Below are positions 1 through 64,000 of a stretch of 64,000 bases of DNA, in pieces (positions within the stretch are counted from its first letter, which is position 1; every line of letters starts with the position of its first letter). The notes below the pieces were generated by a model. It saw only the letters and a list, made by a program, of their open reading frames with translations. It searched no databases and was not told the DNA's origin. Both the position numbers and the translations under genes were made by a program. The stretch is from Bacillota bacterium (GTDB taxonomy: Bacteria > Bacillota > Clostridia > Caldicoprobacterales > DTU083). The stretch is taken from NCBI GenBank assembly GCA_029549985.1, contig JAKPIB010000021.1, forward strand, positions 1-64,000, read 5' to 3'.

Positions 1-464
1 ATTTCAGAGTAAAACTGGATGTTGGTATAGAAGAGGAATATGAAAATCCCATTCAACAGCATCATCATAAGGCCCTGCTTCCAGTTTTCCTTCAGGGCAT
101 CCTTGAAGTCGCTCCAGACCCATGCATGTTCGTCATTGGCCCATTTTCTCAGCACATATGATACTCCGGCTGTAGCAGGGCCTGCTATGGTGAGGCACGG
201 AATAAGGATCAGCAGCATCGTAGGTATGATAGCGACAAACTCTTCCGGTTTCATGTTGTCCACTGCAGTCACAAGCACAAAGTACAGATAAATCGTAGGG
301 ATCCAGAAAACCGAGTAAATCAGGTTGAGCTGGATCATCTGCCAGAACCTTACCTGCAGCACAGTGAAAAACAGCTTGAAACGGTTGGCCTTTACGTTTT
401 CGTTTTTCAAATCAGGCTTTCTTGGATCGCCATAGTACATTCTGTTGAAAAAACCGTCTAACAT
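1..464 (-). CDS. DUF624 (YesL-like) membrane protein, partial
   Basis: The reading frame starts at an ATG at 464 (AGGAAGGA ribosome site about 8 bases upstream) and runs off the left edge, so only the first 154 codons are visible. The visible part has a short polar N-terminus, two hydrophobic segments (about residues 45-65 and 78-98), a GPATAG turn and a following KWAND stretch, then the start of a third hydrophobic segment. This pattern resembles DUF624/YesL proteins, small membrane proteins often found in carbohydrate-use operons of Firmicutes; their biochemical role is not established. It lies 83 bases downstream of the GH5 gene on the same strand, which fits a sugar-related locus. The family call is from pattern only. 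Confidence 0.7.
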   Translation of the reverse strand, partial: MLDGFFNRMYYGDPRKPDLKNENVKANRFKLFFTVLQVRFWQMIQLNLIYSVFWIPTIYLYFVLVTAVDNMKPEEFVAIIPTMLLILIPCLTIAGPATAGVSYVLRKWANDEHAWVWSDFKDALKENWKQGLMMMLLNGIFIFLFYTNIQFYSE

Positions 465-547
465 CTGAACATTCCTTCCTCACCGGTGTTTATACGAGTC
501 CATTTTATCAACATATGTCCATTCTTTCAATATAGTTAAATGCAGCG

Positions 548-1564
548 TCAAATCTCTCCCTTGTTATGCTTGTCCTGCAGGTATTCCTTTACATAGCTGC
601 CCCAGTATTCAGTAGGTTCATTGTCAAAATTCTTTATGAGACACGGCCCTGCGCTCGGGTGAAAATCCCAGGCGGACATGTGATAATTGTGCCTGTCGAT
701 CCAGCTCAACAGCCTGGGCACCCATACTTCGCACGGATCAGACTGGGCACCCTCTCTGGGCTTGGCCAGGTTACCGTAATGACCGCATTCACCTACCAGG
801 ATCGGGTACTTGTCAGCAATCACTGTGACATTCTTGTCCCATTCATATTTCCAGGGATATACGTGGGTGTCATATATGATCCCGTTGCCCCTGTTGTCGT
901 CTATCCCATATCCCTCTGCTATACCGGTCAGGGTATAGGCCCATTCCAGTCCGCCTATCACCAGGATGTTAACGGCCCCGCTGTCCCTGATCACATAAGC
1001 TATGGTCTGCAGGCCCGGCGCTTCATATTCCAGGTGCTTTACATTGCCTTCCCGGTCCCTGTAGCGTTCCTGTACTGTTCCCCCGTTGCGCCAAACCTCC
1101 CAGCTTACGTCCCTGGGCTCGTTATAAAGCCCGAAAAGCACGGAAGGGTGGTTTTTGTATGCCTTTGAGACATCTGTCCAGAATTCAAGGGATTTATAGT
1201 CAGGCATGCTATGCTGGCCTATGTTCTCTCCCCATACGTTGCAATTGCTCCAATGAAGGTCAAGAATGACATACTTGCCTCGTTTCTGTATCTCGTCTAC
1301 GACCTGTGCTACCAAAGACCGGTAGCAGTTTCCATCCGGGTCGGTCTCTCTCTGCTCCGGCCCGCGGCCGAACCATCTGTCCTGGGAAAGCGGCAGACGG
1401 ATCAGGTTGGCATGCCACACATCGCATGCATATACTACTGAATCAACTATCCGATCATCCTTTGAAGCCCATTCAAGCCCTGCCCTGTTTACTCCCAGAA
1501 GCCTGACGGTTTCACCCTTTTCGTTTTTTACAGTATTCCCTTCTGTATGAAGCATTAGAGACAT
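548..1564 (-). CDS. Glycoside hydrolase family 5 protein
   Basis: This 338-residue protein is a single GH5 (clan GH-A) barrel, the fold of endoglucanases and mannanases that cut beta-linked glycans by a retaining mechanism. The conserved Asn-Glu-Pro is at 148-150, with E149 the expected acid/base, and VGECG places the nucleophile at E259. HWSN near 104 and the DTHVYPW stretch near 232 also fit GH5. There is no signal peptide, membrane segment, binding module or linker, so the enzyme is predicted to be cytoplasmic and to act on imported oligosaccharides. The ATG at 1564 follows GGAAGGAGTG. The substrate cannot be read from sequence. It is probably cotranscribed with the DUF624 gene. Confidence 0.88.
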   Translation of the reverse strand: MSLMLHTEGNTVKNEKGETVRLLGVNRAGLEWASKDDRIVDSVVYACDVWHANLIRLPLSQDRWFGRGPEQRETDPDGNCYRSLVAQVVDEIQKRGKYVILDLHWSNCNVWGENIGQHSMPDYKSLEFWTDVSKAYKNHPSVLFGLYNEPRDVSWEVWRNGGTVQERYRDREGNVKHLEYEAPGLQTIAYVIRDSGAVNILVIGGLEWAYTLTGIAEGYGIDDNRGNGIIYDTHVYPWKYEWDKNVTVIADKYPILVGECGHYGNLAKPREGAQSDPCEVWVPRLLSWIDRHNYHMSAWDFHPSAGPCLIKNFDNEPTEYWGSYVKEYLQDKHNKGEI

Positions 1565-1634
1565 CCCGACACTCCTTCCGGCAAATAGGTTTGTAAAACA
1601 TTATATACAATAATATTACCTTGTCCGCAACTAA

Positions 1635-1663
1635 TTGACAACTCCTGAATACGATGGTATTTT
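1635..1663 (+). promoter_or_regulatory. Sigma-A type promoter of asd-dapA-dapB
   Basis: TTGACA at 1635-1640 is followed after 17 bases by TATTTT at 1658-1663. It lies 83 bases before the asd start and is the only good match in the divergent gap with the GH5 gene. The short leader holds a small hairpin (GTGAC/GTCAC near 1715-1732) but no lysine riboswitch. Confidence 0.65.
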
Positions 1664-1746
1664 AAATGGAACATTCAGCAGGTTTTGCTGCATATCTATA
1701 TAATGCAGGGCTCAGTGACCTAAATCCGTCACACAGGAGGATGAAT

Positions 1747-2757
1747 ATGAAAGGGTACAACATTGCTATAATAGGGGCGACCGGCATGGTAGGCCGAAAA
1801 ATGCTTCAGGTGCTGGAAGAAAGACAGCTCCCTGCAGACAAGTACTATCTGTTTGCATCTGCCCGTTCGGCAGGGACCCGGATCACCTTTATGGGTCGCG
1901 ACCATGTAGTCGAGGAATTGACCGAGACCTGCTTTGACGGCAAGGACATCGATATTGCCCTGCTTTCAGCAGGAGCTACTGTCAGCAGACAGTATGTACC
2001 GATAGCGGTCAGCAAGGGCATCGTCGCCATCGACAACAGCAGTGCATGGCGCATGGACGAGAGGGTCCCCCTGGTGGTGCCTGAAGTGAACCCTCAGGAT
2101 ATCCTCTGGCACAAGGGTATCATCGCTAACCCCAACTGCTCAACAATCCAGGCTGTGGTGGCCCTAAAGCCACTTCATGACCGGTACAGGATAAAAAGGA
2201 TAGTATACTCGACTTACCAGTCTGTCTCCGGTGCGGGAGTCGAGGGCTACAGGGACCTTGAGAGAGGCATGCGCGGTGAAGCACCCCAAAAGTTCCCCTA
2301 CCCCATCTTTGGCAACTGCCTGCCCCATATAGACAGCTTCACGGAGAACGGCTACACCAAGGAAGAGATCAAGATGATCGAAGAAACAAAAAAAATCATG
2401 GGCGACCTGTCGATCAGAATAACGGCCACCACAGTAAGAGTGCCTGTGTTCTATGGCCATAGTGAGTCAATAAACGTGGAATTTGAAGAGCAGTTTGAAA
2501 TGACTGAACTTAAGCAGATCCTCGCTGAAGCTGAAGGCATAGTGCTGGCAGACGATCCCGCCTGTTATGTATATCCGATGCCCATACATGCAGAAGACAG
2601 GGACGAGGTTTTTGTGGGCAGGATAAGGCGGGACTACAGCGTGGAAAGCGGCATCAACATGTGGGTCGTAGCTGACAATATAAGGAAAGGAGCGGCGACC
2701 AACGCTGTCCAGATAGCACAGCGGCTGATCGAGTATTGGGACAAAGGCGTATTATAA
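1747..2757 (+). CDS. asd: Aspartate-semialdehyde dehydrogenase
   Basis: Reduces aspartyl phosphate to aspartate semialdehyde with NADPH, the branch point to lysine/diaminopimelate, threonine and methionine. The 336-residue protein has the N-terminal nucleotide-binding GATGMVG (residues 10-16) and the active-site NPNCST with the nucleophilic cysteine at C131. Start choice: AGGAGG at 1735-1740 abuts an ATG at 1741 but is six bases from the ATG at 1747, so 1747 is preferred. A longer frame opens at 1666, but it would translate the leader. It is first in an operon with dapA (15-base gap) and dapB. Length and motifs are normal for the family. Confidence 0.96.
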   Translation: MKGYNIAIIGATGMVGRKMLQVLEERQLPADKYYLFASARSAGTRITFMGRDHVVEELTETCFDGKDIDIALLSAGATVSRQYVPIAVSKGIVAIDNSSAWRMDERVPLVVPEVNPQDILWHKGIIANPNCSTIQAVVALKPLHDRYRIKRIVYSTYQSVSGAGVEGYRDLERGMRGEAPQKFPYPIFGNCLPHIDSFTENGYTKEEIKMIEETKKIMGDLSIRITATTVRVPVFYGHSESINVEFEEQFEMTELKQILAEAEGIVLADDPACYVYPMPIHAEDRDEVFVGRIRRDYSVESGINMWVVADNIRKGAATNAVQIAQRLIEYWDKGVL

Positions 2758-2772
2758 AGAAAGGTGGAATGT

Positions 2773-3657
2773 ATGAGCATTTTCAAGGGGGCCTGCACGG
2801 CTCTTGTAACTCCCTTTACAGAAGACGGAGTTGACTTTGATGCTCTGGGAAAGCTCATAGACTTTCAGATAAAGGAAGGCATCGACGCGCTTTTAGTATG
2901 CGGTACGACAGGCGAACCTTCCACCATGACCGATGAGGAAAAATCGGACGTAATACGCTATACAGTTGAGAAAGCCGCCGGAAGAGTACCGGTCATAGCC
3001 GGCACCGGAAGCAGCAACACAAAGAAGGCAGCCGATACGTCAAAAAAGGCGGAGGAGCTGGGAGCAGACGCCCTGCTGGTAGTAAATCCCTACTACAACA
3101 AAACCAATGCCAAAGGCCTGATCGAGCACTACAAGGCTGTCTGCGAAGCAACGAGCCTGCCGGTCATAGTATACAACGTCCCGTCCAGAACAGGCCACAA
3201 CATAACTCCATCGGCTTTGCTCGAACTGTCTGCCATCGAGAACATCGTGGCAGTGAAAGAGGCCAGCGGTGATATAGCCCAGGTCCTTGAGATCCGCAGG
3301 CTGTGCGGAGACAGGATGGACATATATTCAGGCAATGACGATATCACCGTCCCTGTGCTGGCAGCAGGTGGCATTGGAGTCATCTCGGTGGCATCGAATA
3401 TCGTACCACGGGATGTACACGACATGGTAATGGAGTTTCTGGCCGGCAATACTGCCAACAGCCTGGATAAGCAGCTCAAGCTGCTGCCTCTTATAAAATC
3501 GCTCTTTCTTGAAGTAAATCCCATACCCATCAAGACCGCCATGAACCTTATAGGCATGTCCATGGGCCCCTTGAGGCTGCCCTTGCATAGAATGGCAACT
3601 GACAATCTGAAGATATTGAAGCAGTGCCTTAGTGATTATGGCTTGCTGGCACAGTGA
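2773..3657 (+). CDS. dapA: 4-Hydroxy-tetrahydrodipicolinate synthase
   Basis: Condenses pyruvate with aspartate semialdehyde, the first committed step to diaminopimelate and lysine. The 294-residue protein is a DapA TIM barrel: GTTGE at 44-48 contributes the active-site threonines, Y134 lies in VYNVPSRTG, and K162 in VAVKEASGD is the Schiff-base lysine, matching E. coli Y133 and K161. The ATG at 2773 follows AAAGGTGG by about six bases; an in-frame GTG at 2764 lies inside that ribosome site and is unlikely. It sits between asd and dapB, so three consecutive pathway genes are coordinated. Confidence 0.97.
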   Translation: MSIFKGACTALVTPFTEDGVDFDALGKLIDFQIKEGIDALLVCGTTGEPSTMTDEEKSDVIRYTVEKAAGRVPVIAGTGSSNTKKAADTSKKAEELGADALLVVNPYYNKTNAKGLIEHYKAVCEATSLPVIVYNVPSRTGHNITPSALLELSAIENIVAVKEASGDIAQVLEIRRLCGDRMDIYSGNDDITVPVLAAGGIGVISVASNIVPRDVHDMVMEFLAGNTANSLDKQLKLLPLIKSLFLEVNPIPIKTAMNLIGMSMGPLRLPLHRMATDNLKILKQCLSDYGLLAQ

Positions 3658-3695
3658 ATGCAGCATAACTTTCTAGCGTATGGGGGGATCGCTCA

Positions 3696-4451
3696 GTGAA
3701 AATAATCCTAAACGGCGCGTACGGCAGGATGGGCAGACATATAGCAGAAATCGCTGAAACCTTGCCGGATATCGAAGTCACGGCCGGGGTAGATAAAAGC
3801 ACCAGTTCTCACCCTATCACCTTTCCGGTATACAAGGATCCCTTTCAGATCACTGAAACAGGGGATGTGATCATCGATTTCTCTCATCCTTCAGCCATAC
3901 CCGGCCTTGTTGAATATGCAAAGGTTAAAAGGCTTCCAATGGTCATAGCGACAACCGGCCTGTCGGAACATGAGCTGGATATCATAACGGAAGCATCAGC
4001 CCATATCCCCATTTTACGTGCCGCCAATATGAGCCTTGGGATCTGCCTGATGCATGAGCTTGTAAAAAGGATGACTGAGGTCCTTGGTGGTACCTTTGAT
4101 ATCGAGATAATCGAGCAGCATCATAACCAAAAATCCGATTCGCCAAGCGGCACGGCATTAGCACTGGCTGATTCGATAAACAGCGTGCTGCGAAAGCCCG
4201 GACAACTGGTATACGGCCGCCACGGTGCAGACAGCAGACGGGAAAAGGACGAGATAGGCATACATGCCGTACGTGGCGGAACTGTTCCAGGGATCCATAC
4301 TGTGATCTTTGCAGGCTGTGATGAGATCCTTGAAATAACCCATACTGCCCAGTCGAGAAAGGTTTTTGCCCTTGGTGCCATACATGCCGCCCGGTACATA
4401 ACAGGCAAACCGCCTGGCATGTACGATATGAAGGATGTACTGCAGATCTAG
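3696..4451 (+). CDS. dapB: 4-Hydroxy-tetrahydrodipicolinate reductase
   Basis: Uses NAD(P)H to reduce the DapA product to tetrahydrodipicolinate. The 251-residue protein starts with GTG at 3696 behind a GGGGGG ribosome site. The dinucleotide-binding GAYGRMGR is at residues 7-14. The catalytic signature EQHHNQKSDSPSGTA covers 140-154, with H142, H143 and K146 in the expected positions. It is the last gene of asd-dapA-dapB and its stop codon lies within the terminator hairpin. Later lysine-pathway genes are not in this window. Confidence 0.97.
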   Translation: MKIILNGAYGRMGRHIAEIAETLPDIEVTAGVDKSTSSHPITFPVYKDPFQITETGDVIIDFSHPSAIPGLVEYAKVKRLPMVIATTGLSEHELDIITEASAHIPILRAANMSLGICLMHELVKRMTEVLGGTFDIEIIEQHHNQKSDSPSGTALALADSINSVLRKPGQLVYGRHGADSRREKDEIGIHAVRGGTVPGIHTVIFAGCDEILEITHTAQSRKVFALGAIHAARYITGKPPGMYDMKDVLQI

Positions 4452-4473
4452 CCGGATTGAATCCGGCTTTTTT
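4450..4473 (+). terminator. Rho-independent terminator of asd-dapA-dapB
   Basis: AGCCGGAT (4450-4457) pairs with ATCCGGCT (4461-4468) around a TGA loop and is followed by a T run. The stem overlaps the dapB stop codon. Confidence 0.9.
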
Positions 4474-4576
4474 ATATATTTTGGCACTATAGTTCGAATT
4501 CCTGGAAGGATTAGCGCGGAATTTGTAGAATATCTCCTAGAGGATTTGTCTCATGATCGCTTTAGGGGGTATATCA

Positions 4577-6742
4577 ATGTCTGTGCTCAAAAAACTTTTG
4601 AACAGCCTGGGCAAACTCAACAGTATACGCACAAAGTTGGTAATTGCTTTTCTCATCATGGTCATTCCCATTTCCTTGCTCGGACACTTATCCCATAATT
4701 TCGCCGCCAACGCTCTGCGGGCCTCTATCATCGATTCGACGGCACAAAGGCTTGAACTCAGCAACAATTATCTTTCCCTGCTGATGGACAATACTGCTTC
4801 TACCTTGCTTCAAATAATCAGCACTGGTTCCGTCCGGTCATTTATCAGGGAAGCATCAAAAGCCGCAGGAACCACTGACCTGAATACAGTTCGGAATGAA
4901 GCAAAATCATTTCTTTTGTCCTTGTACAACAGCAACAGCGAGTACATAGCCAATATGTGGATCCTGGGGCATGATCATTATGATACGATCGGTACCAGAG
5001 AGCTGGATTTCTACAAGCTGGATATGGGTATCATCAGCAACACCGATTGGTACAAAGCAGCTTTTGAGCTGGAAAACCGGGGCAAAACCATATGGATATC
5101 CGCTCATACTGAGTTCGATAAGTATATAAAGGATGCAAAAAATGCTGATTACGGCCTTTCAGCCATAAGAGGCGTAGTTGACATCAATACCGGGAAAAAA
5201 TACCTTATTATCATAGATGTAAAATACAGCAAGATTTTAAATGTAGTCAATCAGATAAACCTGGGCACAAGCAGTGAAGTCCACCTTATAAGCCCCGAGG
5301 GGCGGGTCATATCCTCCATCAACAGCCTGCCAGATGGTTCTCAGGAACAGTTAGAGAACGGAGAAGGCAATATATTCGTGATGAACCATCCCATAATCTC
5401 CGAAAGCTTTTTTGCGGATATAAGCAAGACCCATTCCCGGACAGGCAATGAAACCGTATGGTACAATAATGACAGGAAGCTTGCCTTCTACTCAAAGATC
5501 CTCTATGCTGATGCAGGCAACAAGCAGTATAATACCAGTTATACATTGATCGGCCTGGTACCTGTCAAGGAACTGATGGCCCCAATCAGTGAAATCGGGA
5601 ACCTGACCGTATACCTGTCCTTGCTGGCTGTGATGTGCGCCCTGGTCCTGGGGCTCTTGATAGCCTTTTTCATGGGCAGGTCCATACAACAGGTCATCAA
5701 GGCCACGAATGCTGCCGCCAGCGGAGACCTTACTGTCACACCTGTGGCTAAAAGCGGCGATGAACTCGGGCTGTTGAACAGAAGTATCTCAGACATGGTG
5801 GTCAATATGCGCAAGCTCATAAGCCAGGTATCTGACATCACCCGAAAGGTCATTGACTCCGCATCTGTCCTCTCCTCCACCTTGCAGCAGGTTTCCGGTT
5901 CATCCGATGAGATCTCAAAAGTTATAACTGATATCTCGCAGGGTGCCAGCGAGCAAGCCAGTGACATGGAACACGGTGTCTTCCTGATGCAGAACCTGGC
6001 AGATAAAATGGGAGTCATGTCTGATCATTCAAAGCATATAGAGTCGGTCTCCAACCAGACTATAAGTCTCACGGAGCAGGGGCTTAGAACGGTTGAAAAT
6101 CTGGGCAGGATAGCCCGGGAAAATACAGATATATCCCATGAAATCGTAGATGATATAACAAGCCTCGTGCTTCATGGTAAGTCGATCGGGCAGATAATCA
6201 GGGTGATAGAAGATATAGCAGAGCAAACCAACCTGCTGGCTCTCAACGCAGCTATCGAAGCAGCCCGTGCCGGCAAGCTCGGTAAAGGTTTCTCAGTGGT
6301 AGCTACAGAAGTACAAAAGCTGGCAGAACAAACCGTAGATGCAGCGCAGGACATTGCAGTCATTATACAGAAGGCCCAGGAGAAGACTTATCAGATGGTG
6401 GAAAGGGCTAAGTACTTTGAACAAGCTGTTGAATCTCAAAATACCGCAGTCAGAACGACGGTCGATATATTCACCACTATAAACAGCTCAATGGAAAATC
6501 TCTTTAATGAGATAAGCAACATAGCAGTGATCATCGAGGACATAGAAAAGAGCAAGAACAATGTCGTAGCAGCCATGGAGAATGTATCTGCAGTAGCTCA
6601 GCAATCCGCGGCGTCAGCTGAAGAAGCAACAGCCGCCACCCAGGAGCAGCTGGCAAGCATAGAAGAGCTTGCAGATCTGGCTCTTGAGCTTAACAGTACC
6701 GCCGAAGCCCTTTCACAGGCCATATCGGTATTTAAACTATAG
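4577..6742 (+). CDS. Methyl-accepting chemotaxis protein with Cache-type sensor region
   Basis: A 721-residue transmembrane chemoreceptor. A first membrane segment lies at about 21-42, then about 290 extracellular residues of Cache-like sensing domain, a second membrane segment at about 343-365, a HAMP domain, and a long helical signalling region. The hairpin tip contains [20 protein letters not shown], the contact site for CheA/CheW. Translation is placed at ATG 4577, seven bases after AGGGGG at 4564-4569; an earlier in-frame ATG at 4553 lacks a ribosome site. No C-terminal CheR-tethering pentapeptide is seen. It stands alone with no che genes nearby, and the ligand is unknown. Confidence 0.93.
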
Positions 6743-6756
6743 CTTAAAACATCAAG

Positions 6757-6790
6757 ACCGTCATCCCAGGGAATCGGGATGGCGGTTTTT
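6757..6790 (+). terminator. Terminator of the chemoreceptor gene
   Basis: ACCGTCATCCC (6757-6767) pairs with GGGATGGCGGT (6776-6786) with one G-T pair and an eight-base loop, followed by a T run. Confidence 0.85.
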
Positions 6791-6973
6791 CTATGCTTCC
6801 CTCTTCTTATCCTTGCCAGCCGATCCGGCAGATGTCATACATGATTTCTTATCTATCGTGATCAAGCAGCATCTTGCTGGGTCATATACCTATTACTGCG
6901 GTCTCAACGATAAAACGGATATGTGACCATAACAGCGATGCATACTCCTCAAAGCTATGCTGCTGAGCTAAAA

Positions 6974-7007
6974 GAGCAAAGCCGCCATTTTGAGCAAATG
7001 GCGGCTT
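6974..7007 (-). terminator. Terminator of the purine permease gene
   Basis: A perfect 12-bp stem (6979-6990 with 6996-7007, loop TGAGC). On the minus strand it is followed by TTTGCTCTTTT, so it serves the permease gene ending at 7059. Confidence 0.8.
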
Positions 7008-7058
7008 ATCCTTTGATCCGGTCAATTGTAATGGGTAATGGTTATATCTTTAAGGATT

Positions 7059-8537
7059 TCAGATCACTGCCATCAGGATGAAGTTCAGGATGAACAGCAG
7101 GGTAGCTACCCAAAGGACTATGTTGATATCCTTGAGCTGGCGTTTGAAAGCCTTAACCAGGCAGTAGAAGATGAATCCTGTAGCTATACCATAGGAGATG
7201 CTGTAGCACAGAGCCATGAATATTCCTGCAAAGAATGCCGGTATAGCTTCGTTCAGGTCTTCCCAGTTGATCTCCTTGAAGGCAGACATCATCATTACAC
7301 CGACAACGATCAGGGCAGGAGCAGTAGCAGCAGCGGGAATGGCGCTAACATAGGGTGCCAGGAATGCGCTTGCGGCAAACAGTACTGCAACGACAACGCT
7401 GGTGAGACCTGTACGTCCGCCGGCAGCGATACCTGCTGCGCTTTCAACATAGGTCGTTGTATTGGATGTACCGAACAAAGCGCCTATTGATGTGGCTGTA
7501 GCATCAGCAAACAAGGCTTTGTCCATCTTGGACTTGAAACCTGAGCTGGACTCCAGGGCTCTCTCGTCTTCGAGGGAGAATATTCCGGTTTTACGGCCAG
7601 TGCCGATGAATGTACCAATGGTGTCGAATGTGTCGGACAAGCTGAATGCGAATATGGTCATCAAGACAAGGGGCAGCTTGCTCACATCGCTGAAGAGCGA
7701 CTGGATACCGTCCTTGCCCAGGGCTGCCAGGAAAGTCTCAGGAAGCTGTGACACTGCGGTGGCAAATGACATGGTCTTTGTCGAACCCTCAACAGCCTCT
7801 ATAACGAGGGGCTTTGTCAAACCAAGGGGTATACCTGCTAAAGCAGTTACTACGATACCGATAAGTATTGCACCTCTGACCTTCAGTACCAGCAACACAA
7901 CGGTCAGCACAAGGCCGAATATGGCCAGGAGGACTGACGGATTGTTGAAAGAAACAAGAGCCGGTACCGCTGCAGAGCTTGCAACTACTGTATGGGAATT
8001 GGCTATGTCTGTCAGCGTAGAGTTTGCGATCTGTTCACTGGCACCTATCAGGGAGTATGTGCCCGGATCGGAGGTGAAGCTCAGAAGACCGGCACTCTTT
8101 ACACCGATGTAGGCGATGAATATGCCGATACCGCCGCCAATAGCATGCTGCAGGCTTTCAGGTATGGCCTTTATTATCAACTTTCTGATTTTAGTAACTG
8201 TAATCAAAATATTAACAAGACCGCAGATGAACACCATTGCCAATGCCTGCTGCCATGTAAACTTCAGGGCAAAGCATACGGTGAACACAAAGAAAGCATT
8301 AAGTCCCATGCCAGGTGCCTGAGCATAGGGCACATTGGCAAAAAGGCCCATTACCAGGGTTCCTATGATCGAAGCTATAATCGTTGCGAGGAACACTGCT
8401 CCCCAGGGCATACCTGCCTGTGACAGCATGTTTGGATTTACCACGATAATATAAGCCATCGCAAAGAACGTGGTAAGACCGGCGACGATTTCGGTACGCA
8501 CGTTGGTACCATTCTCTTTGAGTTTAAAAAAACCCAT
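7059..8537 (-). CDS. NCS2-family purine (hypoxanthine/guanine-type) permease
   Basis: A 492-residue polytopic membrane protein of the nucleobase:cation symporter-2 family, AzgA/PbuG branch, which imports purine bases with protons. The family signature is seen in GLTTFFAMAYIIVVNPNML near the N-terminus and APGMGLNAFF at about residue 73-82; hydrophobic segments cover nearly the whole chain. The ATG at 8537 follows AAGGGGGATT. It lies 94 bases downstream of cobA on the same strand with no strong terminator between them, only a GCTTAAG/CTTAAGC inverted repeat without a T run. A guanine-class riboswitch lies upstream of cobA on this strand and may control it. Adenine versus guanine/hypoxanthine preference cannot be read here. 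Confidence 0.93.
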   Translation of the reverse strand: MGFFKLKENGTNVRTEIVAGLTTFFAMAYIIVVNPNMLSQAGMPWGAVFLATIIASIIGTLVMGLFANVPYAQAPGMGLNAFFVFTVCFALKFTWQQALAMVFICGLVNILITVTKIRKLIIKAIPESLQHAIGGGIGIFIAYIGVKSAGLLSFTSDPGTYSLIGASEQIANSTLTDIANSHTVVASSAAVPALVSFNNPSVLLAIFGLVLTVVLLVLKVRGAILIGIVVTALAGIPLGLTKPLVIEAVEGSTKTMSFATAVSQLPETFLAALGKDGIQSLFSDVSKLPLVLMTIFAFSLSDTFDTIGTFIGTGRKTGIFSLEDERALESSSGFKSKMDKALFADATATSIGALFGTSNTTTYVESAAGIAAGGRTGLTSVVVAVLFAASAFLAPYVSAIPAAATAPALIVVGVMMMSAFKEINWEDLNEAIPAFFAGIFMALCYSISYGIATGFIFYCLVKAFKRQLKDINIVLWVATLLFILNFILMAVI

Positions 8538-8631
8538 TTTGTTAATCCCCCTTTTTATATTTTGCTTATTTATATAAGAGGCTTAAGCCTCCTTAAGCAA
8601 CTTATTTAAAAGCATTTAAATCCGTATGGCT

Positions 8632-9162
8632 TTACTTCTCGATGCCGTCCCTGGCAGATACTCCTATATCGAAATAGTGCTTTATTGACCGCATTTCGGT
8701 TATCAAGTGGGCACGCTGGGCTATTTTGTCCGGCAGTACTCTGCCTGTCAGCACTATCTCCATCCCCTCCGGCCTGGCATCAAGTATTTCCAATACTCTT
8801 TCAAGAGATACTAGGCCATTTTCTATGGTTCCGAGGATCTCATCCAGTATCAGTACATCCCATTCCTGATCCCGGAGCATATCATCAAGCCTGTCCAACT
8901 CTTCGTTTATCTTTCGTTTAAGCTCATCCTTCTCAGCCTGATCCATGCTGAAGAAAAATTTACCAGTCTCCCCGAACCTAACGACCGAAAATTGGGGAGC
9001 CAGCTTTTTTATCGATTCAAGCTCGCCGGTATGAGTGCCCTTAAGAAATTGGATCATCAAAACCTTGAGTCCGCGGCCTGCCGCCCGCATGCCGAGTCCC
9101 AGCGCCGCAGTGGTTTTTCCCTTTCCGTCCCCGGTATATACCTGTATATAGCCTTTTTCCAT
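8632..9162 (-). CDS. cobA: Cob(I)yrinic acid a,c-diamide adenosyltransferase
   Basis: A 176-residue CobA/BtuR-family enzyme that transfers the adenosyl group of ATP to reduced corrinoids to form adenosylcobalamin-type cofactors. The P-loop GDGKGKTTAALG lies at about residues 11-22 and a DEILGTI Walker-B-like stretch near 105. The ATG at 9162 follows GGAGGGATACGC. No other corrin biosynthesis gene is nearby, so it may serve corrinoid salvage. It is followed by the purine permease in a likely two-gene unit. Confidence 0.93.
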   Translation of the reverse strand: MEKGYIQVYTGDGKGKTTAALGLGMRAAGRGLKVLMIQFLKGTHTGELESIKKLAPQFSVVRFGETGKFFFSMDQAEKDELKRKINEELDRLDDMLRDQEWDVLILDEILGTIENGLVSLERVLEILDARPEGMEIVLTGRVLPDKIAQRAHLITEMRSIKHYFDIGVSARDGIEK

Positions 9163-9230
9163 ATCGCGTATCCCTCCGCGCCGGCATGTTTTTTAAGTAT
9201 AAAGACCTGTCTGGGAGAGAAACTAACAAC

Positions 9231-9253
9231 AAAGTTCGAACATAATGAACTTT
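9231..9253. repeat. Inverted repeat upstream of the 63-residue gene
   Basis: AAAGTTC (9231-9237) and GAACTTT (9247-9253) form a perfect seven-base inverted repeat nine bases apart, ending just before the ribosome site of the small plus-strand gene and in the gap shared with cobA. It could be an operator or a 5' hairpin; no regulator is recognised. Confidence 0.4.
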
Positions 9254-9267
9254 ATGGAGGTGATCTG

Positions 9268-9459
9268 GTGAGACCTACGCACTATGAGGAGGATGACTTC
9301 CTGGTCATAGATGCTTCATTGGACCATTCGATATTTCCTAAAGGTATAACCCATGGGATCGATGCACTTGCGACAGGCGTATACGACAACTACAGCTTTG
9401 TTGATGGCTATGCCGATTATCCTGAGATCGACTATAAGGAATTTATCGATCATCCCTGA
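9268..9459 (+). CDS. Small acidic protein of unknown function
   Basis: A 63-residue frame starting with GTG at 9268, seven bases after a near-perfect GGAGGTGAT ribosome site (9257-9264), the main reason to believe it is translated. The protein is strongly acidic and rich in Asp, Tyr and Phe, with repeated short motifs such as YADYPEIDYKEF near the C-terminus. It has no signal peptide, cysteines or membrane segment. I do not recognise the family. It is divergent from cobA and convergent with the guanine riboswitch RNA. Read-through of that RNA toward cobA would run antisense across this entire gene. Confidence 0.6.
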   Translation: MRPTHYEEDDFLVIDASLDHSIFPKGITHGIDALATGVYDNYSFVDGYADYPEIDYKEFIDHP

Positions 9460-9481
9460 AGCGAAAATATGCCAACTAAGC

Positions 9482-9519
9482 AAAAAAGCACATGATTCAT
9501 ACCAGAGTGAACCATGTGC
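9482..9519 (-). terminator. Terminator of the guanine riboswitch RNA
   Basis: On the minus strand a 12-bp stem (9508-9519 with 9488-9499, eight-base loop) is followed by six T (9482-9487). One position pairs as G-U only in minus-strand RNA and would be an A-C mismatch on the plus strand, which supports the orientation. Its left arm and loop can instead pair with the 3' side of aptamer helix P1. Confidence 0.85.
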
Positions 9520-9536
9520 CCTTTCATCTTATCCAG

Positions 9537-9557
9537 GATAAGACACCATGTCTTATC
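9537..9557 (-). repeat. Hairpin within the riboswitch expression region
   Basis: A perfect nine-bp inverted repeat, GATAAGACA (9537-9545) and TGTCTTATC (9549-9557), loop CCA. A third copy of the arm (CTTATCC, 9528-9534) allows an alternative short hairpin with GGATAAG at 9536-9542, so two structures exclude each other. Confidence 0.6.
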
Positions 9558-9574
9558 AAAAAACAGATGACCAC

Positions 9575-9596
9575 CCGGCCTTTTCATAAAGGCCGG
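9575..9596 (-). repeat. GC-rich hairpin directly after the guanine aptamer
   Basis: CCGGCCTTT (9575-9583) pairs with AAAGGCCGG (9588-9596) around TCAT. On the minus strand the next T run (9558-9563) is 11 bases away, so this is a poor terminator by itself. Confidence 0.6.
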
Positions 9597-9605
9597 CCTA
9601 ATCCA

Positions 9606-9672
9606 CTCATAGTCAGGCAGTTATCGGCCGCCTGGTAGAAACTCCCGAACCATATTATCGGCATTATATGAG
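9606..9672 (-). ncRNA. Purine riboswitch aptamer, guanine class
   Basis: The minus strand carries the purine aptamer: P1 CTCATA (9672-9667) pairs with TATGAG (9611-9606), and the conserved core blocks ATAATG, GTTTCTACC and CTGACTATG are present, together with the two loops expected to kiss. The specificity position in GACTATG is C (9612), as in guanine/hypoxanthine aptamers; adenine aptamers have GATTATG. It has its own promoter, and no gene follows directly on this strand. The next minus-strand genes are cobA (about 440 bases on) and the purine permease, the usual kind of target. Confidence 0.92.
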
Positions 9673-9693
9673 CTCAATATTCATTTCACATTT

Positions 9694-9722
9694 ATAGTAA
9701 CAAAGGCTAAGAAAAATGTCAA
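9694..9722 (-). promoter_or_regulatory. Promoter of the guanine riboswitch RNA
   Basis: On the minus strand TTGACA (9722-9717), a 17-base spacer and TACTAT (9699-9694). Initiation is expected near 9687, about 15 bases before the aptamer. It lies just downstream of the guaA stop, so the RNA is independent of guaA transcription. Confidence 0.8.
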
Positions 9723-9772
9723 TAAATAATTGAACATTTTTTCTATATGTGGTTATAATGTTCGGAAATTTA

Positions 9773-11062
9773 CTACTCCCATTCAATAGTAGCCGGGGGC
9801 TTGGTGGTTATGTCATAAACGACCCTGTTTACGTGCCTGACCTCATTTACTATCCTGCCGGATACCCTGGCCAGTACATCACAAGGGATCCTTGCCCAGT
9901 CTGCTGTCATACCGTCTATGCTATAGATAGCACGCAAGGCAACAGTATAGTCGTATGTGCGCCTGTCCTCCCTCACGCCTGTACTCCGCATATCTGTGAG
10001 GACGGCGAAATACTGCCATATCTCACTGTTCAAGCCCGCCTTTTCGATCTCTTCTCTGAATATGGCATCAGCAGCTCTCAGTATCTCCAGCTTTTCCTCA
10101 GTCACTTCCCCAATAGTGCGTACTGCCAGACCGGGGCCGGGGAAGGGCTGTCTTTTAACCAGCTTATCCGGCATGCCCAGCACTTTACCGACGATGCGTA
10201 CTTCATCCTTGAACAGGTCCCTCAAGGGCTCTATAATGCCCGAAAAATCGATATGCTCCGGCAACCCTCCAACATTGTGATGGCTTTTGACCAGGGCTGC
10301 ACTACCTACCCCGCTCTCTATGACATCCGGGTATATCGTGCCCTGGACCAGGTAGTCAACCTTGCCTAGTTGTCTTGCTTCCTCTTCGAAAACCCTGATA
10401 AACTCCTCGCCGATTATTTTTCTTTTGCTTTCAGGGTCAGCTACTCCTTTCAGCCTTTCCAGAAACCTCTTTCGTGCATCCACCTTGATAAGGTTGATAT
10501 CGAACTGTTCTCTGAAAACCTTTTCGACCTGTTCACTTTCATCCTTACGTAAAAGCCCGTGGTCAACAAATATGCATGTCAGCTGCTTCCCTACCGCCCT
10601 ATGTACCAGGAGGGCTGACACGGAGCTGTCGACTCCGCCTGAGAGGGCGCAGAGTACCTTTTTGTCTCCTATCCTCCCTCTCAGATCTGATATGCACTCC
10701 TCCACGAAGCTGGACATGGTCCAGTCACCTCGGCATTTGCATTCATCAAACAGAAAATCCCTCAGGACACTGCTTTCCCGGCATCCGACCGCCTCATCTG
10801 CTGTCACGCTTCCGCTTCTCAGGTCCAGCACAGGGGTGCCCAGCTGCTGTATTTGCTTTATGTACTCTTTGTCACTGATAATATCTGTTTCTGGTGATCC
10901 TCCGGTCAGGATTATGCCCTTGGGATCTTTTGCCTTTACAGCATCTACCGGAACGCTGCATGGCAGCACTTCACAGTACACATTTGCTTCTCGCACCCTA
11001 CGCGGTATCAGATGGTTGGGCTGCCCGCCGAAATCCAGTATAACGATCGACTCATGCTTCAT
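9773..11062 (-). CDS. guaA: GMP synthase with a truncated, inactive-looking glutaminase domain
   Basis: The C-terminal two thirds is a normal GuaA synthetase: P-loop LSGGVDSS at 140-147, followed by the conserved ATP pyrophosphatase and GMP-synthase dimerisation regions, ending in the family-typical KPPATIEWE. It aminates XMP to GMP using ATP. The N-terminal class-I glutamine amidotransferase domain is reduced to about 105 residues instead of about 190. It begins with the usual ILDFGGQ and TGG blocks, but the nucleophile motif GICYG is replaced by LDLRSG (80-84), and the segment with HGD and the FHPEV His/Glu is absent. Total length is 429 against about 510 normally. The frame is uninterrupted and has a good AGGAGG site. 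Predicted to use free ammonia or a separate glutaminase partner. Confidence 0.9.
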
Positions 11063-11100
11063 TGTCCGATCCTCCTTTGATCAACAAGGCGCTTATTGAA

Positions 11101-11122
11101 AATACCGGGGTTCCCCGGTATT
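11101..11122 (-). terminator. Terminator of the guaB-aldo/keto reductase unit
   Basis: AATACCGGGG (11101-11110) and CCCCGGTATT (11113-11122) form a perfect inverted repeat. On the minus strand it is followed by TTTTC. It separates the reductase gene from guaA. Confidence 0.7.
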
Positions 11123-11139
11123 CCTTTGAAATATTTTGA

Positions 11140-12264
11140 TCAACCCAGAGCTTTTGCTGTCTCTCTGAGCTGCTCGCGTATCTTCAGTCTTTGTGGGCAT
11201 TTTTCTTCACATATGCCGCACTCTATGCATTCCTCGGCCTTTTTCCCCTTCAGCCAGTCATTAGTACCTATTCTGCTGTATTCCTGACGGGCATACTCTG
11301 TAAGGCCGTAAACCCTGTGATAGTTCATGAGGCGGAAATTCAGAGGTATGTTCACCTCATTGGGGCAGGGCATGCAGTAGTTGCAGCCCGTGCAGTACAG
11401 TTCTGCAAGTCGCCTGTTCTCCTCCATGGCCTCATTTATCATCGCCACTTCCTCAGCAGAAAGCTGGGTTTCGTTGGAAGCAGTCCTTGCATTCTCTTCA
11501 ACCATTTCAATGCTGCTCATTCCTGACAAGGCTACACAGACTCCTGGGTTTGCAAGCACAAACCTCAGGGCTATCTCTGCGCTGCTCTTTACTTTGCCCT
11601 TCAGCAAGCCCTTTATGACATCCGATGGGGCACCCAGGCGTCCGCCGCCTACGGGGCCCATGATGACCACCCCTAGCCCCTTTTCCTTGGCGTAGGCTAT
11701 TCCTGCTTCATTACTTCTATCAAGCAGGTTGTACTGGCACAGTACCGACTCGAACACACCTGTATCGATCAGCTTTAATAGGTTCTGGGGATCGTCATGG
11801 AAGGAGAAGGATATATGCTTGATCAGGCCCTCTTCCTTGGCCTTGATCGCTGCGCTCAAGGGGCCGTCCGGTACATCTATGCTCTCCTCAAAGGTTTTTA
11901 GGTTGATACCCCAGAAGTGATAGAAATCGATATAATCCACATCCAGCTTCTTCAATGACCTTTCAAGCCGTGCCCTGTAATGCTCGCCGGATGCGTCCTC
12001 GATCGGGTTCTTGGTCGAAAGATACACCTTGTCTCTCCAACCCTTTAGTGCCTGTCCGACGATTATCTCGCTCTCGCCGTTGCAATAGCCCGGAGCTGTA
12101 TCGATGTAATTTACACCGAGCTCAAATGCCCTATGGATGATACGGATGCTTTCATCATAGTCGAAAACGTCCTTATCGCCCACCTTTTTCTGAGGCAGCC
12201 GCATAGCTCCGAAGCCCAGAGCTGAAACCTTTATGCCTGTTTTCCCAAACTCTCTGTATTGCAC
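11140..12264 (-). CDS. Aldo/keto reductase with C-terminal 4Fe-4S region
   Basis: A 374-residue protein. Residues 1-280 are an aldo/keto reductase barrel with the catalytic IDTAPGYCNGE (D55, Y60), a lysine in YLSTKNP near 88 and a histidine in YHFWG near 117. The C-terminus adds two cysteine clusters, CTGCNYCMPCP (about 291-301) and CIECGICEEKCPQ (about 346-358), the pattern of ferredoxin-like iron-sulphur binding seen in anaerobe reductases. The natural substrate is unknown. It starts 11 bases after the guaB stop, so the two are probably cotranscribed. The ribosome site before ATG 12264 is weak, consistent with translational coupling. Confidence 0.92.
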   Translation of the reverse strand: MQYREFGKTGIKVSALGFGAMRLPQKKVGDKDVFDYDESIRIIHRAFELGVNYIDTAPGYCNGESEIIVGQALKGWRDKVYLSTKNPIEDASGEHYRARLERSLKKLDVDYIDFYHFWGINLKTFEESIDVPDGPLSAAIKAKEEGLIKHISFSFHDDPQNLLKLIDTGVFESVLCQYNLLDRSNEAGIAYAKEKGLGVVIMGPVGGGRLGAPSDVIKGLLKGKVKSSAEIALRFVLANPGVCVALSGMSSIEMVEENARTASNETQLSAEEVAMINEAMEENRRLAELYCTGCNYCMPCPNEVNIPLNFRLMNYHRVYGLTEYARQEYSRIGTNDWLKGKKAEECIECGICEEKCPQRLKIREQLRETAKALG

Positions 12265-12275
12265 TTATGATCATC

Positions 12276-13748
<1,473 letters not shown>

Positions 13749-13796
13749 TCAGACCCTATCTGGTTCGACAGAATGAGTCAAGAAAATATTAAATAG

Positions 13797-13825
13797 AGTT
13801 TAACAAATGAAGTTTTTAGTGTCAA
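13797..13825 (-). promoter_or_regulatory. Promoter of guaB
   Basis: On the minus strand TTGACA (13825-13820), 17 bases, TAAACT (13802-13797). The expected transcript begins about 45-50 bases before the guaB start. Confidence 0.7.
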
Positions 13826-13834
13826 GGTACATCT

Positions 13835-14551
13835 CTATCCCAGCAAATCCGCTATCAGGCCGGCCAGGGTATAATACAGCGGCGGGATGAATACCGCCGG
13901 CAAGAGATTGCCGATGTTGAGCTTTTTTATACCCAGTATGGAGATACCGATGCCCAGGATCAGGATACCTCCGACAGCTGACATGTCATTTACCACAGCA
14001 GCATTGGCCATCAGCGGATACAAAAGGCCTGCCAGGAGGGTTATTGCGCCTTGATACAGGAGGACTGAAAGGGCGGACAGGGCTACGCCTATGCCGAGGG
14101 TCGAAGAGAGCACCATGGCAGTGACACCGTCAAGGACGGACTTGGCATAAAGCGTCAGGTAATCACCCTTTATGCCTGCATCAATGGAGCCCACTATTGC
14201 CATTGAGCCCACGCAGAATATCAGGCTGGCTGTCACGAACCCCTCCGAAACTGCGCTGCCTGTGCCTTCCAGCCTTTTCTGGACCTTGCTGCCCAGGCTG
14301 TCGAGCCGTCTTTCTATGCCTACAGCCTGGCCGATGATACCGCCGATGACCAGGCTAATGATCACCAGCAGCATATTATCCGACTTAAGGGAATTAGAGA
14401 TCCCTATTATCATGACTGATAATCCTATGCCCTGCATGATCACTTCCGAGCAGCCCTTTATCAGCCTGCTGTCGGAAAACCATCTGCCTGCTGCCAGGCC
14501 CAAGAGCGTACCGGCCAGTATGGCAGCGGCGTTCACTATCGTACCCAGCAC
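13835..14551 (-). CDS. DUF554 membrane protein
   Basis: A 238-residue, very hydrophobic protein with six or seven predicted membrane segments and many Gly/Ser residues. It matches the DUF554 (YdfK/YqgA-like) family, whose function is not established. The family-typical start LGTIVNAAAILAGTLLG and the ILGIGISIL repeat near the C-terminus are present. It begins with GTG at 14551 immediately after the TAA of the glycosylase gene (TAAGTG), so translation is probably coupled. Confidence 0.85.
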   Translation of the reverse strand: MLGTIVNAAAILAGTLLGLAAGRWFSDSRLIKGCSEVIMQGIGLSVMIIGISNSLKSDNMLLVIISLVIGGIIGQAVGIERRLDSLGSKVQKRLEGTGSAVSEGFVTASLIFCVGSMAIVGSIDAGIKGDYLTLYAKSVLDGVTAMVLSSTLGIGVALSALSVLLYQGAITLLAGLLYPLMANAAVVNDMSAVGGILILGIGISILGIKKLNIGNLLPAVFIPPLYYTLAGLIADLLG

Positions 14552-15430
14552 TTATTCTTCCTCCTGCCTGCCTATCCTCATATCCCGCGCATAATAGAAA
14601 AGGTACTGCTGTGCAAGGCCTGCATATTTCCCAAACCTGGCTCCCGCATAGGCTCTTATCTCTTTGACAGACAGCGGCTTGTGGGTATAGAGCTGCTCCA
14701 TTATCCTTTTAATCCAGACATCAACGGGAAAGGCTTCGGTATGATTCATAGAAAATAGCAGGATGCAGTCAGCCACCTTCTCGCCTACGCCCTTGCATGA
14801 AAGCAGGTGCTTACGCGCTTCAGCGTAGGGCAGCTGTTTCAGGTCTGCCAGTGACAACTTGCCATCAGCTACCATGCGGGCTGTTTCCCTGATATATGGC
14901 CCCCTATAGCCACAGCCGCATCGCTTCAGTGTATTGTCGTCTGCGCCGGCCAGGGCAGACGGGTCCGGGAAGGTATAGTAGGCCTTGTCCTCGAAGGGCA
15001 CCGCCCTGCCAAGGCTGGCTGAGAGCCTTTCGACTATGCCTTTGATCCTCGTTATATTGTTGTTGGCAGATATTATGAAGGATATCAGAGTTTCCCAGGG
15101 GTCCTGGTTGAGGATGCGCATCCCCCAGCCATAGCTGACAGCCTCAGCCAGCACAGGATCTTTTGAAAACTCCTGCTTGATCGTTTCATAATCCCGGTCC
15201 AGGTCAAGATAATGCCGCCAGAGCGACTCATAATCCTCATAGCTGGCCCCTTCGAGTATTACCGAATCATTTTCGCATACCACTCTGATTACCTTGTCAC
15301 CAACGATGCCGGTGTAGCCTTTCCCGTCAGGATTCCACCTGAAGGCTTGTCCACAGTCGAAGATGTGAGCCGGGTGAAAACTGGCCACACCGGTCAATAC
15401 TATGCTGTTGTCTGTTTGCAGAACCTGCAT
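14552..15430 (-). CDS. ogg: 8-Oxoguanine DNA glycosylase/AP lyase (OGG1-type)
   Basis: A 292-residue HhH-GPD glycosylase that excises oxidised guanine from DNA. The N-terminal half has the OGG domain with DCGQAFRW near 25-32. The helix-hairpin-helix motif with LLSCKGVGEKVADC covers about 209-222, giving K218 as the Schiff-base lysine and D237 in FPVDVW as the catalytic aspartate. The start is ATG 15430, six bases after GGGGG; an earlier in-frame start at 15457 would overlap gdhA. It lies between gdhA and the DUF554 gene in a tight same-strand cluster. Confidence 0.93.
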   Translation of the reverse strand: MQVLQTDNSIVLTGVASFHPAHIFDCGQAFRWNPDGKGYTGIVGDKVIRVVCENDSVILEGASYEDYESLWRHYLDLDRDYETIKQEFSKDPVLAEAVSYGWGMRILNQDPWETLISFIISANNNITRIKGIVERLSASLGRAVPFEDKAYYTFPDPSALAGADDNTLKRCGCGYRGPYIRETARMVADGKLSLADLKQLPYAEARKHLLSCKGVGEKVADCILLFSMNHTEAFPVDVWIKRIMEQLYTHKPLSVKEIRAYAGARFGKYAGLAQQYLFYYARDMRIGRQEEE

Positions 15431-15453
15431 TGAGCAACCCCCGTTTATAGCGA

Positions 15454-16818
<1,365 letters not shown>

Positions 16819-16864
16819 TTAATAAATATGAGTTTTATATAATATATGATGCCACGCCGTAGCA

Positions 16865-18289
16865 TTATTTGGCTGCGTTAAGATTAACTGCAAAGTTGAT
16901 ACAAGCCTTTTCTGACAGCTTCCTGTGTATTGCCAGGGCAGCCCGCTTACCGGCACCCATGGCCTGTATGACTGTAGCTGCGCCGGTTACTGCGTCGCCC
17001 CCGGCGTATACGCCTTCCTTGCTGGTAGCACCGGTAGCTTCATCGACCATGATCCCGCCAAACCTCGTGGTCTTAAGATCAGGCGTTGAAGCTGTTATCA
17101 GCGGGTTGGGGCTGGTACCTATTGCTATGATGACCATATCGAAGTCAGTGTCGAACTCCGAGCCTTTGATCTCAACCGGCTTTCTTCGACCTGATTCATC
17201 AGGCTCGCCAAGCTCCATCTTCACGCACCTCAAGCCCTTTACCCAACCATCCTGACCCAGTATCTCTATGGGATTGGTCAGGATGTCAAATATAATGCCC
17301 TCTTCCCTGGCGTGCTTGACCTCCTCCGCCCTCGCAGGCATCTCTTCCATGGACCGCCTGTATATGATATGGACCTCTTCCGCACCCAGCCGCAGGGCGC
17401 ATCTCGCCGCATCCATGGCCACGTTCCCGCCTCCTATGACCGCCACTTTCCTGCCGTGCTTGACCGGCGTGTGACTATGTGGGAAATCATAGGCCTTCAT
17501 CAGGTTTATCCGGGTCAGGTACTCATTGGCTGAATAAACACCGTTCAGGTTTTCTCCTGGTATATCCAAAAATCTGGGCAGACCTGCGCCGCTGCCGATA
17601 AAAACCGCAGAATATCCATCTTCCAGCAGATCATCAACCGTCAGGGTCTTTCCTATTATCACATTCGTAAGAAACCTAACACCTAGCGCCTTTAGCTTGC
17701 TTATCTCCTTCTTGACCAGAGCTTTGGGCAGTCGAAACTCAGGAATACCGTATATGAGTACTCCGCCCGGTTCATGGAATGCTTCAAAAACAGTGACCTC
17801 ATAGCCGAATTTGGCCAGGTCCGCCGCTGCGGTCAGGCCTGCAGGACCGCTCCCTACTACGGCCACCTTTTGGCCGTTTGAGGGTAAGGCTCTATTGGCA
17901 GGCTCCTCATTGTCCAGAAAGCCGTCTCCCACGAAACGCTCAAGCCTGCCGATAGCTATTCCTTCACCTTTTTTGCTCAATATGCATTGTTTCTCGCACT
18001 GCTCCTCCTGGGGGCATACCCTTCCACAGATCGAAGGCAGATTATTGGTTTCATTTATTATATTGTAAGCACTCTCAAACTCTCCCTTTGTGAGGGCTTT
18101 TATAAAGGCCGGGATCTGCACGTTGACCGGACAGCCTGCCACACACATGGGCTTCTTGCACTGAAGGCACCTGCCAGCTTCTGCCATGGCTTCATCAAGG
18201 GTGTAGCCCAATGCGACCTCATCGAAGTTGTTGCGTCTGACAGCAGGATCCTGCACCCTCATTGGTGTTTTGGCATATGTGACGCTCAT
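16865..18289 (-). CDS. nfnB: NfnB-type NADPH oxidoreductase subunit (GltA/GltD-like)
   Basis: A 474-residue iron-sulphur flavoprotein. The N-terminus binds two 4Fe-4S clusters through cysteines at 41, 44, 49, 53 and 88, 92, 98, 102. FAD is bound by VVGSGPAG (144-151) and NADPH by the IGGGNVAMDA fold in the second half. Such proteins are often named glutamate synthase small subunit, but the large glutamate synthase subunit is absent and the gene overlaps nfnA by ATGA. The pair therefore fits NfnAB, the electron-bifurcating NADH-dependent ferredoxin:NADP+ oxidoreductase of clostridia. The start at 18289 has GGGAGG upstream. Confidence 0.88.
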   Translation of the reverse strand: MSVTYAKTPMRVQDPAVRRNNFDEVALGYTLDEAMAEAGRCLQCKKPMCVAGCPVNVQIPAFIKALTKGEFESAYNIINETNNLPSICGRVCPQEEQCEKQCILSKKGEGIAIGRLERFVGDGFLDNEEPANRALPSNGQKVAVVGSGPAGLTAAADLAKFGYEVTVFEAFHEPGGVLIYGIPEFRLPKALVKKEISKLKALGVRFLTNVIIGKTLTVDDLLEDGYSAVFIGSGAGLPRFLDIPGENLNGVYSANEYLTRINLMKAYDFPHSHTPVKHGRKVAVIGGGNVAMDAARCALRLGAEEVHIIYRRSMEEMPARAEEVKHAREEGIIFDILTNPIEILGQDGWVKGLRCVKMELGEPDESGRRKPVEIKGSEFDTDFDMVIIAIGTSPNPLITASTPDLKTTRFGGIMVDEATGATSKEGVYAGGDAVTGAATVIQAMGAGKRAALAIHRKLSEKACINFAVNLNAAK

Positions 18290-19128
18290 CGTACCTGACC
18301 TCCCATTCCCGGCAGCCTGCATATGTGGCTTTCCTTTTCCTCCTGCCTGTACATCTGCTGCCTCCTCATCGCCTCATCAAAGTCAACAAGATGTCCGTCA
18401 AAATCGGGGCCGTCCACACAGGCATACCTGGTTTTACCTCCCACTGTCACACGACAGCCGCCGCACATACCGGTGCCATCCACCATTATAGGATTCATGC
18501 TGACTGTCGTAGGTATCATGAACTCCCGCGTGAGTGCCGAAACTGCCTTCATCATGACAAGCGGGCCTATGGCTATGACATGGTCATACCTTTCTCCTCC
18601 AGAGACCAGCTCCTTTAGGAGATCGGTCACAAAACCCTTATGGCCCAGGGATCCATCATCTGTAGCTATATAAAGCCTGCTGCAGCAACGCCTGATTTCA
18701 TCTGCAAGGAGGATATAATCCCTGCTGCGTGCTCCAAGGATGACATCGACCTCAGTACCTGCCTCATGCATATGCTTTATCTGGGGATATAGAGGTGCTG
18801 TACCCACTCCTCCACCAATGCACAATACCCTTGAATACCTGTCAAGCTCCGACGCCCTGCCCAGCGGGCCGGCAAAGTCAAGGATGTGATCACCGATGCC
18901 AAGCTCAGCCAACAGCCCGGTCGTGTGCCCCACCTCCTGGAATATTATCGTGACCCAGCCTTCGGTCCTGTCGTAGTCTGCTATGGTCAACGGTATACGC
19001 TCTCCCTCTTCCAATACCCTGAGGATTATAAATTGCCCCGGCATAGCACTTCTTGCCACCAAAGGCGCATCCACTCTCATAAAATGCACGCCGGGTGCCA
19101 GTGTCCTTTTTTCAATAATCTTGTACAT
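18286..19128 (-). CDS. nfnA: NfnA-type NADH/ferredoxin oxidoreductase subunit
   Basis: A 280-residue protein of the dihydroorotate dehydrogenase electron-transfer subunit type. An FAD domain (RIPLTIAD near 44-51) is followed by an NAD-binding GGGVGTAP (105-112). The 2Fe-2S loop DGTGMCGGC plus YACVDG supplies C222, C225, C237 and probably D217, matching the three-Cys one-Asp ligation known for NfnA. The start at ATG 19128 follows AAGAAGGGA; an earlier ATG at 19176 touches the previous stop but lacks a ribosome site. It is translationally coupled to nfnB. Confidence 0.88.
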   Translation of the reverse strand: MYKIIEKRTLAPGVHFMRVDAPLVARSAMPGQFIILRVLEEGERIPLTIADYDRTEGWVTIIFQEVGHTTGLLAELGIGDHILDFAGPLGRASELDRYSRVLCIGGGVGTAPLYPQIKHMHEAGTEVDVILGARSRDYILLADEIRRCCSRLYIATDDGSLGHKGFVTDLLKELVSGGERYDHVIAIGPLVMMKAVSALTREFMIPTTVSMNPIMVDGTGMCGGCRVTVGGKTRYACVDGPDFDGHLVDFDEAMRRQQMYRQEEKESHICRLPGMGGQVR

Positions 19129-19176
19129 GCCAAATCCCTTCTTATGCTGCGATTGAAGCAAAATCATATTTGTCAT

Positions 19177-20031
19177 TCAAGCCCATGGCCTGATTTCATC
19201 CGATTCTTTCAGAACGAGCTTTTTTGCAGTGACCTGGATATGCAGCACATTCAGACCTGTTATGTACGATACATCCTCCCTTACCCTGTGCTGGACCTGC
19301 TCAAGCACTGCATCTATCCTGTAGCCATAGTAAACAGCTACATCGATGACTATATCGATCCCTTCAGCCTGGCTCGTTATACTGCACCCCAGTGCCTTTT
19401 GGACGCCCTCCGTATTGGCTGCACAAAATGTGATTATGGATTCAATAGCCGAATCAGCTATAAAGAATTTGCCAAAATAGCTGAAGGTTGGCCTTACTAC
19501 AGTCTTTTCCAAAGCAACCGGCTTTCGGCTCCTACCCTTTGTTTTGAATATTTTGAGCGAGTCCAGGAAAAAGCCTGAGAAATCCTTGCTGATCTCAAAG
19601 GTGGGCACCGGGATTATATGCTTGCCCTGCTCCCTGCGCTGCCTTCTGGCATACCTTATTTCCTGCTCTGTAGCAATGTCCTCGATCCTGATGAACTCTA
19701 TCTGCGAAGGCAGCTCTAGCCTCTCAGCGATCCTTTCTATCATAGATACCGAGGTGCCGATGATCAGGATCGAATCGGGATCTATCCTTCTGATAGATTC
19801 CTTCACTGCGTCAGCATGCGACTGGTCCATAAAGAGAGCCCTGCGGATAGACGCGATCCTGGTCGATTCCTTTTTTGCGGATATACCTGCCAGGACCTTC
19901 GTACCCTGGATCAGCAGCCCGTCATCTATTATGCAGGTGATATTCATTTCGATCATAAGGCTCTGAGCATGGTAGCTCTTACCTGTGCCGCTAGCGCCTG
20001 CCAGTCCGTATATTTTCAAGAAATGATTCAC
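19177..20031 (-). CDS. P-loop NTPase fused to an Asp23/Gls24-like domain
   Basis: A 284-residue two-part protein. Residues 1-165 form a small kinase-like P-loop domain with GASGTGKS at 12-19. Residues about 172-275 resemble Asp23/Gls24 (DUF322) domains, with the pattern EGIDIVIDVAVYYG then VREDVSYITGL. Asp23 proteins are associated with the Firmicute cell envelope; the role of this fusion is not known to me. The first candidate start is GTG at 20031, directly adjacent to AAGG; TTG four codons later has better spacing. The gene ends immediately before the nfnA region, suggesting one transcript. Confidence 0.72.
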   Translation of the reverse strand: MNHFLKIYGLAGASGTGKSYHAQSLMIEMNITCIIDDGLLIQGTKVLAGISAKKESTRIASIRRALFMDQSHADAVKESIRRIDPDSILIIGTSVSMIERIAERLELPSQIEFIRIEDIATEQEIRYARRQRREQGKHIIPVPTFEISKDFSGFFLDSLKIFKTKGRSRKPVALEKTVVRPTFSYFGKFFIADSAIESIITFCAANTEGVQKALGCSITSQAEGIDIVIDVAVYYGYRIDAVLEQVQHRVREDVSYITGLNVLHIQVTAKKLVLKESDEIRPWA

Positions 20032-20112
20032 CCTTCATACCTGGATTGTATTAAGGTATATTGTAGCACAGGGAGATAGAAATGAATAGGTGAAAATAAA
20101 GAAAGAGCAGCA

Positions 20113-21678
20113 TCATGCATGACGGGTACAGTTCCTGCCGTCACGCTTGGCTGCATAAAGAGCATTGTCAGCAGCTTTCAACACGGCGCTGGATGTCGTT
20201 CCGTGATCGGGATATGTAGCTACCCCAAAGCTGACAGTAACATATATGGAGTTGTTTTTGTCTCCGATAGGTTCGCTGCAGATGGACTCACGAAGTCTGT
20301 CCACGATCTTGTAGGCAGCTTTCAAAGGACAGTTGGGCAGTATGATCACAAACTCTTCGCCGCCGTATCTGGCGATGATATCATTGGATCTGATCTTTGA
20401 TTTCAGCCTGTCCGCTATGCACTTAAGCACATAATCGCCAAAGATATGGCCATACCTGTCGTTGATGGACTTGAACAAATCTACGTCGCATATGGCAATC
20501 GACAACGGATAGTTGCCCCTGGCTTTTTCGAACTCCTCTTCCAGAGCCGTCTTGAAGAACATCCTGTTGTATACCAGTGTAAGGCCGTCCATTGTGGCCA
20601 TCTTCTCCATTTTTTCATACAAACCGGTGTTGGCCAGAGCGACTGACAGGTCTCCGGCTATATACCGTATGAGCCTTAGGTGCTCAGAGTTCAGTCCGGA
20701 CTGCAGGTATTGGGCAATGACTATCATGCCTACCCTCTCTGTATTTATCATAAGCGGCATGACTATATATGAAGATATTTTTTCATCTTTAAAATATATC
20801 CCGTTACCGACGTCGCTTACAATCCCGTCTTCATTGTTGATAGCCCAAAGCATCGGACAGTCATGCTCCAGGAAATCCTTCCTGTGCTCCGCCTTGATAT
20901 TAGTAGCAGCAAGAACAAACCTGCCTTCTGCCCCCTTGTCATTATCCTTTTCATACAGCACGATACTGGAGTATGTGGGACCGACTATACCGATTATCAT
21001 ATCATTGACTGTCTTAAGAAGCTCTTCGGTATTGTGTATGGTCCTGATCGCGGACTGCAGGTGCTGCAGGTTGAAAAACTCAGCTACCCTTCTGTTCAGC
21101 GTATCGTTGGTCGTACTGAGCTGCCTCAGGTTTTCAGCCTGCATTGAAAGCACGCTTGTATTAAGCCTGGAACCCAGATAAATGGATATCAGAACAACAA
21201 GAAACTTGGATATATCGCTGATATTTATCGGTGATGACAAATACAGGTTGAGCAGGAAGCTAAGAAAAATAAGAACGATGCTGAGCCTCAGGAAACGCTC
21301 TGATTTATCCGATTTAGCGCTGATCCTGCTTATAATGATCCCAAAGGGAAACAGAAAGGTAAATACAGACTTGAAGGTATATACTGTGAGATAGACTGCC
21401 ATCATCAGGATATCCAAAACCCTGTATACAGTCCACTCCCTGTCGGTATCCCTGTTCACCTTGTGTTTGCGATTCAGCAAATACAGCTTTATGCCACAGC
21501 ATAAAAAGCCTGTGGCAAAGGCAGCGATAAATCCGGCAGGCGTGATTGCATCAGCATCGCTGCCGGTCCACAGCCAGGATATTATATGGGATAGCAAAGT
21601 TATCAGAATTATACTGGATTGCAGAGTCAAAAGGGATTTTTCAATCTTCCTCACGAAAATCCATAACCTTTCAAACAT
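20113..21678 (-). CDS. Membrane-bound GAF-GGDEF diguanylate cyclase
   Basis: A 521-residue protein predicted to make cyclic di-GMP from two GTP. The N-terminal 180 residues contain about five membrane segments, then a short coiled coil, a GAF-like domain (about 200-345) and a C-terminal GGDEF domain. The active-site motif is RYGGEEF, and an RSND inhibitory I-site lies five residues upstream, so product inhibition is expected. The start is ATG 21678, which overlaps the nth stop as TGATG, so the two genes are translationally coupled. No c-di-GMP effector gene is adjacent. Confidence 0.93.
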   Translation of the reverse strand: MFERLWIFVRKIEKSLLTLQSSIILITLLSHIISWLWTGSDADAITPAGFIAAFATGFLCCGIKLYLLNRKHKVNRDTDREWTVYRVLDILMMAVYLTVYTFKSVFTFLFPFGIIISRISAKSDKSERFLRLSIVLIFLSFLLNLYLSSPINISDISKFLVVLISIYLGSRLNTSVLSMQAENLRQLSTTNDTLNRRVAEFFNLQHLQSAIRTIHNTEELLKTVNDMIIGIVGPTYSSIVLYEKDNDKGAEGRFVLAATNIKAEHRKDFLEHDCPMLWAINNEDGIVSDVGNGIYFKDEKISSYIVMPLMINTERVGMIVIAQYLQSGLNSEHLRLIRYIAGDLSVALANTGLYEKMEKMATMDGLTLVYNRMFFKTALEEEFEKARGNYPLSIAICDVDLFKSINDRYGHIFGDYVLKCIADRLKSKIRSNDIIARYGGEEFVIILPNCPLKAAYKIVDRLRESICSEPIGDKNNSIYVTVSFGVATYPDHGTTSSAVLKAADNALYAAKRDGRNCTRHA

Positions 21679-22322
21679 CAATTCCTGTTATCCGATCCTA
21701 AACCGTATCTGCAATAGGGCTTTAGGAAGCAATTGGTACAATCTGGTTTTATGGCTTTGCATATGTACCTGCCATGATAGATCAGCCAGTGATGAGCCGC
21801 AGACCATTTTTCACGTGGGATCACAGCCATAAGCTGCGTCTCTGTGTTGTAAACATCCCTGGCATCTGCCAGGCCAAGGCGGTTGGATACGCGGAAAACG
21901 TGGGTGTCGACAGCTATTGCATCCTGCCCGAATGCATTGCTCAGGACTACATTGGCAGTCTTCCTGCCGACTCCCGGCAGCCTGGTCAGCTCATCCATAT
22001 TGTCAGGGACCTGCCCATTGTATTTTTCAGTCAATATTTTGCAAGTCGCTATGATGTTCCTGCTCTTTGTCCTGTAAAACCCGCAGCTTTTTATGTCCTG
22101 CTCAAGCATCTCAGGAGTCAGGGCCGCAAAATCCTCCGGCCGGGGATACTTGGAAAACAGGCCCGGAGTCACCTTGTTGACCTGCCTGTCAGTGCATTGA
22201 GCAGCAAGGATCGTAGCGATCAACAGCTCGAAGGGATTTCTGAAGTTCAGCATCGTCGTCGCATCGGAATAATTCTTTTCCAACAGCTCAAGTATAATAT
22301 CCAGCTTGTCCCCGTTGTCCAT
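21678..22322 (-). CDS. nth: Endonuclease III
   Basis: A 214-residue HhH-GPD glycosylase/AP lyase that removes oxidised pyrimidines. The helix-hairpin-helix LPGVGRKTANVVL contains the catalytic lysine, and AVDTHVFRV contains the catalytic aspartate. The C-terminal 4Fe-4S cluster loop has Cys spacing C-x6-C-x2-C-x5-C (CKAIKPDCTNCFLKPYC). The ATG at 22322 is six bases after AAGGGG; two earlier in-frame starts lie in or before that site. It is the second HhH glycosylase in the window, next to the diguanylate cyclase gene. Confidence 0.95.
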   Translation of the reverse strand: MDNGDKLDIILELLEKNYSDATTMLNFRNPFELLIATILAAQCTDRQVNKVTPGLFSKYPRPEDFAALTPEMLEQDIKSCGFYRTKSRNIIATCKILTEKYNGQVPDNMDELTRLPGVGRKTANVVLSNAFGQDAIAVDTHVFRVSNRLGLADARDVYNTETQLMAVIPREKWSAAHHWLIYHGRYICKAIKPDCTNCFLKPYCRYGLGSDNRN

Positions 22323-22486
22323 GTGCATCCCCTTCAAGTGCTGCTTCTATATCGTCAGTTAACTATATTGCATTAATTTTATATCAATACCCATTAAGTT
22401 TCAAGTGCTATTTGAATAATTTATAAGTACTTCTAAATATTATAGTAAACTGGTGAAATATGCTTCCAAGGCTCACTCTGGGCAAA

Positions 22487-22524
22487 TTGACATAATATAC
22501 TTGCTCATTTTGGTTGACATAATA
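22487..22524 (+). repeat. Direct repeat of TTGACATAATA upstream of the CAP gene
   Basis: The 11-mer TTGACATAATA occurs at 22487-22497 and again at 22514-22524, 27 bases apart. Each contains a perfect -35 box. The second can be paired with a weak TGTTACGAT extended -10 near 22536-22544. The repeat may mark two promoters or two regulator sites. Confidence 0.45.
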
Positions 22525-22591
22525 CCGTCACATATGTTACGATTCTATTACAAAATTATTACACAAATTATAGAAAGTGAGGTCAGCTACT

Positions 22592-23428
22592 ATGAAGAAA
22601 TTCAGATCAATAGCTTTAGCCCTACTGATAATGGCATCGGTACTGATGCCCATACAAAATGCTTTTGCCGCAGGCGGCGATGTGACATACAAGGTGGTAT
22701 ACTATGGACCCACGAACCAGTCAGGAACCAAGGTGGTATTCTACCTTTTGGATAAATTCCTTTCGATTCTGAAAAACGGGCAGAACTGCGATGTAACCCC
22801 TGCTTCAACGCAGGCACCGGCACCCACCCAGAAGCCCACTCCAGCTCCTACTAAGGCGCCAACTCCAGTTCCTACCCAGAAGCCGACCCAGGCTCCCACT
22901 CAAGCACCGACCCAAAAGCCTGCTCCGGCTCCTACACAGGCACCGACTCCTGCTCCTACCCAGAAGCCAACACCCGTTCCTACGCAGAAGCCAACACCTG
23001 TTCCCACACAGAAGCCTACACCTGCTCCGACTCAGTCACCTTCGACAGGTTATCAGCTAAGCGCTGATGAGCAGAAAATGGTCAACCTCGTAAATGCCGA
23101 AAGGCAGAAGGCAGGAATAGCTCCTCTCAAGGTAGACCTTGAGCTGGCCCGTGTAGCCAGGATCAAGTCACAGGATATGCGTGACAACAACTATTTCTCC
23201 CATACCTCACCCACTTACGGTTCTCCCTTTGAAATGATGAAGAGTTTCGGGATCTCTTACAGGACCGCTGGAGAGAATATAGCAAAGCACAGCAGTGTTG
23301 AAAGCGCACACAACGGCCTTATGAACTCTGAAGGCCACAGGGCAAACATTTTGAACCCCAGCTTTACCCACATTGGTATAGGTATTGTTGACGGAAGGTA
23401 CTACACCCAGATGTTCATAGGCAGATAA
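22592..23428 (+). CDS. Secreted CAP (SCP/PR1) domain protein with Pro-Thr linker
   Basis: A 278-residue exported protein. A signal peptide (MKK plus hydrophobic core, cleavage likely after AFA near residue 26) is followed by a short segment, then about 80 residues of Pro/Thr/Gln/Ala linker built from PTQKPTPAP-like units, and a C-terminal CAP domain (about 150-278). The domain shows the conserved SHTSP, AGENIA and SEGHRANIL blocks, which supply the His/Glu cavity of bacterial YkwD-type proteins. The biochemical function of bacterial CAP domains is unsettled. The ATG at 22592 follows GTGAGG; an upstream in-frame GTG at 22577 is part of that site. Confidence 0.92.
22795..23046 (+). repeat. Low-complexity Pro-Thr coding repeat
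   Basis: In-frame repeats of ACN-CAG-AAG-CCN-ACN-CCN type units encode the [15 protein letters not shown] linker of the CAP protein. Units vary synonymously, so it is an old coding repeat and not a CRISPR or recent tandem expansion. Confidence 0.85.
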
Positions 23429-23455
23429 AACAACTGGATATCAAGAATGGACTGA

Positions 23456-23482
23456 AAAAAGCCGGCTTAAGTCGGCTTTTTT
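23456..23482. terminator. Bidirectional terminator between the CAP and DUF3343 genes
   Basis: AAAAAAGCCGGC and GTCGGCTTTTTT pair around TTAA. The A run on one side and T run on the other let it end transcripts from both converging genes. Confidence 0.85.
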
Positions 23483-23487
23483 CTTTG

Positions 23488-23760
23488 TTATACGGGGATC
23501 CTCGCTATAATTGTGCTTCCCCCTGTCCTGGTCACATGGTAAAACCCGATGATCGGCGGATTGTAGGCTTTATACAAGCTGATCACCTTATTCGTAACAT
23601 AAGGTGAAAATTTCAATGAGATGCCGCACCCCAGCGCAACCTCCCTGGGAGTGGATATGATATGGGCATTTATACCGGCTTCTTGTAGCACCTGGTTGAA
23701 ATGGATGGCATGCTGCCTCGACCTGAACGCAACTATATCAAATGTTTCGTTATAAGGCAT
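23488..23760 (-). CDS. DUF3343 protein (putative Se/S carrier-like)
   Basis: A 90-residue protein with the DUF3343 pattern: an N-terminal beta-alpha unit, TPREVALGCGISLKF around residues 47-61 with a single conserved cysteine, and a hydrophobic C-terminus. Members are often annotated as putative sulphur or selenium carrier-like proteins, though direct evidence is limited. It is divergently transcribed, 90 bases apart, from a cysteine-desulfurase-like gene, which fits a sulphur or selenium transfer role. The rest of that pathway is not visible here. Confidence 0.82.
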   Translation of the reverse strand: MPYNETFDIVAFRSRQHAIHFNQVLQEAGINAHIISTPREVALGCGISLKFSPYVTNKVISLYKAYNPPIIGFYHVTRTGGSTIIARIPV

Positions 23761-23850
23761 TGAGGTTTCACTCCTTTTAGGTTCTATGGAGGCTGATAAT
23801 TTAATATATATATTTACCAGTCAGCTTGCTACACAGAAGGAGGAAAGACA

Positions 23851-24990
23851 GTGGTCTATCTGGATAATGCCGCAACTACCTGGCCAAAGCCCCAATCCGT
23901 CCTTGATGCTGTATATGAGTGCATGAAGGCCTATGGTGCCAACCCGGGCAGGTCAGGCCATAGAATGGCCGTTTTTGCTGCCAGTATAATTCTGTATACC
24001 AGGGAAATGCTGTGTAGTCTTTTTAATGTGAAGGACCCCTTTTGGTTCATTTTCACCTTCAACTGCACAGACAGTCTCAACATGGCCATCAAGGGGCTGC
24101 TCAAGCCAGGCCAGCATGTGATAACCACTTCAATGGAGCACAATTCGATAATCAGGCCCTTGATGCGGATGGAAAATCAAGGAGTCGAGGTCACCATTGT
24201 TAAGTGCAGTGAAAACGGCCAGGTCGATCCGGATGATATAAAAAAAGCAATCAAGGCAAATACATCCATGATCATAACGACCCATGCATCCAATGTGACA
24301 GGGACTCTGATGCCTGTTGAGGAAATCGGTGATATCGCCAGAAGCTGCGGCATCATCTATCTAATAGATGCAGCCCAGACAGCAGGCATCATACCCATTG
24401 ACCTGTCCAAGCTGCCGGTCGATCTTGTAGCATTGCCGGGGCACAAAGGTCTGTTGGGTCCCCAGGGGACAGGGGTACTTTATATACGGGAAGGGGTCGA
24501 GCTGGAGACTATCAGGGAAGGCGGTACAGGCAGCCAGTCAGACAGTATTTATCAGCCCGATTTCATTCCCGATAAATACGAATCCGGCACGATGAACACG
24601 CCAGGTATAGCAGGCCTTGGAGCAGGTATAAAGTATCTGCAGCAGCAGGATCAGCATAAGCTGCACCTGCGTGAAAAGCGACTGGTGAAGCTCTTTGTGG
24701 AAGCCTTGTCACAAATAAAAGGCATCAGATATTATGGGCTTGCGGATCATTCCTGTAAGACAGGGATCGTCTCAATTAATATAGGTGACAAGGATTCATC
24801 AGAGGTCACCGATATCCTTGACCAAAAATACGGGATCGCGGTGAGAGGCGGACTTCACTGCTCACCCATGGCACATCAGACCATCGGCACTGAGAAAAAA
24901 GGAGTAGTAAGGTTCAGTTTCGGTATATTCAATACAATGGAAGAGGTCAAATACTGCGTGAAAGCTGTAGAGGAGATCCTAAGGATGTGA
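23851..24990 (+). CDS. Class-V aminotransferase, cysteine desulfurase-like
   Basis: A 379-residue PLP enzyme. YLDNAATTWPKP at the start is the family signature, the PLP lysine is in LPGHKGLLGPQGTG (about residue 200), ESGTMNTPG binds cofactor phosphate, and VRGGLHCSPMAH near 333 holds the candidate catalytic cysteine. It therefore resembles CsdA/SufS-type desulfurases or selenocysteine lyases that release S or Se from cysteine or selenocysteine. The start is GTG 23851 after GGAGGAA. No IscU/SufU scaffold is adjacent; the nearest partner is DUF3343. Its last 12 bases overlap the end of the convergent PfkB-like gene. Confidence 0.9.
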   Translation: MVYLDNAATTWPKPQSVLDAVYECMKAYGANPGRSGHRMAVFAASIILYTREMLCSLFNVKDPFWFIFTFNCTDSLNMAIKGLLKPGQHVITTSMEHNSIIRPLMRMENQGVEVTIVKCSENGQVDPDDIKKAIKANTSMIITTHASNVTGTLMPVEEIGDIARSCGIIYLIDAAQTAGIIPIDLSKLPVDLVALPGHKGLLGPQGTGVLYIREGVELETIREGGTGSQSDSIYQPDFIPDKYESGTMNTPGIAGLGAGIKYLQQQDQHKLHLREKRLVKLFVEALSQIKGIRYYGLADHSCKTGIVSINIGDKDSSEVTDILDQKYGIAVRGGLHCSPMAHQTIGTEKKGVVRFSFGIFNTMEEVKYCVKAVEEILRM

Positions 24991-25851
24991 ACCGCATATG
25001 GGGATAGATGCCATGCTGCATGCCATTGTGAAGGCCTCCTTATAAGACATGCCCCTGGACAGCCCTGCAGTCAAGGCAGCCATGAACATATATTCCCGAT
25101 CGTAGCTGTCATTTACCTGATATCCTGGGCTGCACTGAACATACATCGGTATGTCAGTACCGCTGAACAGGTAAGCGCCATTGGCTCCACACAAGACCAC
25201 ACAGGTGCTGCTTGTCTCGCTGATCACATCACTTACGGTATCACTGATCTGCTGCAATGCATCCGGGCTTTTCCCCTGCAAAAGCTTGGATGAAACAGCT
25301 CTTATGACTACCATATCTGCGCCGGAAAACCTGTTCATGTCGTCACAATTGGCAAATACTATGACAGCAATGTCTCTGAGTCCGCATATCTCCATTATTG
25401 CCTTGACCAGTCCTTCAGTCATGATCCCATTTCCAAAGTCGCAAAGGGCTATCAGCTTAAGATCATCAGAAAGCAAGGCAATGACCCTGAGTATATCATG
25501 AAAAATACCCGGCCCGTTATCCGGCCCATGGTTGCTGTCCGTCCCCGATCCCTGCCACGGTCGTGCAGCAGGGCTGTCCTTGACTGTAGTGGGCTTTGTG
25601 CTCAACATGCCCAGGATCAGTGGAATACCTTCGTTATTCAGCATATGCTTCAATATATCTCCCTCTTCGTCCATCCCGACCATACCAGCCAGTAAAACCG
25701 GACATCCCAGCTTATTGATCAGGGAAGCTATCTTGGCGGCCCCGGCAAGATCACAGCTGGCTTCATCTCTGGCAAGCATTATATCTCCTATGACCAATAT
25801 CCGGCTTTTCCTTTGGTATTCATCGAGCTTAAGGATCTCGCTGCAAGACAT
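24979..25851 (-). CDS. Degenerate PfkB/RfaE-like protein, probable pseudokinase
   Basis: A 290-residue protein with the ribokinase-like outline: ILVIGDIMLARD (18-29), a remnant of the GGAAN motif as AGAAKIA (36-42), a DFGNG (138-142) in place of DYAKG, and C-terminal helices matching the region after the active site. The catalytic GAGD loop is missing: the equivalent segment reads NDSYDREYM (247-255), and the SPEAP substrate segment is shortened. Loss of both anion-hole glycines and the base suggests no sugar kinase activity. The frame is intact and has a GGAGG site before ATG 25851, so it is probably expressed. Function unknown. Confidence 0.68.
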   Translation of the reverse strand: MSCSEILKLDEYQRKSRILVIGDIMLARDEASCDLAGAAKIASLINKLGCPVLLAGMVGMDEEGDILKHMLNNEGIPLILGMLSTKPTTVKDSPAARPWQGSGTDSNHGPDNGPGIFHDILRVIALLSDDLKLIALCDFGNGIMTEGLVKAIMEICGLRDIAVIVFANCDDMNRFSGADMVVIRAVSSKLLQGKSPDALQQISDTVSDVISETSSTCVVLCGANGAYLFSGTDIPMYVQCSPGYQVNDSYDREYMFMAALTAGLSRGMSYKEAFTMACSMASIPICGSHP

Positions 25852-25928
25852 TTGTACAGCCTCCTTCAGATAAGCAGCAGGTCCAAAATCGGCCTGGAGC
25901 TGAATAATACACAGAAGCTGAAAGATGA

Positions 25929-25950
25929 AACCGGGCTTAAATGCCCGGTT
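25929..25950 (-). terminator. Terminator of the subtilase gene
   Basis: AACCGGGC (25929-25936) and GCCCGGTT (25943-25950) form a perfect eight-bp stem overlapping the stop codon. On the minus strand it is followed by TCATCTTTC, a weak T tract. Confidence 0.65.
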
Positions 25951-27193
25951 ATTTACCTATCAAGGCACTAATATTCAATATGCCGCTGCCTTGTGCGTAT
26001 TCACTCGCATCAAGCTTGTAGGCATTTTTCTTCAAGGCCTCTTTCACCTCAGAAGGTGTCATGTTTGGATTTTTAGATATCAGCAATGCAGCTGCACCTG
26101 AAACTATCGGCGTAGCTACAGAGGTGCCGGACATTGTAGTATATGGCTCAGCCAGATTTTCCAGCCGTGTCCCTCTATACTCCTTATTCGCTTTGATTGA
26201 AGTCACATTGACACCAGGAGCCACCAGGTCGGGCTTCACGGCTTTCCTGTTGACCGGCCCTCTGCTGGAGAAGTTGGCTATCGTGTCATCGCTGAAATCC
26301 ACAGTCCGCTTGTCATCGACAGCACCAACCGTGATGATTTTCAAGCTGATGCCCGGTGTAGTTATAGTGCTCTGCTTTGGCCCGGAATTGCCAGCAGCAG
26401 CTACAACGACGATGCCTTTATCCCAAATAGCTTCCACCGCCGCCACAAGAGGATCAAATTTCAATAATTTTGCAGGCTTTGCACCCAACGATACTGACAT
26501 TACCCTTATGTTGTATTTTTCCTTGTTGTCTGCTACCCACTGCATTCCTGCTATGATATCGGATGAATCTCCGGAACCTTCACTATCCATCACCTTTACT
26601 CCTATAATTGCAGCTTCGGGTGCAATGCCCTTATACTTGCCTCCTGATAAATATCCGTTGCCAGCAGCCACACCTGCTACAAAGGTCCCATGTCCGTTGT
26701 CATCATAGGGTGACTGTCTGTTGTTGATGAAATCCTTGAATGCAACTATCCTGTTTTTGGGTCGGACCAGGTCCTGGTGAGGGTAAACACCCGTATCAAG
26801 TATGGCGATCCCAACTCCCCGTCCCGTATACCCCGTATCATTTGCTATTCTGGCACCTACCTCCTGGGCGGCCACGTCTAAAAGTGAAGTCATCCTTACA
26901 TCGTCCGATATATATTCAACAACATCGGATCTGGCCATATCCTCAAGCGCTGTAGTCTCCACCTCGACTGCGTAAGCATTGATCAGGGGAAGCTCATGCT
27001 TTATTCTTATGCCTTTGCTTTTGAGATACTTTTTGCAGACATCGGTCTCATTCTTTTTTGAAAAGACTATTGCGGGAATCTTGTCTGTCTTGAGCGTCCT
27101 TGTCTTCTGAAGCAATCTGCTGTCGATCTTTTCCATACATCTGTCCCGCTTGAACATAAAAGGCAGCAACAGCATTCCTGCCGGAATTTTCAA
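25949..27193 (-). CDS. S8 family subtilisin-like serine protease
   Basis: A 414-residue subtilase. An N-terminal propeptide-like region (about 35-105, ending before VAAQEVGA) is followed by the peptidase domain with catalytic D133 in ILDTGV, H168 in NGHGT and S358 in SGTSVATP, plus the oxyanion asparagine in AAAGNSGP. No clear signal peptide is present: the first residues are short and basic (KRDRC at 15-19), so it may be cytoplasmic or exported by another route. The start is TTG 27193, seven bases after a very strong AAAGGGGGG site. It has its own terminator, and no partner or substrate gene is evident. Confidence 0.93.
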   Translation of the reverse strand: MKIPAGMLLLPFMFKRDRCMEKIDSRLLQKTRTLKTDKIPAIVFSKKNETDVCKKYLKSKGIRIKHELPLINAYAVEVETTALEDMARSDVVEYISDDVRMTSLLDVAAQEVGARIANDTGYTGRGVGIAILDTGVYPHQDLVRPKNRIVAFKDFINNRQSPYDDNGHGTFVAGVAAGNGYLSGGKYKGIAPEAAIIGVKVMDSEGSGDSSDIIAGMQWVADNKEKYNIRVMSVSLGAKPAKLLKFDPLVAAVEAIWDKGIVVVAAAGNSGPKQSTITTPGISLKIITVGAVDDKRTVDFSDDTIANFSSRGPVNRKAVKPDLVAPGVNVTSIKANKEYRGTRLENLAEPYTTMSGTSVATPIVSGAAALLISKNPNMTPSEVKEALKKNAYKLDASEYAQGSGILNISALIGK

Positions 27194-27270
27194 GTATATC
27201 CCCCCTTTACGCCTTGCTTGTTATATACTATGTACATACAAGCAAAGTTGTTAAAGAGGATATGAACGAT

Positions 27271-27498
27271 TCAGCCCTTTTTGAGTTCTCTTACCACTCT
27301 GTCCAGCTTTTGCTTCTGAGCCGGGTTCAGGACCGGCTTCACCATTTCCACCATTTGAATAAACTTCTCAGGGGTCATGCCGCCTTCTCCTGTTTTGATA
27401 AGTCTGACGATATCTCTTATGGCTTCATCCTCTGATTTACCCTTGAAGCTGTCAGCTATCTTAGACACTTTTTTGATGTCCTGGGTGTTGAAGTCCAT
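27271..27498 (-). CDS. 75-residue helical protein sharing a Pro-centred repeat
   Basis: A small, charged, all-helical protein starting at ATG 27498 behind AGGAGGTGG. I do not recognise a named family. Its C-terminal part contains MVEMVKPVLNPAQKQKLDRV, which closely resembles the last repeat of the divergently encoded 316-residue protein (MVEALKPMLGDEQKG and following helix). The N-terminal half is a separate helix pair with lysine and aspartate repeats. The shared unit and head-to-head arrangement suggest the two proteins are related and may interact or work in one process. Confidence 0.7.
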   Translation of the reverse strand: MDFNTQDIKKVSKIADSFKGKSEDEAIRDIVRLIKTGEGGMTPEKFIQMVEMVKPVLNPAQKQKLDRVVRELKKG

Positions 27499-27665
27499 AT
27501 GTCCACCTCCTAATCTTTCTACCATATATCCTATTCCAGCCTTCTTTCATTTGCTACTTTCCGTTCCATGCATGATGCACATACTCCGGCTTCCTGCGTA
27601 TTATGTAATGACTTTATCGATACATACGCCTGTATGACCGTATAAAGGCAAAGGAGGTTTGCATA

Positions 27666-28616
27666 TTGAAAAGGACGGTATATAATCGCAGCTTAAGCTC
27701 CAAGCCTGGAGTATTCATGATAAGAAGGGACCTCTTCCCTGAAGAAGCGCACCCGCAGCCTGATCTGCAGCCTGTTTACGGAGGCACGGCTCCAGTCAGT
27801 CAAAAGGCCGCCCCCTTTGATGACAAAGCAGGATCAAACGTACAGGCTGCCCATAGAAGAGCTCCAAAACCATATACACAGGATCCTGTTATTCTCATAC
27901 TTCTGATCTTCGGTGGGTTGTTGTTCTGGCCGCGGTTAAGAGTCGGCAGCAAAGAAGCGGAGCTTGACATACAGACATCAGTCAGCGATGCCATAGACAA
28001 TCCGGTCAGCCTGAAAATACTGCATGATATCTGTCCCTATCTTGATGAGAGAGAAAGGGATGTGGTGTTCACCATTACAGGGATCGTAGAAGTACTTAGA
28101 ACCATACAGGAACTGCTGGATCACAGGTATCACATGCGGCAGCACAGCAAGGTGATGGCTGCGCCTGTCGATCCGGTATCAAGAAGGATCGGGATCGTAA
28201 AGGCTTTACAGCCTTATATACCTGAGGTCGGCAAGAAAACTGTCGACAATATGCTGAAGATATATGACACCATCAACGAACTGGGCAGGGGTATAGAAAA
28301 ATATAGAAGCGGCGGGGCCGCCATTTCAGATGCAGCGGAGATCATACTGCCCCTGCTGCCTGATGACTACCGCCGCAAGGCCGGCAGGATAATCAAAGCA
28401 GTAAAGATGGCAGAAGCAATGACATTGGCGGATGAAGCGGACATGGCCGGCAGGGAGGATGAATACAAAAAGCAGGCTGAGAAAGCTGATAAGGTAGAAA
28501 GGATGGTCGAAGCATTGAAGCCAATGCTTGGTGATGAACAAAAGGGCTCTATCGAGCTGTTGATGAAGATGGCAAGACTACTCTCCGAGCCTAATGAAGA
28601 ACAGAATATTGAATAA
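27666..28616 (+). CDS. 316-residue membrane-anchored protein with four helical repeats
   Basis: An unrecognised protein starting at TTG 27666, eight bases after GGAGG. Residues 1-70 are polar and proline-rich. One membrane segment lies at about 73-89 (VILILLIFGGLLFW). The rest is helical and contains four similar units of about 30 residues, each with a proline at position 10: units at 115, 174, 220 and 277, with P124, P183, P229 and P286 in CPYLD, QPYIP, LPLLP and KPMLG. A charged linker (254-276) precedes the last unit. The divergent neighbour carries one copy of the unit. A short inverted repeat (CATAC/GTATG, 27623-27636) lies in the shared promoter gap. No function can be assigned. Confidence 0.75.
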   Translation: MKRTVYNRSLSSKPGVFMIRRDLFPEEAHPQPDLQPVYGGTAPVSQKAAPFDDKAGSNVQAAHRRAPKPYTQDPVILILLIFGGLLFWPRLRVGSKEAELDIQTSVSDAIDNPVSLKILHDICPYLDERERDVVFTITGIVEVLRTIQELLDHRYHMRQHSKVMAAPVDPVSRRIGIVKALQPYIPEVGKKTVDNMLKIYDTINELGRGIEKYRSGGAAISDAAEIILPLLPDDYRRKAGRIIKAVKMAEAMTLADEADMAGREDEYKKQAEKADKVERMVEALKPMLGDEQKGSIELLMKMARLLSEPNEEQNIE

Positions 28617-28628
28617 ATCAGTGCAAAA

Positions 28629-28657
28629 TAAAAAAAGCAGTTTAACCTGCTTTTTTT
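28629..28657. terminator. Bidirectional terminator
   Basis: AAAAAAGCAG (28631-28640) and CTGCTTTTTT (28647-28656) around TTTAAC, between the converging 316-residue protein and ECF-like genes. Confidence 0.85.
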
Positions 28658-28670
28658 CGCTATGAGAAGA

Positions 28671-29177
28671 TCATTCTTTTATAGCTTTCCTTATCAAAGG
28701 AATAACAGCCAGGGCGAGTGCTCCGCCGATCAGGGCAGTAACTAGCTGCGGCCAGCTGAAGTTGACCGACAAGACAGCCAGCTTTTTCTCCGGCAGCTCG
28801 CCAGCCAGGAGCATTGGGATCGCCAGCTTTGTGACGCTTATGAAAAGCACCAGGAACTTAAGTACTGCTCCGGCACCAACGGCCAGATAGGTGTTTTTTG
28901 AATACAGCAGATGAATGATCAAAACCAGGGCCATATTGCCCAGGGCTACAAACAACACCATCCAGGGATGCGGAAGAAAACCAAGCAGATATGCAAAAAG
29001 AGGAGCTGCGGCTGAAATAGTGATGCCGCTGGCCAGGCCTACCAGTACCGTAGACAGGATAAGGCACAGGTTGACCAAAGATCCGGTGACAAACTGGTGT
29101 GTCCTCAATGCCTGGAAGAGTACTGTCAATGCAAGCAGTACTGCTGTGCGTGTCAGGAATCTTACAGTTTTATTCAT
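28671..29177 (-). CDS. ECF transporter S-component-like membrane protein
   Basis: A 168-residue protein with five or six hydrophobic segments. Its size, the N-terminal basic RFLTRTAVLLALTVLFQ and the ISAAAPLFAYLLGFLPHPW region resemble substrate-binding S components of energy-coupling-factor vitamin transporters. No EcfA/EcfT genes are nearby, so it would share a general ECF module encoded elsewhere. The substrate is unknown. The ATG at 29177 follows GGAGGGACC. It is the last gene of a same-strand series after the PP2C phosphatase, separated by three small hairpins. Confidence 0.65.
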   Translation of the reverse strand: MNKTVRFLTRTAVLLALTVLFQALRTHQFVTGSLVNLCLILSTVLVGLASGITISAAAPLFAYLLGFLPHPWMVLFVALGNMALVLIIHLLYSKNTYLAVGAGAVLKFLVLFISVTKLAIPMLLAGELPEKKLAVLSVNFSWPQLVTALIGGALALAVIPLIRKAIKE

Positions 29178-29205
29178 TGATGGGTCCCTCCGTTAAAGCT
29201 TTATT

Positions 29206-29261
29206 GCAATATCAAATTGCTCGTGCAGCCTTAGCTGCAGCATTGGGGCCGGTCCGGCCCC
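29206..29261 (-). repeat. Three consecutive hairpins before the ECF-like gene
   Basis: Perfect inverted repeats: GGGGCCGG/CCGGCCCC (29245-29261), GCAGC/GCTGC (29225-29238, loop CTTA) and GCAAT/ATTGC (29206-29220). They occupy most of the 102-base gap between the phosphatase stop and the ECF-like start. The first could be a processing or weak termination structure; it lacks a T run. No known riboswitch consensus is recognised. Confidence 0.55.
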
Positions 29262-29279
29262 TCGTACAGTATACACCTC

Positions 29280-30944
29280 TCATTCCACTTTTGCAACCAG
29301 GACCGTCACATCATCTATTCTTTCCCTGTCACCCAACATAGCATAGTATGCATCCAGCATGTACATGACTATGTCGTCGGCTGGTGTGTCTGTCATACCC
29401 CGCAAAAACTCAATGATATTGGCTTCGCTGGACAGCTCCGGGTTGTTGCGGTCGATCTCCGTCAGCCCGTCAGTAAAGAGTATGAGACTGTCACCGGAAT
29501 CAAGCTGCAAGGTCCTGTTCTCATATGCCGGGTTGACTAATCGCCCCAGCCGGCATATGGGCAGACCCTCCAGCTTGATCCTTTCGATCGCTCCGTTGCG
29601 CTTCAGTATAAGCGGAAACATGTTCATGCCCGCCGAGCAGTATGTCAGAGTACCGGTGGTACGGTTGTATATGCCATAGAATAGTACGATATAGGACTCG
29701 TCAGGGAAAGACATCAGGTTATATGTGTAATACAGGTTGGTCAGGACCTGCTTGGGTGTCAGCAGCTTTACGGTACCATCATCATATACCCTTCGAACGT
29801 TGATATTCTGGTTAATAAACACCGTGATCATCGCAGCGTATACGCCGTGGCCGGCAACATCGCCTATCAGGATACCGGTATTCTCATCATCCAGCTTGTA
29901 TACATTGTAATAGTCTCCTCCTATGGTCTCGCACGGCAGGTATCTTACCGCGAACTCAAGCCCTGTCGCTTTGGGGAAGGTATCGGGCAGGAGAGCATTC
30001 TGGATATTGCGGGCATAATCAAGGTCCTTCATCAGCTTTTCATTTGCCGCCGCTATCTCTGCGGTACGCTCTTCAACCAGCTTTTGCAGGTTGTCAGCAA
30101 ATTTGCTCAGTTTTCTTTCGGCATCATGCAGCTCCAGATATGGCCTTTGAACGTTCAGTACAAATAGTGCCTTAAAGAGCAGATAGTATGAGATTATCTT
30201 ATATATGTGGCCCAGGAGATTGTATGTATCATAAACATCTGCATACATGGTGAAGGCCGTCCCGCTGAACATGCTGATAAGCAGCGCCATGATGGTATAG
30301 CTGTAGCCTTTTCTGCCTTGAGGGTTCTTGAGGTATGAGCGGGCAAACAAGACCATGCATACACCCAGAAGGACTATAACAAAGTACTCCAGCTCCTTCT
30401 TCAGTGAGGTGAGGCCTACTCCTTCTATGTACAAAGGTGGCAGCTTGTCTATATGGTAGGCTATAATGTAGAACAATATGCCGCTCCATAGCACAGGTGC
30501 TATGAAAAAGATCGGCTTTTTCAGTTCTAAGGTTTTCCTGGAGTCAATAGCGCCTGCCACCAGCATACCAACTGCCATTGTCAGTCTGGCAGCTATCCAG
30601 AAGGTAGTTGCCTTTGCTGCCGAAGAAGGCACTATAAACAAGGGCATACCGCTGTATGAAAGGGTATGGAAGGTATCCAGCATGGCAACTGCCAGAAAGA
30701 CTGAAGACTGTATTATCTTCCTGAGCCGGTATGTTCTCTCAGTATAGTAACCGACCAGGAAAATGCAAAAGGACATGATGATACTTAGCAGCTCCAGCAC
30801 CACATGCCACGACAGATAGGCTTCCGCGTTGAATACCATGTAAATGTAATCCCCATACCACCCGGCAGTAAACAACAGCGAAGCAGACAGTATGAAAACA
30901 ACAGCAAATGCGATCAAGTCGGCTTTTGCATCTCTTATCCGCAT
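29280..30944 (-). CDS. MASE3-type sensor PP2C (RsbU/SpoIIE-like) phosphatase
   Basis: A 554-residue signalling protein. Seven or so membrane segments cover residues 10-270 and fit the MASE3 sensor region (LDTFHTLSYSGM near 90). A coiled coil (about 275-315) leads to a C-terminal PP2C serine phosphatase with GGDYYNVY, IGDVAGHGVYAAM and a late LFTDGLTE and DDVTVLV, the metal-binding aspartates. Such proteins usually dephosphorylate anti-anti-sigma factors. No STAS or anti-sigma gene is nearby. The ATG at 30944 follows GGAGGG with eight bases; a TTG just before it is less likely. It starts 15 bases after the CPBP protease gene. Confidence 0.9.
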   Translation of the reverse strand: MRIRDAKADLIAFAVVFILSASLLFTAGWYGDYIYMVFNAEAYLSWHVVLELLSIIMSFCIFLVGYYTERTYRLRKIIQSSVFLAVAMLDTFHTLSYSGMPLFIVPSSAAKATTFWIAARLTMAVGMLVAGAIDSRKTLELKKPIFFIAPVLWSGILFYIIAYHIDKLPPLYIEGVGLTSLKKELEYFVIVLLGVCMVLFARSYLKNPQGRKGYSYTIMALLISMFSGTAFTMYADVYDTYNLLGHIYKIISYYLLFKALFVLNVQRPYLELHDAERKLSKFADNLQKLVEERTAEIAAANEKLMKDLDYARNIQNALLPDTFPKATGLEFAVRYLPCETIGGDYYNVYKLDDENTGILIGDVAGHGVYAAMITVFINQNINVRRVYDDGTVKLLTPKQVLTNLYYTYNLMSFPDESYIVLFYGIYNRTTGTLTYCSAGMNMFPLILKRNGAIERIKLEGLPICRLGRLVNPAYENRTLQLDSGDSLILFTDGLTEIDRNNPELSSEANIIEFLRGMTDTPADDIVMYMLDAYYAMLGDRERIDDVTVLVAKVE

Positions 30945-30959
30945 CAATTTGACCCTCCG

Positions 30960-31805
30960 TTATTGCGGAAACAAGAAACCCAGTACATAGGTTATCAGTA
31001 CTGTAAAGGTGTTGAATGCGGAGTGGGCAAGGATCGAATTTTCCAAACCCCTCTTGTGATATATCAGGCCAAGCAGGATCCCAAGAGGCAGGATCTGCAA
31101 AACCTTGACCCAGTCATTGGTGACCACTCCGACATGAGCGGCCGCAAAAACCGTACCGGTAATAATGATATTGAATACTACGGCTACCCTGCCCCTGCCG
31201 AACCACCTGTACAGTATACCCATAGCAAAATGTCTGTACAATATTTCCTCTTGAATGGGGGCCATGACCGATGCTGTCATTATGTTGTATAAAACAGCGC
31301 TAAAGTCATTGTTTGCAGGTGTTACCGCATAGGCCAGCTCGGTAGGCTCGGTAGGGAACAATCCAAAAACCAGGCCGGTCCATGCTAACAGGAAGGGCAT
31401 AGGAATAAGTATCAGCTTCCAATCTATACGGCTCCTGAGACTTTCACCCTTAAGGTAGAGGCTGCCAGGCAGCTCCCGCTGGCGGGAAAAATGCTGGCCG
31501 CATTGGATGTAGAAAATATAGATGAAAAAGTTGAATACTATGCTGACCATGGTTCCTATGAAGTTTTCCTCAGAGTTCATATCCATGAAGTCGCTCTCGT
31601 AAAACTGCACAGCATAGCGCGTCAGGATGGCAACAATGATCCCTGCTACAGTCGCCACGGTGATGAGCAGTATGGCCCTCTTGATGTTTTGCAGCCTGTC
31701 AGCCCTTGCTTCGGTGAAGTAATATACTACAGCCAGTACAAAAAAACCTATTCCAATCAGCAGGTTAAAGGCCAACAGTATCCAGTACAAAAGCTCATTG
31801 TTCAT
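30960..31805 (-). CDS. CPBP-family intramembrane metalloprotease
   Basis: A 281-residue polytopic protein with the CAAX/CPBP (Abi) motifs: EEILYR with E186, E187 and R191, FAAAH with H224, and HSAFNTF near 266. These form the zinc site of Rce1-like glutamic or metallo-proteases. Bacterial members cleave membrane substrates or act in bacteriocin self-protection; the substrate here is unknown. It lies directly upstream of the membrane PP2C phosphatase with 15 bases between, so the two may act on the same envelope signal. The ATG at 31805 follows AGGGGG. Confidence 0.9.
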   Translation of the reverse strand: MNNELLYWILLAFNLLIGIGFFVLAVVYYFTEARADRLQNIKRAILLITVATVAGIIVAILTRYAVQFYESDFMDMNSEENFIGTMVSIVFNFFIYIFYIQCGQHFSRQRELPGSLYLKGESLRSRIDWKLILIPMPFLLAWTGLVFGLFPTEPTELAYAVTPANNDFSAVLYNIMTASVMAPIQEEILYRHFAMGILYRWFGRGRVAVVFNIIITGTVFAAAHVGVVTNDWVKVLQILPLGILLGLIYHKRGLENSILAHSAFNTFTVLITYVLGFLFPQ

Positions 31806-31864
31806 ATAAATCCCCCTGTTTTCGGATAGCCCTTTCTGAAAGCTTTGCTTTACAGGCCAGGCTG

Positions 31865-32398
31865 CTACAAAAATCTGGCCATCAGTATCTCATCGACCCA
31901 CATGTTGTTGATGAGATACTGCTCCCTCCTGATGCCTTCTTCCACAAAACCGTATTTTTTGTAAAGCCTTATAGCATTGATATTGGTTGAAAATACACTA
32001 AGGCAGATTTTATGATAGCCCTTTGATGCAGCCCACTCGATCCCGTATGCTAATAAATACGAGCCTATACCCCTGCCCCTAGCGCTTTTGACAAGATGGA
32101 TCCCCAGATTGCAGAAGGCCTGGCACTTAGGTGACATCCCGCCGACGAATATCGCCATGCCTCCTACTATTCTGTTGTCAAGAACCGCTACAACTATGAT
32201 ATTCCGGCTGGTATCCAGATACCTGATTATGTTTTCCTGTTCGATGACCGTGCGAGGTGCATGCTCGTTTATAAGATAAATCCCTTCCCTGCTGACCGCT
32301 TCCCAGGTCTCAACGAAACCTCGTGCATCCGATGGAATAGCCGGTCTGATAATAAGCTCACCGCCATCCTTAAGCAAAGCTCGGTAGCCTCTGCGCAT
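31865..32398 (-). CDS. GNAT-family N-acetyltransferase
   Basis: A 177-residue acetyltransferase of the RimI/PhnO-like type. The acetyl-CoA pyrophosphate loop is KSARGRGIGSYLL around residue 103-115, followed by the family LYKKYGFVEEGIRR near the end. The acceptor is not identifiable. The ATG at 32398 is preceded by GGGAGGAG. It is upstream of, and on the same strand as, the CPBP protease gene (59-base gap). Confidence 0.9.
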   Translation of the reverse strand: MRRGYRALLKDGGELIIRPAIPSDARGFVETWEAVSREGIYLINEHAPRTVIEQENIIRYLDTSRNIIVVAVLDNRIVGGMAIFVGGMSPKCQAFCNLGIHLVKSARGRGIGSYLLAYGIEWAASKGYHKICLSVFSTNINAIRLYKKYGFVEEGIRREQYLINNMWVDEILMARFL

Positions 32399-32506
32399 CC
32401 AAATGACTCCTCCCAGGCATCATGATCTCTAATATACATACTTATTCAACACAGCAGGGTATTACTGCATATGAAAATTTAAAGCTCGGTCAGTTGTAGA
32501 CAATAA

Positions 32507-32528
32507 AGGACACCTGATGCGGTGTCCT
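32507..32528 (-). terminator. Terminator of the HPr gene
   Basis: AGGACACC (32507-32514) and GGTGTCCT (32521-32528) form a perfect stem with loop TGATGC. On the minus strand it is followed by TTATTG. Located 13 bases after the HPr stop. Confidence 0.75.
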
Positions 32529-32540
32529 GCAAAATATGCT

Positions 32541-32807
32541 TTATTCTTCTTCAAAGTTGCTTTCTATCAGCTTGGTGATCCTATATAGAGCGGAAATCTC
32601 ATCGGGCCCGTTGATCTGTACGGTGATCTTGCTGCCTTTAAAGATGCCAAGGGCCAACACCGATAGCAGGCTTTTTGCATTACCGGTTTTGCAGTCTTTT
32701 ATGATTTTTATATCTGATTTGAAGCTGTCTGCTACCTTGATAAGCTCGGCAGCGGGCCTGGCATGCAAGCCGGCTTCATTTTTAATGATGAATTCCTTCT
32801 CTAACAT
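32541..32807 (-). CDS. ptsH: HPr family phosphocarrier protein
   Basis: An 88-residue HPr. H15 in AGLHARPAA is the site phosphorylated by enzyme I for sugar phosphotransfer. S46 in GNAKSLLSVLAL aligns with the regulatory serine phosphorylated by HPr kinase in Firmicutes, so both PTS transport and CcpA-linked carbon control are possible. It is alone, with no ptsI, hprK or PTS permease nearby. As it keeps H15 it is not a Crh-type protein. The gene symbol is given by family, since a second HPr paralogue elsewhere cannot be excluded. Confidence 0.9.
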   Translation of the reverse strand: MLEKEFIIKNEAGLHARPAAELIKVADSFKSDIKIIKDCKTGNAKSLLSVLALGIFKGSKITVQINGPDEISALYRITKLIESNFEEE

Positions 32808-32998
32808 GTATTCCCCATCCCCGTCCTCTTGTTTCAGTCCGGACTCAAAACCTCTAAGCCTTGATATCTATATTTATTTATATATTATACTCCATATACT
32901 GATTTAAGTCAAAACGGCGGATATTAGCTGCAGTGTGCCTAATACACAGAATTATTGAATATATTGTACATTATTATTTATAAAAGGGCAAGATTCAC

Positions 32999-33029
32999 TT
33001 GACATTTCATCGTAGTTTGGTAATAATAT
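32999..33029 (+). promoter_or_regulatory. Promoter of the glyS T-box transcript
   Basis: TTGACA at 32999-33004 is followed by a 17-base spacer and AATAAT (33022-33027), with an overlapping TAATAT at 33024. Initiation just before the T-box stem I is expected. Confidence 0.7.
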
Positions 33030-33039
33030 TTTTAAATAT

Positions 33040-33232
33040 GGCGGTGATGACTGGAAGGAGTAGTTTTCTATCCCTGCCCCAAGCGAGCCGGTGCTGGTGG
33101 GAGACCGGTGGCATATGGAAACGAAGGCGTCCAGGAACCGGTTTTCAGAGAGGGTCCCTGATCCGGGACCAATAAGGGTGGAACCGCGGAAGACCAGGTC
33201 TTTCGTCCCTTATCGGGATGAAAGGCTTTTTT
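33040..33232 (+). promoter_or_regulatory. Glycine T-box riboswitch of glyS
   Basis: The leader holds a full T-box. The base of stem I is CTGGA (33051-33055) with TCCAG (33130-33134). The specifier loop carries GGC at 33126-33128, a glycine codon. The T-box AGGGTGGAACCGCGG lies at 33175-33189, and the terminator stem 33198-33209 with 33215-33226 is followed by a T run. Uncharged tRNA-Gly should stabilise the antiterminator and allow glyS transcription. The specifier matches the synthetase encoded downstream. Confidence 0.93.
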
Positions 33233-33271
33233 ACTGTAAAATATATAAACGAAAAGTAAGGAGGCAGGATA

Positions 33272-34660
33272 ATGGCAGAGAACAAAATGGAAAAGATCGT
33301 TGCCCTATGCAAGGGCAGAGGCTTCATATTCCCCGGCTCCGAAATATACGGAGGTCTGGCCAATACCTGGGACTACGGCCCTCTGGGCGTTGAGCTGAAG
33401 AACAATATCAAGAAAGCATGGTGGAAGAAGTTCGTCCAGGAAAGCCCGTACAATGTGGGCATGGACAGTGCCATACTGATGAATCCCGAGGTGTGGAAGG
33501 CATCAGGCCATGTGGCCGGATTCAATGACCCGCTTATGGACTGCAAGGAATGCAAGAGCAGGTTCAGGGCTGACAAGCTTGTAGAGGACTACCTTGCTGC
33601 CAAGGGTGATAGCGATGTTTCAACCAATGGCTGGAGCAACAGCAAGCTGGAGTCCTTCATCAAGGAAAACAATATACCCTGTCCTGATTGCGGCAAGCAC
33701 AACTTTACCCCAATAAGGCAGTTCAACCTGATGTTCAAGACCTTTCAGGGCGTAACAGAGGATTCCCAGGCTGAGATCTACCTGCGTCCCGAGACAGCCC
33801 AGGGTATCTTCGTGAACTTCAAAAACGTGCTCCGCGTTTCAAGAAAGAAACTGCCCTTCGGCATAGCCCAGATAGGCAAATCCTTCAGGAACGAGATCAC
33901 ACCCGGCAACTTCATTTTCAGGACCAGGGAATTTGAACAGATGGAGCTGGAGTTTTTCTGCAAGCCGGGCGAAGACCTTGAATGGTTCCACTATTGGAAG
34001 GATTTATGCAAAAACTGGCTGTTGTCATTGAATGTATCCGAAGAAAACATCAGGCTGAGGGATCATGATCCCGAGGAGCTCTCACACTATAGCAATGCCA
34101 CAACAGACATCGAGTACCGCTTCCCCTTCGGCTGGGGTGAACTATGGGGCATCGCAGACAGGACCGATTTTGACCTGAAGCAGCATGCAGACCATTCAGG
34201 TGAAAACTTCAATTACCTTGATCCCATGACCAATGAGCAGTATATACCCTACTGCATAGAGCCCTCTCTCGGCGTTGACAGGGTGCTGCTGGCGTTCCTG
34301 TGTGATGCCTATACAGAAGAAGCCCTTGACAACGATGACAGCAGGGTCGTGCTGAAGCTGCATCCGGCGCTTGCTCCATACAAGGCTGCAGTACTGCCAC
34401 TGAGCAAGAAGCTGAGCGAGCCTGCCCTTGAGGTCTATCGCATGCTGGTCAGTGAGTTCAATGTCGACTACGATGAGAACGGCAGCATAGGCAAGCGGTA
34501 CAGACGCGAGGACGAGATAGGGACTCCATTTTGCATCACAATAGACTTTGATACACTGAACGACGGGGCAGTGACCGTGAGAGACAGGGACACCATGGAG
34601 CAGGTGAGGATACCTATAGACAGTCTCGTAAGCTATCTGGGAGAAAAGCTAAAATTCTGA
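33272..34660 (+). CDS. glyS: Glycyl-tRNA synthetase, single-chain class II type
   Basis: Charges tRNA-Gly. The 462-residue protein is the dimeric eukaryote-like [23 protein letters not shown] at the N-terminus, motif 2 FRNEITPG with [11 protein letters not shown], motif 3 [11 protein letters not shown], and a C-terminal anticodon-binding domain (about 365-460). A four-cysteine pair (CKECKS and CPDCG) suggests a zinc-binding insertion. The ATG at 33272 follows AAGGAGG. Expression is governed by the glycine T-box directly upstream and ends at a strong terminator. Confidence 0.97.
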
Positions 34661-34676
34661 TATCAGCTCAAAAATC

Positions 34677-34715
34677 AAGCGAGAGTCAGCTTTGCCGCTG
34701 TGCTCTCGCTTTTTT
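34677..34715 (+). terminator. Terminator of glyS
   Basis: AGCGAGAG (34678-34685) pairs with CTCTCGCT (34703-34710), with an inner CAGC/GCTG stem, followed by six T. Confidence 0.9.
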
Positions 34716-34731
34716 ATCGCCATTTGGCCGG

Positions 34732-34920
34732 TCAAACCTCACTGATCGCTGATGTAGGGCAGCTCTCGATGGCCTCCTGAACATCACCCTCCAGGTCAGC
34801 AGGAACATCATCTTCTATGGCTTCAGCCTTACTATCATCATTCCAATGGAATACATCCTCCGCTATGCTGATGCAAAGCCCGCAGCTGATGCACAGGTCC
34901 TGATCCACTTTAGCCTTCAA
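34732..34920 (-). CDS. Ferredoxin, single 4Fe-4S type
   Basis: A 62-residue acidic ferredoxin with C10, C13, C16 (CISCGLC) and C54 before a proline (SCPTSA), the ligand pattern of one 4Fe-4S cluster, plus a middle DDVPADLEGD helix. It is a soluble electron carrier suitable for partners such as NfnAB. It is monocistronic, upstream of nothing obvious on its strand, and converges with glyS. Confidence 0.93.
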   Translation of the reverse strand: MKAKVDQDLCISCGLCISIAEDVFHWNDDSKAEAIEDDVPADLEGDVQEAIESCPTSAISEV

Positions 34921-34979
34921 GAAAATTCCTCCTTTAGACTTTTTGACTTATAACTATTTTATACCCAAGCCTGTATAAT

Positions 34980-36749
34980 TTAAACGCTAAGCACATACTT
35001 TTTGACTCTGGCAAACAGTATCTCATCTATCTCCGCTTCTATCCGCACCCCTTCGGGGACATACTCCTCCGTGATGACATTGCCCCGGCTGTGCAGATCG
35101 GAAACGAGATTTCCCTGATCATAGGGCAGGAGTATTTGGACGCGCTTTACTGAAGAAGGCAGGTGCTCCTGTATCAGATCCATCAGCTCTGACAGGCCTT
35201 CCTTATTCAATGCCGAGATGAAAACCTGGGGCTTCCTTATGGGCAGTGCATCCTTATCCTTGACCGTATCCATTTTATTGTATACAGTGATGACTGTCTG
35301 ATTAGCCCCAAGCATTTTCAGCACCCGGTCCACCACATCCATATGCTCTGCGGCATTAGGTGAGCCTGCATCTACGACGTGGAGCAGGATATCAGCCTTT
35401 GTCACTTCTTCAAGGGTGGAGTGAAAGGCCTGGACCAGATCATGAGGTAGCTTGTCTATAAATCCGACTGTATCTGTTATGAGTATATTGCGTCCGTCCG
35501 GGAGGACTATTCCCCTGGACACAGGGTCCAGGGTGGCAAAAAGCTTGTTTTCCGCTAGTACATCGCTGCCGCTCAGGGCGTTAAGCAAGGTGCTTTTGCC
35601 TGTATTGGTATAACCTACGAGGGCACACACAGGCAGCCTGTCCTTTTCTCTTTTCAGCCTTAAGGCGGCGCGTCTTCGCTTCACCTTGCCCAAGGCTTCC
35701 TCGATTTCCTTTATGCGGCGGTAGATATGCCTTCTGTCAGTCTCAAGCTTCTTCTCACCAGGGCCCCTCGTGCCTATGCCTCCGCCGAGCCTTGACAGGG
35801 CATGGCCCATTCCGGTCAGCCTGGGCAGCCTGTATTTAAGCTGGGCCAGCTCTACCTGAAGCTTTCCTTCAGCCGTTACAGCCCGTTTTGCGAATATATC
35901 CAGTATAAGAGTAGTGCGATCTATGACCTTAAGACCCAGTATCTCCTCTAAGTTTTTCATCTGGGTAGCTGACAGCTCATCATCGGTTATGACAAGGTTG
36001 GCATTGACAGCCCTGCAGATAAGCGCCAGGTCGGCCGCCTTGCCTCTTCCGATATAGGTGGCAGGCTCCGGTGTTTTCCTGTTTTGCAGTTCCTTATGCA
36101 CTACCTTTGCACCGGCAGTCCTTGCCAACTCCTCGAGCTCATTTATGGAGATCAGTCCTTCACCGTGATCATTAAGGCCTATCAGAACCGCCCTTTCCTC
36201 ATGAAACTCATCAAGCTCGGCTGTTTTTTCGCCCCCGATAAGCGGGTCCCTTCGCCTGATTTCTTTGACCAGGCTTTCACCGCATAGGTCGTCGGAGGAC
36301 AAAGGCCCCAGTACATCATAAGCCTGAAGGTCATCAGGAGGATTTAAAAATGCCGCATAGGCTTCGCTGAACCTTCCGTCAATAACACCGATTGCAACCA
36401 TGGCATCAAGCCGCAGGGAGCAAAGCGCATTGATATCCACCCTGGACAGCATCCCGTTACCGCCCGGGTGGGTGTGGATGCACCTGATGCCGCTTAGTCT
36501 GGTATCACTGCGTCTCAAACTCATACTGGGCAGCGATACCTGCCTGGCTTCGCCTACCGATACATCCATTACCTCTCCCCTGCGATTCAGGTAGACCGAA
36601 AGCTCCCTGCCGGTAGTACCGGTCAGTTCACACATCAGATCTATTATCTCAGGTGAAAGGAAGTTTTCCCTTTCGACCCTCATGTCAAATAAACCTTCCA
36701 GCCTGGACAATGTATGTCTTGACAGTCCTTCAATGTTTCCGTTTATCAT
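34980..36749 (-). CDS. hflX: GTPase HflX with N-terminal JAMM-like extension
   Basis: A 589-residue protein; the HflX core begins near residue 185 and includes the glycine-rich linker GGGIGTRGPGEKKLE (322-336) and the GTPase with GYTNTGKS (379-386), DTVGF and NKMD. HflX binds the 50S subunit and rescues or splits stalled ribosomes. Most HflX proteins are near 420 residues. The extra N-terminus (1-180) contains HTHPGGNGMLSRVD, giving H92, H94, S102 and D105 in the spacing of a JAMM/MPN+ metalloprotease motif, with E59 or E67 as possible glutamate. Activity of this part is unproven. The ATG at 36749 follows AGGTGGAG. Confidence 0.9.
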   Translation of the reverse strand: MINGNIEGLSRHTLSRLEGLFDMRVERENFLSPEIIDLMCELTGTTGRELSVYLNRRGEVMDVSVGEARQVSLPSMSLRRSDTRLSGIRCIHTHPGGNGMLSRVDINALCSLRLDAMVAIGVIDGRFSEAYAAFLNPPDDLQAYDVLGPLSSDDLCGESLVKEIRRRDPLIGGEKTAELDEFHEERAVLIGLNDHGEGLISINELEELARTAGAKVVHKELQNRKTPEPATYIGRGKAADLALICRAVNANLVITDDELSATQMKNLEEILGLKVIDRTTLILDIFAKRAVTAEGKLQVELAQLKYRLPRLTGMGHALSRLGGGIGTRGPGEKKLETDRRHIYRRIKEIEEALGKVKRRRAALRLKREKDRLPVCALVGYTNTGKSTLLNALSGSDVLAENKLFATLDPVSRGIVLPDGRNILITDTVGFIDKLPHDLVQAFHSTLEEVTKADILLHVVDAGSPNAAEHMDVVDRVLKMLGANQTVITVYNKMDTVKDKDALPIRKPQVFISALNKEGLSELMDLIQEHLPSSVKRVQILLPYDQGNLVSDLHSRGNVITEEYVPEGVRIEAEIDEILFARVKKYVLSV

Positions 36750-36919
36750 TCATCTCCACCTTATATCACAAAGCTTATTCTTGCAATCCTGCTCTTGCAT
36801 AGCAAAGCTTCGCAGCATTTTATCAGGATTTTATATTGATGATGGCTATACTACAATTTCGCTGATATGAATATCATACCCTCTAAATCGCCAGGGTGCA
36901 AAGCAAACCTTGAATAAAA

Positions 36920-38644
36920 TCATTCTTTCCCCCGCTTCAACCTGGCTGTAAGCAGGTCTGCTTCAAGGCAGTTTATGATATCGTCTTTTTCACACCAGCC
37001 CTTGCGGGCCATTGCCACACCGAATACCGTATTGGAGATTTCCGACAGGCTGTGGGCATCGGGGCAGATAACCAGCTTGATGCCCATCTCTTTTGCCTTT
37101 TTTACATATCTCCAGTCCAGGTCGAGGCGATGGGGGTTTGCGTTGATCTCTATAAATACACCTTTTTCCCGGGCTTTTTCGAATATTTTATCCATATCGA
37201 CCCCGTAGCCGTCTCTGGACAGGAGCAGCCTGCCAGTAGGATGACCAAGGATCGTCGTATAAGGGTTGCTGAGGGCTGCAAGGATCCGCCCGGTCATACT
37301 GCCTGCATCCATTTTAAACTGGGAATGCACCGAAGCGATCACAAAGTCAAAACGCTCCAGTACCCTGTCATCGTAGTCAAGGGACCCGTCAGGCAGTATA
37401 TCAGCTTCTATGCCCTTGAATATGAAAAAATCCTTGTTCTTTTCGTTCAAATCATCGATCTCATCATGCTGCCGCTTGATATCATCCTCTGATAAGCCCC
37501 GGGCATAAAAAGCCGACCGGCTGTGGTCGGAAATGCCGATATAAGAATAGCCCTGCCGCTTTGCCTCCCGGACCAGCTCGGCTATCGTGTTGCTTCCGTC
37601 ACTATATCGGGTGTGCACATGCATTATGCCCTTTAGGTCAGTAAGCCTTACCAGGTCCGGAATGTTACCCTCAAGAGCCGACTCGATCTCTCCCATATCC
37701 TCGCGGAGCTCCGGAGGTATATATTCCATACCAAGCCTGGCAAAAATCTCAGCTTCACTGCTGCAGGGTATCAGGCTGTCGTCTTCAAGCCTCCACAAAC
37801 CGTACTCATTAAGCTTAAGACCCTGGGATTTGGCAATATGCCTCATTTTAGTGTTATGCTCCTTGCTGCCTGTGAAATGGTGCAGGGCATAGGGATACCG
37901 GGCTTTGGTCACGACCCTAAGGTCGGCCCCAAACCCGCCTTTCAGCCTCACACTGGCTTTCGTCCCACCCTTACCAGTTATATGCTCTATCCCGGGAAGT
38001 GACACAAAAAAGTCCATTACTGCATCAGGCTCGTCGGAGGCTGCCAGCATATCTATATCCTTGATAACCTCCTTTTGCCTGCGCAGGCTTCCGGCTATGC
38101 TTACCTCCTGTATCGCGGGACATTCCTTTAGCCTGCTTAGGATATCGTAAGCCACTGCACCGGCTTCATGCAGCAGGTGCTTGTCAGCGTTCAGCTTACA
38201 ATAGTCTATGCCTTTAAGTATGTTCTCCTGGGTCTTTGGGCCAAACCCAGGCAGCCCGACAAGGCGGTTTTCCTTGCAGGCATACTCCAGCTCGCCTACT
38301 GACGTGATACCCAGCGTTTCATACAGCGCTCTGACCTTTTTGGCACCAAGCCCAGGTATACGCAGCAGATCAAACAAGCCGGGCGGGAACTGGGACTTCA
38401 GATCCTCATAAAATCTAAGCTGACCTGTAGTGATCAGCTCTGTGATTTTCTGTTCCAGGGCCTTGCCTATTCCCTTGATATTGCCAAGCCTTTTTTTCCT
38501 TACAAGCTCAGCCAGGTCCTCATCGAGCAGTAATATTGTCCTGGCCGCATTTTCATAAGCCCTGATCTTAAACGGGCCCTCGCCCTTTAGCTCCAGCAGC
38601 AGGGCTATATCTGACAATATGGTCGCTATCTTGTCTTTGGTCAT
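36920..38644 (-). CDS. polX: DNA polymerase/3'-5' exonuclease PolX
   Basis: A 574-residue family-X polymerase used in gap repair. The N-terminal 8-kDa and fingers regions hold two helix-hairpin-helix stretches (GKALEQKI, GLGAKKVRALYE), then the nucleotidyl-transfer site GSLRRQKEVIKDIDML with the catalytic DID. The C-terminal PHP domain (about 335-570) begins MHVHTRYSDGSNT and supplies a metal-dependent exonuclease, with HPTGRLL and late CPDAHS. The order and size are normal for bacterial PolX. The ATG at 38644 follows GGAGCTGAG. Confidence 0.95.
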   Translation of the reverse strand: MTKDKIATILSDIALLLELKGEGPFKIRAYENAARTILLLDEDLAELVRKKRLGNIKGIGKALEQKITELITTGQLRFYEDLKSQFPPGLFDLLRIPGLGAKKVRALYETLGITSVGELEYACKENRLVGLPGFGPKTQENILKGIDYCKLNADKHLLHEAGAVAYDILSRLKECPAIQEVSIAGSLRRQKEVIKDIDMLAASDEPDAVMDFFVSLPGIEHITGKGGTKASVRLKGGFGADLRVVTKARYPYALHHFTGSKEHNTKMRHIAKSQGLKLNEYGLWRLEDDSLIPCSSEAEIFARLGMEYIPPELREDMGEIESALEGNIPDLVRLTDLKGIMHVHTRYSDGSNTIAELVREAKRQGYSYIGISDHSRSAFYARGLSEDDIKRQHDEIDDLNEKNKDFFIFKGIEADILPDGSLDYDDRVLERFDFVIASVHSQFKMDAGSMTGRILAALSNPYTTILGHPTGRLLLSRDGYGVDMDKIFEKAREKGVFIEINANPHRLDLDWRYVKKAKEMGIKLVICPDAHSLSEISNTVFGVAMARKGWCEKDDIINCLEADLLTARLKRGKE

Positions 38645-38697
38645 TTTACTCAGCTCCTGTACACACAGGCCTTATTCCACCCCTCATGCTTACATCC

Positions 38698-40128
38698 TTA
38701 CTTCTTCTCCACACCATCTATACTTTCCGCCTTCTGCACTTCAAAACCCTTCTGGGTCAGGATCGGTAGTATATGCCGCTCCATGTCAGAATATTCGATA
38801 TACTGATAAAGGTCCAGCTTCTTTTCATTTTCGAAGACTATCACATATGATGGAGCGTCCAGCCACTCGCCAAACCCGTTGTAACGCCCTTCTATGCACC
38901 ACAAGGAGTTTACCTTGGAATAGGGATAGTATCTCCCTCTCAAAGAAAAAAACGATGATCTGTCGACTATGCCGTTATGCTTGAACGAGATGTTCGTATT
39001 GGCCAGCAGCACTGTAAATATCAGGCACAAGCTGACTATGAACCGTGTAAAGCCTCTCATGAATCTATCTTCTGAACCCGAGTTGAGTATGGAATCATAT
39101 TCCTGCTTCCTCTTTGCTGACTTTCGAAACAGCAAGGCATAGACTTTCTTTCGCATAAAGTATGACCAGCATATGGCAGTCAAAAATGCAGGCAGGAACA
39201 CAAACAGGGCGTTGTATAATTCGAAACCGGTATTGTACAGGAATTTTCCGGAAAATATATAAAGGCATGTGTAATACAAGGCAAGATAAGGCACGAGCAG
39301 TACCGGCGTTGTGAACAGCCAGGTCAGAAGGATCGCCGGAAGTTCACCTGCATTGATTTGTGCCTTTAAGCCTTCACGCAGTGTGTTAAGGCCATGCGGT
39401 ACAGCATCATAGCACTCGCCTTCCTTCAGCGACTTTAGAAAAGCAAGCAGCCTTTCCTCGTAGGCCAGACGTTTTTTGTATCGTGAAAATGACTTTATGG
39501 CTTTTTTATACTTTCCATTCAAAAAAGCCAGATATCCGCCGGTTGCATATCGGAGCATCAGCCAATCGTTGTACAGCTCGATATTGTAGTTCAGAATAGC
39601 CTCTGCCACTTCAGGCGCTATAGAGTCCTGAGGCTCAAACAGTTTGCTGTTCCACACAGCGGCAATGTCAGCTTTAATGCTGCCATATACCTGTTCAACC
39701 AGGTCCTTGCTTGCGGCTATGTCGGCAATTCCGGGTATGAAGCATTTCACATCCTCTGCAATAGTCTTAAAACACTCATTCATGAGATCTGCGTTTGGTA
39801 TGTAGGGATATATGTAGCACTTAAAGTTGTCCTTTTCCAGGAGAGACAAAAGGTCATACAAAGTGCAGGGCAAGGCCATTTCATTTTTCGACAGCCAGAT
39901 GCGTACGCTTAGGACACTTTTGGGCCCAAGCAGGCAGGTTTTCAGTGAATATACGAAATCCAGATCGAACTGATGATAGTACAGCCGCCCGATAACTTCA
40001 TGCAGCTCCTGCTTATCCTGTTTGCTTCTGTATACATTCAGTACCTCATGATGAATGCAGTCCTGTTCGGCTGCAAAGGCTTCAAAGCTGGTAATAAATG
40101 CGTTGATTATCATAACCTGATTATCCAC
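38698..40128 (-). CDS. Unknown membrane protein, 476 residues
   Basis: Not recognised. The first 260 residues are soluble and mostly helical, with a YLAFLNGKYKKAIKSFSRY stretch that looks like a single TPR-type hairpin. Three hydrophobic segments follow at about 264-285, 300-325 and 355-380, then a soluble C-terminal beta-rich domain (about 390-465) containing YPYSKVNSLWCIEG, somewhat like PH-type membrane-associated domains. The start is GTG 40128 behind GAGGAG. Neighbours (polX, cotJ) give no clear hint; proximity to spore-coat genes may be chance. Confidence 0.75.
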   Translation of the reverse strand: MDNQVMIINAFITSFEAFAAEQDCIHHEVLNVYRSKQDKQELHEVIGRLYYHQFDLDFVYSLKTCLLGPKSVLSVRIWLSKNEMALPCTLYDLLSLLEKDNFKCYIYPYIPNADLMNECFKTIAEDVKCFIPGIADIAASKDLVEQVYGSIKADIAAVWNSKLFEPQDSIAPEVAEAILNYNIELYNDWLMLRYATGGYLAFLNGKYKKAIKSFSRYKKRLAYEERLLAFLKSLKEGECYDAVPHGLNTLREGLKAQINAGELPAILLTWLFTTPVLLVPYLALYYTCLYIFSGKFLYNTGFELYNALFVFLPAFLTAICWSYFMRKKVYALLFRKSAKRKQEYDSILNSGSEDRFMRGFTRFIVSLCLIFTVLLANTNISFKHNGIVDRSSFFSLRGRYYPYSKVNSLWCIEGRYNGFGEWLDAPSYVIVFENEKKLDLYQYIEYSDMERHILPILTQKGFEVQKAESIDGVEKK

Positions 40129-40244
40129 GGCCGCTCCTCACCCTCAGATATGTATTACAACCAGCGATCACTTACATGCTGTTAATATTTTACCATAGTA
40201 CATATATATAGTCATAGCATTCGAATAAGTTATCCGGAACTAAA

Positions 40245-40271
40245 TAAAAAGGCCCGCATAAGCGAGCCTTT
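40245..40271 (-). terminator. Terminator of cotJABC
   Basis: On the minus strand AAAGGCTCGC pairs with GCGGGCCTTT around TTAT and is followed by TTATTTA, 12 bases after the cotJC stop. Confidence 0.8.
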
Positions 40272-40282
40272 TGCCCTTTTAT

Positions 40283-40855
40283 CTAGAAGACGTGCTTCCT
40301 GTCCCTGTGCTCCTGGAGCTTCATCAGTATTTCGCCAAACCTCTGGAAGTGGACGACTTCTCTTTCCCTCAACCACCGGAGCGGATCGATAACATCCGGG
40401 TCATCAGCCAGATCTATCAAGTGTTCATAAGTGGCCCTGGCCTTTTGCTCTGCTGCCAGATCCTCATACAGGTCTGCTATCGGATCGCCTTTGGACATTA
40501 TATATGATGCCGTAAAGGGTACTCCCGTACCTGTCCCCGGCCAGGTTGCCCTGTCATGATCAGTATACCAGGTCCCGGCTCCTGCTGCCTTGATCTGCTC
40601 AAGCGACGCATTCTTCATGAGCTGATGAACCATTGCACCTATCATCTCAAAGTGAGCCAGCTCCTCCGTGCCAATGTCATTCAGCATGGCCTTGGCCTCA
40701 GGTATCGGCATATGATGTCTTTGGGAGAGATATCTCAAGGATGCCGCCAATTCACCGTCGGGTCCACCGAATTGGCTCAAGATATACATGGCCATCTGTG
40801 GATTAGGCTTTTTAATTCTGACAGGATATTGCAGCTTTTTCTCATACAACCACAT
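40283..40855 (-). CDS. cotJC: Spore coat protein CotJC (manganese catalase family)
   Basis: A 190-residue ferritin-like, manganese-catalase family protein of the endospore coat. Metal-binding glutamate/histidine motifs are visible as DGELAASLRYL, GTEELAHFEMIGAM and the late REREVVHFQRFGE. In Bacilli and Clostridia CotJC is packed in the coat with CotJA and CotJB under mother-cell sigma factors. It is the third gene of cotJABC, three bases after cotJB, and is strong evidence that the organism sporulates. Confidence 0.95.
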   Translation of the reverse strand: MWLYEKKLQYPVRIKKPNPQMAMYILSQFGGPDGELAASLRYLSQRHHMPIPEAKAMLNDIGTEELAHFEMIGAMVHQLMKNASLEQIKAAGAGTWYTDHDRATWPGTGTGVPFTASYIMSKGDPIADLYEDLAAEQKARATYEHLIDLADDPDVIDPLRWLREREVVHFQRFGEILMKLQEHRDRKHVF

Positions 40856-40858
40856 ATA

Positions 40859-41128
40859 CTAATACCCCCTCCCGCTGTCATACTCCCATGGCCAGGGATC
40901 GTTTATCCACTGCCAGGGGCATCTGCTGTAGCCAAAACCAAAGTTGATCAATGGCCCGAAATTTCTTTCATACTCATTTTTCAGTGCCATCAACTGTCTC
41001 ACATGATTGTTGTAGTCGCGCAGGGCATGTTGATTATCCGGATGGCTGTTTAGGAATAGATTCAGCTCCAAAGTGGCGAATTCAACAGCTCTGATCTGGT
41101 TCAACAAGCTTTCTCTCAAACCTGTCAT
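40859..41128 (-). CDS. cotJB: Spore coat protein CotJB
   Basis: An 89-residue CotJB with the family core LLNQIRAVEFATLELNLFLN and YERNFGPL; the C-terminus is rich in Trp, Pro and Tyr. The start is ATG 41128, overlapping the cotJA stop as TGATG; an ATG at 41134 is also in frame and nearer to the GGGGG site. It is translated from the cotJABC message and is needed for coat assembly in characterised species. Confidence 0.92.
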   Translation of the reverse strand: MTGLRESLLNQIRAVEFATLELNLFLNSHPDNQHALRDYNNHVRQLMALKNEYERNFGPLINFGFGYSRCPWQWINDPWPWEYDSGRGY

Positions 41129-41355
41129 CACCATCTGCCCCCTTGCTTGCTTTTTGCGTATGGCCTTACCAACTCGGGGAACAAAGTGCCCTGTTTCAAA
41201 GCTTCTTCGGGAGGAAAGGTTTTTCCGTATCTTTGTATCGGAATATATGCCTGGGCCAGCACCAGATTGTTGACAGGCGGCATATAGTGCCTGTCCGGCT
41301 TCTCCGGCCTGCCCGGTTCATATCCGGCTATATACCCTTGATAACCGTCATACAT
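41128..41355 (-). CDS. cotJA: Spore coat-associated protein CotJA
   Basis: A 75-residue, Tyr/Pro-rich protein with the CotJA core LVLAQAYIPIQRYGKTFPPEEALKQG shortened here to its visible landmarks AYIPIQ and FPPEEAL. It opens the cotJABC operon. The start ATG 41355 follows GAAGGAGTG at longer than usual spacing. A convincing sporulation-sigma promoter could not be placed upstream. Confidence 0.92.
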   Translation of the reverse strand: MYDGYQGYIAGYEPGRPEKPDRHYMPPVNNLVLAQAYIPIQRYGKTFPPEEALKQGTLFPELVRPYAKSKQGGRW

Positions 41356-41454
41356 AAAAAAGGAACACTCCTTCCTCGATGATTCTTACTTCCATGATAT
41401 TCTGGGCCGCCCGATTGGTGCATGTGACAGGCAATGTTAAGACCAGCGGACAAC

Positions 41455-41481
41455 AAAAAGCAGGTCCTGTTCGGACCTGCT
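41455..41481 (-). terminator. Terminator of thrC
   Basis: AGCAGGTCC (41459-41467) and GGACCTGCT (41473-41481), loop TGTTC, followed on the minus strand by TTTTTG. It lies about 60 bases after the thrC stop. Confidence 0.8.
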
Positions 41482-41540
41482 GATCTAAGTCTGATCCCTG
41501 TCATCATATTCGCTGTGAGCTGTTGAATACCTGTGTCCCA

Positions 41541-43028
41541 TCAGAGCTTCAGGTATGAGAGTAATGCCTGCTTCATCCCTTCCCTGCTGCATACATCCTT
41601 GTGCAACACCTCGCTGTGACTCAGGCTCTCAAGAGGAGCCGGGACAGGCACTCCGGTCACTCGGGACAAATCCTCAAGACAGGCTGCCTCATCCGGCACA
41701 TCCCCTTCATATCCCAAGGCTTTCAACACTTCTGCCGGAAACTTGAATGGGCTGGCAGTGGATACAAGTATCGTCTCTGTAGTATCCCCCGTCTGGAGCC
41801 GGTATTGATCATACACGAATTTTCCGACGGCTGTGTGAGGATCCAGGGTATAGCCATATTTTTCGAATGTATCCTTGATAGTTGCTCTGGTCTGTCCTTC
41901 ATCGGCATAGCTACCCCAGAAAAGATCATTAAGCCTGTTGAGCAGCTGTCCGTCCACCTTATACCTGCCACGCTCCTTAAGCTCCCGCATCAAGCCTGAT
42001 ACAAAATCAGTATCACGTTCGGACAGCTCATACAGCAGGCGCTCCAAGTTGCTAGATATGAGTATATCCATCGAAGGTGAGGTCGTCTTGTAAAAAATGC
42101 GGTTTATATCATAGACTCCCGTACTGATAAAGTCAGTCAGGACGTTGTTTCTGTTCGATGCGCATATAAGGCGTCCCAGGGGAAGGCCCATACGCTTTGC
42201 ATAATAGGCAGCCAGGATATTGCCGAAGTTGCCCGTCGGAACTACCACATTGACAGTCTGCCATTTTTTGATCCTGCCCTGGTTTATGAGGTCAAGATAG
42301 GCTGAGAAATAGTAAACTATCTGGGGAACCAGCCTGCCCCAGTTTATCGAGTTGGCTGAGGACAGCCTGTAACCAGCCTTATCCAGCCTATCGTCAAGGT
42401 CACTGCCAAATATGCTTTTCACGCCTGACTGGGCATCATCGAAGTTGCCCTCTACTGCAATCACCTTGGTGTTGCGGCCTTTCTGGGTGATCATTTGCAG
42501 CCTTTGCATGCTGCTGACTCCATGAACCGGATAAAATACTATGATACGGGTGCCCTCCACATCCCGGAATCCCTCAAGGGCAGCCTTGCCGGTATCACCT
42601 GAGGTCGCTGTCAGTATCACTATTTCCTTCTGTTCTCCAGTCGCCCTTATAGCCGTTGTCATAAGGTGGGGCAGCAGCTGGAGCGCCATGTCCTTGAATG
42701 CACAGGTCGGCCCGTGCCAGAGCTCTAAAACGTCGAGACCGGGACAGAGGCTCACGACCGGGGCCACGCCCGGAGGAAAAGCACCATTTACGTAGGCAGC
42801 TTCTATACACCGGTCAATGTCTTCTTCCTTGTAATCAGACAAGAACAGCTTGAGTATGTGCCTGGCACGCATGGTATAATCACCGGCCGCAAGGTCTGAC
42901 AGATCCTCAGTGCCTAAACGGGGGAATGCCTCGGGTACGAACAGTCCCCCCTCCTTCGATATGCCTTGCTTGATCGCATCCATGGAAGTCAGCCTGCTGT
43001 TTTTATCTCTGGTACTTTCATACAGCAT
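41541..43028 (-). CDS. thrC: Threonine synthase
   Basis: A 495-residue PLP enzyme converting O-phosphohomoserine to threonine. It is the long form, with the N-terminal YESTRD and GLFVPEAFP, the PLP lysine in HGPTCAFKDMALQ (about residue 110), the phosphate-binding TSGDTGKAALEG and the later VPTGNFGNILA. It draws on aspartate semialdehyde from Asd encoded at 1747, but is not linked to it. The gene stands alone with its own promoter and terminator; a perfect 10-bp inverted repeat lies just upstream of the -35 box. Confidence 0.96.
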   Translation of the reverse strand: MLYESTRDKNSRLTSMDAIKQGISKEGGLFVPEAFPRLGTEDLSDLAAGDYTMRARHILKLFLSDYKEEDIDRCIEAAYVNGAFPPGVAPVVSLCPGLDVLELWHGPTCAFKDMALQLLPHLMTTAIRATGEQKEIVILTATSGDTGKAALEGFRDVEGTRIIVFYPVHGVSSMQRLQMITQKGRNTKVIAVEGNFDDAQSGVKSIFGSDLDDRLDKAGYRLSSANSINWGRLVPQIVYYFSAYLDLINQGRIKKWQTVNVVVPTGNFGNILAAYYAKRMGLPLGRLICASNRNNVLTDFISTGVYDINRIFYKTTSPSMDILISSNLERLLYELSERDTDFVSGLMRELKERGRYKVDGQLLNRLNDLFWGSYADEGQTRATIKDTFEKYGYTLDPHTAVGKFVYDQYRLQTGDTTETILVSTASPFKFPAEVLKALGYEGDVPDEAACLEDLSRVTGVPVPAPLESLSHSEVLHKDVCSREGMKQALLSYLKL

Positions 43029-43066
43029 GATCCTATCTCCTGTCGTTTGGTGCCGCGTTTCTATAC

Positions 43067-43095
43067 ATTATATCCCAAGCCGGTTACTGCTTCAA
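43067..43095 (-). promoter_or_regulatory. Promoter of thrC
   Basis: On the minus strand TTGAAG (43095-43090), 17 bases, consensus TATAAT (43072-43067), about 39 bases before the thrC start. Confidence 0.8.
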
Positions 43096-43102
43096 TATAA
43101 CA

Positions 43103-43125
43103 AGACTTCTCCCGCGGAGAAGTCT
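43103..43125. repeat. Perfect 10-bp inverted repeat upstream of the thrC promoter
   Basis: AGACTTCTCC (43103-43112) and GGAGAAGTCT (43116-43125) around CGC. It is seven bases upstream of the thrC -35 box. It could be an operator or a second terminator for the upstream small P-loop gene, but no T run follows. Confidence 0.55.
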
Positions 43126-43170
43126 GTGATTGCGAACATATAGTGGTTGGCGGTTTTTGACATAAATAAA

Positions 43171-43190
43171 GCCAAGGTTTGATCCTTGGC
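43171..43190 (-). terminator. Terminator of the small P-loop gene
   Basis: GCCAAGG (43171-43177) and CCTTGGC (43184-43190), loop TTTGAT, followed on the minus strand by TTTATTT. Confidence 0.75.
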
Positions 43191-43208
43191 CTGGCTTTAA
43201 AAACTCTC

Positions 43209-43619
43209 TTATGCTATGTACTCCTTAAGGAAGGAAGGCACGTTATCCGGATCACCGTTCATTGTAATGAAAAACCTTATATCATATTTTTCGGACAGAC
43301 TCTTTACATCAAACATGAACTGCTCAATAGCCTTTAAATCGCCTTTGACGATATCCAGTAAGCCATCGATGTAAATCTGATCCGTATCATAATTCCTCGC
43401 AATCAACCCCGACAAGAACCCGTAGAACACATCTAGCTCCAGGACATCGAACTCCCGGGCATTAATAAAGCGAATCTGGTGCTTCAGGTCGATCATGTGG
43501 CGATTGTCTCCATTTACGAATACGATCTCGCCTTTCGACTCCTCAAGCGCAGCATTCGCCATCTCTACCATCCTGCGGGTCTTGCCGGTTCCTTTCTCTC
43601 CAATGATAACCTTTATCAA
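43209..43619 (-). CDS. Small P-loop ATPase of unknown role
   Basis: A 136-residue protein with Walker A GEKGTGKT at about 7-14 near the N-terminus, a Walker-B-like QIYIDGLLD around 82-90, and a sensor-like FFITMNGD near 117-124. It is a minimal P-loop domain with no added module. Similar short proteins occur in Clostridia, sometimes called PilT-related, but no pilus gene is nearby and that name is not supported here. The ATG at 43619 lies in an isolated unit between thrC and typA. Confidence 0.75.
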   Translation of the reverse strand: MIKVIIGEKGTGKTRRMVEMANAALEESKGEIVFVNGDNRHMIDLKHQIRFINAREFDVLELDVFYGFLSGLIARNYDTDQIYIDGLLDIVKGDLKAIEQFMFDVKSLSEKYDIRFFITMNGDPDNVPSFLKEYIA

Positions 43620-43774
43620 TTTGACCGCCTCCCATATATTTTTTTCCTAAGGGATCTCTTACTTGTAATTATAGCATAGCAGCAATAAGGTTGCCACAGC
43701 AAAAAATATATTTTCAAAATTTTCAGTCAAATTGGTTGGCTGCTTTGATACTATGGTTACCAATTGGTATTAAA

Positions 43775-45607
43775 TTATTTACTTTCAACTGTCTTCCGGT
43801 TTTGCTGCTTTTTCCTTTGTGCGGTATCCAATATGGCTTTCCTTATCCTTATATGTTTGGGAGTGACTTCGACAAGCTCATCGTCACCTATGAACTCCAG
43901 GGCCTGCTCCAGGCTCAGCTTTTTGGCCGGGACCAGCCTCATGGCTTCATCCGAGCCAGCAGCCCGCATATTGGTGACATGCTTTTTCTTGCAGACATTT
44001 ACCTCTATGTCGCCGCTCCGGCTGTTTTCTCCTACCACCATGCCCGCATAGACCATAGTGCCCGGCTCGATAAACATCTGGCCCCTGTTTTGGGCATTAA
44101 ATATACCGTATGTGACAGCCTCGCCCGTCTCGAAGGCCACCAGCGATCCACGCTCCCTGAAGGCTATATCACCCTTATAGGGCTGGTAGCTGTCAAATGC
44201 AGAGTTGAGGATCCCCTCTCCGCGGGTATCTGTCAAAAACTCTGACCTATAGCCGAACAGACCCCTGGCAGGCACTAAAAATTCCATGCGGATGCTGCCG
44301 CCCTTAGTAGCTGACATTTTAAGCATTTCACCCTTGCGAGCGCCCAGCTTTTCAATAACAACACCAGAACACTGCTCGGGAACGTCTACGGTGACCAGCT
44401 CCATGGGCTCGCACAGCACACCGTTTATCTCCTTGTATATAACCGTCGGCTTTGATACCTGAAACTCATACCCCTGCCTTCGCATGGTCTCGATCAGGAT
44501 GGAAAGATGCAGCTCACCCCTGCCCGACACCTTGAAGGAATCGGGTGATTCCGTCTCCTCTACTCTCAGGCTGACATCCGTATAGGATTCCTTGAACAGC
44601 CTGTCTCTTAGATTGCGTGAGGTGACATACTTCCCGTCCTGGCCGGCAAAGGGACTGTTGTTCACTGAAAAGGTCATGGATACTGTGGGCTCGGATATGT
44701 TTACAAAGGGAAGCGGATCAGGGTTGTCTATATCACAAATCGTTTCGCCGATGTTAATGCCCTCTACACCTGATACTGCCACTATATCACCAAGTATGGC
44801 ATCCTTGACAGGATTGCGCTTCAAGCCCTCGAACTGATAAAGGTTTGTGAGCTTGACCTTGCGGTATTCTCCTTTCACATTGCACAGCAGGGCTTCCTGG
44901 CCCGCTACTATCTTTCCCCGCTCAACCTTGCCTATGGCTATCCTGCCGACATAGTCATTGTAGTCAATAGTGGATACGAGCATCTGCAGGGGGCCATCCG
45001 GATCCCCGGTAGGTGCTGGGATATGTTCGATTATCGCTTCAAAAAGCGGCCGCATATCGGTTCCGGCCTTGTCAGGCTCCAACGAGGCAGTACCCTGCTT
45101 GGCCGATGCAAAGATGAACGGGCAGTCCAGCTGGCTGTCACCGGCCTCCAGATCTATAAAGAGATCCAGGATCTCGTCAATGACTTCATCAGGCCTGGCT
45201 TCAGGTCTGTCTATTTTGTTTATCACAACGATAACAGGATGCTTAAGCTCTAAAGCCTTCTTAAGGACAAACCGGGTCTGGGGCATGGGCCCTTCAAAGG
45301 CATCGACCAGGAGCAGGACACCGTTTACCATTTTGAGCACGCGCTCAACCTCTCCGCCGAAGTCGGCATGCCCCGGTGTATCTACTATATTGATCTTGTA
45401 GCCCTTATATCGGACAGCAGTGTTCTTGGCAAGGATCGTGATCCCCCGTTCGCGCTCTAGGTCGTTTGAGTCCAGCACCCTTTCCCGGACCTGCTGGTTT
45501 TCCCTGAAGACTCCGCTCTGGCGGAGCAGCTGATCTACAAGCGTGGTCTTGCCATGGTCTACATGCGCTATGATTGCTATGTTTCTTATGTCATCTCTTA
45601 TTATCAC
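43775..45607 (-). CDS. typA: Ribosome-associated translational GTPase TypA/BipA
   Basis: A 610-residue elongation-factor-like GTPase acting on the 70S ribosome and 50S assembly, mainly in cold or stress. G1 AHVDHGKTTL is at 15-24, followed by RERGITI, DTPGHADFGGE and NKIDRPEA, then domains II, III, V-like and the BipA-specific C-terminal region with TPKHIRIRK. The length is normal for the family. The start is GTG 45607 after AGAGGAAA. It is monocistronic with its own promoter. Confidence 0.97.
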   Translation of the reverse strand: MIIRDDIRNIAIIAHVDHGKTTLVDQLLRQSGVFRENQQVRERVLDSNDLERERGITILAKNTAVRYKGYKINIVDTPGHADFGGEVERVLKMVNGVLLLVDAFEGPMPQTRFVLKKALELKHPVIVVINKIDRPEARPDEVIDEILDLFIDLEAGDSQLDCPFIFASAKQGTASLEPDKAGTDMRPLFEAIIEHIPAPTGDPDGPLQMLVSTIDYNDYVGRIAIGKVERGKIVAGQEALLCNVKGEYRKVKLTNLYQFEGLKRNPVKDAILGDIVAVSGVEGINIGETICDIDNPDPLPFVNISEPTVSMTFSVNNSPFAGQDGKYVTSRNLRDRLFKESYTDVSLRVEETESPDSFKVSGRGELHLSILIETMRRQGYEFQVSKPTVIYKEINGVLCEPMELVTVDVPEQCSGVVIEKLGARKGEMLKMSATKGGSIRMEFLVPARGLFGYRSEFLTDTRGEGILNSAFDSYQPYKGDIAFRERGSLVAFETGEAVTYGIFNAQNRGQMFIEPGTMVYAGMVVGENSRSGDIEVNVCKKKHVTNMRAAGSDEAMRLVPAKKLSLEQALEFIGDDELVEVTPKHIRIRKAILDTAQRKKQQNRKTVESK

Positions 45608-45650
45608 ATGGTTTCCTCTTTCGTAGTCAATTTGATTTCAACAAACTATT

Positions 45651-45679
45651 ATTTTAACATAGCAATATTTATACTGCAA
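45651..45679 (-). promoter_or_regulatory. Promoter of typA
   Basis: On the minus strand TTGCAG (45679-45674), 17 bases, TAAAAT (45656-45651), about 45 bases before the start. Confidence 0.65.
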
Positions 45680-45695
45680 TAGCCAGGTCAGGATA

Positions 45696-47810
45696 CTAGT
45701 TGACAGGGTCTGTGCAGGGCAGTGAAACATAAAATCTGCTGCCTTCACCAACCTTGCTGTCTATATCTATACTGCCCTTATGGTCTCTGATTATCCTGTA
45801 ACAGACGGTCAGGCCCAGCCCGGTTCCGCTTTCCTTGGTCGTAAAATACGGCTTTCCAAGCTCCCTTATCACATGCTCGGGCATTCCCTGCCCCTTGTCC
45901 TCTATGCAGATTATCATCCTATTCGAACTGGGTTCATACCGTGTCGATATCCTAAGCACCGGATCCGAGGCATTGGCCATGGCTTCTATGCCATTATTGG
46001 CTATGTTAAGGATCACCTGCTTTATCTGGAATTCATCGCACATGACCATATGCTCATCGTCACACAATGCCAGCTCAAGCTTGACACCCTTGATATAGGA
46101 TGATGATTCCAGCATCGGCAGGGTAGACTCTAAGAGCTGGTTCAGTGAAGTCTCCTTATATGTGAAACATTGCGGCTTTGAGAGCTGCAGGAAGCTGCTG
46201 ATTATTTTATTGACGTCATCGGTTGCGTTGTTTATCCTTTTTGCTATCTGCCTGACCTTCGTGTCCTTGGTCAGGGCTTCAAGGAGCTGTATGCCACCCT
46301 TGATGGTCGTCAGGAAGTTTTTGGTCTCGTGAACGATGCTTACTCCCATCTGCCCCAGCAGGGCCAGCTTTTCCTGCTGTATGATAACGTTTTCCTGTTC
46401 TCTCAGCTGCGTGATATCTGAGCCCACAAAAACAGTGCCCAATGTTTCGCCATCAGCACTTAAGATGGGTGCCTGCTGATAAAGCAATACTTTCCTGTGA
46501 TGATCCTTTTTAATGATGATCTCACTAAAGCCATTAGATATATCACATCGGGTATGCGATAGCTCGGCAACTCCGGACAACATGTCCCGGAATTCGGATA
46601 TGCTCATGCCGATACAATCCTGATTTAAAAACTCAAGCAGCTCCTTTAGCTTCTTGTTGGCATAAACAATATCCCCGTTTTTGTCGCACACCAGCACCGG
46701 GCAGGCAAGTGAATCAAGTATAGTGGTTGCATACAGCCTGATGTCCTCCGGTGCCTGTCGCATGCCTGCCTCGCTGAAGATCAGCGCATGGCCCATGGCC
46801 AGCTTTTTATACTCTGCATTCAGCTCATGACTGTACCTTTCCTCAAGCTCTTCCATGGTCAGATCAAGGAGGGCATTCTTGTCAGCTTTAAGCAAATCTG
46901 CTGCAGCATTGTTGACAAAGGATGCTTTGTTGTCCTCATCGTAAAGGATGATACCATCAGGCAGCCTGTCCAATACTGCTGTCATCTGATCAGCAGTGGC
47001 TTTGATGATTTTTACAGGCTCTGCTACTCCCTTGGCTATGATGGCTTTGCATAAAAAACCATAAGAAAACAGCTTTAATACCAGAACAGACACAATAAAA
47101 TCGTTATTTTGCTCACCCACGATGGCAAGTAAGGAGGTGTAGGCAATGGTCAAAAACAGAGCAGTCCGGAAATCATTGCTAGAGGAAACCCTCTCCGACA
47201 TACTATATCGAAAACTGATCACAACCGAAATAATGAGCAAGGCAATCACAGGGATCCACAGGACCTGCCTGATCAGCAGCAAGGTCCTGGCCTCAATGGC
47301 AGGCAGATTTCTGCCAAACAGGGTGACGACAGAAACCATAGCGGCCAGACTCACTAATGCATAGAGCAGAAATATGTTTTTCTGCAGGCGCAGCGGCCTG
47401 GTGCATGCTACGGTCAGTAACAGTATTACAGCCTGAGACAACCTGGCAAGATAGGAATAGAGCCGGCTCATCTCGTAGGAGGCAGCCAGCGTTTGCTCTG
47501 AGGTTGGAAAATAGTACAGATGCAGTATGTCAAGCAATGCGACTACCAGGAAACCGGCACATGCCAGTCCCATGGCCGGACCCAGCCGGTCATAGGTCTG
47601 CCATACAACAATAAATATGCACAGCGAAGCAAAAATGCCGGCAGTATCTATAAGCAGATGTATGATGAAAAAATGGGCATACCATTCCGGTACTTTGTTG
47701 AGCAGCATCACTGTGAATGCTACGGCTAGTGAGATGATAGTGGAAGCTATTGGGGAGAATTTAAAAGTAAAAAAACGGCTCAGAGGCACTGGTGAATAAT
47801 TCGAATTCAC
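45696..47810 (-). CDS. Membrane histidine kinase with MASE3-like and PAS domains
   Basis: A 704-residue sensor kinase. About seven membrane segments (20-245) resemble MASE3 (LLDILHLYYFP near 92), followed by two PAS-like domains (about 255-340 and 360-465), a HisKA with the phosphorylated His at about 494 in VHETKNFLTTIKGG, and an HATPase with NIANNGIEAM, EDKGQGMP and GTGLGLTV. The arrangement resembles sporulation kinases (Kin-type) that feed Spo0F/Spo0A. There is no response regulator nearby, so it is an orphan. The start is GTG 47810, six bases after AAGGTG; a TTG 15 codons upstream has no such site. Confidence 0.88.
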   Translation of the reverse strand: MNSNYSPVPLSRFFTFKFSPIASTIISLAVAFTVMLLNKVPEWYAHFFIIHLLIDTAGIFASLCIFIVVWQTYDRLGPAMGLACAGFLVVALLDILHLYYFPTSEQTLAASYEMSRLYSYLARLSQAVILLLTVACTRPLRLQKNIFLLYALVSLAAMVSVVTLFGRNLPAIEARTLLLIRQVLWIPVIALLIISVVISFRYSMSERVSSSNDFRTALFLTIAYTSLLAIVGEQNNDFIVSVLVLKLFSYGFLCKAIIAKGVAEPVKIIKATADQMTAVLDRLPDGIILYDEDNKASFVNNAAADLLKADKNALLDLTMEELEERYSHELNAEYKKLAMGHALIFSEAGMRQAPEDIRLYATTILDSLACPVLVCDKNGDIVYANKKLKELLEFLNQDCIGMSISEFRDMLSGVAELSHTRCDISNGFSEIIIKKDHHRKVLLYQQAPILSADGETLGTVFVGSDITQLREQENVIIQQEKLALLGQMGVSIVHETKNFLTTIKGGIQLLEALTKDTKVRQIAKRINNATDDVNKIISSFLQLSKPQCFTYKETSLNQLLESTLPMLESSSYIKGVKLELALCDDEHMVMCDEFQIKQVILNIANNGIEAMANASDPVLRISTRYEPSSNRMIICIEDKGQGMPEHVIRELGKPYFTTKESGTGLGLTVCYRIIRDHKGSIDIDSKVGEGSRFYVSLPCTDPVN

Positions 47811-48009
47811 TATAATCACCTTTTTGGGACACAGATTTTGCGAATAATAATGCAAATTGGCATTAAAATAAGAGTTTGTTAACGAATAACATTTTTAAGT
47901 GCAATTATAATGTTATTCTATAATCTTCATTAAATCCCCTCTTATTTCCCGTTTTAAAATATGTGGTTTTTGGCTGAAATAAGATCTGTGTCCCCGGCAA
48001 AGGATTTTC

Positions 48010-49131
48010 TTATGTATATTTGGCATAATCCAGGATTTTAGCCAGGACCCTGTCTCTTACTTGACTGACCTGTTCAAAGTCCATGGCTTCGGCATATATC
48101 TGCTCCAGCCTGGCATGGATATCCATGGCTTTAGCCAGGCTTCGTATGGCTTTTGCCACCAATGAATTGTAGCGGAGCTTTGCATCCTGCAGTTCCTCGT
48201 CAAATTGCCTGATCTCCTGCTGCCTAAGGCATGAGTTCAAGTCTATTTCCTCTATGATCCTCACCTGATCCAGCTTTTTGATGTCCAGGTGATACGGCAG
48301 GCTTGAATTGAGGACAGCGGTGCCAATGGAAGGTATGATGACCATATCAAGCTTATCCGGCTCATAGGGACAATGATACTGCTCAGTATAAAAGCCTCGC
48401 TCTGATGCCTCCTGGGCTATGCGCGCGATCAGCTCCTTGACCCCTGATCCCGGTTCGCCCTTGACTGTATATAGATTCATGACATTGTCCAATAGGGTCT
48501 CCAGATGATCGACGATGCCCCTTGATGTGATCGCAGACGCAAACAAATGCCTTGCGTTCGGTTCTGGTCTGACCTCTCTGGCCTTGTCTGCAAAAATGCT
48601 GTCGACCAGTATCCTGGTGATCTTATTGTATCTGGTCTTGTCCATTGCTTCAGATATGTAACTGCTCCATTCTTCGTATGCGACTTTGGATTCACGCAGG
48701 AGGCTGTATGCCGTATCGAAATGCCGGCGCATCCGTTTCCTGATGCCGATTATCTCCTCCTTATGGTTTTCCAGGACATCCTCTGACCAGTGCTCGCCAA
48801 GGTTCACTATTTCATCAACAGCTCCGGGTATGACAGGATCTACTATATGAGGAGCTGTGCCGTCCAGCATGGCTACCTTCAGCGTCGGGATAACAAGAGC
48901 ATCCAGTGAGCCAGGATCAGATGAGCAATAGTGATGCTCTATATCATACCCCTTCTCGCGCATTTTCTCCCCGACCGCTTTCATGAGCGTCGATTTGCCG
49001 GTACCTGGCCCGCCCTTTATGATAAACACGCGCCTGGCATCCCGTCCTGCTATATTGTTGAACAAGGAAAAAAAGCCCGCGCTTGTGTTGCTCCCTGAAA
49101 ATACCTTTTTAATCCTACCCTTGGCGGTCAT
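48010..49131 (-). CDS. Tandem P-loop ATPase-like protein (PRK06851 type)
   Basis: A 373-residue protein made of two similar halves. The first has a good Walker A, GGPGTGKST (40-48), then HHYCSSDPGSLDALVIP. The second repeats the pattern as YTVKGEPGSGVKE (221-233) and YHCPYEPDKLDMVIIP, but the GK[ST] of Walker A is GVK, so the second half should not bind ATP normally. It matches proteins annotated as PRK06851-type in Firmicutes, of unknown function. The ATG at 49131 follows GGAGGAC. It lies downstream of the CphA-like gene, 56 bases apart, probably in one transcript. Confidence 0.82.
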   Translation of the reverse strand: MTAKGRIKKVFSGSNTSAGFFSLFNNIAGRDARRVFIIKGGPGTGKSTLMKAVGEKMREKGYDIEHHYCSSDPGSLDALVIPTLKVAMLDGTAPHIVDPVIPGAVDEIVNLGEHWSEDVLENHKEEIIGIRKRMRRHFDTAYSLLRESKVAYEEWSSYISEAMDKTRYNKITRILVDSIFADKAREVRPEPNARHLFASAITSRGIVDHLETLLDNVMNLYTVKGEPGSGVKELIARIAQEASERGFYTEQYHCPYEPDKLDMVIIPSIGTAVLNSSLPYHLDIKKLDQVRIIEEIDLNSCLRQQEIRQFDEELQDAKLRYNSLVAKAIRSLAKAMDIHARLEQIYAEAMDFEQVSQVRDRVLAKILDYAKYT

Positions 49132-49186
49132 ACAGAGTCCTCCTTCATCACATTCGGCTACCAGGTCCTAAACCTGTAGCTATAGT

Positions 49187-50449
49187 TCACCACCTGGCTT
49201 TATAATATGCCGGTCGAGGGATATTGATAACCTGCCCCCTGCTTTGTCTTTTGCTCCGAAGCTGCTTGAGGGCCAGGCTGGGAATGGAGCTCCAGGGTAT
49301 ACATAAAGCCCTGCACACAGCAATGGCAGCCATCATATTGCCCAGCAAAGCCATACTCAGGTCTGTGCCTGCAATGTCCTCATAGCCCAGGAGCCTTGTC
49401 TCAATACCTTCCTTGATGCAGTAAATGCCGTCGTTAAAACAGCATATTGCTTCACCGCCGGTTTTTATATGCTCCTGCATGACTGCAGACTGCTTGTTAA
49501 GCCCGTATAAAACGATGTTCCCACGGGCCCTGTCAAGCAGGTCTGTGATATATGGCTCATCGGCATTGAGGATACAAAAGCCCTCAGGTCGAACAGCTTC
49601 TATCGTTAAGGATTTTATATATATGAGATCCTCAATGTCTTCAACGTGCTTCCTGCCAAGGTGTCCGTCGATCAGGCTGCAAAGCACTGCTACACTTGCC
49701 TTGTGGTATGCAAGCCCTTCATCTAGTATATGCCTGGTATCCGTTTCGATCAAAGCCACATCCAGGTCGGGTATGTTGATGACCTGCCTTGCGGCACTTT
49801 TGCAGACAGCATTTCTCCTGCTCTTCCTGATGCCGTTTATGTATATGCCCCTTGATGCTGCCACGCCCACTTTCATCCCATATGCATCCAGCATGCCGGC
49901 TGTCAGGAAGGCCGGGCTGTCATCATCTCCGGCAAAGGCAACCACCAACGCATTGCCTTTTTCCTGTCCTACTGTCCTTTCAAGCCTGCGTATATCCTCA
50001 AGCTGCTTGAATCGACCGCTTATGTCGAATGTCTTGCCGGCCAGAAAGCACTTAATATAGTCCAATACGAATCTGACGACCGGTTCTACCAATCTTTCGT
50101 CCTTGTAGGCGAAAATGATATCGTAACAGTCGTCATCTTCTGTGGTCCTGGCTTTTCCATATCTCACATCATGGCCAAGACATGATTGGACCTCCAGGCA
50201 TAGATGCTCTATTATATGAGGAAGATACGTGCCCTCCTGCAGCCTTTCCAGGAATCCCCCTTCATGATCCCTTGAGCAGTGATGAGCTTTTAGGCCGGGA
50301 AAATCCGTTGTCAAACGCTCATACAGCCCGGGCATCTCATTAGAAGGCCTGTCAAGGCACTTGCCCATCTTCAGCCTCAGTCTGGCAACAGGTTTGTGAC
50401 TGTAAACACTGGGACCGTCAAAAACCTGAAGGCCAAGGATCTTAAGCAT
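49187..50449 (-). CDS. Cyanophycin-synthetase-like protein lacking ATP-grasp, degenerate Mur-ligase part
   Basis: A 420-residue protein. Residues 1-145 match the N-terminal region of cyanophycin synthetase (CphA): ILGLQVFDGPSVYSHKPVAR, then RLQEGTYLPHIIEH and CLEVQSCLGHDVRYGK. Residues about 165-415 match the CphA C-terminal Mur-ligase domain (ASRGIYINGI, ALIETDTRHILDEGL, HLGRKHVEDIEDLIYIKS, ILNADEPY). The central ATP-grasp domain is missing, and the Mur P-loop GTNGKTTT is replaced by AGDDDSPAF (173-181). It therefore should not make cyanophycin and probably does not hydrolyse ATP at this site. ATG 50449 follows GGGAGG. Possible scaffold or sensor; role unknown. Confidence 0.72.
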   Translation of the reverse strand: MLKILGLQVFDGPSVYSHKPVARLRLKMGKCLDRPSNEMPGLYERLTTDFPGLKAHHCSRDHEGGFLERLQEGTYLPHIIEHLCLEVQSCLGHDVRYGKARTTEDDDCYDIIFAYKDERLVEPVVRFVLDYIKCFLAGKTFDISGRFKQLEDIRRLERTVGQEKGNALVVAFAGDDDSPAFLTAGMLDAYGMKVGVAASRGIYINGIRKSRRNAVCKSAARQVINIPDLDVALIETDTRHILDEGLAYHKASVAVLCSLIDGHLGRKHVEDIEDLIYIKSLTIEAVRPEGFCILNADEPYITDLLDRARGNIVLYGLNKQSAVMQEHIKTGGEAICCFNDGIYCIKEGIETRLLGYEDIAGTDLSMALLGNMMAAIAVCRALCIPWSSIPSLALKQLRSKRQSRGQVINIPRPAYYKARW

Positions 50450-50564
50450 ATGAACCTCCCTTCGGTCACCTGTAAAGCCTGTTCTGCTTCACTGAAACAC
50501 CAGTTTTCATCACAACATAATTATTTTGTTGCTACAGGTGAAAAAATATCCGCTTATTGGATGG

Positions 50565-51071
50565 TCAGGAGTCAGACTCCGCCTCAAACTTCAGGACTGC
50601 TTGCTTTCGCGTGGATTCAAACCTTCTCCATTTGACCCCGGCCTTTTCGAGCATCAGCTTTGATGCTTTCACATTGTCTGTTTCGGCATATTTGTCACTC
50701 AAGTATATGATCTCCTTTATCCCTGCCTGAATGATAGCCTTGGTGCATTCATTGCAGGGAAACAGCGTGGTATAGATCTTGCTTCCGTCAAATGAAGCTG
50801 TACGGTTGTTGAGGATGGCATTCAGCTCGGCATGTACTACAAAGGGATATTTGGTTTCCAGCAGCTTACCTTCGCGCTCCCATGGAAATTCATCGTCCGA
50901 GCACCCGACAGGCAGACCATTGTATCCCACGCTGATTATCCTATTTGTCTTGCTGTCCACTATGCATGCCCCGACCTGGGTGGCCGGATCCTTGCTCCTG
51001 TATCCTGAAAGGATCGCAATACCCATGAAATAATCGTCCCAGGTTATGTGGTCTTCTCTTTTTGGCATCAT
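50565..51071 (-). CDS. dCMP deaminase (ComEB-like cytidine/deoxycytidylate deaminase)
   Basis: A 168-residue zinc deaminase converting dCMP to dUMP for thymidylate synthesis. The zinc and catalytic site are HAELNAILN (His and Glu) and PCNECTKAII (two cysteines). The GSKIYTTLFPCNEC spacing is typical for the ComEB/dCMP family. It starts at ATG 51071 (GAGGAG), with an alternative ATG one codon later. The RNase P RNA gene lies upstream. No competence genes are nearby. Confidence 0.92.
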   Translation of the reverse strand: MMPKREDHITWDDYFMGIAILSGYRSKDPATQVGACIVDSKTNRIISVGYNGLPVGCSDDEFPWEREGKLLETKYPFVVHAELNAILNNRTASFDGSKIYTTLFPCNECTKAIIQAGIKEIIYLSDKYAETDNVKASKLMLEKAGVKWRRFESTRKQAVLKFEAESDS

Positions 51072-51162
51072 GATCTACTCCTCTTTTTTTGTTATACTTT
51101 TAAAACTGTATATTTTTAATTTTTATACTAGCATATGGCGTATGCTTAGACAACAAAAGAAA

Positions 51163-51191
51163 AAACTCAATACAAGTCTTGTACTGAGTTT
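51163..51191 (-). terminator. Terminator of the RNase P RNA gene
   Basis: AAACTCAATACAAG (51163-51176) pairs with CTTGTACTGAGTTT (51178-51191) with one wobble. On the minus strand it is followed by TTTTTC. Confidence 0.85.
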
Positions 51192-51197
51192 CGTAAA

Positions 51198-51560
51198 CGT
51201 TTGTGAGATAAGTCTGTAAGCCGAGTTCTGTCGTGAATGATCATCTATCTAGGCCTGACGTTGCCGGCAGGCTCAAGCGACCTTCCCGGGACGCGGCGGG
51301 CCACCGCATATGTCCCCTATCAGGTCTTGCTCCGGGTGGGGTTTACATAGCCATTCCGGTCGCCCGGAAGCTGGTGAGCTTTTACCTCGCCTTTCCACCC
51401 TTACATACTGAAGGCTGATACCTTCAGCATGCGGTATCTCTCTGTTGCACTTTCCTTGGAGTCGCCTCCACTGGGTATTACCCAGCACCCTGCCCTGCGG
51501 AGCTCGGACTTTCCTCGTCTGCCATCTGGCAGCCGCGATCATTCAACTCACTCACAAACG
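51198..51560 (-). ncRNA. rnpB: RNase P RNA
   Basis: The catalytic RNA that matures tRNA 5' ends, about 363 bases on the minus strand. The ends pair as helix P1 (CGTTTGTGAG at 51560-51551 with CTCACAAACG at 51207-51198). Universal blocks are visible: GAGGAAAGTCCGAGCTC near the 5' end, GGGTGCTGGGTAA and AACAGAGAGATA in the middle, and ACAGAACTCGGCTTA near the 3' end. The small AT-rich flanks hold its promoter and terminator. Boundaries are estimated from P1. Confidence 0.95.
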
Positions 51561-51579
51561 ATATGCTTTTGGGAACATT

Positions 51580-51608
51580 ATAATAGCATAGGTGGTGGTC
51601 TATGTCAA
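51580..51608 (-). promoter_or_regulatory. Promoter of rnpB
   Basis: On the minus strand TTGACA (51608-51603), 17 bases, TATTAT (51585-51580), about 20 bases upstream of P1. Confidence 0.8.
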
Positions 51609-51630
51609 AATGCAATTTCTGCCTGGAGTG

Positions 51631-51660
51631 CTAGACCAGACTATTGCTTTACTGGTCTAG
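51631..51660 (-). repeat. Inverted repeat at the end of the zinc-ribbon gene
   Basis: CTAGACCAG (51631-51639) and CTGGTCTAG (51652-51660) form a nine-bp stem that includes the stop codon of the zinc-ribbon gene. No T run follows on the minus strand, so it is at best a weak terminator or 3' stabiliser. Confidence 0.55.
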
Positions 51661-52367
51661 TTCCTGTAGTATAAAAGCCTGCCGCAGTTTTCACATTCGA
51701 CTATCCGCTTGCGATCCTTTACATTTTGCACGACAAGAGATGCCAGACTCATAAAACAGCCGCTGCATTGATCGTTTTCCAGGACAGCGATGACAGGAGT
51801 CCTGGTGATCTTAAGGTTGTTGTATTTGGCCAGCAGGGCCTTGTCTATGTTTGCAGCAAGCATATCCCTCTTTGCCTTGACCTCGCCCTGCTCTTGCTTT
51901 ATCTTCTCGACCTCGTTATCATACTCCTTTTTTATCCTGGCAAATTCCTTCTTGGCTTGAGCCACCTTTGCGAGTATGTCTTCCAGTTCTTTTTCAAAGG
52001 AATTCAACTCATTGATCAGCTTTCTCAGCTCTGATTCATTTTTCTTCAGCTTATCCTGCAGTAAAAGCCCTTCCTTGAGCATCTGCTCGATCTCGTCCAG
52101 TGACTTCACTTCACCGGACCCCGCCTTTTTTGTTATGTTAGCCATTGTATCCTGAATGCTCTCAAACTCACGCAGGATCCTGTCGAAATCATCGGTCTTA
52201 CTATTCGCTTCTTCATCCAGCTTGACCAGATACTGATCTCTGTCTACCAGGTATTTTTTTAGCTTTAATAGCTGTTTACGCGAAGCTGAGTTCTTGATGT
52301 CATTTTCATATTGATCTACGATCAAATCGAGTTCCTGGTATTCCCATAGAATGTCCAGCTGTTCCAT
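51657..52367 (-). CDS. Coiled-coil protein with C-terminal C4 zinc ribbon
   Basis: A 236-residue protein: residues 10-175 are long charged helices predicted to form a coiled coil, then a C4 zinc ribbon with CSGCF and CENCG (about 198-229) and the typical end GRLLYYRN. It matches the zf-RING_7/DUF164 (CT398-like) family, widespread but poorly understood. The ATG at 52367 is six bases after AGGAGG; the earlier ATG at 52373 abuts that site. It lies downstream of nif3 and trmK on the same strand, a common Firmicute order. Confidence 0.9.
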   Translation of the reverse strand: MEQLDILWEYQELDLIVDQYENDIKNSASRKQLLKLKKYLVDRDQYLVKLDEEANSKTDDFDRILREFESIQDTMANITKKAGSGEVKSLDEIEQMLKEGLLLQDKLKKNESELRKLINELNSFEKELEDILAKVAQAKKEFARIKKEYDNEVEKIKQEQGEVKAKRDMLAANIDKALLAKYNNLKITRTPVIAVLENDQCSGCFMSLASLVVQNVKDRKRIVECENCGRLLYYRN

Positions 52368-52439
52368 AAACATCCTCCTTCTTGTTGATATTCAATGCGA
52401 GCTACGTATTCTTCATACTAGCTGGCTCTATTACGAAAA

Positions 52440-52462
52440 AGGAATAAGCCTTGCTTATTCCT
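52440..52462 (-). terminator. Terminator of trmK-nif3
   Basis: AGGAATAAGC (52440-52449) and GCTTATTCCT (52453-52462) with loop CTT overlap the nif3 3' end. On the minus strand they are followed by TTTTCG. Confidence 0.8.
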
Positions 52463-53267
52463 GTAAGCTGCATAAAGGATCACAATAATCTTCAGACGGA
52501 ATAACTTCTATAGTATATTGTAAAGTATTAATAAGGTTTTGTAAACGCTTAATTAGCTTGCTTATGCCAGGCTGTTCGGTAGCATAGTGTCCGAAGACCC
52601 CTAAGCCAATGTTGAGGTCCTGGGCTGCTACTGCATCATGATGCTTTACTTCTCCTGTTATGTAAAGGTCAGCCCCCGCCCTGGCAGCCTCAGGCAGCAA
52701 ATCCCCGCCGGCGCCTGCACAGCTGGCAACCACTTTTATGATTTTGCTCTCGTCCCCGATGTAGCTTACGCTTGCAGACCCAAGAGTCTGCTTTACATTA
52801 TAGATATATTCCTTCAGGCTGACAGGTTCAGGCAATTTGCCGATCCTGCCAAAGAGCGGCTGAAATGGTTCATTACCAGCATAGGTCAATGGTTTTGCGT
52901 CAACAAGACCAAGGCACTCAGCCAGGGCATCATCCATGCCTCCAATGGCTTTGTCAAGATTGGTATGGGCACAGAAAACGGAGATATCAGCCTTAAGCAG
53001 CCCCATTACTATCGACGTTGCCCAGCTTTCATCATTCACAGCCTTTACAGGCCTGAATATGACCGGGTGGTGGCTGATGATAAGATCTGCCTTCTTCCGG
53101 ACAGCTTCCTCGATCACGCCCCCAGTGACATCAAGGGTAACCAGTATTCTTTTTACCGGCTTATTGGCGCTGCCTGCAAGCAGGCCGACGTTATCCCAGG
53201 CTTCTGCCAGCCTTTGAGGAGCCAGCTGCTCCATAAGCTCTGCAATATCCCTAACCCGATATGTCAT
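52455..53267 (-). CDS. Nif3-like dinuclear metal centre protein
   Basis: A 270-residue Nif3/DUF34 (YqfO-type) protein. The metal-binding residues are in ISHHPVIF, CAHTNLDKAIGG and the C-terminal GHYATE. It forms hexameric toroids in known structures; a GTP cyclohydrolase-like or metal-insertion role has been proposed but is not settled. The start is ATG 53267, seven bases after AAGGAGG, overlapping the trmK stop by 17 bases. The trmK-nif3 pair is conserved in many Firmicutes. Confidence 0.92.
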   Translation of the reverse strand: MTYRVRDIAELMEQLAPQRLAEAWDNVGLLAGSANKPVKRILVTLDVTGGVIEEAVRKKADLIISHHPVIFRPVKAVNDESWATSIVMGLLKADISVFCAHTNLDKAIGGMDDALAECLGLVDAKPLTYAGNEPFQPLFGRIGKLPEPVSLKEYIYNVKQTLGSASVSYIGDESKIIKVVASCAGAGGDLLPEAARAGADLYITGEVKHHDAVAAQDLNIGLGVFGHYATEQPGISKLIKRLQNLINTLQYTIEVIPSEDYCDPLCSLQE

Positions 53268-53946
53268 CATATACCTCCTTGTATCGCCTGAGCATATCCC
53301 TGTACTCTTCCGCCCGCTGAGTTGACACCGCAGAGCCGCTTTGCTCAAGCTCAGCCATTATCTCTGCAGCCTTTTTCATTTTTCGCTCCAGATGCTCCCT
53401 TAGAAGGGGATGCCTTTTCTCGATAAGGCATCTGCCGATATCGAGGTATAGTTCATCGTCTATGTCCTGGCTGCCGGACCTCACCGCCATTATTTCATAT
53501 ATCCTCCCCTGGTCTGCGACCAGTTCCTCATCGAAAATGGCATAGCCATGCCCTGCAAGCCACTGCCTGAGCTCCCTTTGAGCAGTCATAGGCTGCAATA
53601 TCAATCCAGAAGCGGACCTGGCTGTGGCTTCATCAGCGGCCAGTATTTCACTTATGAGTATGCCACCCATACCGGCAATGACAATTATATCCGCTTCTCC
53701 TGCTTTTAGAACAGACAGGCCGCTGCCCAGCCTGGTTTCGATCCTGTCCTCCAGCCTGAGCTGCCTGACAAGCTTCCTTGCCTTATCCAGTGACCCCTTG
53801 CTGATGTCGGCCGCAATAGCCCTGGACACTGTACCTTTTTGAACAAGGTATGCTGGCAAAAAGCCATGGTCAGTACCGATGTCAGCCAGGCACTCTGCGC
53901 CCGGGACCATGTCAGCTATTGCTTTCAGCCGGCCTTTAAGCTTCAT
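53251..53946 (-). CDS. trmK: tRNA (adenine-22-N1)-methyltransferase
   Basis: A 231-residue SAM-dependent enzyme that makes m1A22 in the D-loop of tRNA. The SAM-binding CLADIGTDHGFLPAYLV lies at about 17-33, followed by AADISKGSL, the catalytic-region IAGMGGILI and LQPMTAQRELRQWL. A C-terminal helical region ends after a coiled coil. The ATG at 53946 follows AGGTGG at nine bases; an upstream TTG touches that site. It overlaps nif3 and lies in the rpoD-dnaG neighbourhood. Confidence 0.93.
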   Translation of the reverse strand: MKLKGRLKAIADMVPGAECLADIGTDHGFLPAYLVQKGTVSRAIAADISKGSLDKARKLVRQLRLEDRIETRLGSGLSVLKAGEADIIVIAGMGGILISEILAADEATARSASGLILQPMTAQRELRQWLAGHGYAIFDEELVADQGRIYEIMAVRSGSQDIDDELYLDIGRCLIEKRHPLLREHLERKMKKAAEIMAELEQSGSAVSTQRAEEYRDMLRRYKEVYDDISG

Positions 53947-54004
53947 GCGTGTCAACCACCTGTCAACAGTAGACCCCGGTCTGCCCAGGGTACTCTTTAG
54001 GGAT

Positions 54005-54030
54005 AAAAAAACACCGACTTTTTCGGTGTT
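54005..54030 (-). terminator. Terminator of the tRNA gene
   Basis: AACACCGA (54010-54017) pairs with TCGGTGTT (54023-54030). On the minus strand it is followed by a run of T (54010-54005). Confidence 0.85.
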
Positions 54031-54059
54031 CCAGTGTGTATAGGCTATAATTGTTATAA

Positions 54060-54136
54060 TGGTGGGCCTTCAGGGACTCGAACCCCGGACCAACCGGTTA
54101 TGAGCCGGTTGCTCTAACCAACTGAGCTAAAGGCCC
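54060..54136 (-). tRNA. tRNA with CAU anticodon (Met elongator or lysidine-Ile2)
   Basis: A 77-base tRNA with encoded CCA (54062-54060). The acceptor stem is GGGCCTT with AAGGCCC. D loop AGTTGGTTAGA, anticodon loop CTCATAA and T arm GGTTCGAGTCC are all present. CAU reads AUG, or AUA if the C is converted to lysidine. The acceptor and arm sequence resembles Firmicute Ile2 genes (GG-CCTTTAGCTCAG), but the two cannot be separated safely by eye. It does not look like an initiator, since the acceptor starts with a G-C pair. Confidence 0.92.
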
Positions 54137-54151
54137 AAGCGCGACATTATT

Positions 54152-54180
54152 ATTATAACTATTAGGCTTGCTCAAGTCAA
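54152..54180 (-). promoter_or_regulatory. Promoter of the tRNA gene
   Basis: On the minus strand TTGACT (54180-54175), 17 bases, TATAAT (54157-54152), 16 bases before the mature 5' end. Confidence 0.85.
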
Positions 54181-54221
54181 CAGGTTTTTATCCGAGAATT
54201 TTTACTCTGCCCGGATATGAT

Positions 54222-54271
54222 AAAAGCAACTGTTTCAAAAAAGCCAGGCTGTCTTTGAAACAGTCGCTTTT
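54222..54271 (-). terminator. Terminator of dnaG-rpoD
   Basis: An 18-bp stem (54254-54271 with 54222-54239, one wobble) with a 14-base loop. On the minus strand it ends in GCTTTT followed by ATC. It lies about 30 bases after the rpoD stop. Confidence 0.75.
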
Positions 54272-54299
54272 AGTGCAATGCAGAACCAGTCCTGCATGA

Positions 54300-55367
54300 T
54301 CAATCCAGGTAATCCTTGAGCTTTTTGCTTCTGCTGGGATGTCTGAGCTTCCTTAATGCCTTGGCCTCTATCTGCCTTATCCTTTCCCTGGTAACGTTGA
54401 ACTCCTTGCCTACTTCTTCCAGAGTGCGTGCCCGGCCATCATCCAGACCAAATCTGAGCCTAAGAACCATCTCTTCTCTTTTGGTCAGAGTGTCAAGCAC
54501 ACTCATCAGCTGTTCTTTCAAAAGTGTGAAAGCAGCAGCATCGGAAGGTGCAAGCGCTTCATCATCCGGTATGAAATCACCCAGATGACTGTCCTCCTCT
54601 TCACCTATCGGGGTCTCCAGCGATACTGGCTCCTGCGCTATTTTCATTATTTCCCTTACCTTGTCCTCAGGTATGTTCATCTCTTTTGCAATCTCTTCAG
54701 GGGTAGGCTCCCTGCCGTACTCCTGCAGCAGCTGCCTGGATACTCTGATAAGCTTGTTTATGGTTTCGACCATATGTACAGGAATACGTATGGTACGGGC
54801 CTGGTCGGCTATTGCCCTGGTGATAGCCTGACGTATCCACCATGTGGCATAGGTGCTGAACTTGAACCCTTTCTCATAGTCGAATTTTTCAACAGCCTTG
54901 ATAAGCCCGAGATTGCCTTCCTGGATCAAATCGAGAAACAGCATGCCTCGGCCGACATAACGCTTGGCAATGGACACTACCAGGCGGAGGTTTGCCTCTA
55001 CCAGCTTGCGCTTGGCCTCTTCATCGCCCTGGCTCATCCGCTGCGCCAGCTCTACTTCTTCTTCAGCCGTCAGCAAAGGCACTTTGCCGATTTCCTTGAG
55101 ATACATACGAACCGGATCATCAACACTGATCCCTTCCGGTACCGATAGAGCATCTTCCTTGTCCGGAGACTCATCTGCTTCTGATACTTCATCAGTCACA
55201 TCTATACCAAGAGCCTCCAGGCTTTCATATACCTTTTCGATCTGCTCGGGCTGAAGCTCGATTTCTTCCAGCATGTCCATAATTTCATTATATGTCAAAG
55301 AGCCTTTGGCTTTACCCTTTTCAATCAGTTCCTTTATACGGCTCATCTTTGACTCTCCGTTTGTCAC
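54300..55367 (-). CDS. rpoD: RNA polymerase sigma factor RpoD (sigma-A)
   Basis: The main sigma factor, 355 residues. Region 1.1 is short; region 1.2 reads [11 protein letters not shown], region 2 has [12 protein letters not shown] and [17 protein letters not shown], region 3 follows, and region 4 has the DNA-binding [20 protein letters not shown] that recognises TTGACA. GTG 55367 overlaps the dnaG stop as GTGA with AAGGAGG upstream; ATG 55346 is an alternative. The many TTGACA-N17-TATAAT promoters in this window match its specificity. Order dnaG-rpoD is typical of Firmicutes. Confidence 0.97.
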
Positions 55368-57217
55368 GAACTTCCCTCCTTTCTGGTCTGTCGAAATTTG
55401 ATCTCAGCGTTGATGTCTTTCAACTGCTTCAGCAGCATCCTATATTTATCCGGGTCAGAAATACCCTCCTGATCCATCCGGGTGATTTCATTTTGAATGT
55501 TCTGCCGCTTGCTTTCCAGAATGCCCACGGCTACCATGTCAAGGCAATCCGATATAAAATTATCTATATTATCATACTCCATTTCAATATTAAATATTTC
55601 AATTAGTTTTTTTGCCTTGGCTTCATCCTGCATGTGGCTGAGTATCTGAGCCCCGTTGACTTCCCGTCCTCTTTCGAGCAGCCCTTTTACTATGTCTGCC
55701 GTTTCATTGAGCAGGGAACCTTCAGGACTGATATCCTCAAGCCCTTCAACTACTTTTGCCGCTGCCGTCTCCCCCTGGGCCATAAGGTTTATAAGGTACA
55801 TCTCCGCTTTAGTTTGGCTTGAATGCAATATCTTCAAGCTCTTTTTGTCCCTAGTGTTCCTATTATTACCACTTATATTCCTTTTTAGATTGTTTTGCTC
55901 GTTAGCAGACCGTATTTTTTTGATCTGGGCACGGATCGCCTCCTGCCGGATGCCTGTGATCGCCTCAAGCTGGGGTATATAGACTTCCCTCTCTATTTCA
56001 TTATCAACCTTGGCAAGTATCTCACAGCCTTCCTTGCAGGCATCCATTCCACCGCTTTGTGTGCTCAAATCATACTTCGACTTTAGCATCTCAAACTTAT
56101 AGCCTATAAGTGGAAAGCTCTGAGCCATCAGCTTTTTGAAGTACTCGGGCCCATACCTGGCCAATACCTCATCGGGATCCATCCCCTGCGGAAATTGCAT
56201 GACCCTGACCTTGCAACCGGCTTCCTTCAGTATGTCAAGACCCCTGAGGGTGGCAGCCTGCCCGGCAGTATCGCCGTCATAGGCTATGTAGACCTCTGAA
56301 GCCAAACGGCGCATGAGCTTTGCCTGCTCCATAGTCAGTGAAGTACCAAGTGATGCCACTGCCTGAGGGAATCCGAACCGGTGGAGCGCTATTACATCCA
56401 TGTAGCCTTCGACTATGATCAAGAACTCCAGCGGCCTTACCTTTTTAGTCCGGTTTATACCGTATAGAGTAGTACTCTTGTTGAAGACCGGGCTGTCAGA
56501 TGTATTCAGGTACTTTGGGAGGGAGTCATCCATCACTCTCCCGCCGAAGCCTGTCACTCTCCCCCTCATATCGATGATCGGAAACATGATGCGGTTGCGG
56601 AAGCGGTCGTAGACCCTGCCCTTTTCCTTATTTTCAACCGCAATGCCGGCAGCAAGTATCTTACTTTCGTCATATCCCTTGGACTTTAGGAGCCTCAATG
56701 CGCTTTCCCAGTCATCAGGGGCGTATCCAAGCCCAAAAGCCTTGATTACACCCATATTGAGCCCGCGGGACCTTAAGTATTCAAGCGCCGGTCTTCCCTG
56801 GTCCGAGAGGAGCATTTTATGGTAGTAGCCGGCACATTCTCTGTTGATATCATATAGCTCTTCCTTTATGTCCTCCGAAACCGTTGAGACCTTCTGCCTG
56901 CCTGTATCCTTTTGCTCCGGGATCGGGATCCCGGCCTTCTCAGCGAGAAAATGAAGCGCTTCTACAAAATCCAGGCGCTCCATCGCCATTATGAATGAAA
57001 TAACATTGCCTCCTTCACCGCATCCGAAACAATGGTATAGCTGTTTTTCAGGAGATACATGAAAGGAGGCTGTCTTTTCATTATGAAACGGACATAAACC
57101 GAAATAACCCCTGCCGCTTGGTTTCAACACTACATATTCCCGGATCACATCGACTATGTCACAGCTAGCTGTAACCTCATCTATCCAGTCATCAGGATAC
57201 CACGGCATTTGCTTCAC
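55364..57217 (-). CDS. dnaG: DNA primase
   Basis: A 617-residue primase that makes RNA primers at the replication fork. The zinc-binding domain uses C42, H45, C63 and C66 ([17 protein letters not shown]). The TOPRIM catalytic core follows with EGYMD and AYDGDTAGQ, and a C-terminal helicase-interaction domain rich in coiled helices ends in the RKEGSS overlapping rpoD. The start is GTG 57217, with an ATG three codons later possible. The length is normal. Confidence 0.96.
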
Positions 57218-57374
57218 CTGTTCCTGTTGATATTATAAGTTCGCCAAATCCATATCTTTTCCTTCTTTATTTTGTTTTTTAAAGCAGACAAATAAAAAAA
57301 CGGTGCATCTGGCATGGTACAGACTAATAATATTCGACATCATATCCTATAATCCTGCATCAAGCTCAGATTTT

Positions 57375-58373
57375 CTAAAACTGCTTCCAAGGCGCAGGGA
57401 TGAACAGGTCCTGGAACATCCTTATGGCATACCTGTCCGTCATGCCTGCTATGTAGTCGCAAACCGCCTGTTCCTTGCCATATGCTTCTATCTGCCGTAT
57501 ATACTCAGCGGGCATGCTGTCTATATGCTTCATGTAATAGTCAAACAAGGCCTCGACGATATTCATTGCTTTTCTCTCTTCAGACTTGGCCTTGGAATCG
57601 ATATACACCCTTTCAAACATGAACTCCCTAAGCAGGTTTGTTGCTTGTCCCACTTCACTGCTCATCGATACTTCAGGCTTGCCCATGCTATGGTAGATGA
57701 TATCCGTCACCATGGTGTTGATCCTCTTTTTATGGGTGTCGCCCAGCACATCAATGCAGCTTTTGGGCAACTCAGCCTCATCTATCACCTTTGCCCTTAT
57801 CGCATCATCTATATCATGATTTATGTATGCTATACGGTCGCTAATGGATACGACCCTGCCTTCCAGGGTGCCCGGTTTGCCCGACATCGTGTGATTGAGG
57901 ATACCATCCCTGACCTCCCAGGTAAGATTCAGACCTTCCCCGCCCTCCAGCACATCGACGACCCTCAGGCTTTGCACATTGTGTTTGAAACCATTGGATG
58001 ATATAGAGTTCAATACCTTTTCTCCTGTATGGCCAAAGGGCGTATGCCCCAGATCATGACCCAGGGCAATAGCTTCAGTCAGATCCTCATTCAGCCCCAG
58101 GGCTCTGGCTATAGTGCGGGCGATCTGCGAAACCTCAAGCGTGTGGGTAAGCCTGGTCCTGTAATGGTCGCCTTCGGGAGAAATGAACACCTGGGTTTTG
58201 TGCTTGAGTCTGCGGAAGGATTTGCAGTGCAGGATCCGGTCGCGGTCCCGCTGGAACTCGGTCCTGATGGTGCAGGGATCATCCGGCTTCAACCGTCCCT
58301 TGCTTTTGCTGCTGAAGGCTGCATAGGGTGAAAGCAGCTTTATCTCCAGCTTTTCGATCTCCTCACGGATCAT
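57375..58373 (-). CDS. Deoxyguanosinetriphosphate triphosphohydrolase-like HD protein
   Basis: A 332-residue HD-domain dNTPase that splits dNTP to deoxynucleoside and triphosphate. Metal ligands are in RLTHTLEVSQIA and LGHDLGHTPFGHTGE (H...HD), with a later aspartate in ISDRIAYINHDIDD. Length and order match the Firmicute type-2 dGTPase often placed just upstream of dnaG, as here (157-base gap). The start is ATG 58373 with GGGAG eight bases upstream; the GTG at 58382 is less likely. Confidence 0.94.
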   Translation of the reverse strand: MIREEIEKLEIKLLSPYAAFSSKSKGRLKPDDPCTIRTEFQRDRDRILHCKSFRRLKHKTQVFISPEGDHYRTRLTHTLEVSQIARTIARALGLNEDLTEAIALGHDLGHTPFGHTGEKVLNSISSNGFKHNVQSLRVVDVLEGGEGLNLTWEVRDGILNHTMSGKPGTLEGRVVSISDRIAYINHDIDDAIRAKVIDEAELPKSCIDVLGDTHKKRINTMVTDIIYHSMGKPEVSMSSEVGQATNLLREFMFERVYIDSKAKSEERKAMNIVEALFDYYMKHIDSMPAEYIRQIEAYGKEQAVCDYIAGMTDRYAIRMFQDLFIPAPWKQF

Positions 58374-58522
58374 GCGTTTCACTCCCGATCAATAGTGATT
58401 CTTTTTGCCTCTCTTATATATACCACATTCCATATCAAATAACCTTCATAGTCATATGCAGCACTCTGATATTTGCCTTTGACTTAAGGATCGATACAAT
58501 AACAAACGAAAGCTTCATAGGT

Positions 58523-58554
58523 AAAAAAACAATGCAGGAGTAATATCCTGCATT
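58523..58554 (-). terminator. Terminator of the arabinose genes
   Basis: AATGCAGGA (58531-58539) and TCCTGCATT (58546-58554) with a six-base loop. On the minus strand it is followed by GTTTTTTT. Confidence 0.9.
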
Positions 58555-58586
58555 GCTCATATACTGCCTTGGATTCGTCGGAGCTA

Positions 58587-60056
58587 TCATCTCAGCTTCC
58601 AGGCCATATCGGCGAGGAACAATTGCTGTTTGAACAAGCCGACATTGGTATCCTTTCCTATATGGACATACTCGATTCCCATCATTTCAGCCCAGTCCTC
58701 AAGCATTTCAGGCGTCGCATCATAGGACAGGACGGTATGATGCGCTCCGCCTGCCAGGATCCAAAGCCTGGCCCCGGTCCGCAGGTCAGGCATCGGCTTC
58801 CACATTATCCGGGCAACAGGGAGGTTGGGCATGCTCATGATCGGTCTGACGGCCTCGATATCCTGTACTATCAGGCGCAGCCTGCCGCCCATATCCACCA
58901 GGGAGGTCACCGTACCTTTGCCTGCCTTACCTTCAAAGACCAGGCGGGCAGGATCGCTCTTGCCGCCTATGCCAAGGGGATGGACTTCGATCCTGGGCTT
59001 GCCTGCAGCCAGGGTCGGGCAGACCTCCAGCATGTGAGCTCCGAGAGTATACTCCATGCCTTCATCAAGATGATATGTATAGTCCTCCATAAAACCGGTG
59101 CCGCCGTCCATGCCTTCACACATGGCTTTGATTATGCGTGTCATTGCGGCTACCTTCCAGTCGCCCTCAGCGCCATAGCCGTAGCCTCGCTCCAGTATGC
59201 GCTGGGTGGCCAGGCCCGGCAGCTGCTCCATGCCGTAGAGATCCTCAAAGGTGTTGGTAAAGGCGGTTGCCCCTTCCCGCTCCAGTATACGCAGGATCGC
59301 AAGCTCCTCCCTGGCTTGATACCTTACAGCAGCCAGGTTGTCGGTGTTTATATCATACTTTTCGGCATATTCCGCCATAAGGGCGTCCACTTCCGCTTCG
59401 CTGACGGCATTGATCTGCTCTGCCAGCTCGCCTACCGGCCAGGTGTTCACCTGCCAGCCGAGCTTTATCTGAGCTTCAACCTTGTCACCCTCAGTTACTG
59501 CCACCTGCCGCATATTGTCGCCAAAGCGCACTACCTTGAGGGATTGGCTTATATTGTAACCCACTGCAGACCTCATCCAGAGACCAAGCTCTTTCAGTAC
59601 CTCATGGTCCTTCCAATAGCCCATTATCACCTTTCTGCCAAGGCGCAGCCTGGTGGCTATGAAGCCATGTTCACGATCGCCATGGGCCGCCTGGTTCAGG
59701 TTCATGAAATCCATATCGATTTCCTCATTGGGGATCGTCCGGTTATACTGAGTGGCAAAATGGCAAAGGGGCTTTTGCAGAAGCTTTAGACCATTTATCC
59801 ACATCTTGCTCGGTGAAAAGGTGTGGCACCAGGTCACGATGCCAGCGCAGGAATCATCATAGTTGGCTTCCTTTACTATTGCCGTTATCTCATCAGGGGT
59901 CTTTACCGTAGCCTTGTATGACAGCGTGCAGGGAATGTTGGGATTGTCTGATATCCACCTGGCCATCTCCTCTGCGCGCTCAGCCACTATCCTAAGCACC
60001 TCTGGGCCATACAGATGCTGTGAACCGACGACAAACCAAAATTTATACTGTTTCAT
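58587..60056 (-). CDS. araA: L-arabinose isomerase
   Basis: Isomerises L-arabinose to L-ribulose. The 489-residue protein has the family start KFWFVVGSQHLYG, the WCHTFSPSKMWI block, the catalytic glutamates in the GYGAEGDWK and FMEDYTYHLD regions, and HMLEVCP with the metal-binding histidine. The ATG at 60056 follows AAGGAAGG. It is 73 bases downstream of the kinase gene on the same strand and shares its terminator-bounded operon. With the GH5 enzyme it indicates use of plant polysaccharide sugars. Confidence 0.97.
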   Translation of the reverse strand: MKQYKFWFVVGSQHLYGPEVLRIVAERAEEMARWISDNPNIPCTLSYKATVKTPDEITAIVKEANYDDSCAGIVTWCHTFSPSKMWINGLKLLQKPLCHFATQYNRTIPNEEIDMDFMNLNQAAHGDREHGFIATRLRLGRKVIMGYWKDHEVLKELGLWMRSAVGYNISQSLKVVRFGDNMRQVAVTEGDKVEAQIKLGWQVNTWPVGELAEQINAVSEAEVDALMAEYAEKYDINTDNLAAVRYQAREELAILRILEREGATAFTNTFEDLYGMEQLPGLATQRILERGYGYGAEGDWKVAAMTRIIKAMCEGMDGGTGFMEDYTYHLDEGMEYTLGAHMLEVCPTLAAGKPRIEVHPLGIGGKSDPARLVFEGKAGKGTVTSLVDMGGRLRLIVQDIEAVRPIMSMPNLPVARIMWKPMPDLRTGARLWILAGGAHHTVLSYDATPEMLEDWAEMMGIEYVHIGKDTNVGLFKQQLFLADMAWKLR

Positions 60057-60129
60057 AGCTGCACCTTCCTTTATACATTTAATATAGTATATATCTGTGC
60101 CATACAGCCGAATTGATCAGGGCACCGTA

Positions 60130-61716
60130 TCAGACAAGGGCTTCCACAGCAGCCCGCTGGATCTTCAGGCCTTCGCTGTAGTCCTTTATGTAGCTCTCAA
60201 AGCCGGCGACATCAGCCTCGTCCGGTTCTACCACGACTTTTTTGGTATTCTTGAATACCTGGTTATTTAGATAGTCGCTCAGGGTCTCATTATCCTGCCG
60301 GTTTTTCATATATGCCGCCAGGATCGCCATGCCCCAGGGGCCGCCCTCGCCTGCTGTCTCCATAACTGTGACAGGCGTATTGAGCGCTGCTGCCATCATT
60401 CTTTGTCCTACGCCGCTGGTCTTGAAGTAACCGCCATGCCCGGTGATGCTGTCTATGGCTACCTGTTCACCTGATAATATGTCCATACCAAGCTTCAGCG
60501 TTGCTATGGCTCCATATAGCTGGGACCGCATGAAGTTGGCAAGAGTCAGCCTGCTGCCAGGCTTGCGCACGAAAAGCGGCCTGCCCTCGTCAAAGCCTGT
60601 AACAGGCTCACCGGCAAAGTAATTGTAGGACAGCATGCCGTCGCAATCAGCATCACCCTTAAGGGCGGCGTTGAACAGGGTCGCATACAGCTTGTCAGCA
60701 TCAAATTTGGCGCCAAGGGCTGATGCGGCCTCACCCATGAGGTCTACCCAGGCATCTATCTCGCTGGTGCAGTTGTTGCAATGCACCATGGCTACCGGAT
60801 CTCCCACAGGGGTAGTTACTATGTCGATTTCAACATAGACCCTGGAGAGGGGCTTTTCCAGCACTATCATTGCAAATACGCTGGTACCAGCACTGATATT
60901 GCCAGTACGCGGCACTATGGCATTTGTTGCTACCATGCCGGTGCCTGCATCACCCTCCGGTGGGCACAAGGGGGCACCCGGTCTGAGGTTGCCAGACGGA
61001 TCAAGCAGCCTTGCGCCCTCTTCTGTGAGTACACCTGCCTGCTCACCCGCCATCTGTATACGGGGCAGGATATCCACAAGGCGCCAGGGCATATCCTTGG
61101 CGATGCAGTCGAACTTTTCCAACATCTCAGGAGCGTATCGGCCGTTTTCAATCGGGAACATGCCGGAGGCCTCTCCTATGCCCACGGTCCTCTCCCCGGT
61201 CAGCTTCCAGTGGATATAACCTGCCAGGGTAGTGAGATAGTCGATATCTCCTACATGATCCTCACCGTTCAGCATAGCCTGATACAGGTGCGCTATACTC
61301 CATCGCTGAGGTATGTTGAATTTGAAAAGGTCAGTCAGCTTTTCGGCTGCTTCGCCGGTTATGGTATTTCGCCAGGTGCGAAAGGGCACAAGCAGGTTGC
61401 CGTTTTTGCCAAAGGCCATGTAGCCATGCATCATGGCTGAAATGCCCATAGACCCGACTGTTGTGAGTACTGTGCCGTATTTATCCGATACATCCCGGCA
61501 TAGGTCTGCATAACAACTGCGCAAACCATTCCATATATCATCGAGGCTATAAGTCCAGACACCGTTTTCAAACCTGTTCTCCCACCTGTGGCTCCCGGTT
61601 GCCAGGATATTGTGATCAAGATCCGTCAGCACAGCCTTGATGCGGGTCGAACCCAGCTCGATGCCGAGGGCTGTCTTGCCAGCTTCGATAGCCTGCTTCA
61701 GCACATCGATACTCAT
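60130..61716 (-). CDS. FGGY-family carbohydrate kinase, ribulokinase-like
   Basis: A 528-residue sugar kinase. The N-terminal [15 protein letters not shown] is the ATP phosphate-binding loop. The catalytic aspartate lies in [12 protein letters not shown] (about 256), and SAGTSVFAM and TGHGGYFKT belong to the C-terminal actin-like lobe. Since araA follows in the same operon, L-ribulose is the likely substrate (ribulokinase role). The sequence is the FGGY type often paired with AraA in Clostridia and not the classical AraB layout, so the araB symbol is withheld. A promoter lies 55 bases upstream. Confidence 0.88.
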
Positions 61717-61770
61717 ATCATATCACTTCTTTCATTAAATTAGCCGAATTGGATAATTTACCTTAACTAT

Positions 61771-61799
61771 ATAATACCTAAACCTGTCCGCCTACGCAA
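61771..61799 (-). promoter_or_regulatory. Promoter of the arabinose operon
   Basis: On the minus strand TTGCGT (61799-61794), 17 bases, TATTAT (61776-61771). The 290-base gap upstream of the operon also holds an A/T-rich AAAAAGAC/GTCTTTTT hairpin; no known AraR operator was identified. Confidence 0.6.
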
Positions 61800-61932
61800 C
61801 TTAAAAAAGACAAAGCAGGTCTTTTTCCCTTGATTCTTCCATAAGTGTATAAATAAATATGACCATGATTGCAGATATGTCTGCTGAATATCATAATGGC
61901 CCAAGTGATTTTACATTGGATCCGGCATAAAA

Positions 61933-61971
61933 AGAGCTGCCCCAAATCTCATTGTGATTTGAGGCAGCTCT
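61933..61971 (-). terminator. Terminator of ppdK
   Basis: A 16-bp stem with one wobble (61956-61971 with 61933-61948), loop of seven, followed on the minus strand by TTTTATG, about 37 bases after the ppdK stop. Confidence 0.88.
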
Positions 61972-62007
61972 ATCAAATAAGCTTAATCTTGATTTTACCT
62001 GCATTAA

Positions 62008-64000
62008 TTATTTCTGTCCCAGGTTATCCTTGCCGGACAGCTCAAGGACTCTTGCCTGAGCTGCAGCCAGCCTGGCGATCGGTACCCTGAAGGGTGAGCA
62101 GGACACATAGTTGAGTCCGATCTTGTGGCAGAATTCGATGGAGCTCGGATCTCCGCCATGCTCTCCACAAATGCCCAGCTTGATGTCCGGCCTGGTCTTC
62201 TTGCCAAGCTCAACTGCCATCTTCATCAGTTTGCCTACACCAACCTGGTCCAGCCTTGCTGTCGGATCCGACTCAAAGATCTTCGCCTTGTAGTAGTCTT
62301 CCAGGATCCTGCCAGCGTCATCGCGGCTCAGGCCATAGGTCATCTGGGTCAGGTCATTGGTACCGAAGGAGAAGAACTCGGCTTCGGTCGCAATGTCGTC
62401 TGCCGTCAGAGCAGCCCTCGGGATCTCGATCATGGTACCGACCATGTATTTGAGCTCTACGCCTTTTTCCTTCAGCACGGCTTCAGCAGTGCGGACTATG
62501 ATATCCTTCACATACTTGAGCTCCTTGATCTCGCATGCCAGGGGGATCATGATCTCGGGCACCACATCATAGCCCTTTTCCAGCTTGACCTCAGCTGCAG
62601 CCTCGATGATGGCGCGAGTCTGCATTTCAGCAATTTCCGGATAGGAAACTGCAAGACGGCAGCCCCTGTGACCGAGCATCGGGTTGAGCTCTTTCAGGCT
62701 GGTCACAACGGACTTGAGCTCATCGAAGGTCATGCCGAGCTCTTTGGCCAGCTCTGCTATATCCTTGTCTTCGTGAGGCAGGAATTCGTGAAGCGGGGGA
62801 TCCAGCAGGCGGATAGTTACAGGCCTGCCCTCCATAGCTTCGTATATTCCTTTGAAGTCAGCCTTCTGCATGGGAAGTATCTTCTCAAGGGCCTTCCTTC
62901 TGTCAGCCTCATTGGTTGCAACTATCATCCTGCGGAACGCCGGGATCCTGTCAGCATCGAAGAACATGTGCTCTGTCCTGCAAAGGCCGATACCCTCTGC
63001 ACCAAATTCAACTGCCTGCCTTGCATCCTTGGGTGAGTCGGCATTGGTCCTGACCTTGAGGGTCCTTACTTCGTCCGCCCAGCTCATAAGAGTAGCAAAA
63101 TCTCCGGTCAGCTTGGGCTCCTCCGTAGGAATGACTTCGCCATATACATAGCCCGTGCTTCCGTCCAGGGAGATCATATCGCCTTCCTTGTAGGTCTTGC
63201 CGGCTGCTGTGAATGTCTTTGCCTTTTCATTTATCGAGATCTCTCCGCATCCGGCTACGCAGCAGGTACCGATGCCCCTTGCCACAACGGCTGCGTGAGA
63301 TGTCATACCGCCGCGGGCTGTCAGGATACCCTCTGATGCATACATGCCTTCGATATCCTCAGGAGAGGTCTCCTCGCGCACAAGGATGACCTTCTGCCCG
63401 GCTTCAGCGGCTGCTTTGGCAGCTTCTGCCGTGAAGTATACGGCGCCGCATGCAGCTCCGGGTGATGCCGGCAGGCCCTTGGCTATAGGCTTGGCTTTCT
63501 TGAGGGCTTCCTGTACAAAGGTGGGGTGCAGGAGCGCATCAAGCTGCTTGGGATCGACCTTGAGCAGGGCTTCTTCCTTTGTGATCTTGCCCTCTGCTAC
63601 CAGGTCAACTGCTATCTTGACAGCTGCTCTTGCCGTCCTCTTGCCGTTACGGGTCTGCAGCATATAGAGCTTGCCTTTTTCAATGGTGAACTCCATATCC
63701 TGCATATCACGGTAATGGTCCTCAAGCTTCTTGGCTATATCAGCAAACTGTCTGTAAACATCCGGGTTTACTTCTGCCAGCTGTGAAATTGACTGGGGAG
63801 TGCGGATACCTGCAACGACGTCCTCGCCCTGGGCATTCATCAGGTATTCGCCATACAACTTCTTCTCACCGGTTGAGGGGTCACGGGTGAAGGCAACGCC
63901 GGTACCAGAATCGTCACCCATATTGCCAAATACCATGGCTTGTACGTTTACAGCTGTACCCCAATCGCTGGGTATGTCATTCATCCTTCTGTATACGATC
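62008..64000 (-). CDS. ppdK: Pyruvate, phosphate dikinase, C-terminal part (cut by window edge)
   Basis: The last 663 residues of a protein of usually about 875; the N-terminus lies beyond 64000, and the first visible residues are IVYRRMNDIPSDWG. PPDK interconverts pyruvate, ATP and phosphate with PEP, AMP and pyrophosphate, often glycolytic in clostridia. Visible are the end of the ATP-grasp domain (GVAFTRDPSTGEKKLYGEYL), the phosphohistidine domain with the catalytic His in GGMTSHAAVVARG, and the PEP/pyruvate barrel with GLCRTEHMF, GTNDLTQ and the final CGEHGGDPSS. The threonine two residues before the histidine is the usual regulatory site. Confidence 0.97.
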   Translation of the reverse strand, partial: IVYRRMNDIPSDWGTAVNVQAMVFGNMGDDSGTGVAFTRDPSTGEKKLYGEYLMNAQGEDVVAGIRTPQSISQLAEVNPDVYRQFADIAKKLEDHYRDMQDMEFTIEKGKLYMLQTRNGKRTARAAVKIAVDLVAEGKITKEEALLKVDPKQLDALLHPTFVQEALKKAKPIAKGLPASPGAACGAVYFTAEAAKAAAEAGQKVILVREETSPEDIEGMYASEGILTARGGMTSHAAVVARGIGTCCVAGCGEISINEKAKTFTAAGKTYKEGDMISLDGSTGYVYGEVIPTEEPKLTGDFATLMSWADEVRTLKVRTNADSPKDARQAVEFGAEGIGLCRTEHMFFDADRIPAFRRMIVATNEADRRKALEKILPMQKADFKGIYEAMEGRPVTIRLLDPPLHEFLPHEDKDIAELAKELGMTFDELKSVVTSLKELNPMLGHRGCRLAVSYPEIAEMQTRAIIEAAAEVKLEKGYDVVPEIMIPLACEIKELKYVKDIIVRTAEAVLKEKGVELKYMVGTMIEIPRAALTADDIATEAEFFSFGTNDLTQMTYGLSRDDAGRILEDYYKAKIFESDPTARLDQVGVGKLMKMAVELGKKTRPDIKLGICGEHGGDPSSIEFCHKIGLNYVSCSPFRVPIARLAAAQARVLELSGKDNLGQK

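Follow-up and report, generated by a model that had tools for sequence, protein, structure and literature searches.

Guanine riboswitches of B. subtilis are found at pur, xpt-pbuX, pbuG and yxjA. In C. difficile the AzgA permeases are guanine riboswitch targets, and a cytosine at position 74 of the aptamer is the rule for the guanine class (PMC11477304). Two further systems are close to the present locus in their layout. The vitamin B12 riboswitch rli39/AspocR of Listeria follows one gene and is convergent with the gene after it, and its read-through RNA is antisense to pocR (PMC7154746). In the S. aureus noncontiguous operon menE-menC-MW1733-ytkD, same-strand units share a transcript across an opposite-strand gene (PMC7154746).

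The leader described here lies in a window (the whole analysed stretch) of 64,000 nucleotides from a Clostridia genome, G000. With the guanine riboswitches of purE operons and purine permeases it shares the aptamer class, a predicted OFF-switch by intrinsic termination, the coupling to a PurR box and, putatively, a permease as target. Unlike these, it has no gene immediately downstream, its original operon is gone and its putative target lies behind a convergent gene. The likeness to rli39 is one of geometry only, i.e. the riboswitch has one gene upstream of it and a convergent gene ahead of it, and read-through RNA would be antisense to the latter; here, however, the ligand is guanine, the transcript would continue towards a same-strand purine permease and the arrangement arose by operon deletion. 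By its layout the locus would, like the S. aureus operon, have a shared transcript across an interspersed opposite-strand gene; here only a riboswitch leader stands upstream of that gene. The unusual part is the history and the wiring of the leader, which was orphaned by deletion, kept under selection and probably retargeted from synthesis to import. No direct precedent for a riboswitch left by gene loss was found in open-access papers, which is weak evidence.

Architecture of the leader

The elements of the leader, in the order of transcription, are as follows.

9732-9764, minus strand: paired (inverted) PurBox, CGAACATT-N18-AATGTTC, putative PurR operator (motif search)
9694-9722, minus strand: sigma-70 type promoter TTGACA-17-TACTAT with extended TG (sequence scan; hexamers identical in the congener)
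9590-9691, minus strand: guanine riboswitch aptamer (RF00167 match; core from P1 to P1 about 9674-9608)
9599-9608, minus strand: antiterminator 5' arm GAGUGGAUUA, shared in part with the 3' strand of P1 (seen in the minimum-energy fold when the transcript is truncated)
9575-9596, minus strand: platform hairpin 1, CCGGCCUUU-AUGA-AAAGGCCGG (folding)
9537-9557, minus strand: platform hairpin 2, GAUAAGACA-UGG-UGUCUUAUC (folding; stem kept and loop altered in the congener)
9505-9514, minus strand: antiterminator 3' arm UGGUUCACUC, inside the terminator stem and loop (folding, comparison of leaders)
9482-9519, minus strand: intrinsic terminator with a 12-pair stem, an 8-base loop and six U (folding; stem-loop 9519-9488, TTTTTT 9487-9482)

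Judged by its sequence, the leader RNA genuinely belongs to the guanine riboswitch family. A sequence-only reading of the window had called the aptamer canonical and guanine-class, which is borne out by the RF00167 covariance model: the aptamer sequence and three-way junction match over the full length (model positions 1-102 of 102) with 80.4 bits, as compared to a gathering score of 37 (E 8e-13). The ligand-specificity position is C (GCCUGACUAUGAG), and the aptamer is therefore guanine-type; in the Rfam alignment this cytosine, at position 74, falls in GACUAUGAG of the J3/1 strand. The same reading had noted a consensus promoter (9722-9694), and two hairpins followed by a strong terminator, which are recovered by folding at 9596-9575, 9557-9537 and 9519-9482.

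The perfect pattern CGAACATT-N14-22-AAYGTTC has a sole match in the 2.1 Mb window genome, namely the PurBox of the leader, and the pattern read backwards as a control gave zero matches. The congener, G001, likewise has one perfect paired PurBox, upstream of the leader promoter. A PurR_N protein gene is kept in both species, and similar PurBoxes stand upstream of the pur leaders of most relatives.

The 3' platform is far more stable than shuffled sequences (z -7.8). The antiterminator pairing GAGTGGA/TTCACTC proposed earlier was found and extends to a helix of 10 pairs in the window species, 9608-9599 with 9514-9505. When the nascent RNA is cut just before the 3' arm of the terminator, the antiterminator is the unconstrained minimum-energy fold, and the congener gives (nearly) the same fold with nine antiterminator pairs of GAGUGAAUUG. 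Forcing P1 in the nascent RNA costs 6.0 and 7.6 kcal/mol in the two species, an amount that we judge guanine binding able to pay; in the full-length RNA the terminator is favoured. In both species the folding thus yields a mutually exclusive antiterminator and terminator that are coupled to P1, and this predicted anatomy, shown by folding only, is that of a canonical OFF-switch. When guanine is bound, P1 would hold the GAG of its 3' strand, the terminator would form and an RNA of ~205 bases would result. When guanine is absent, GAGUGGAUUA would pair with UGGUUCACUC, the terminator would be blocked and the polymerase would continue. A consensus terminator scan missed the leader terminator at 9482-9519, presumably because its stem runs into the U tract.

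The core of the antiterminator helix is common to seven other leaders. The covariation in relatives that had been named as a check did not appear: across nine family leaders the core is conserved with single-sided changes only, double-sided covariation is absent and the shuffle control was uninformative. Shifting the partner by one base lowers the pairing from 81% to 46% or less, a comparison that is biased in that the helix was chosen from the same sequences. The outer GAG/CUC pairs on the P1 side are complete in the window genus alone.

At 9557-9527 of the minus strand the window species also has a GATAAGA-TCTTATC-GATAAGA repeat that can form two mutually exclusive hairpins; the second is lost in the congener. 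The alternative partner of hairpin 2 (GATAAGA, about 9532) was considered as a switch element and was dropped because it is not kept in the congener.

Origin and conservation of the leader

A leader with a homologous AUGAUUCAC...GAAUCAU terminator precedes purE in six relatives (G002-G007). These leaders are of similar length, so the platform of about 90 bases is not unusually long, as had been thought. In G002-G006 the operon is readable as purE-(C)-F-M-N-H-D with a convergent gene of 63 aa at its end; purN of G005 was not called as an open frame. The pur genes were named by recognised sequence resemblance, together with Pfam matches for purE, purH, purD and AIRS. The gene next to the convergent one is cobA in G002-G005, and a permease follows in G002, G003 and G006, where the orthologue has its own promoter and aptamer.

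In the two genomes that represent the window genus, G000 and G001, the operon is gone and the stop codon of the convergent gene is about 20 bases past the leader terminator. The junction is short:

9460-9481, strand not applicable: deletion scar (relatives have about 6-7.5 kb here, from purE to purD plus the terminator of the convergent gene)

Neither species has an AICARFT (purH) gene or an AIRS-domain gene anywhere in its genome, and no convincing GARS (purD) was found in either, the only matches being weak ones of 24.6 to 27.3 bits in other frames. A purE-type AIRC is absent from the whole G000 genome; G001 encodes a single divergent protein with an AIRC domain (258 aa), and this may be something other than PurE. 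Both genomes are draft assemblies, with a completeness of 97% and 91%, and their absences are mutually consistent. Since the operon is missing at the syntenic spot and these pur genes are absent genome-wide, the comparison shows a former purE-operon leader that was orphaned by deletion. The deletion occurred in the ancestor of the genus; it began just past the leader terminator and took the operon as far as the end of purD, and more. Upstream of the leader most relatives have genes other than guaA, and by this comparison the adjacency to guaA is derived.

A further relative, the single-contig genome G009, lost purH independently of the window genus. Its aptamer (L033 8628-8727 onward) is fused straight to a 3' fragment of purD with no terminator, and its permease keeps an aptamer of its own.

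The variability between the two species of the genus is distributed unevenly. In each of six genes, 34 to 41% of the four-fold degenerate sites differ (322/879, i.e. 37%, overall). The aptamer core is identical at all 67 positions, for which our arithmetic gives a chance probability of about 6e-14 at the four-fold rate. The promoter has 2 differences in 29 positions, both in the spacer, and the hairpin 1 region (9564-9596) has 2 in 33; the hairpin-2 region has 15 in 46, where the two sequences are aligned partly out of register. The two substitutions in the antiterminator arm, G-U to A-U and A-U to G-U, are such that pairing can be kept. As the deletion is common to both species, parsimony dates this conservation after the loss of the operon. 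The comparison shows a leader that is not decaying, its promoter, PurR operator, aptamer, antiterminator and terminator being kept under selection as judged from these substitutions. A leader that has not decayed and is under strong selection implies a new or secondary target.

Neighbouring genes and the putative target

The genes around the leader are the following.

9773-11062, minus strand: guaA, directly upstream of the leader (gene call)
9268-9459, plus strand: convergent 63-aa gene, conserved, with no assigned family (present in 8/13 family genomes)
8632-9162, minus strand: cobA, corrinoid adenosyltransferase, the first same-strand gene past the leader (PF02572, E 6e-59)
7059-8537, minus strand: NCS2/AzgA-like purine permease, proposed main target (PF00860, E 1e-44)

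The statement that no same-strand gene follows for over 300 bases is correct as to distance (320 bases, from 9482 to cobA at 9162), but the gap is not empty, as it holds the conserved convergent gene. A regulated purine gene directly downstream, which is the usual context of the aptamer family and not a requirement for it, is not present, i.e. cobA comes next and then the permease. An opposite-strand gene between same-strand units, as in a noncontiguous operon, is present, the 63-aa gene lying between the leader and cobA. The 63-aa protein is acidic, has 22 invariant alignment columns and gave no match in Pfam and NCBIfam searches. In relatives the gene is preceded by a block (G-N-ATA, about 18 bases, CAAACTA) that resembles a forespore sigma-F/G promoter, and both species of the genus have sigma-G.

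Some features of the surroundings deserve mention in their own right. In both species the guaA product (429 aa) is missing about 80 residues of the glutamine amidotransferase domain, among them the region that usually carries the nucleophile Cys (...PVLDLRSG...); the shortened GuaA may use free ammonia or need a separate glutaminase subunit. A ferredoxin-domain aldo-keto reductase (AKR) is found between guaB and guaA at 11140-12264 (minus strand), again in both species. The second guanine-type aptamer of G000 forms a separate unit on contig C52 (L002 1501-1603), where it precedes a gene resembling adenine deaminase and a paralogue of the permease.

In relatives the permease has a TTGAC(A/T)-17 promoter plus an aptamer. 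As the gap between cobA and the permease is only about 95 bases in the window genus, both elements have been lost here. A minus-strand scan from 9482 to cobA found no consensus promoter and no other strong terminator, and between 9482 and the permease there is no consensus promoter except one weak site (9/12) inside cobA. The relatives that were checked have no clear sigma-70 promoter between purD and cobA, only single weak 9/12 sites at or inside the cobA start, and their hairpin past purD is terminator-like only on the strand of the convergent gene; therefore read-through from the pur operon into cobA may be ancestral.

The reading that we favour, and consider rather probable, is that the orphaned leader still works as an ordinary guanine OFF-switch, and that read-through across the convergent gene has probably given it a new target in cobA and the permease. 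The read-through transcript would cross the 63-aa gene and reach cobA and the purine permease, and the leader, together with PurR, would be the current control of this pair. The earlier suggestion of these two genes as a plausible target thus stands up as plausible. Against it, the cobA start is 320 bases past the terminator and beyond an opposite-strand gene; the stretch that separates the small gene from cobA may contain a promoter departing from the sigma-70 consensus (conserved TTTATACTT), and a weak hairpin at 8598-8581 could act as an attenuator before the permease.

Alternative readings and significance

The exact geometry of rli39 (PMC7154746) raises the question of whether read-through mainly serves to silence the convergent gene, i.e. 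whether the riboswitch controls an antisense RNA in the manner of rli39/pocR. The 63-aa gene is conserved and falls inside the read-through RNA. However, this geometry is inherited, since the gene already opposes the end of the pur operon in relatives; it is without known purine link, and its forespore-like promoter block suggests that it is perhaps expressed in other cells. We consider such a role unlikely. It is also quite improbable that the leader is a 3'-UTR element or terminator of the guaB-AKR-guaA mRNA, through which guanine would tune the 3' end or the stability of the transcript for GMP synthesis. GMP is made by guaBA, no terminator was found between the guaA stop and the leader, and the PurBox starts within about 10 bases of that stop codon; yet a pure 3'-UTR element could do without a promoter and a PurR operator, both of which the leader has kept, and the position of the leader next to guaA is derived.

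A free-standing transcript with its own promoter and terminator could also be an orphan small RNA, the terminated product of ~205 bases acting in trans on other mRNAs. This is very unlikely: conservation is concentrated on the parts of a cis-acting switch, whereas the hairpin-2 region and the non-switching loops diverge freely, and this reading has neither positive support nor a known target. We find it hardly credible that the leader is a non-functional relic persisting by chance. Its origin by deletion is clear, and the separate pur deletion in G009 did leave an aptamer fused to a purD fragment, but an unchanged aptamer core amid 37% neutral divergence, identical promoter hexamers, a kept PurBox and pairing-preserving antiterminator changes argue against it.

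We return to a functional OFF-switch that was probably retargeted. The most likely course is that the deletion moved it from purine synthesis to purine import, with cobA and the permease as the putative target, the organism being a predicted purine auxotroph; a salvage enzyme of the HGPRTase family is kept in both species. A more far-reaching version, to which we give a low probability, is that a new noncontiguous transcription unit captured the leader, PurR control included, as its dual sensor, and that the read-through RNA would also silence a spore gene. If true, purine scarcity would be linked to the sporulation programme as well as to import. The locus also serves as a caution that comparative synteny, and not a trans-acting role, may account for 'orphan' riboswitches. 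In other words, it is a natural experiment on the fate of a riboswitch once its operon is deleted, and it would be a concrete case of riboswitch retargeting by deletion.
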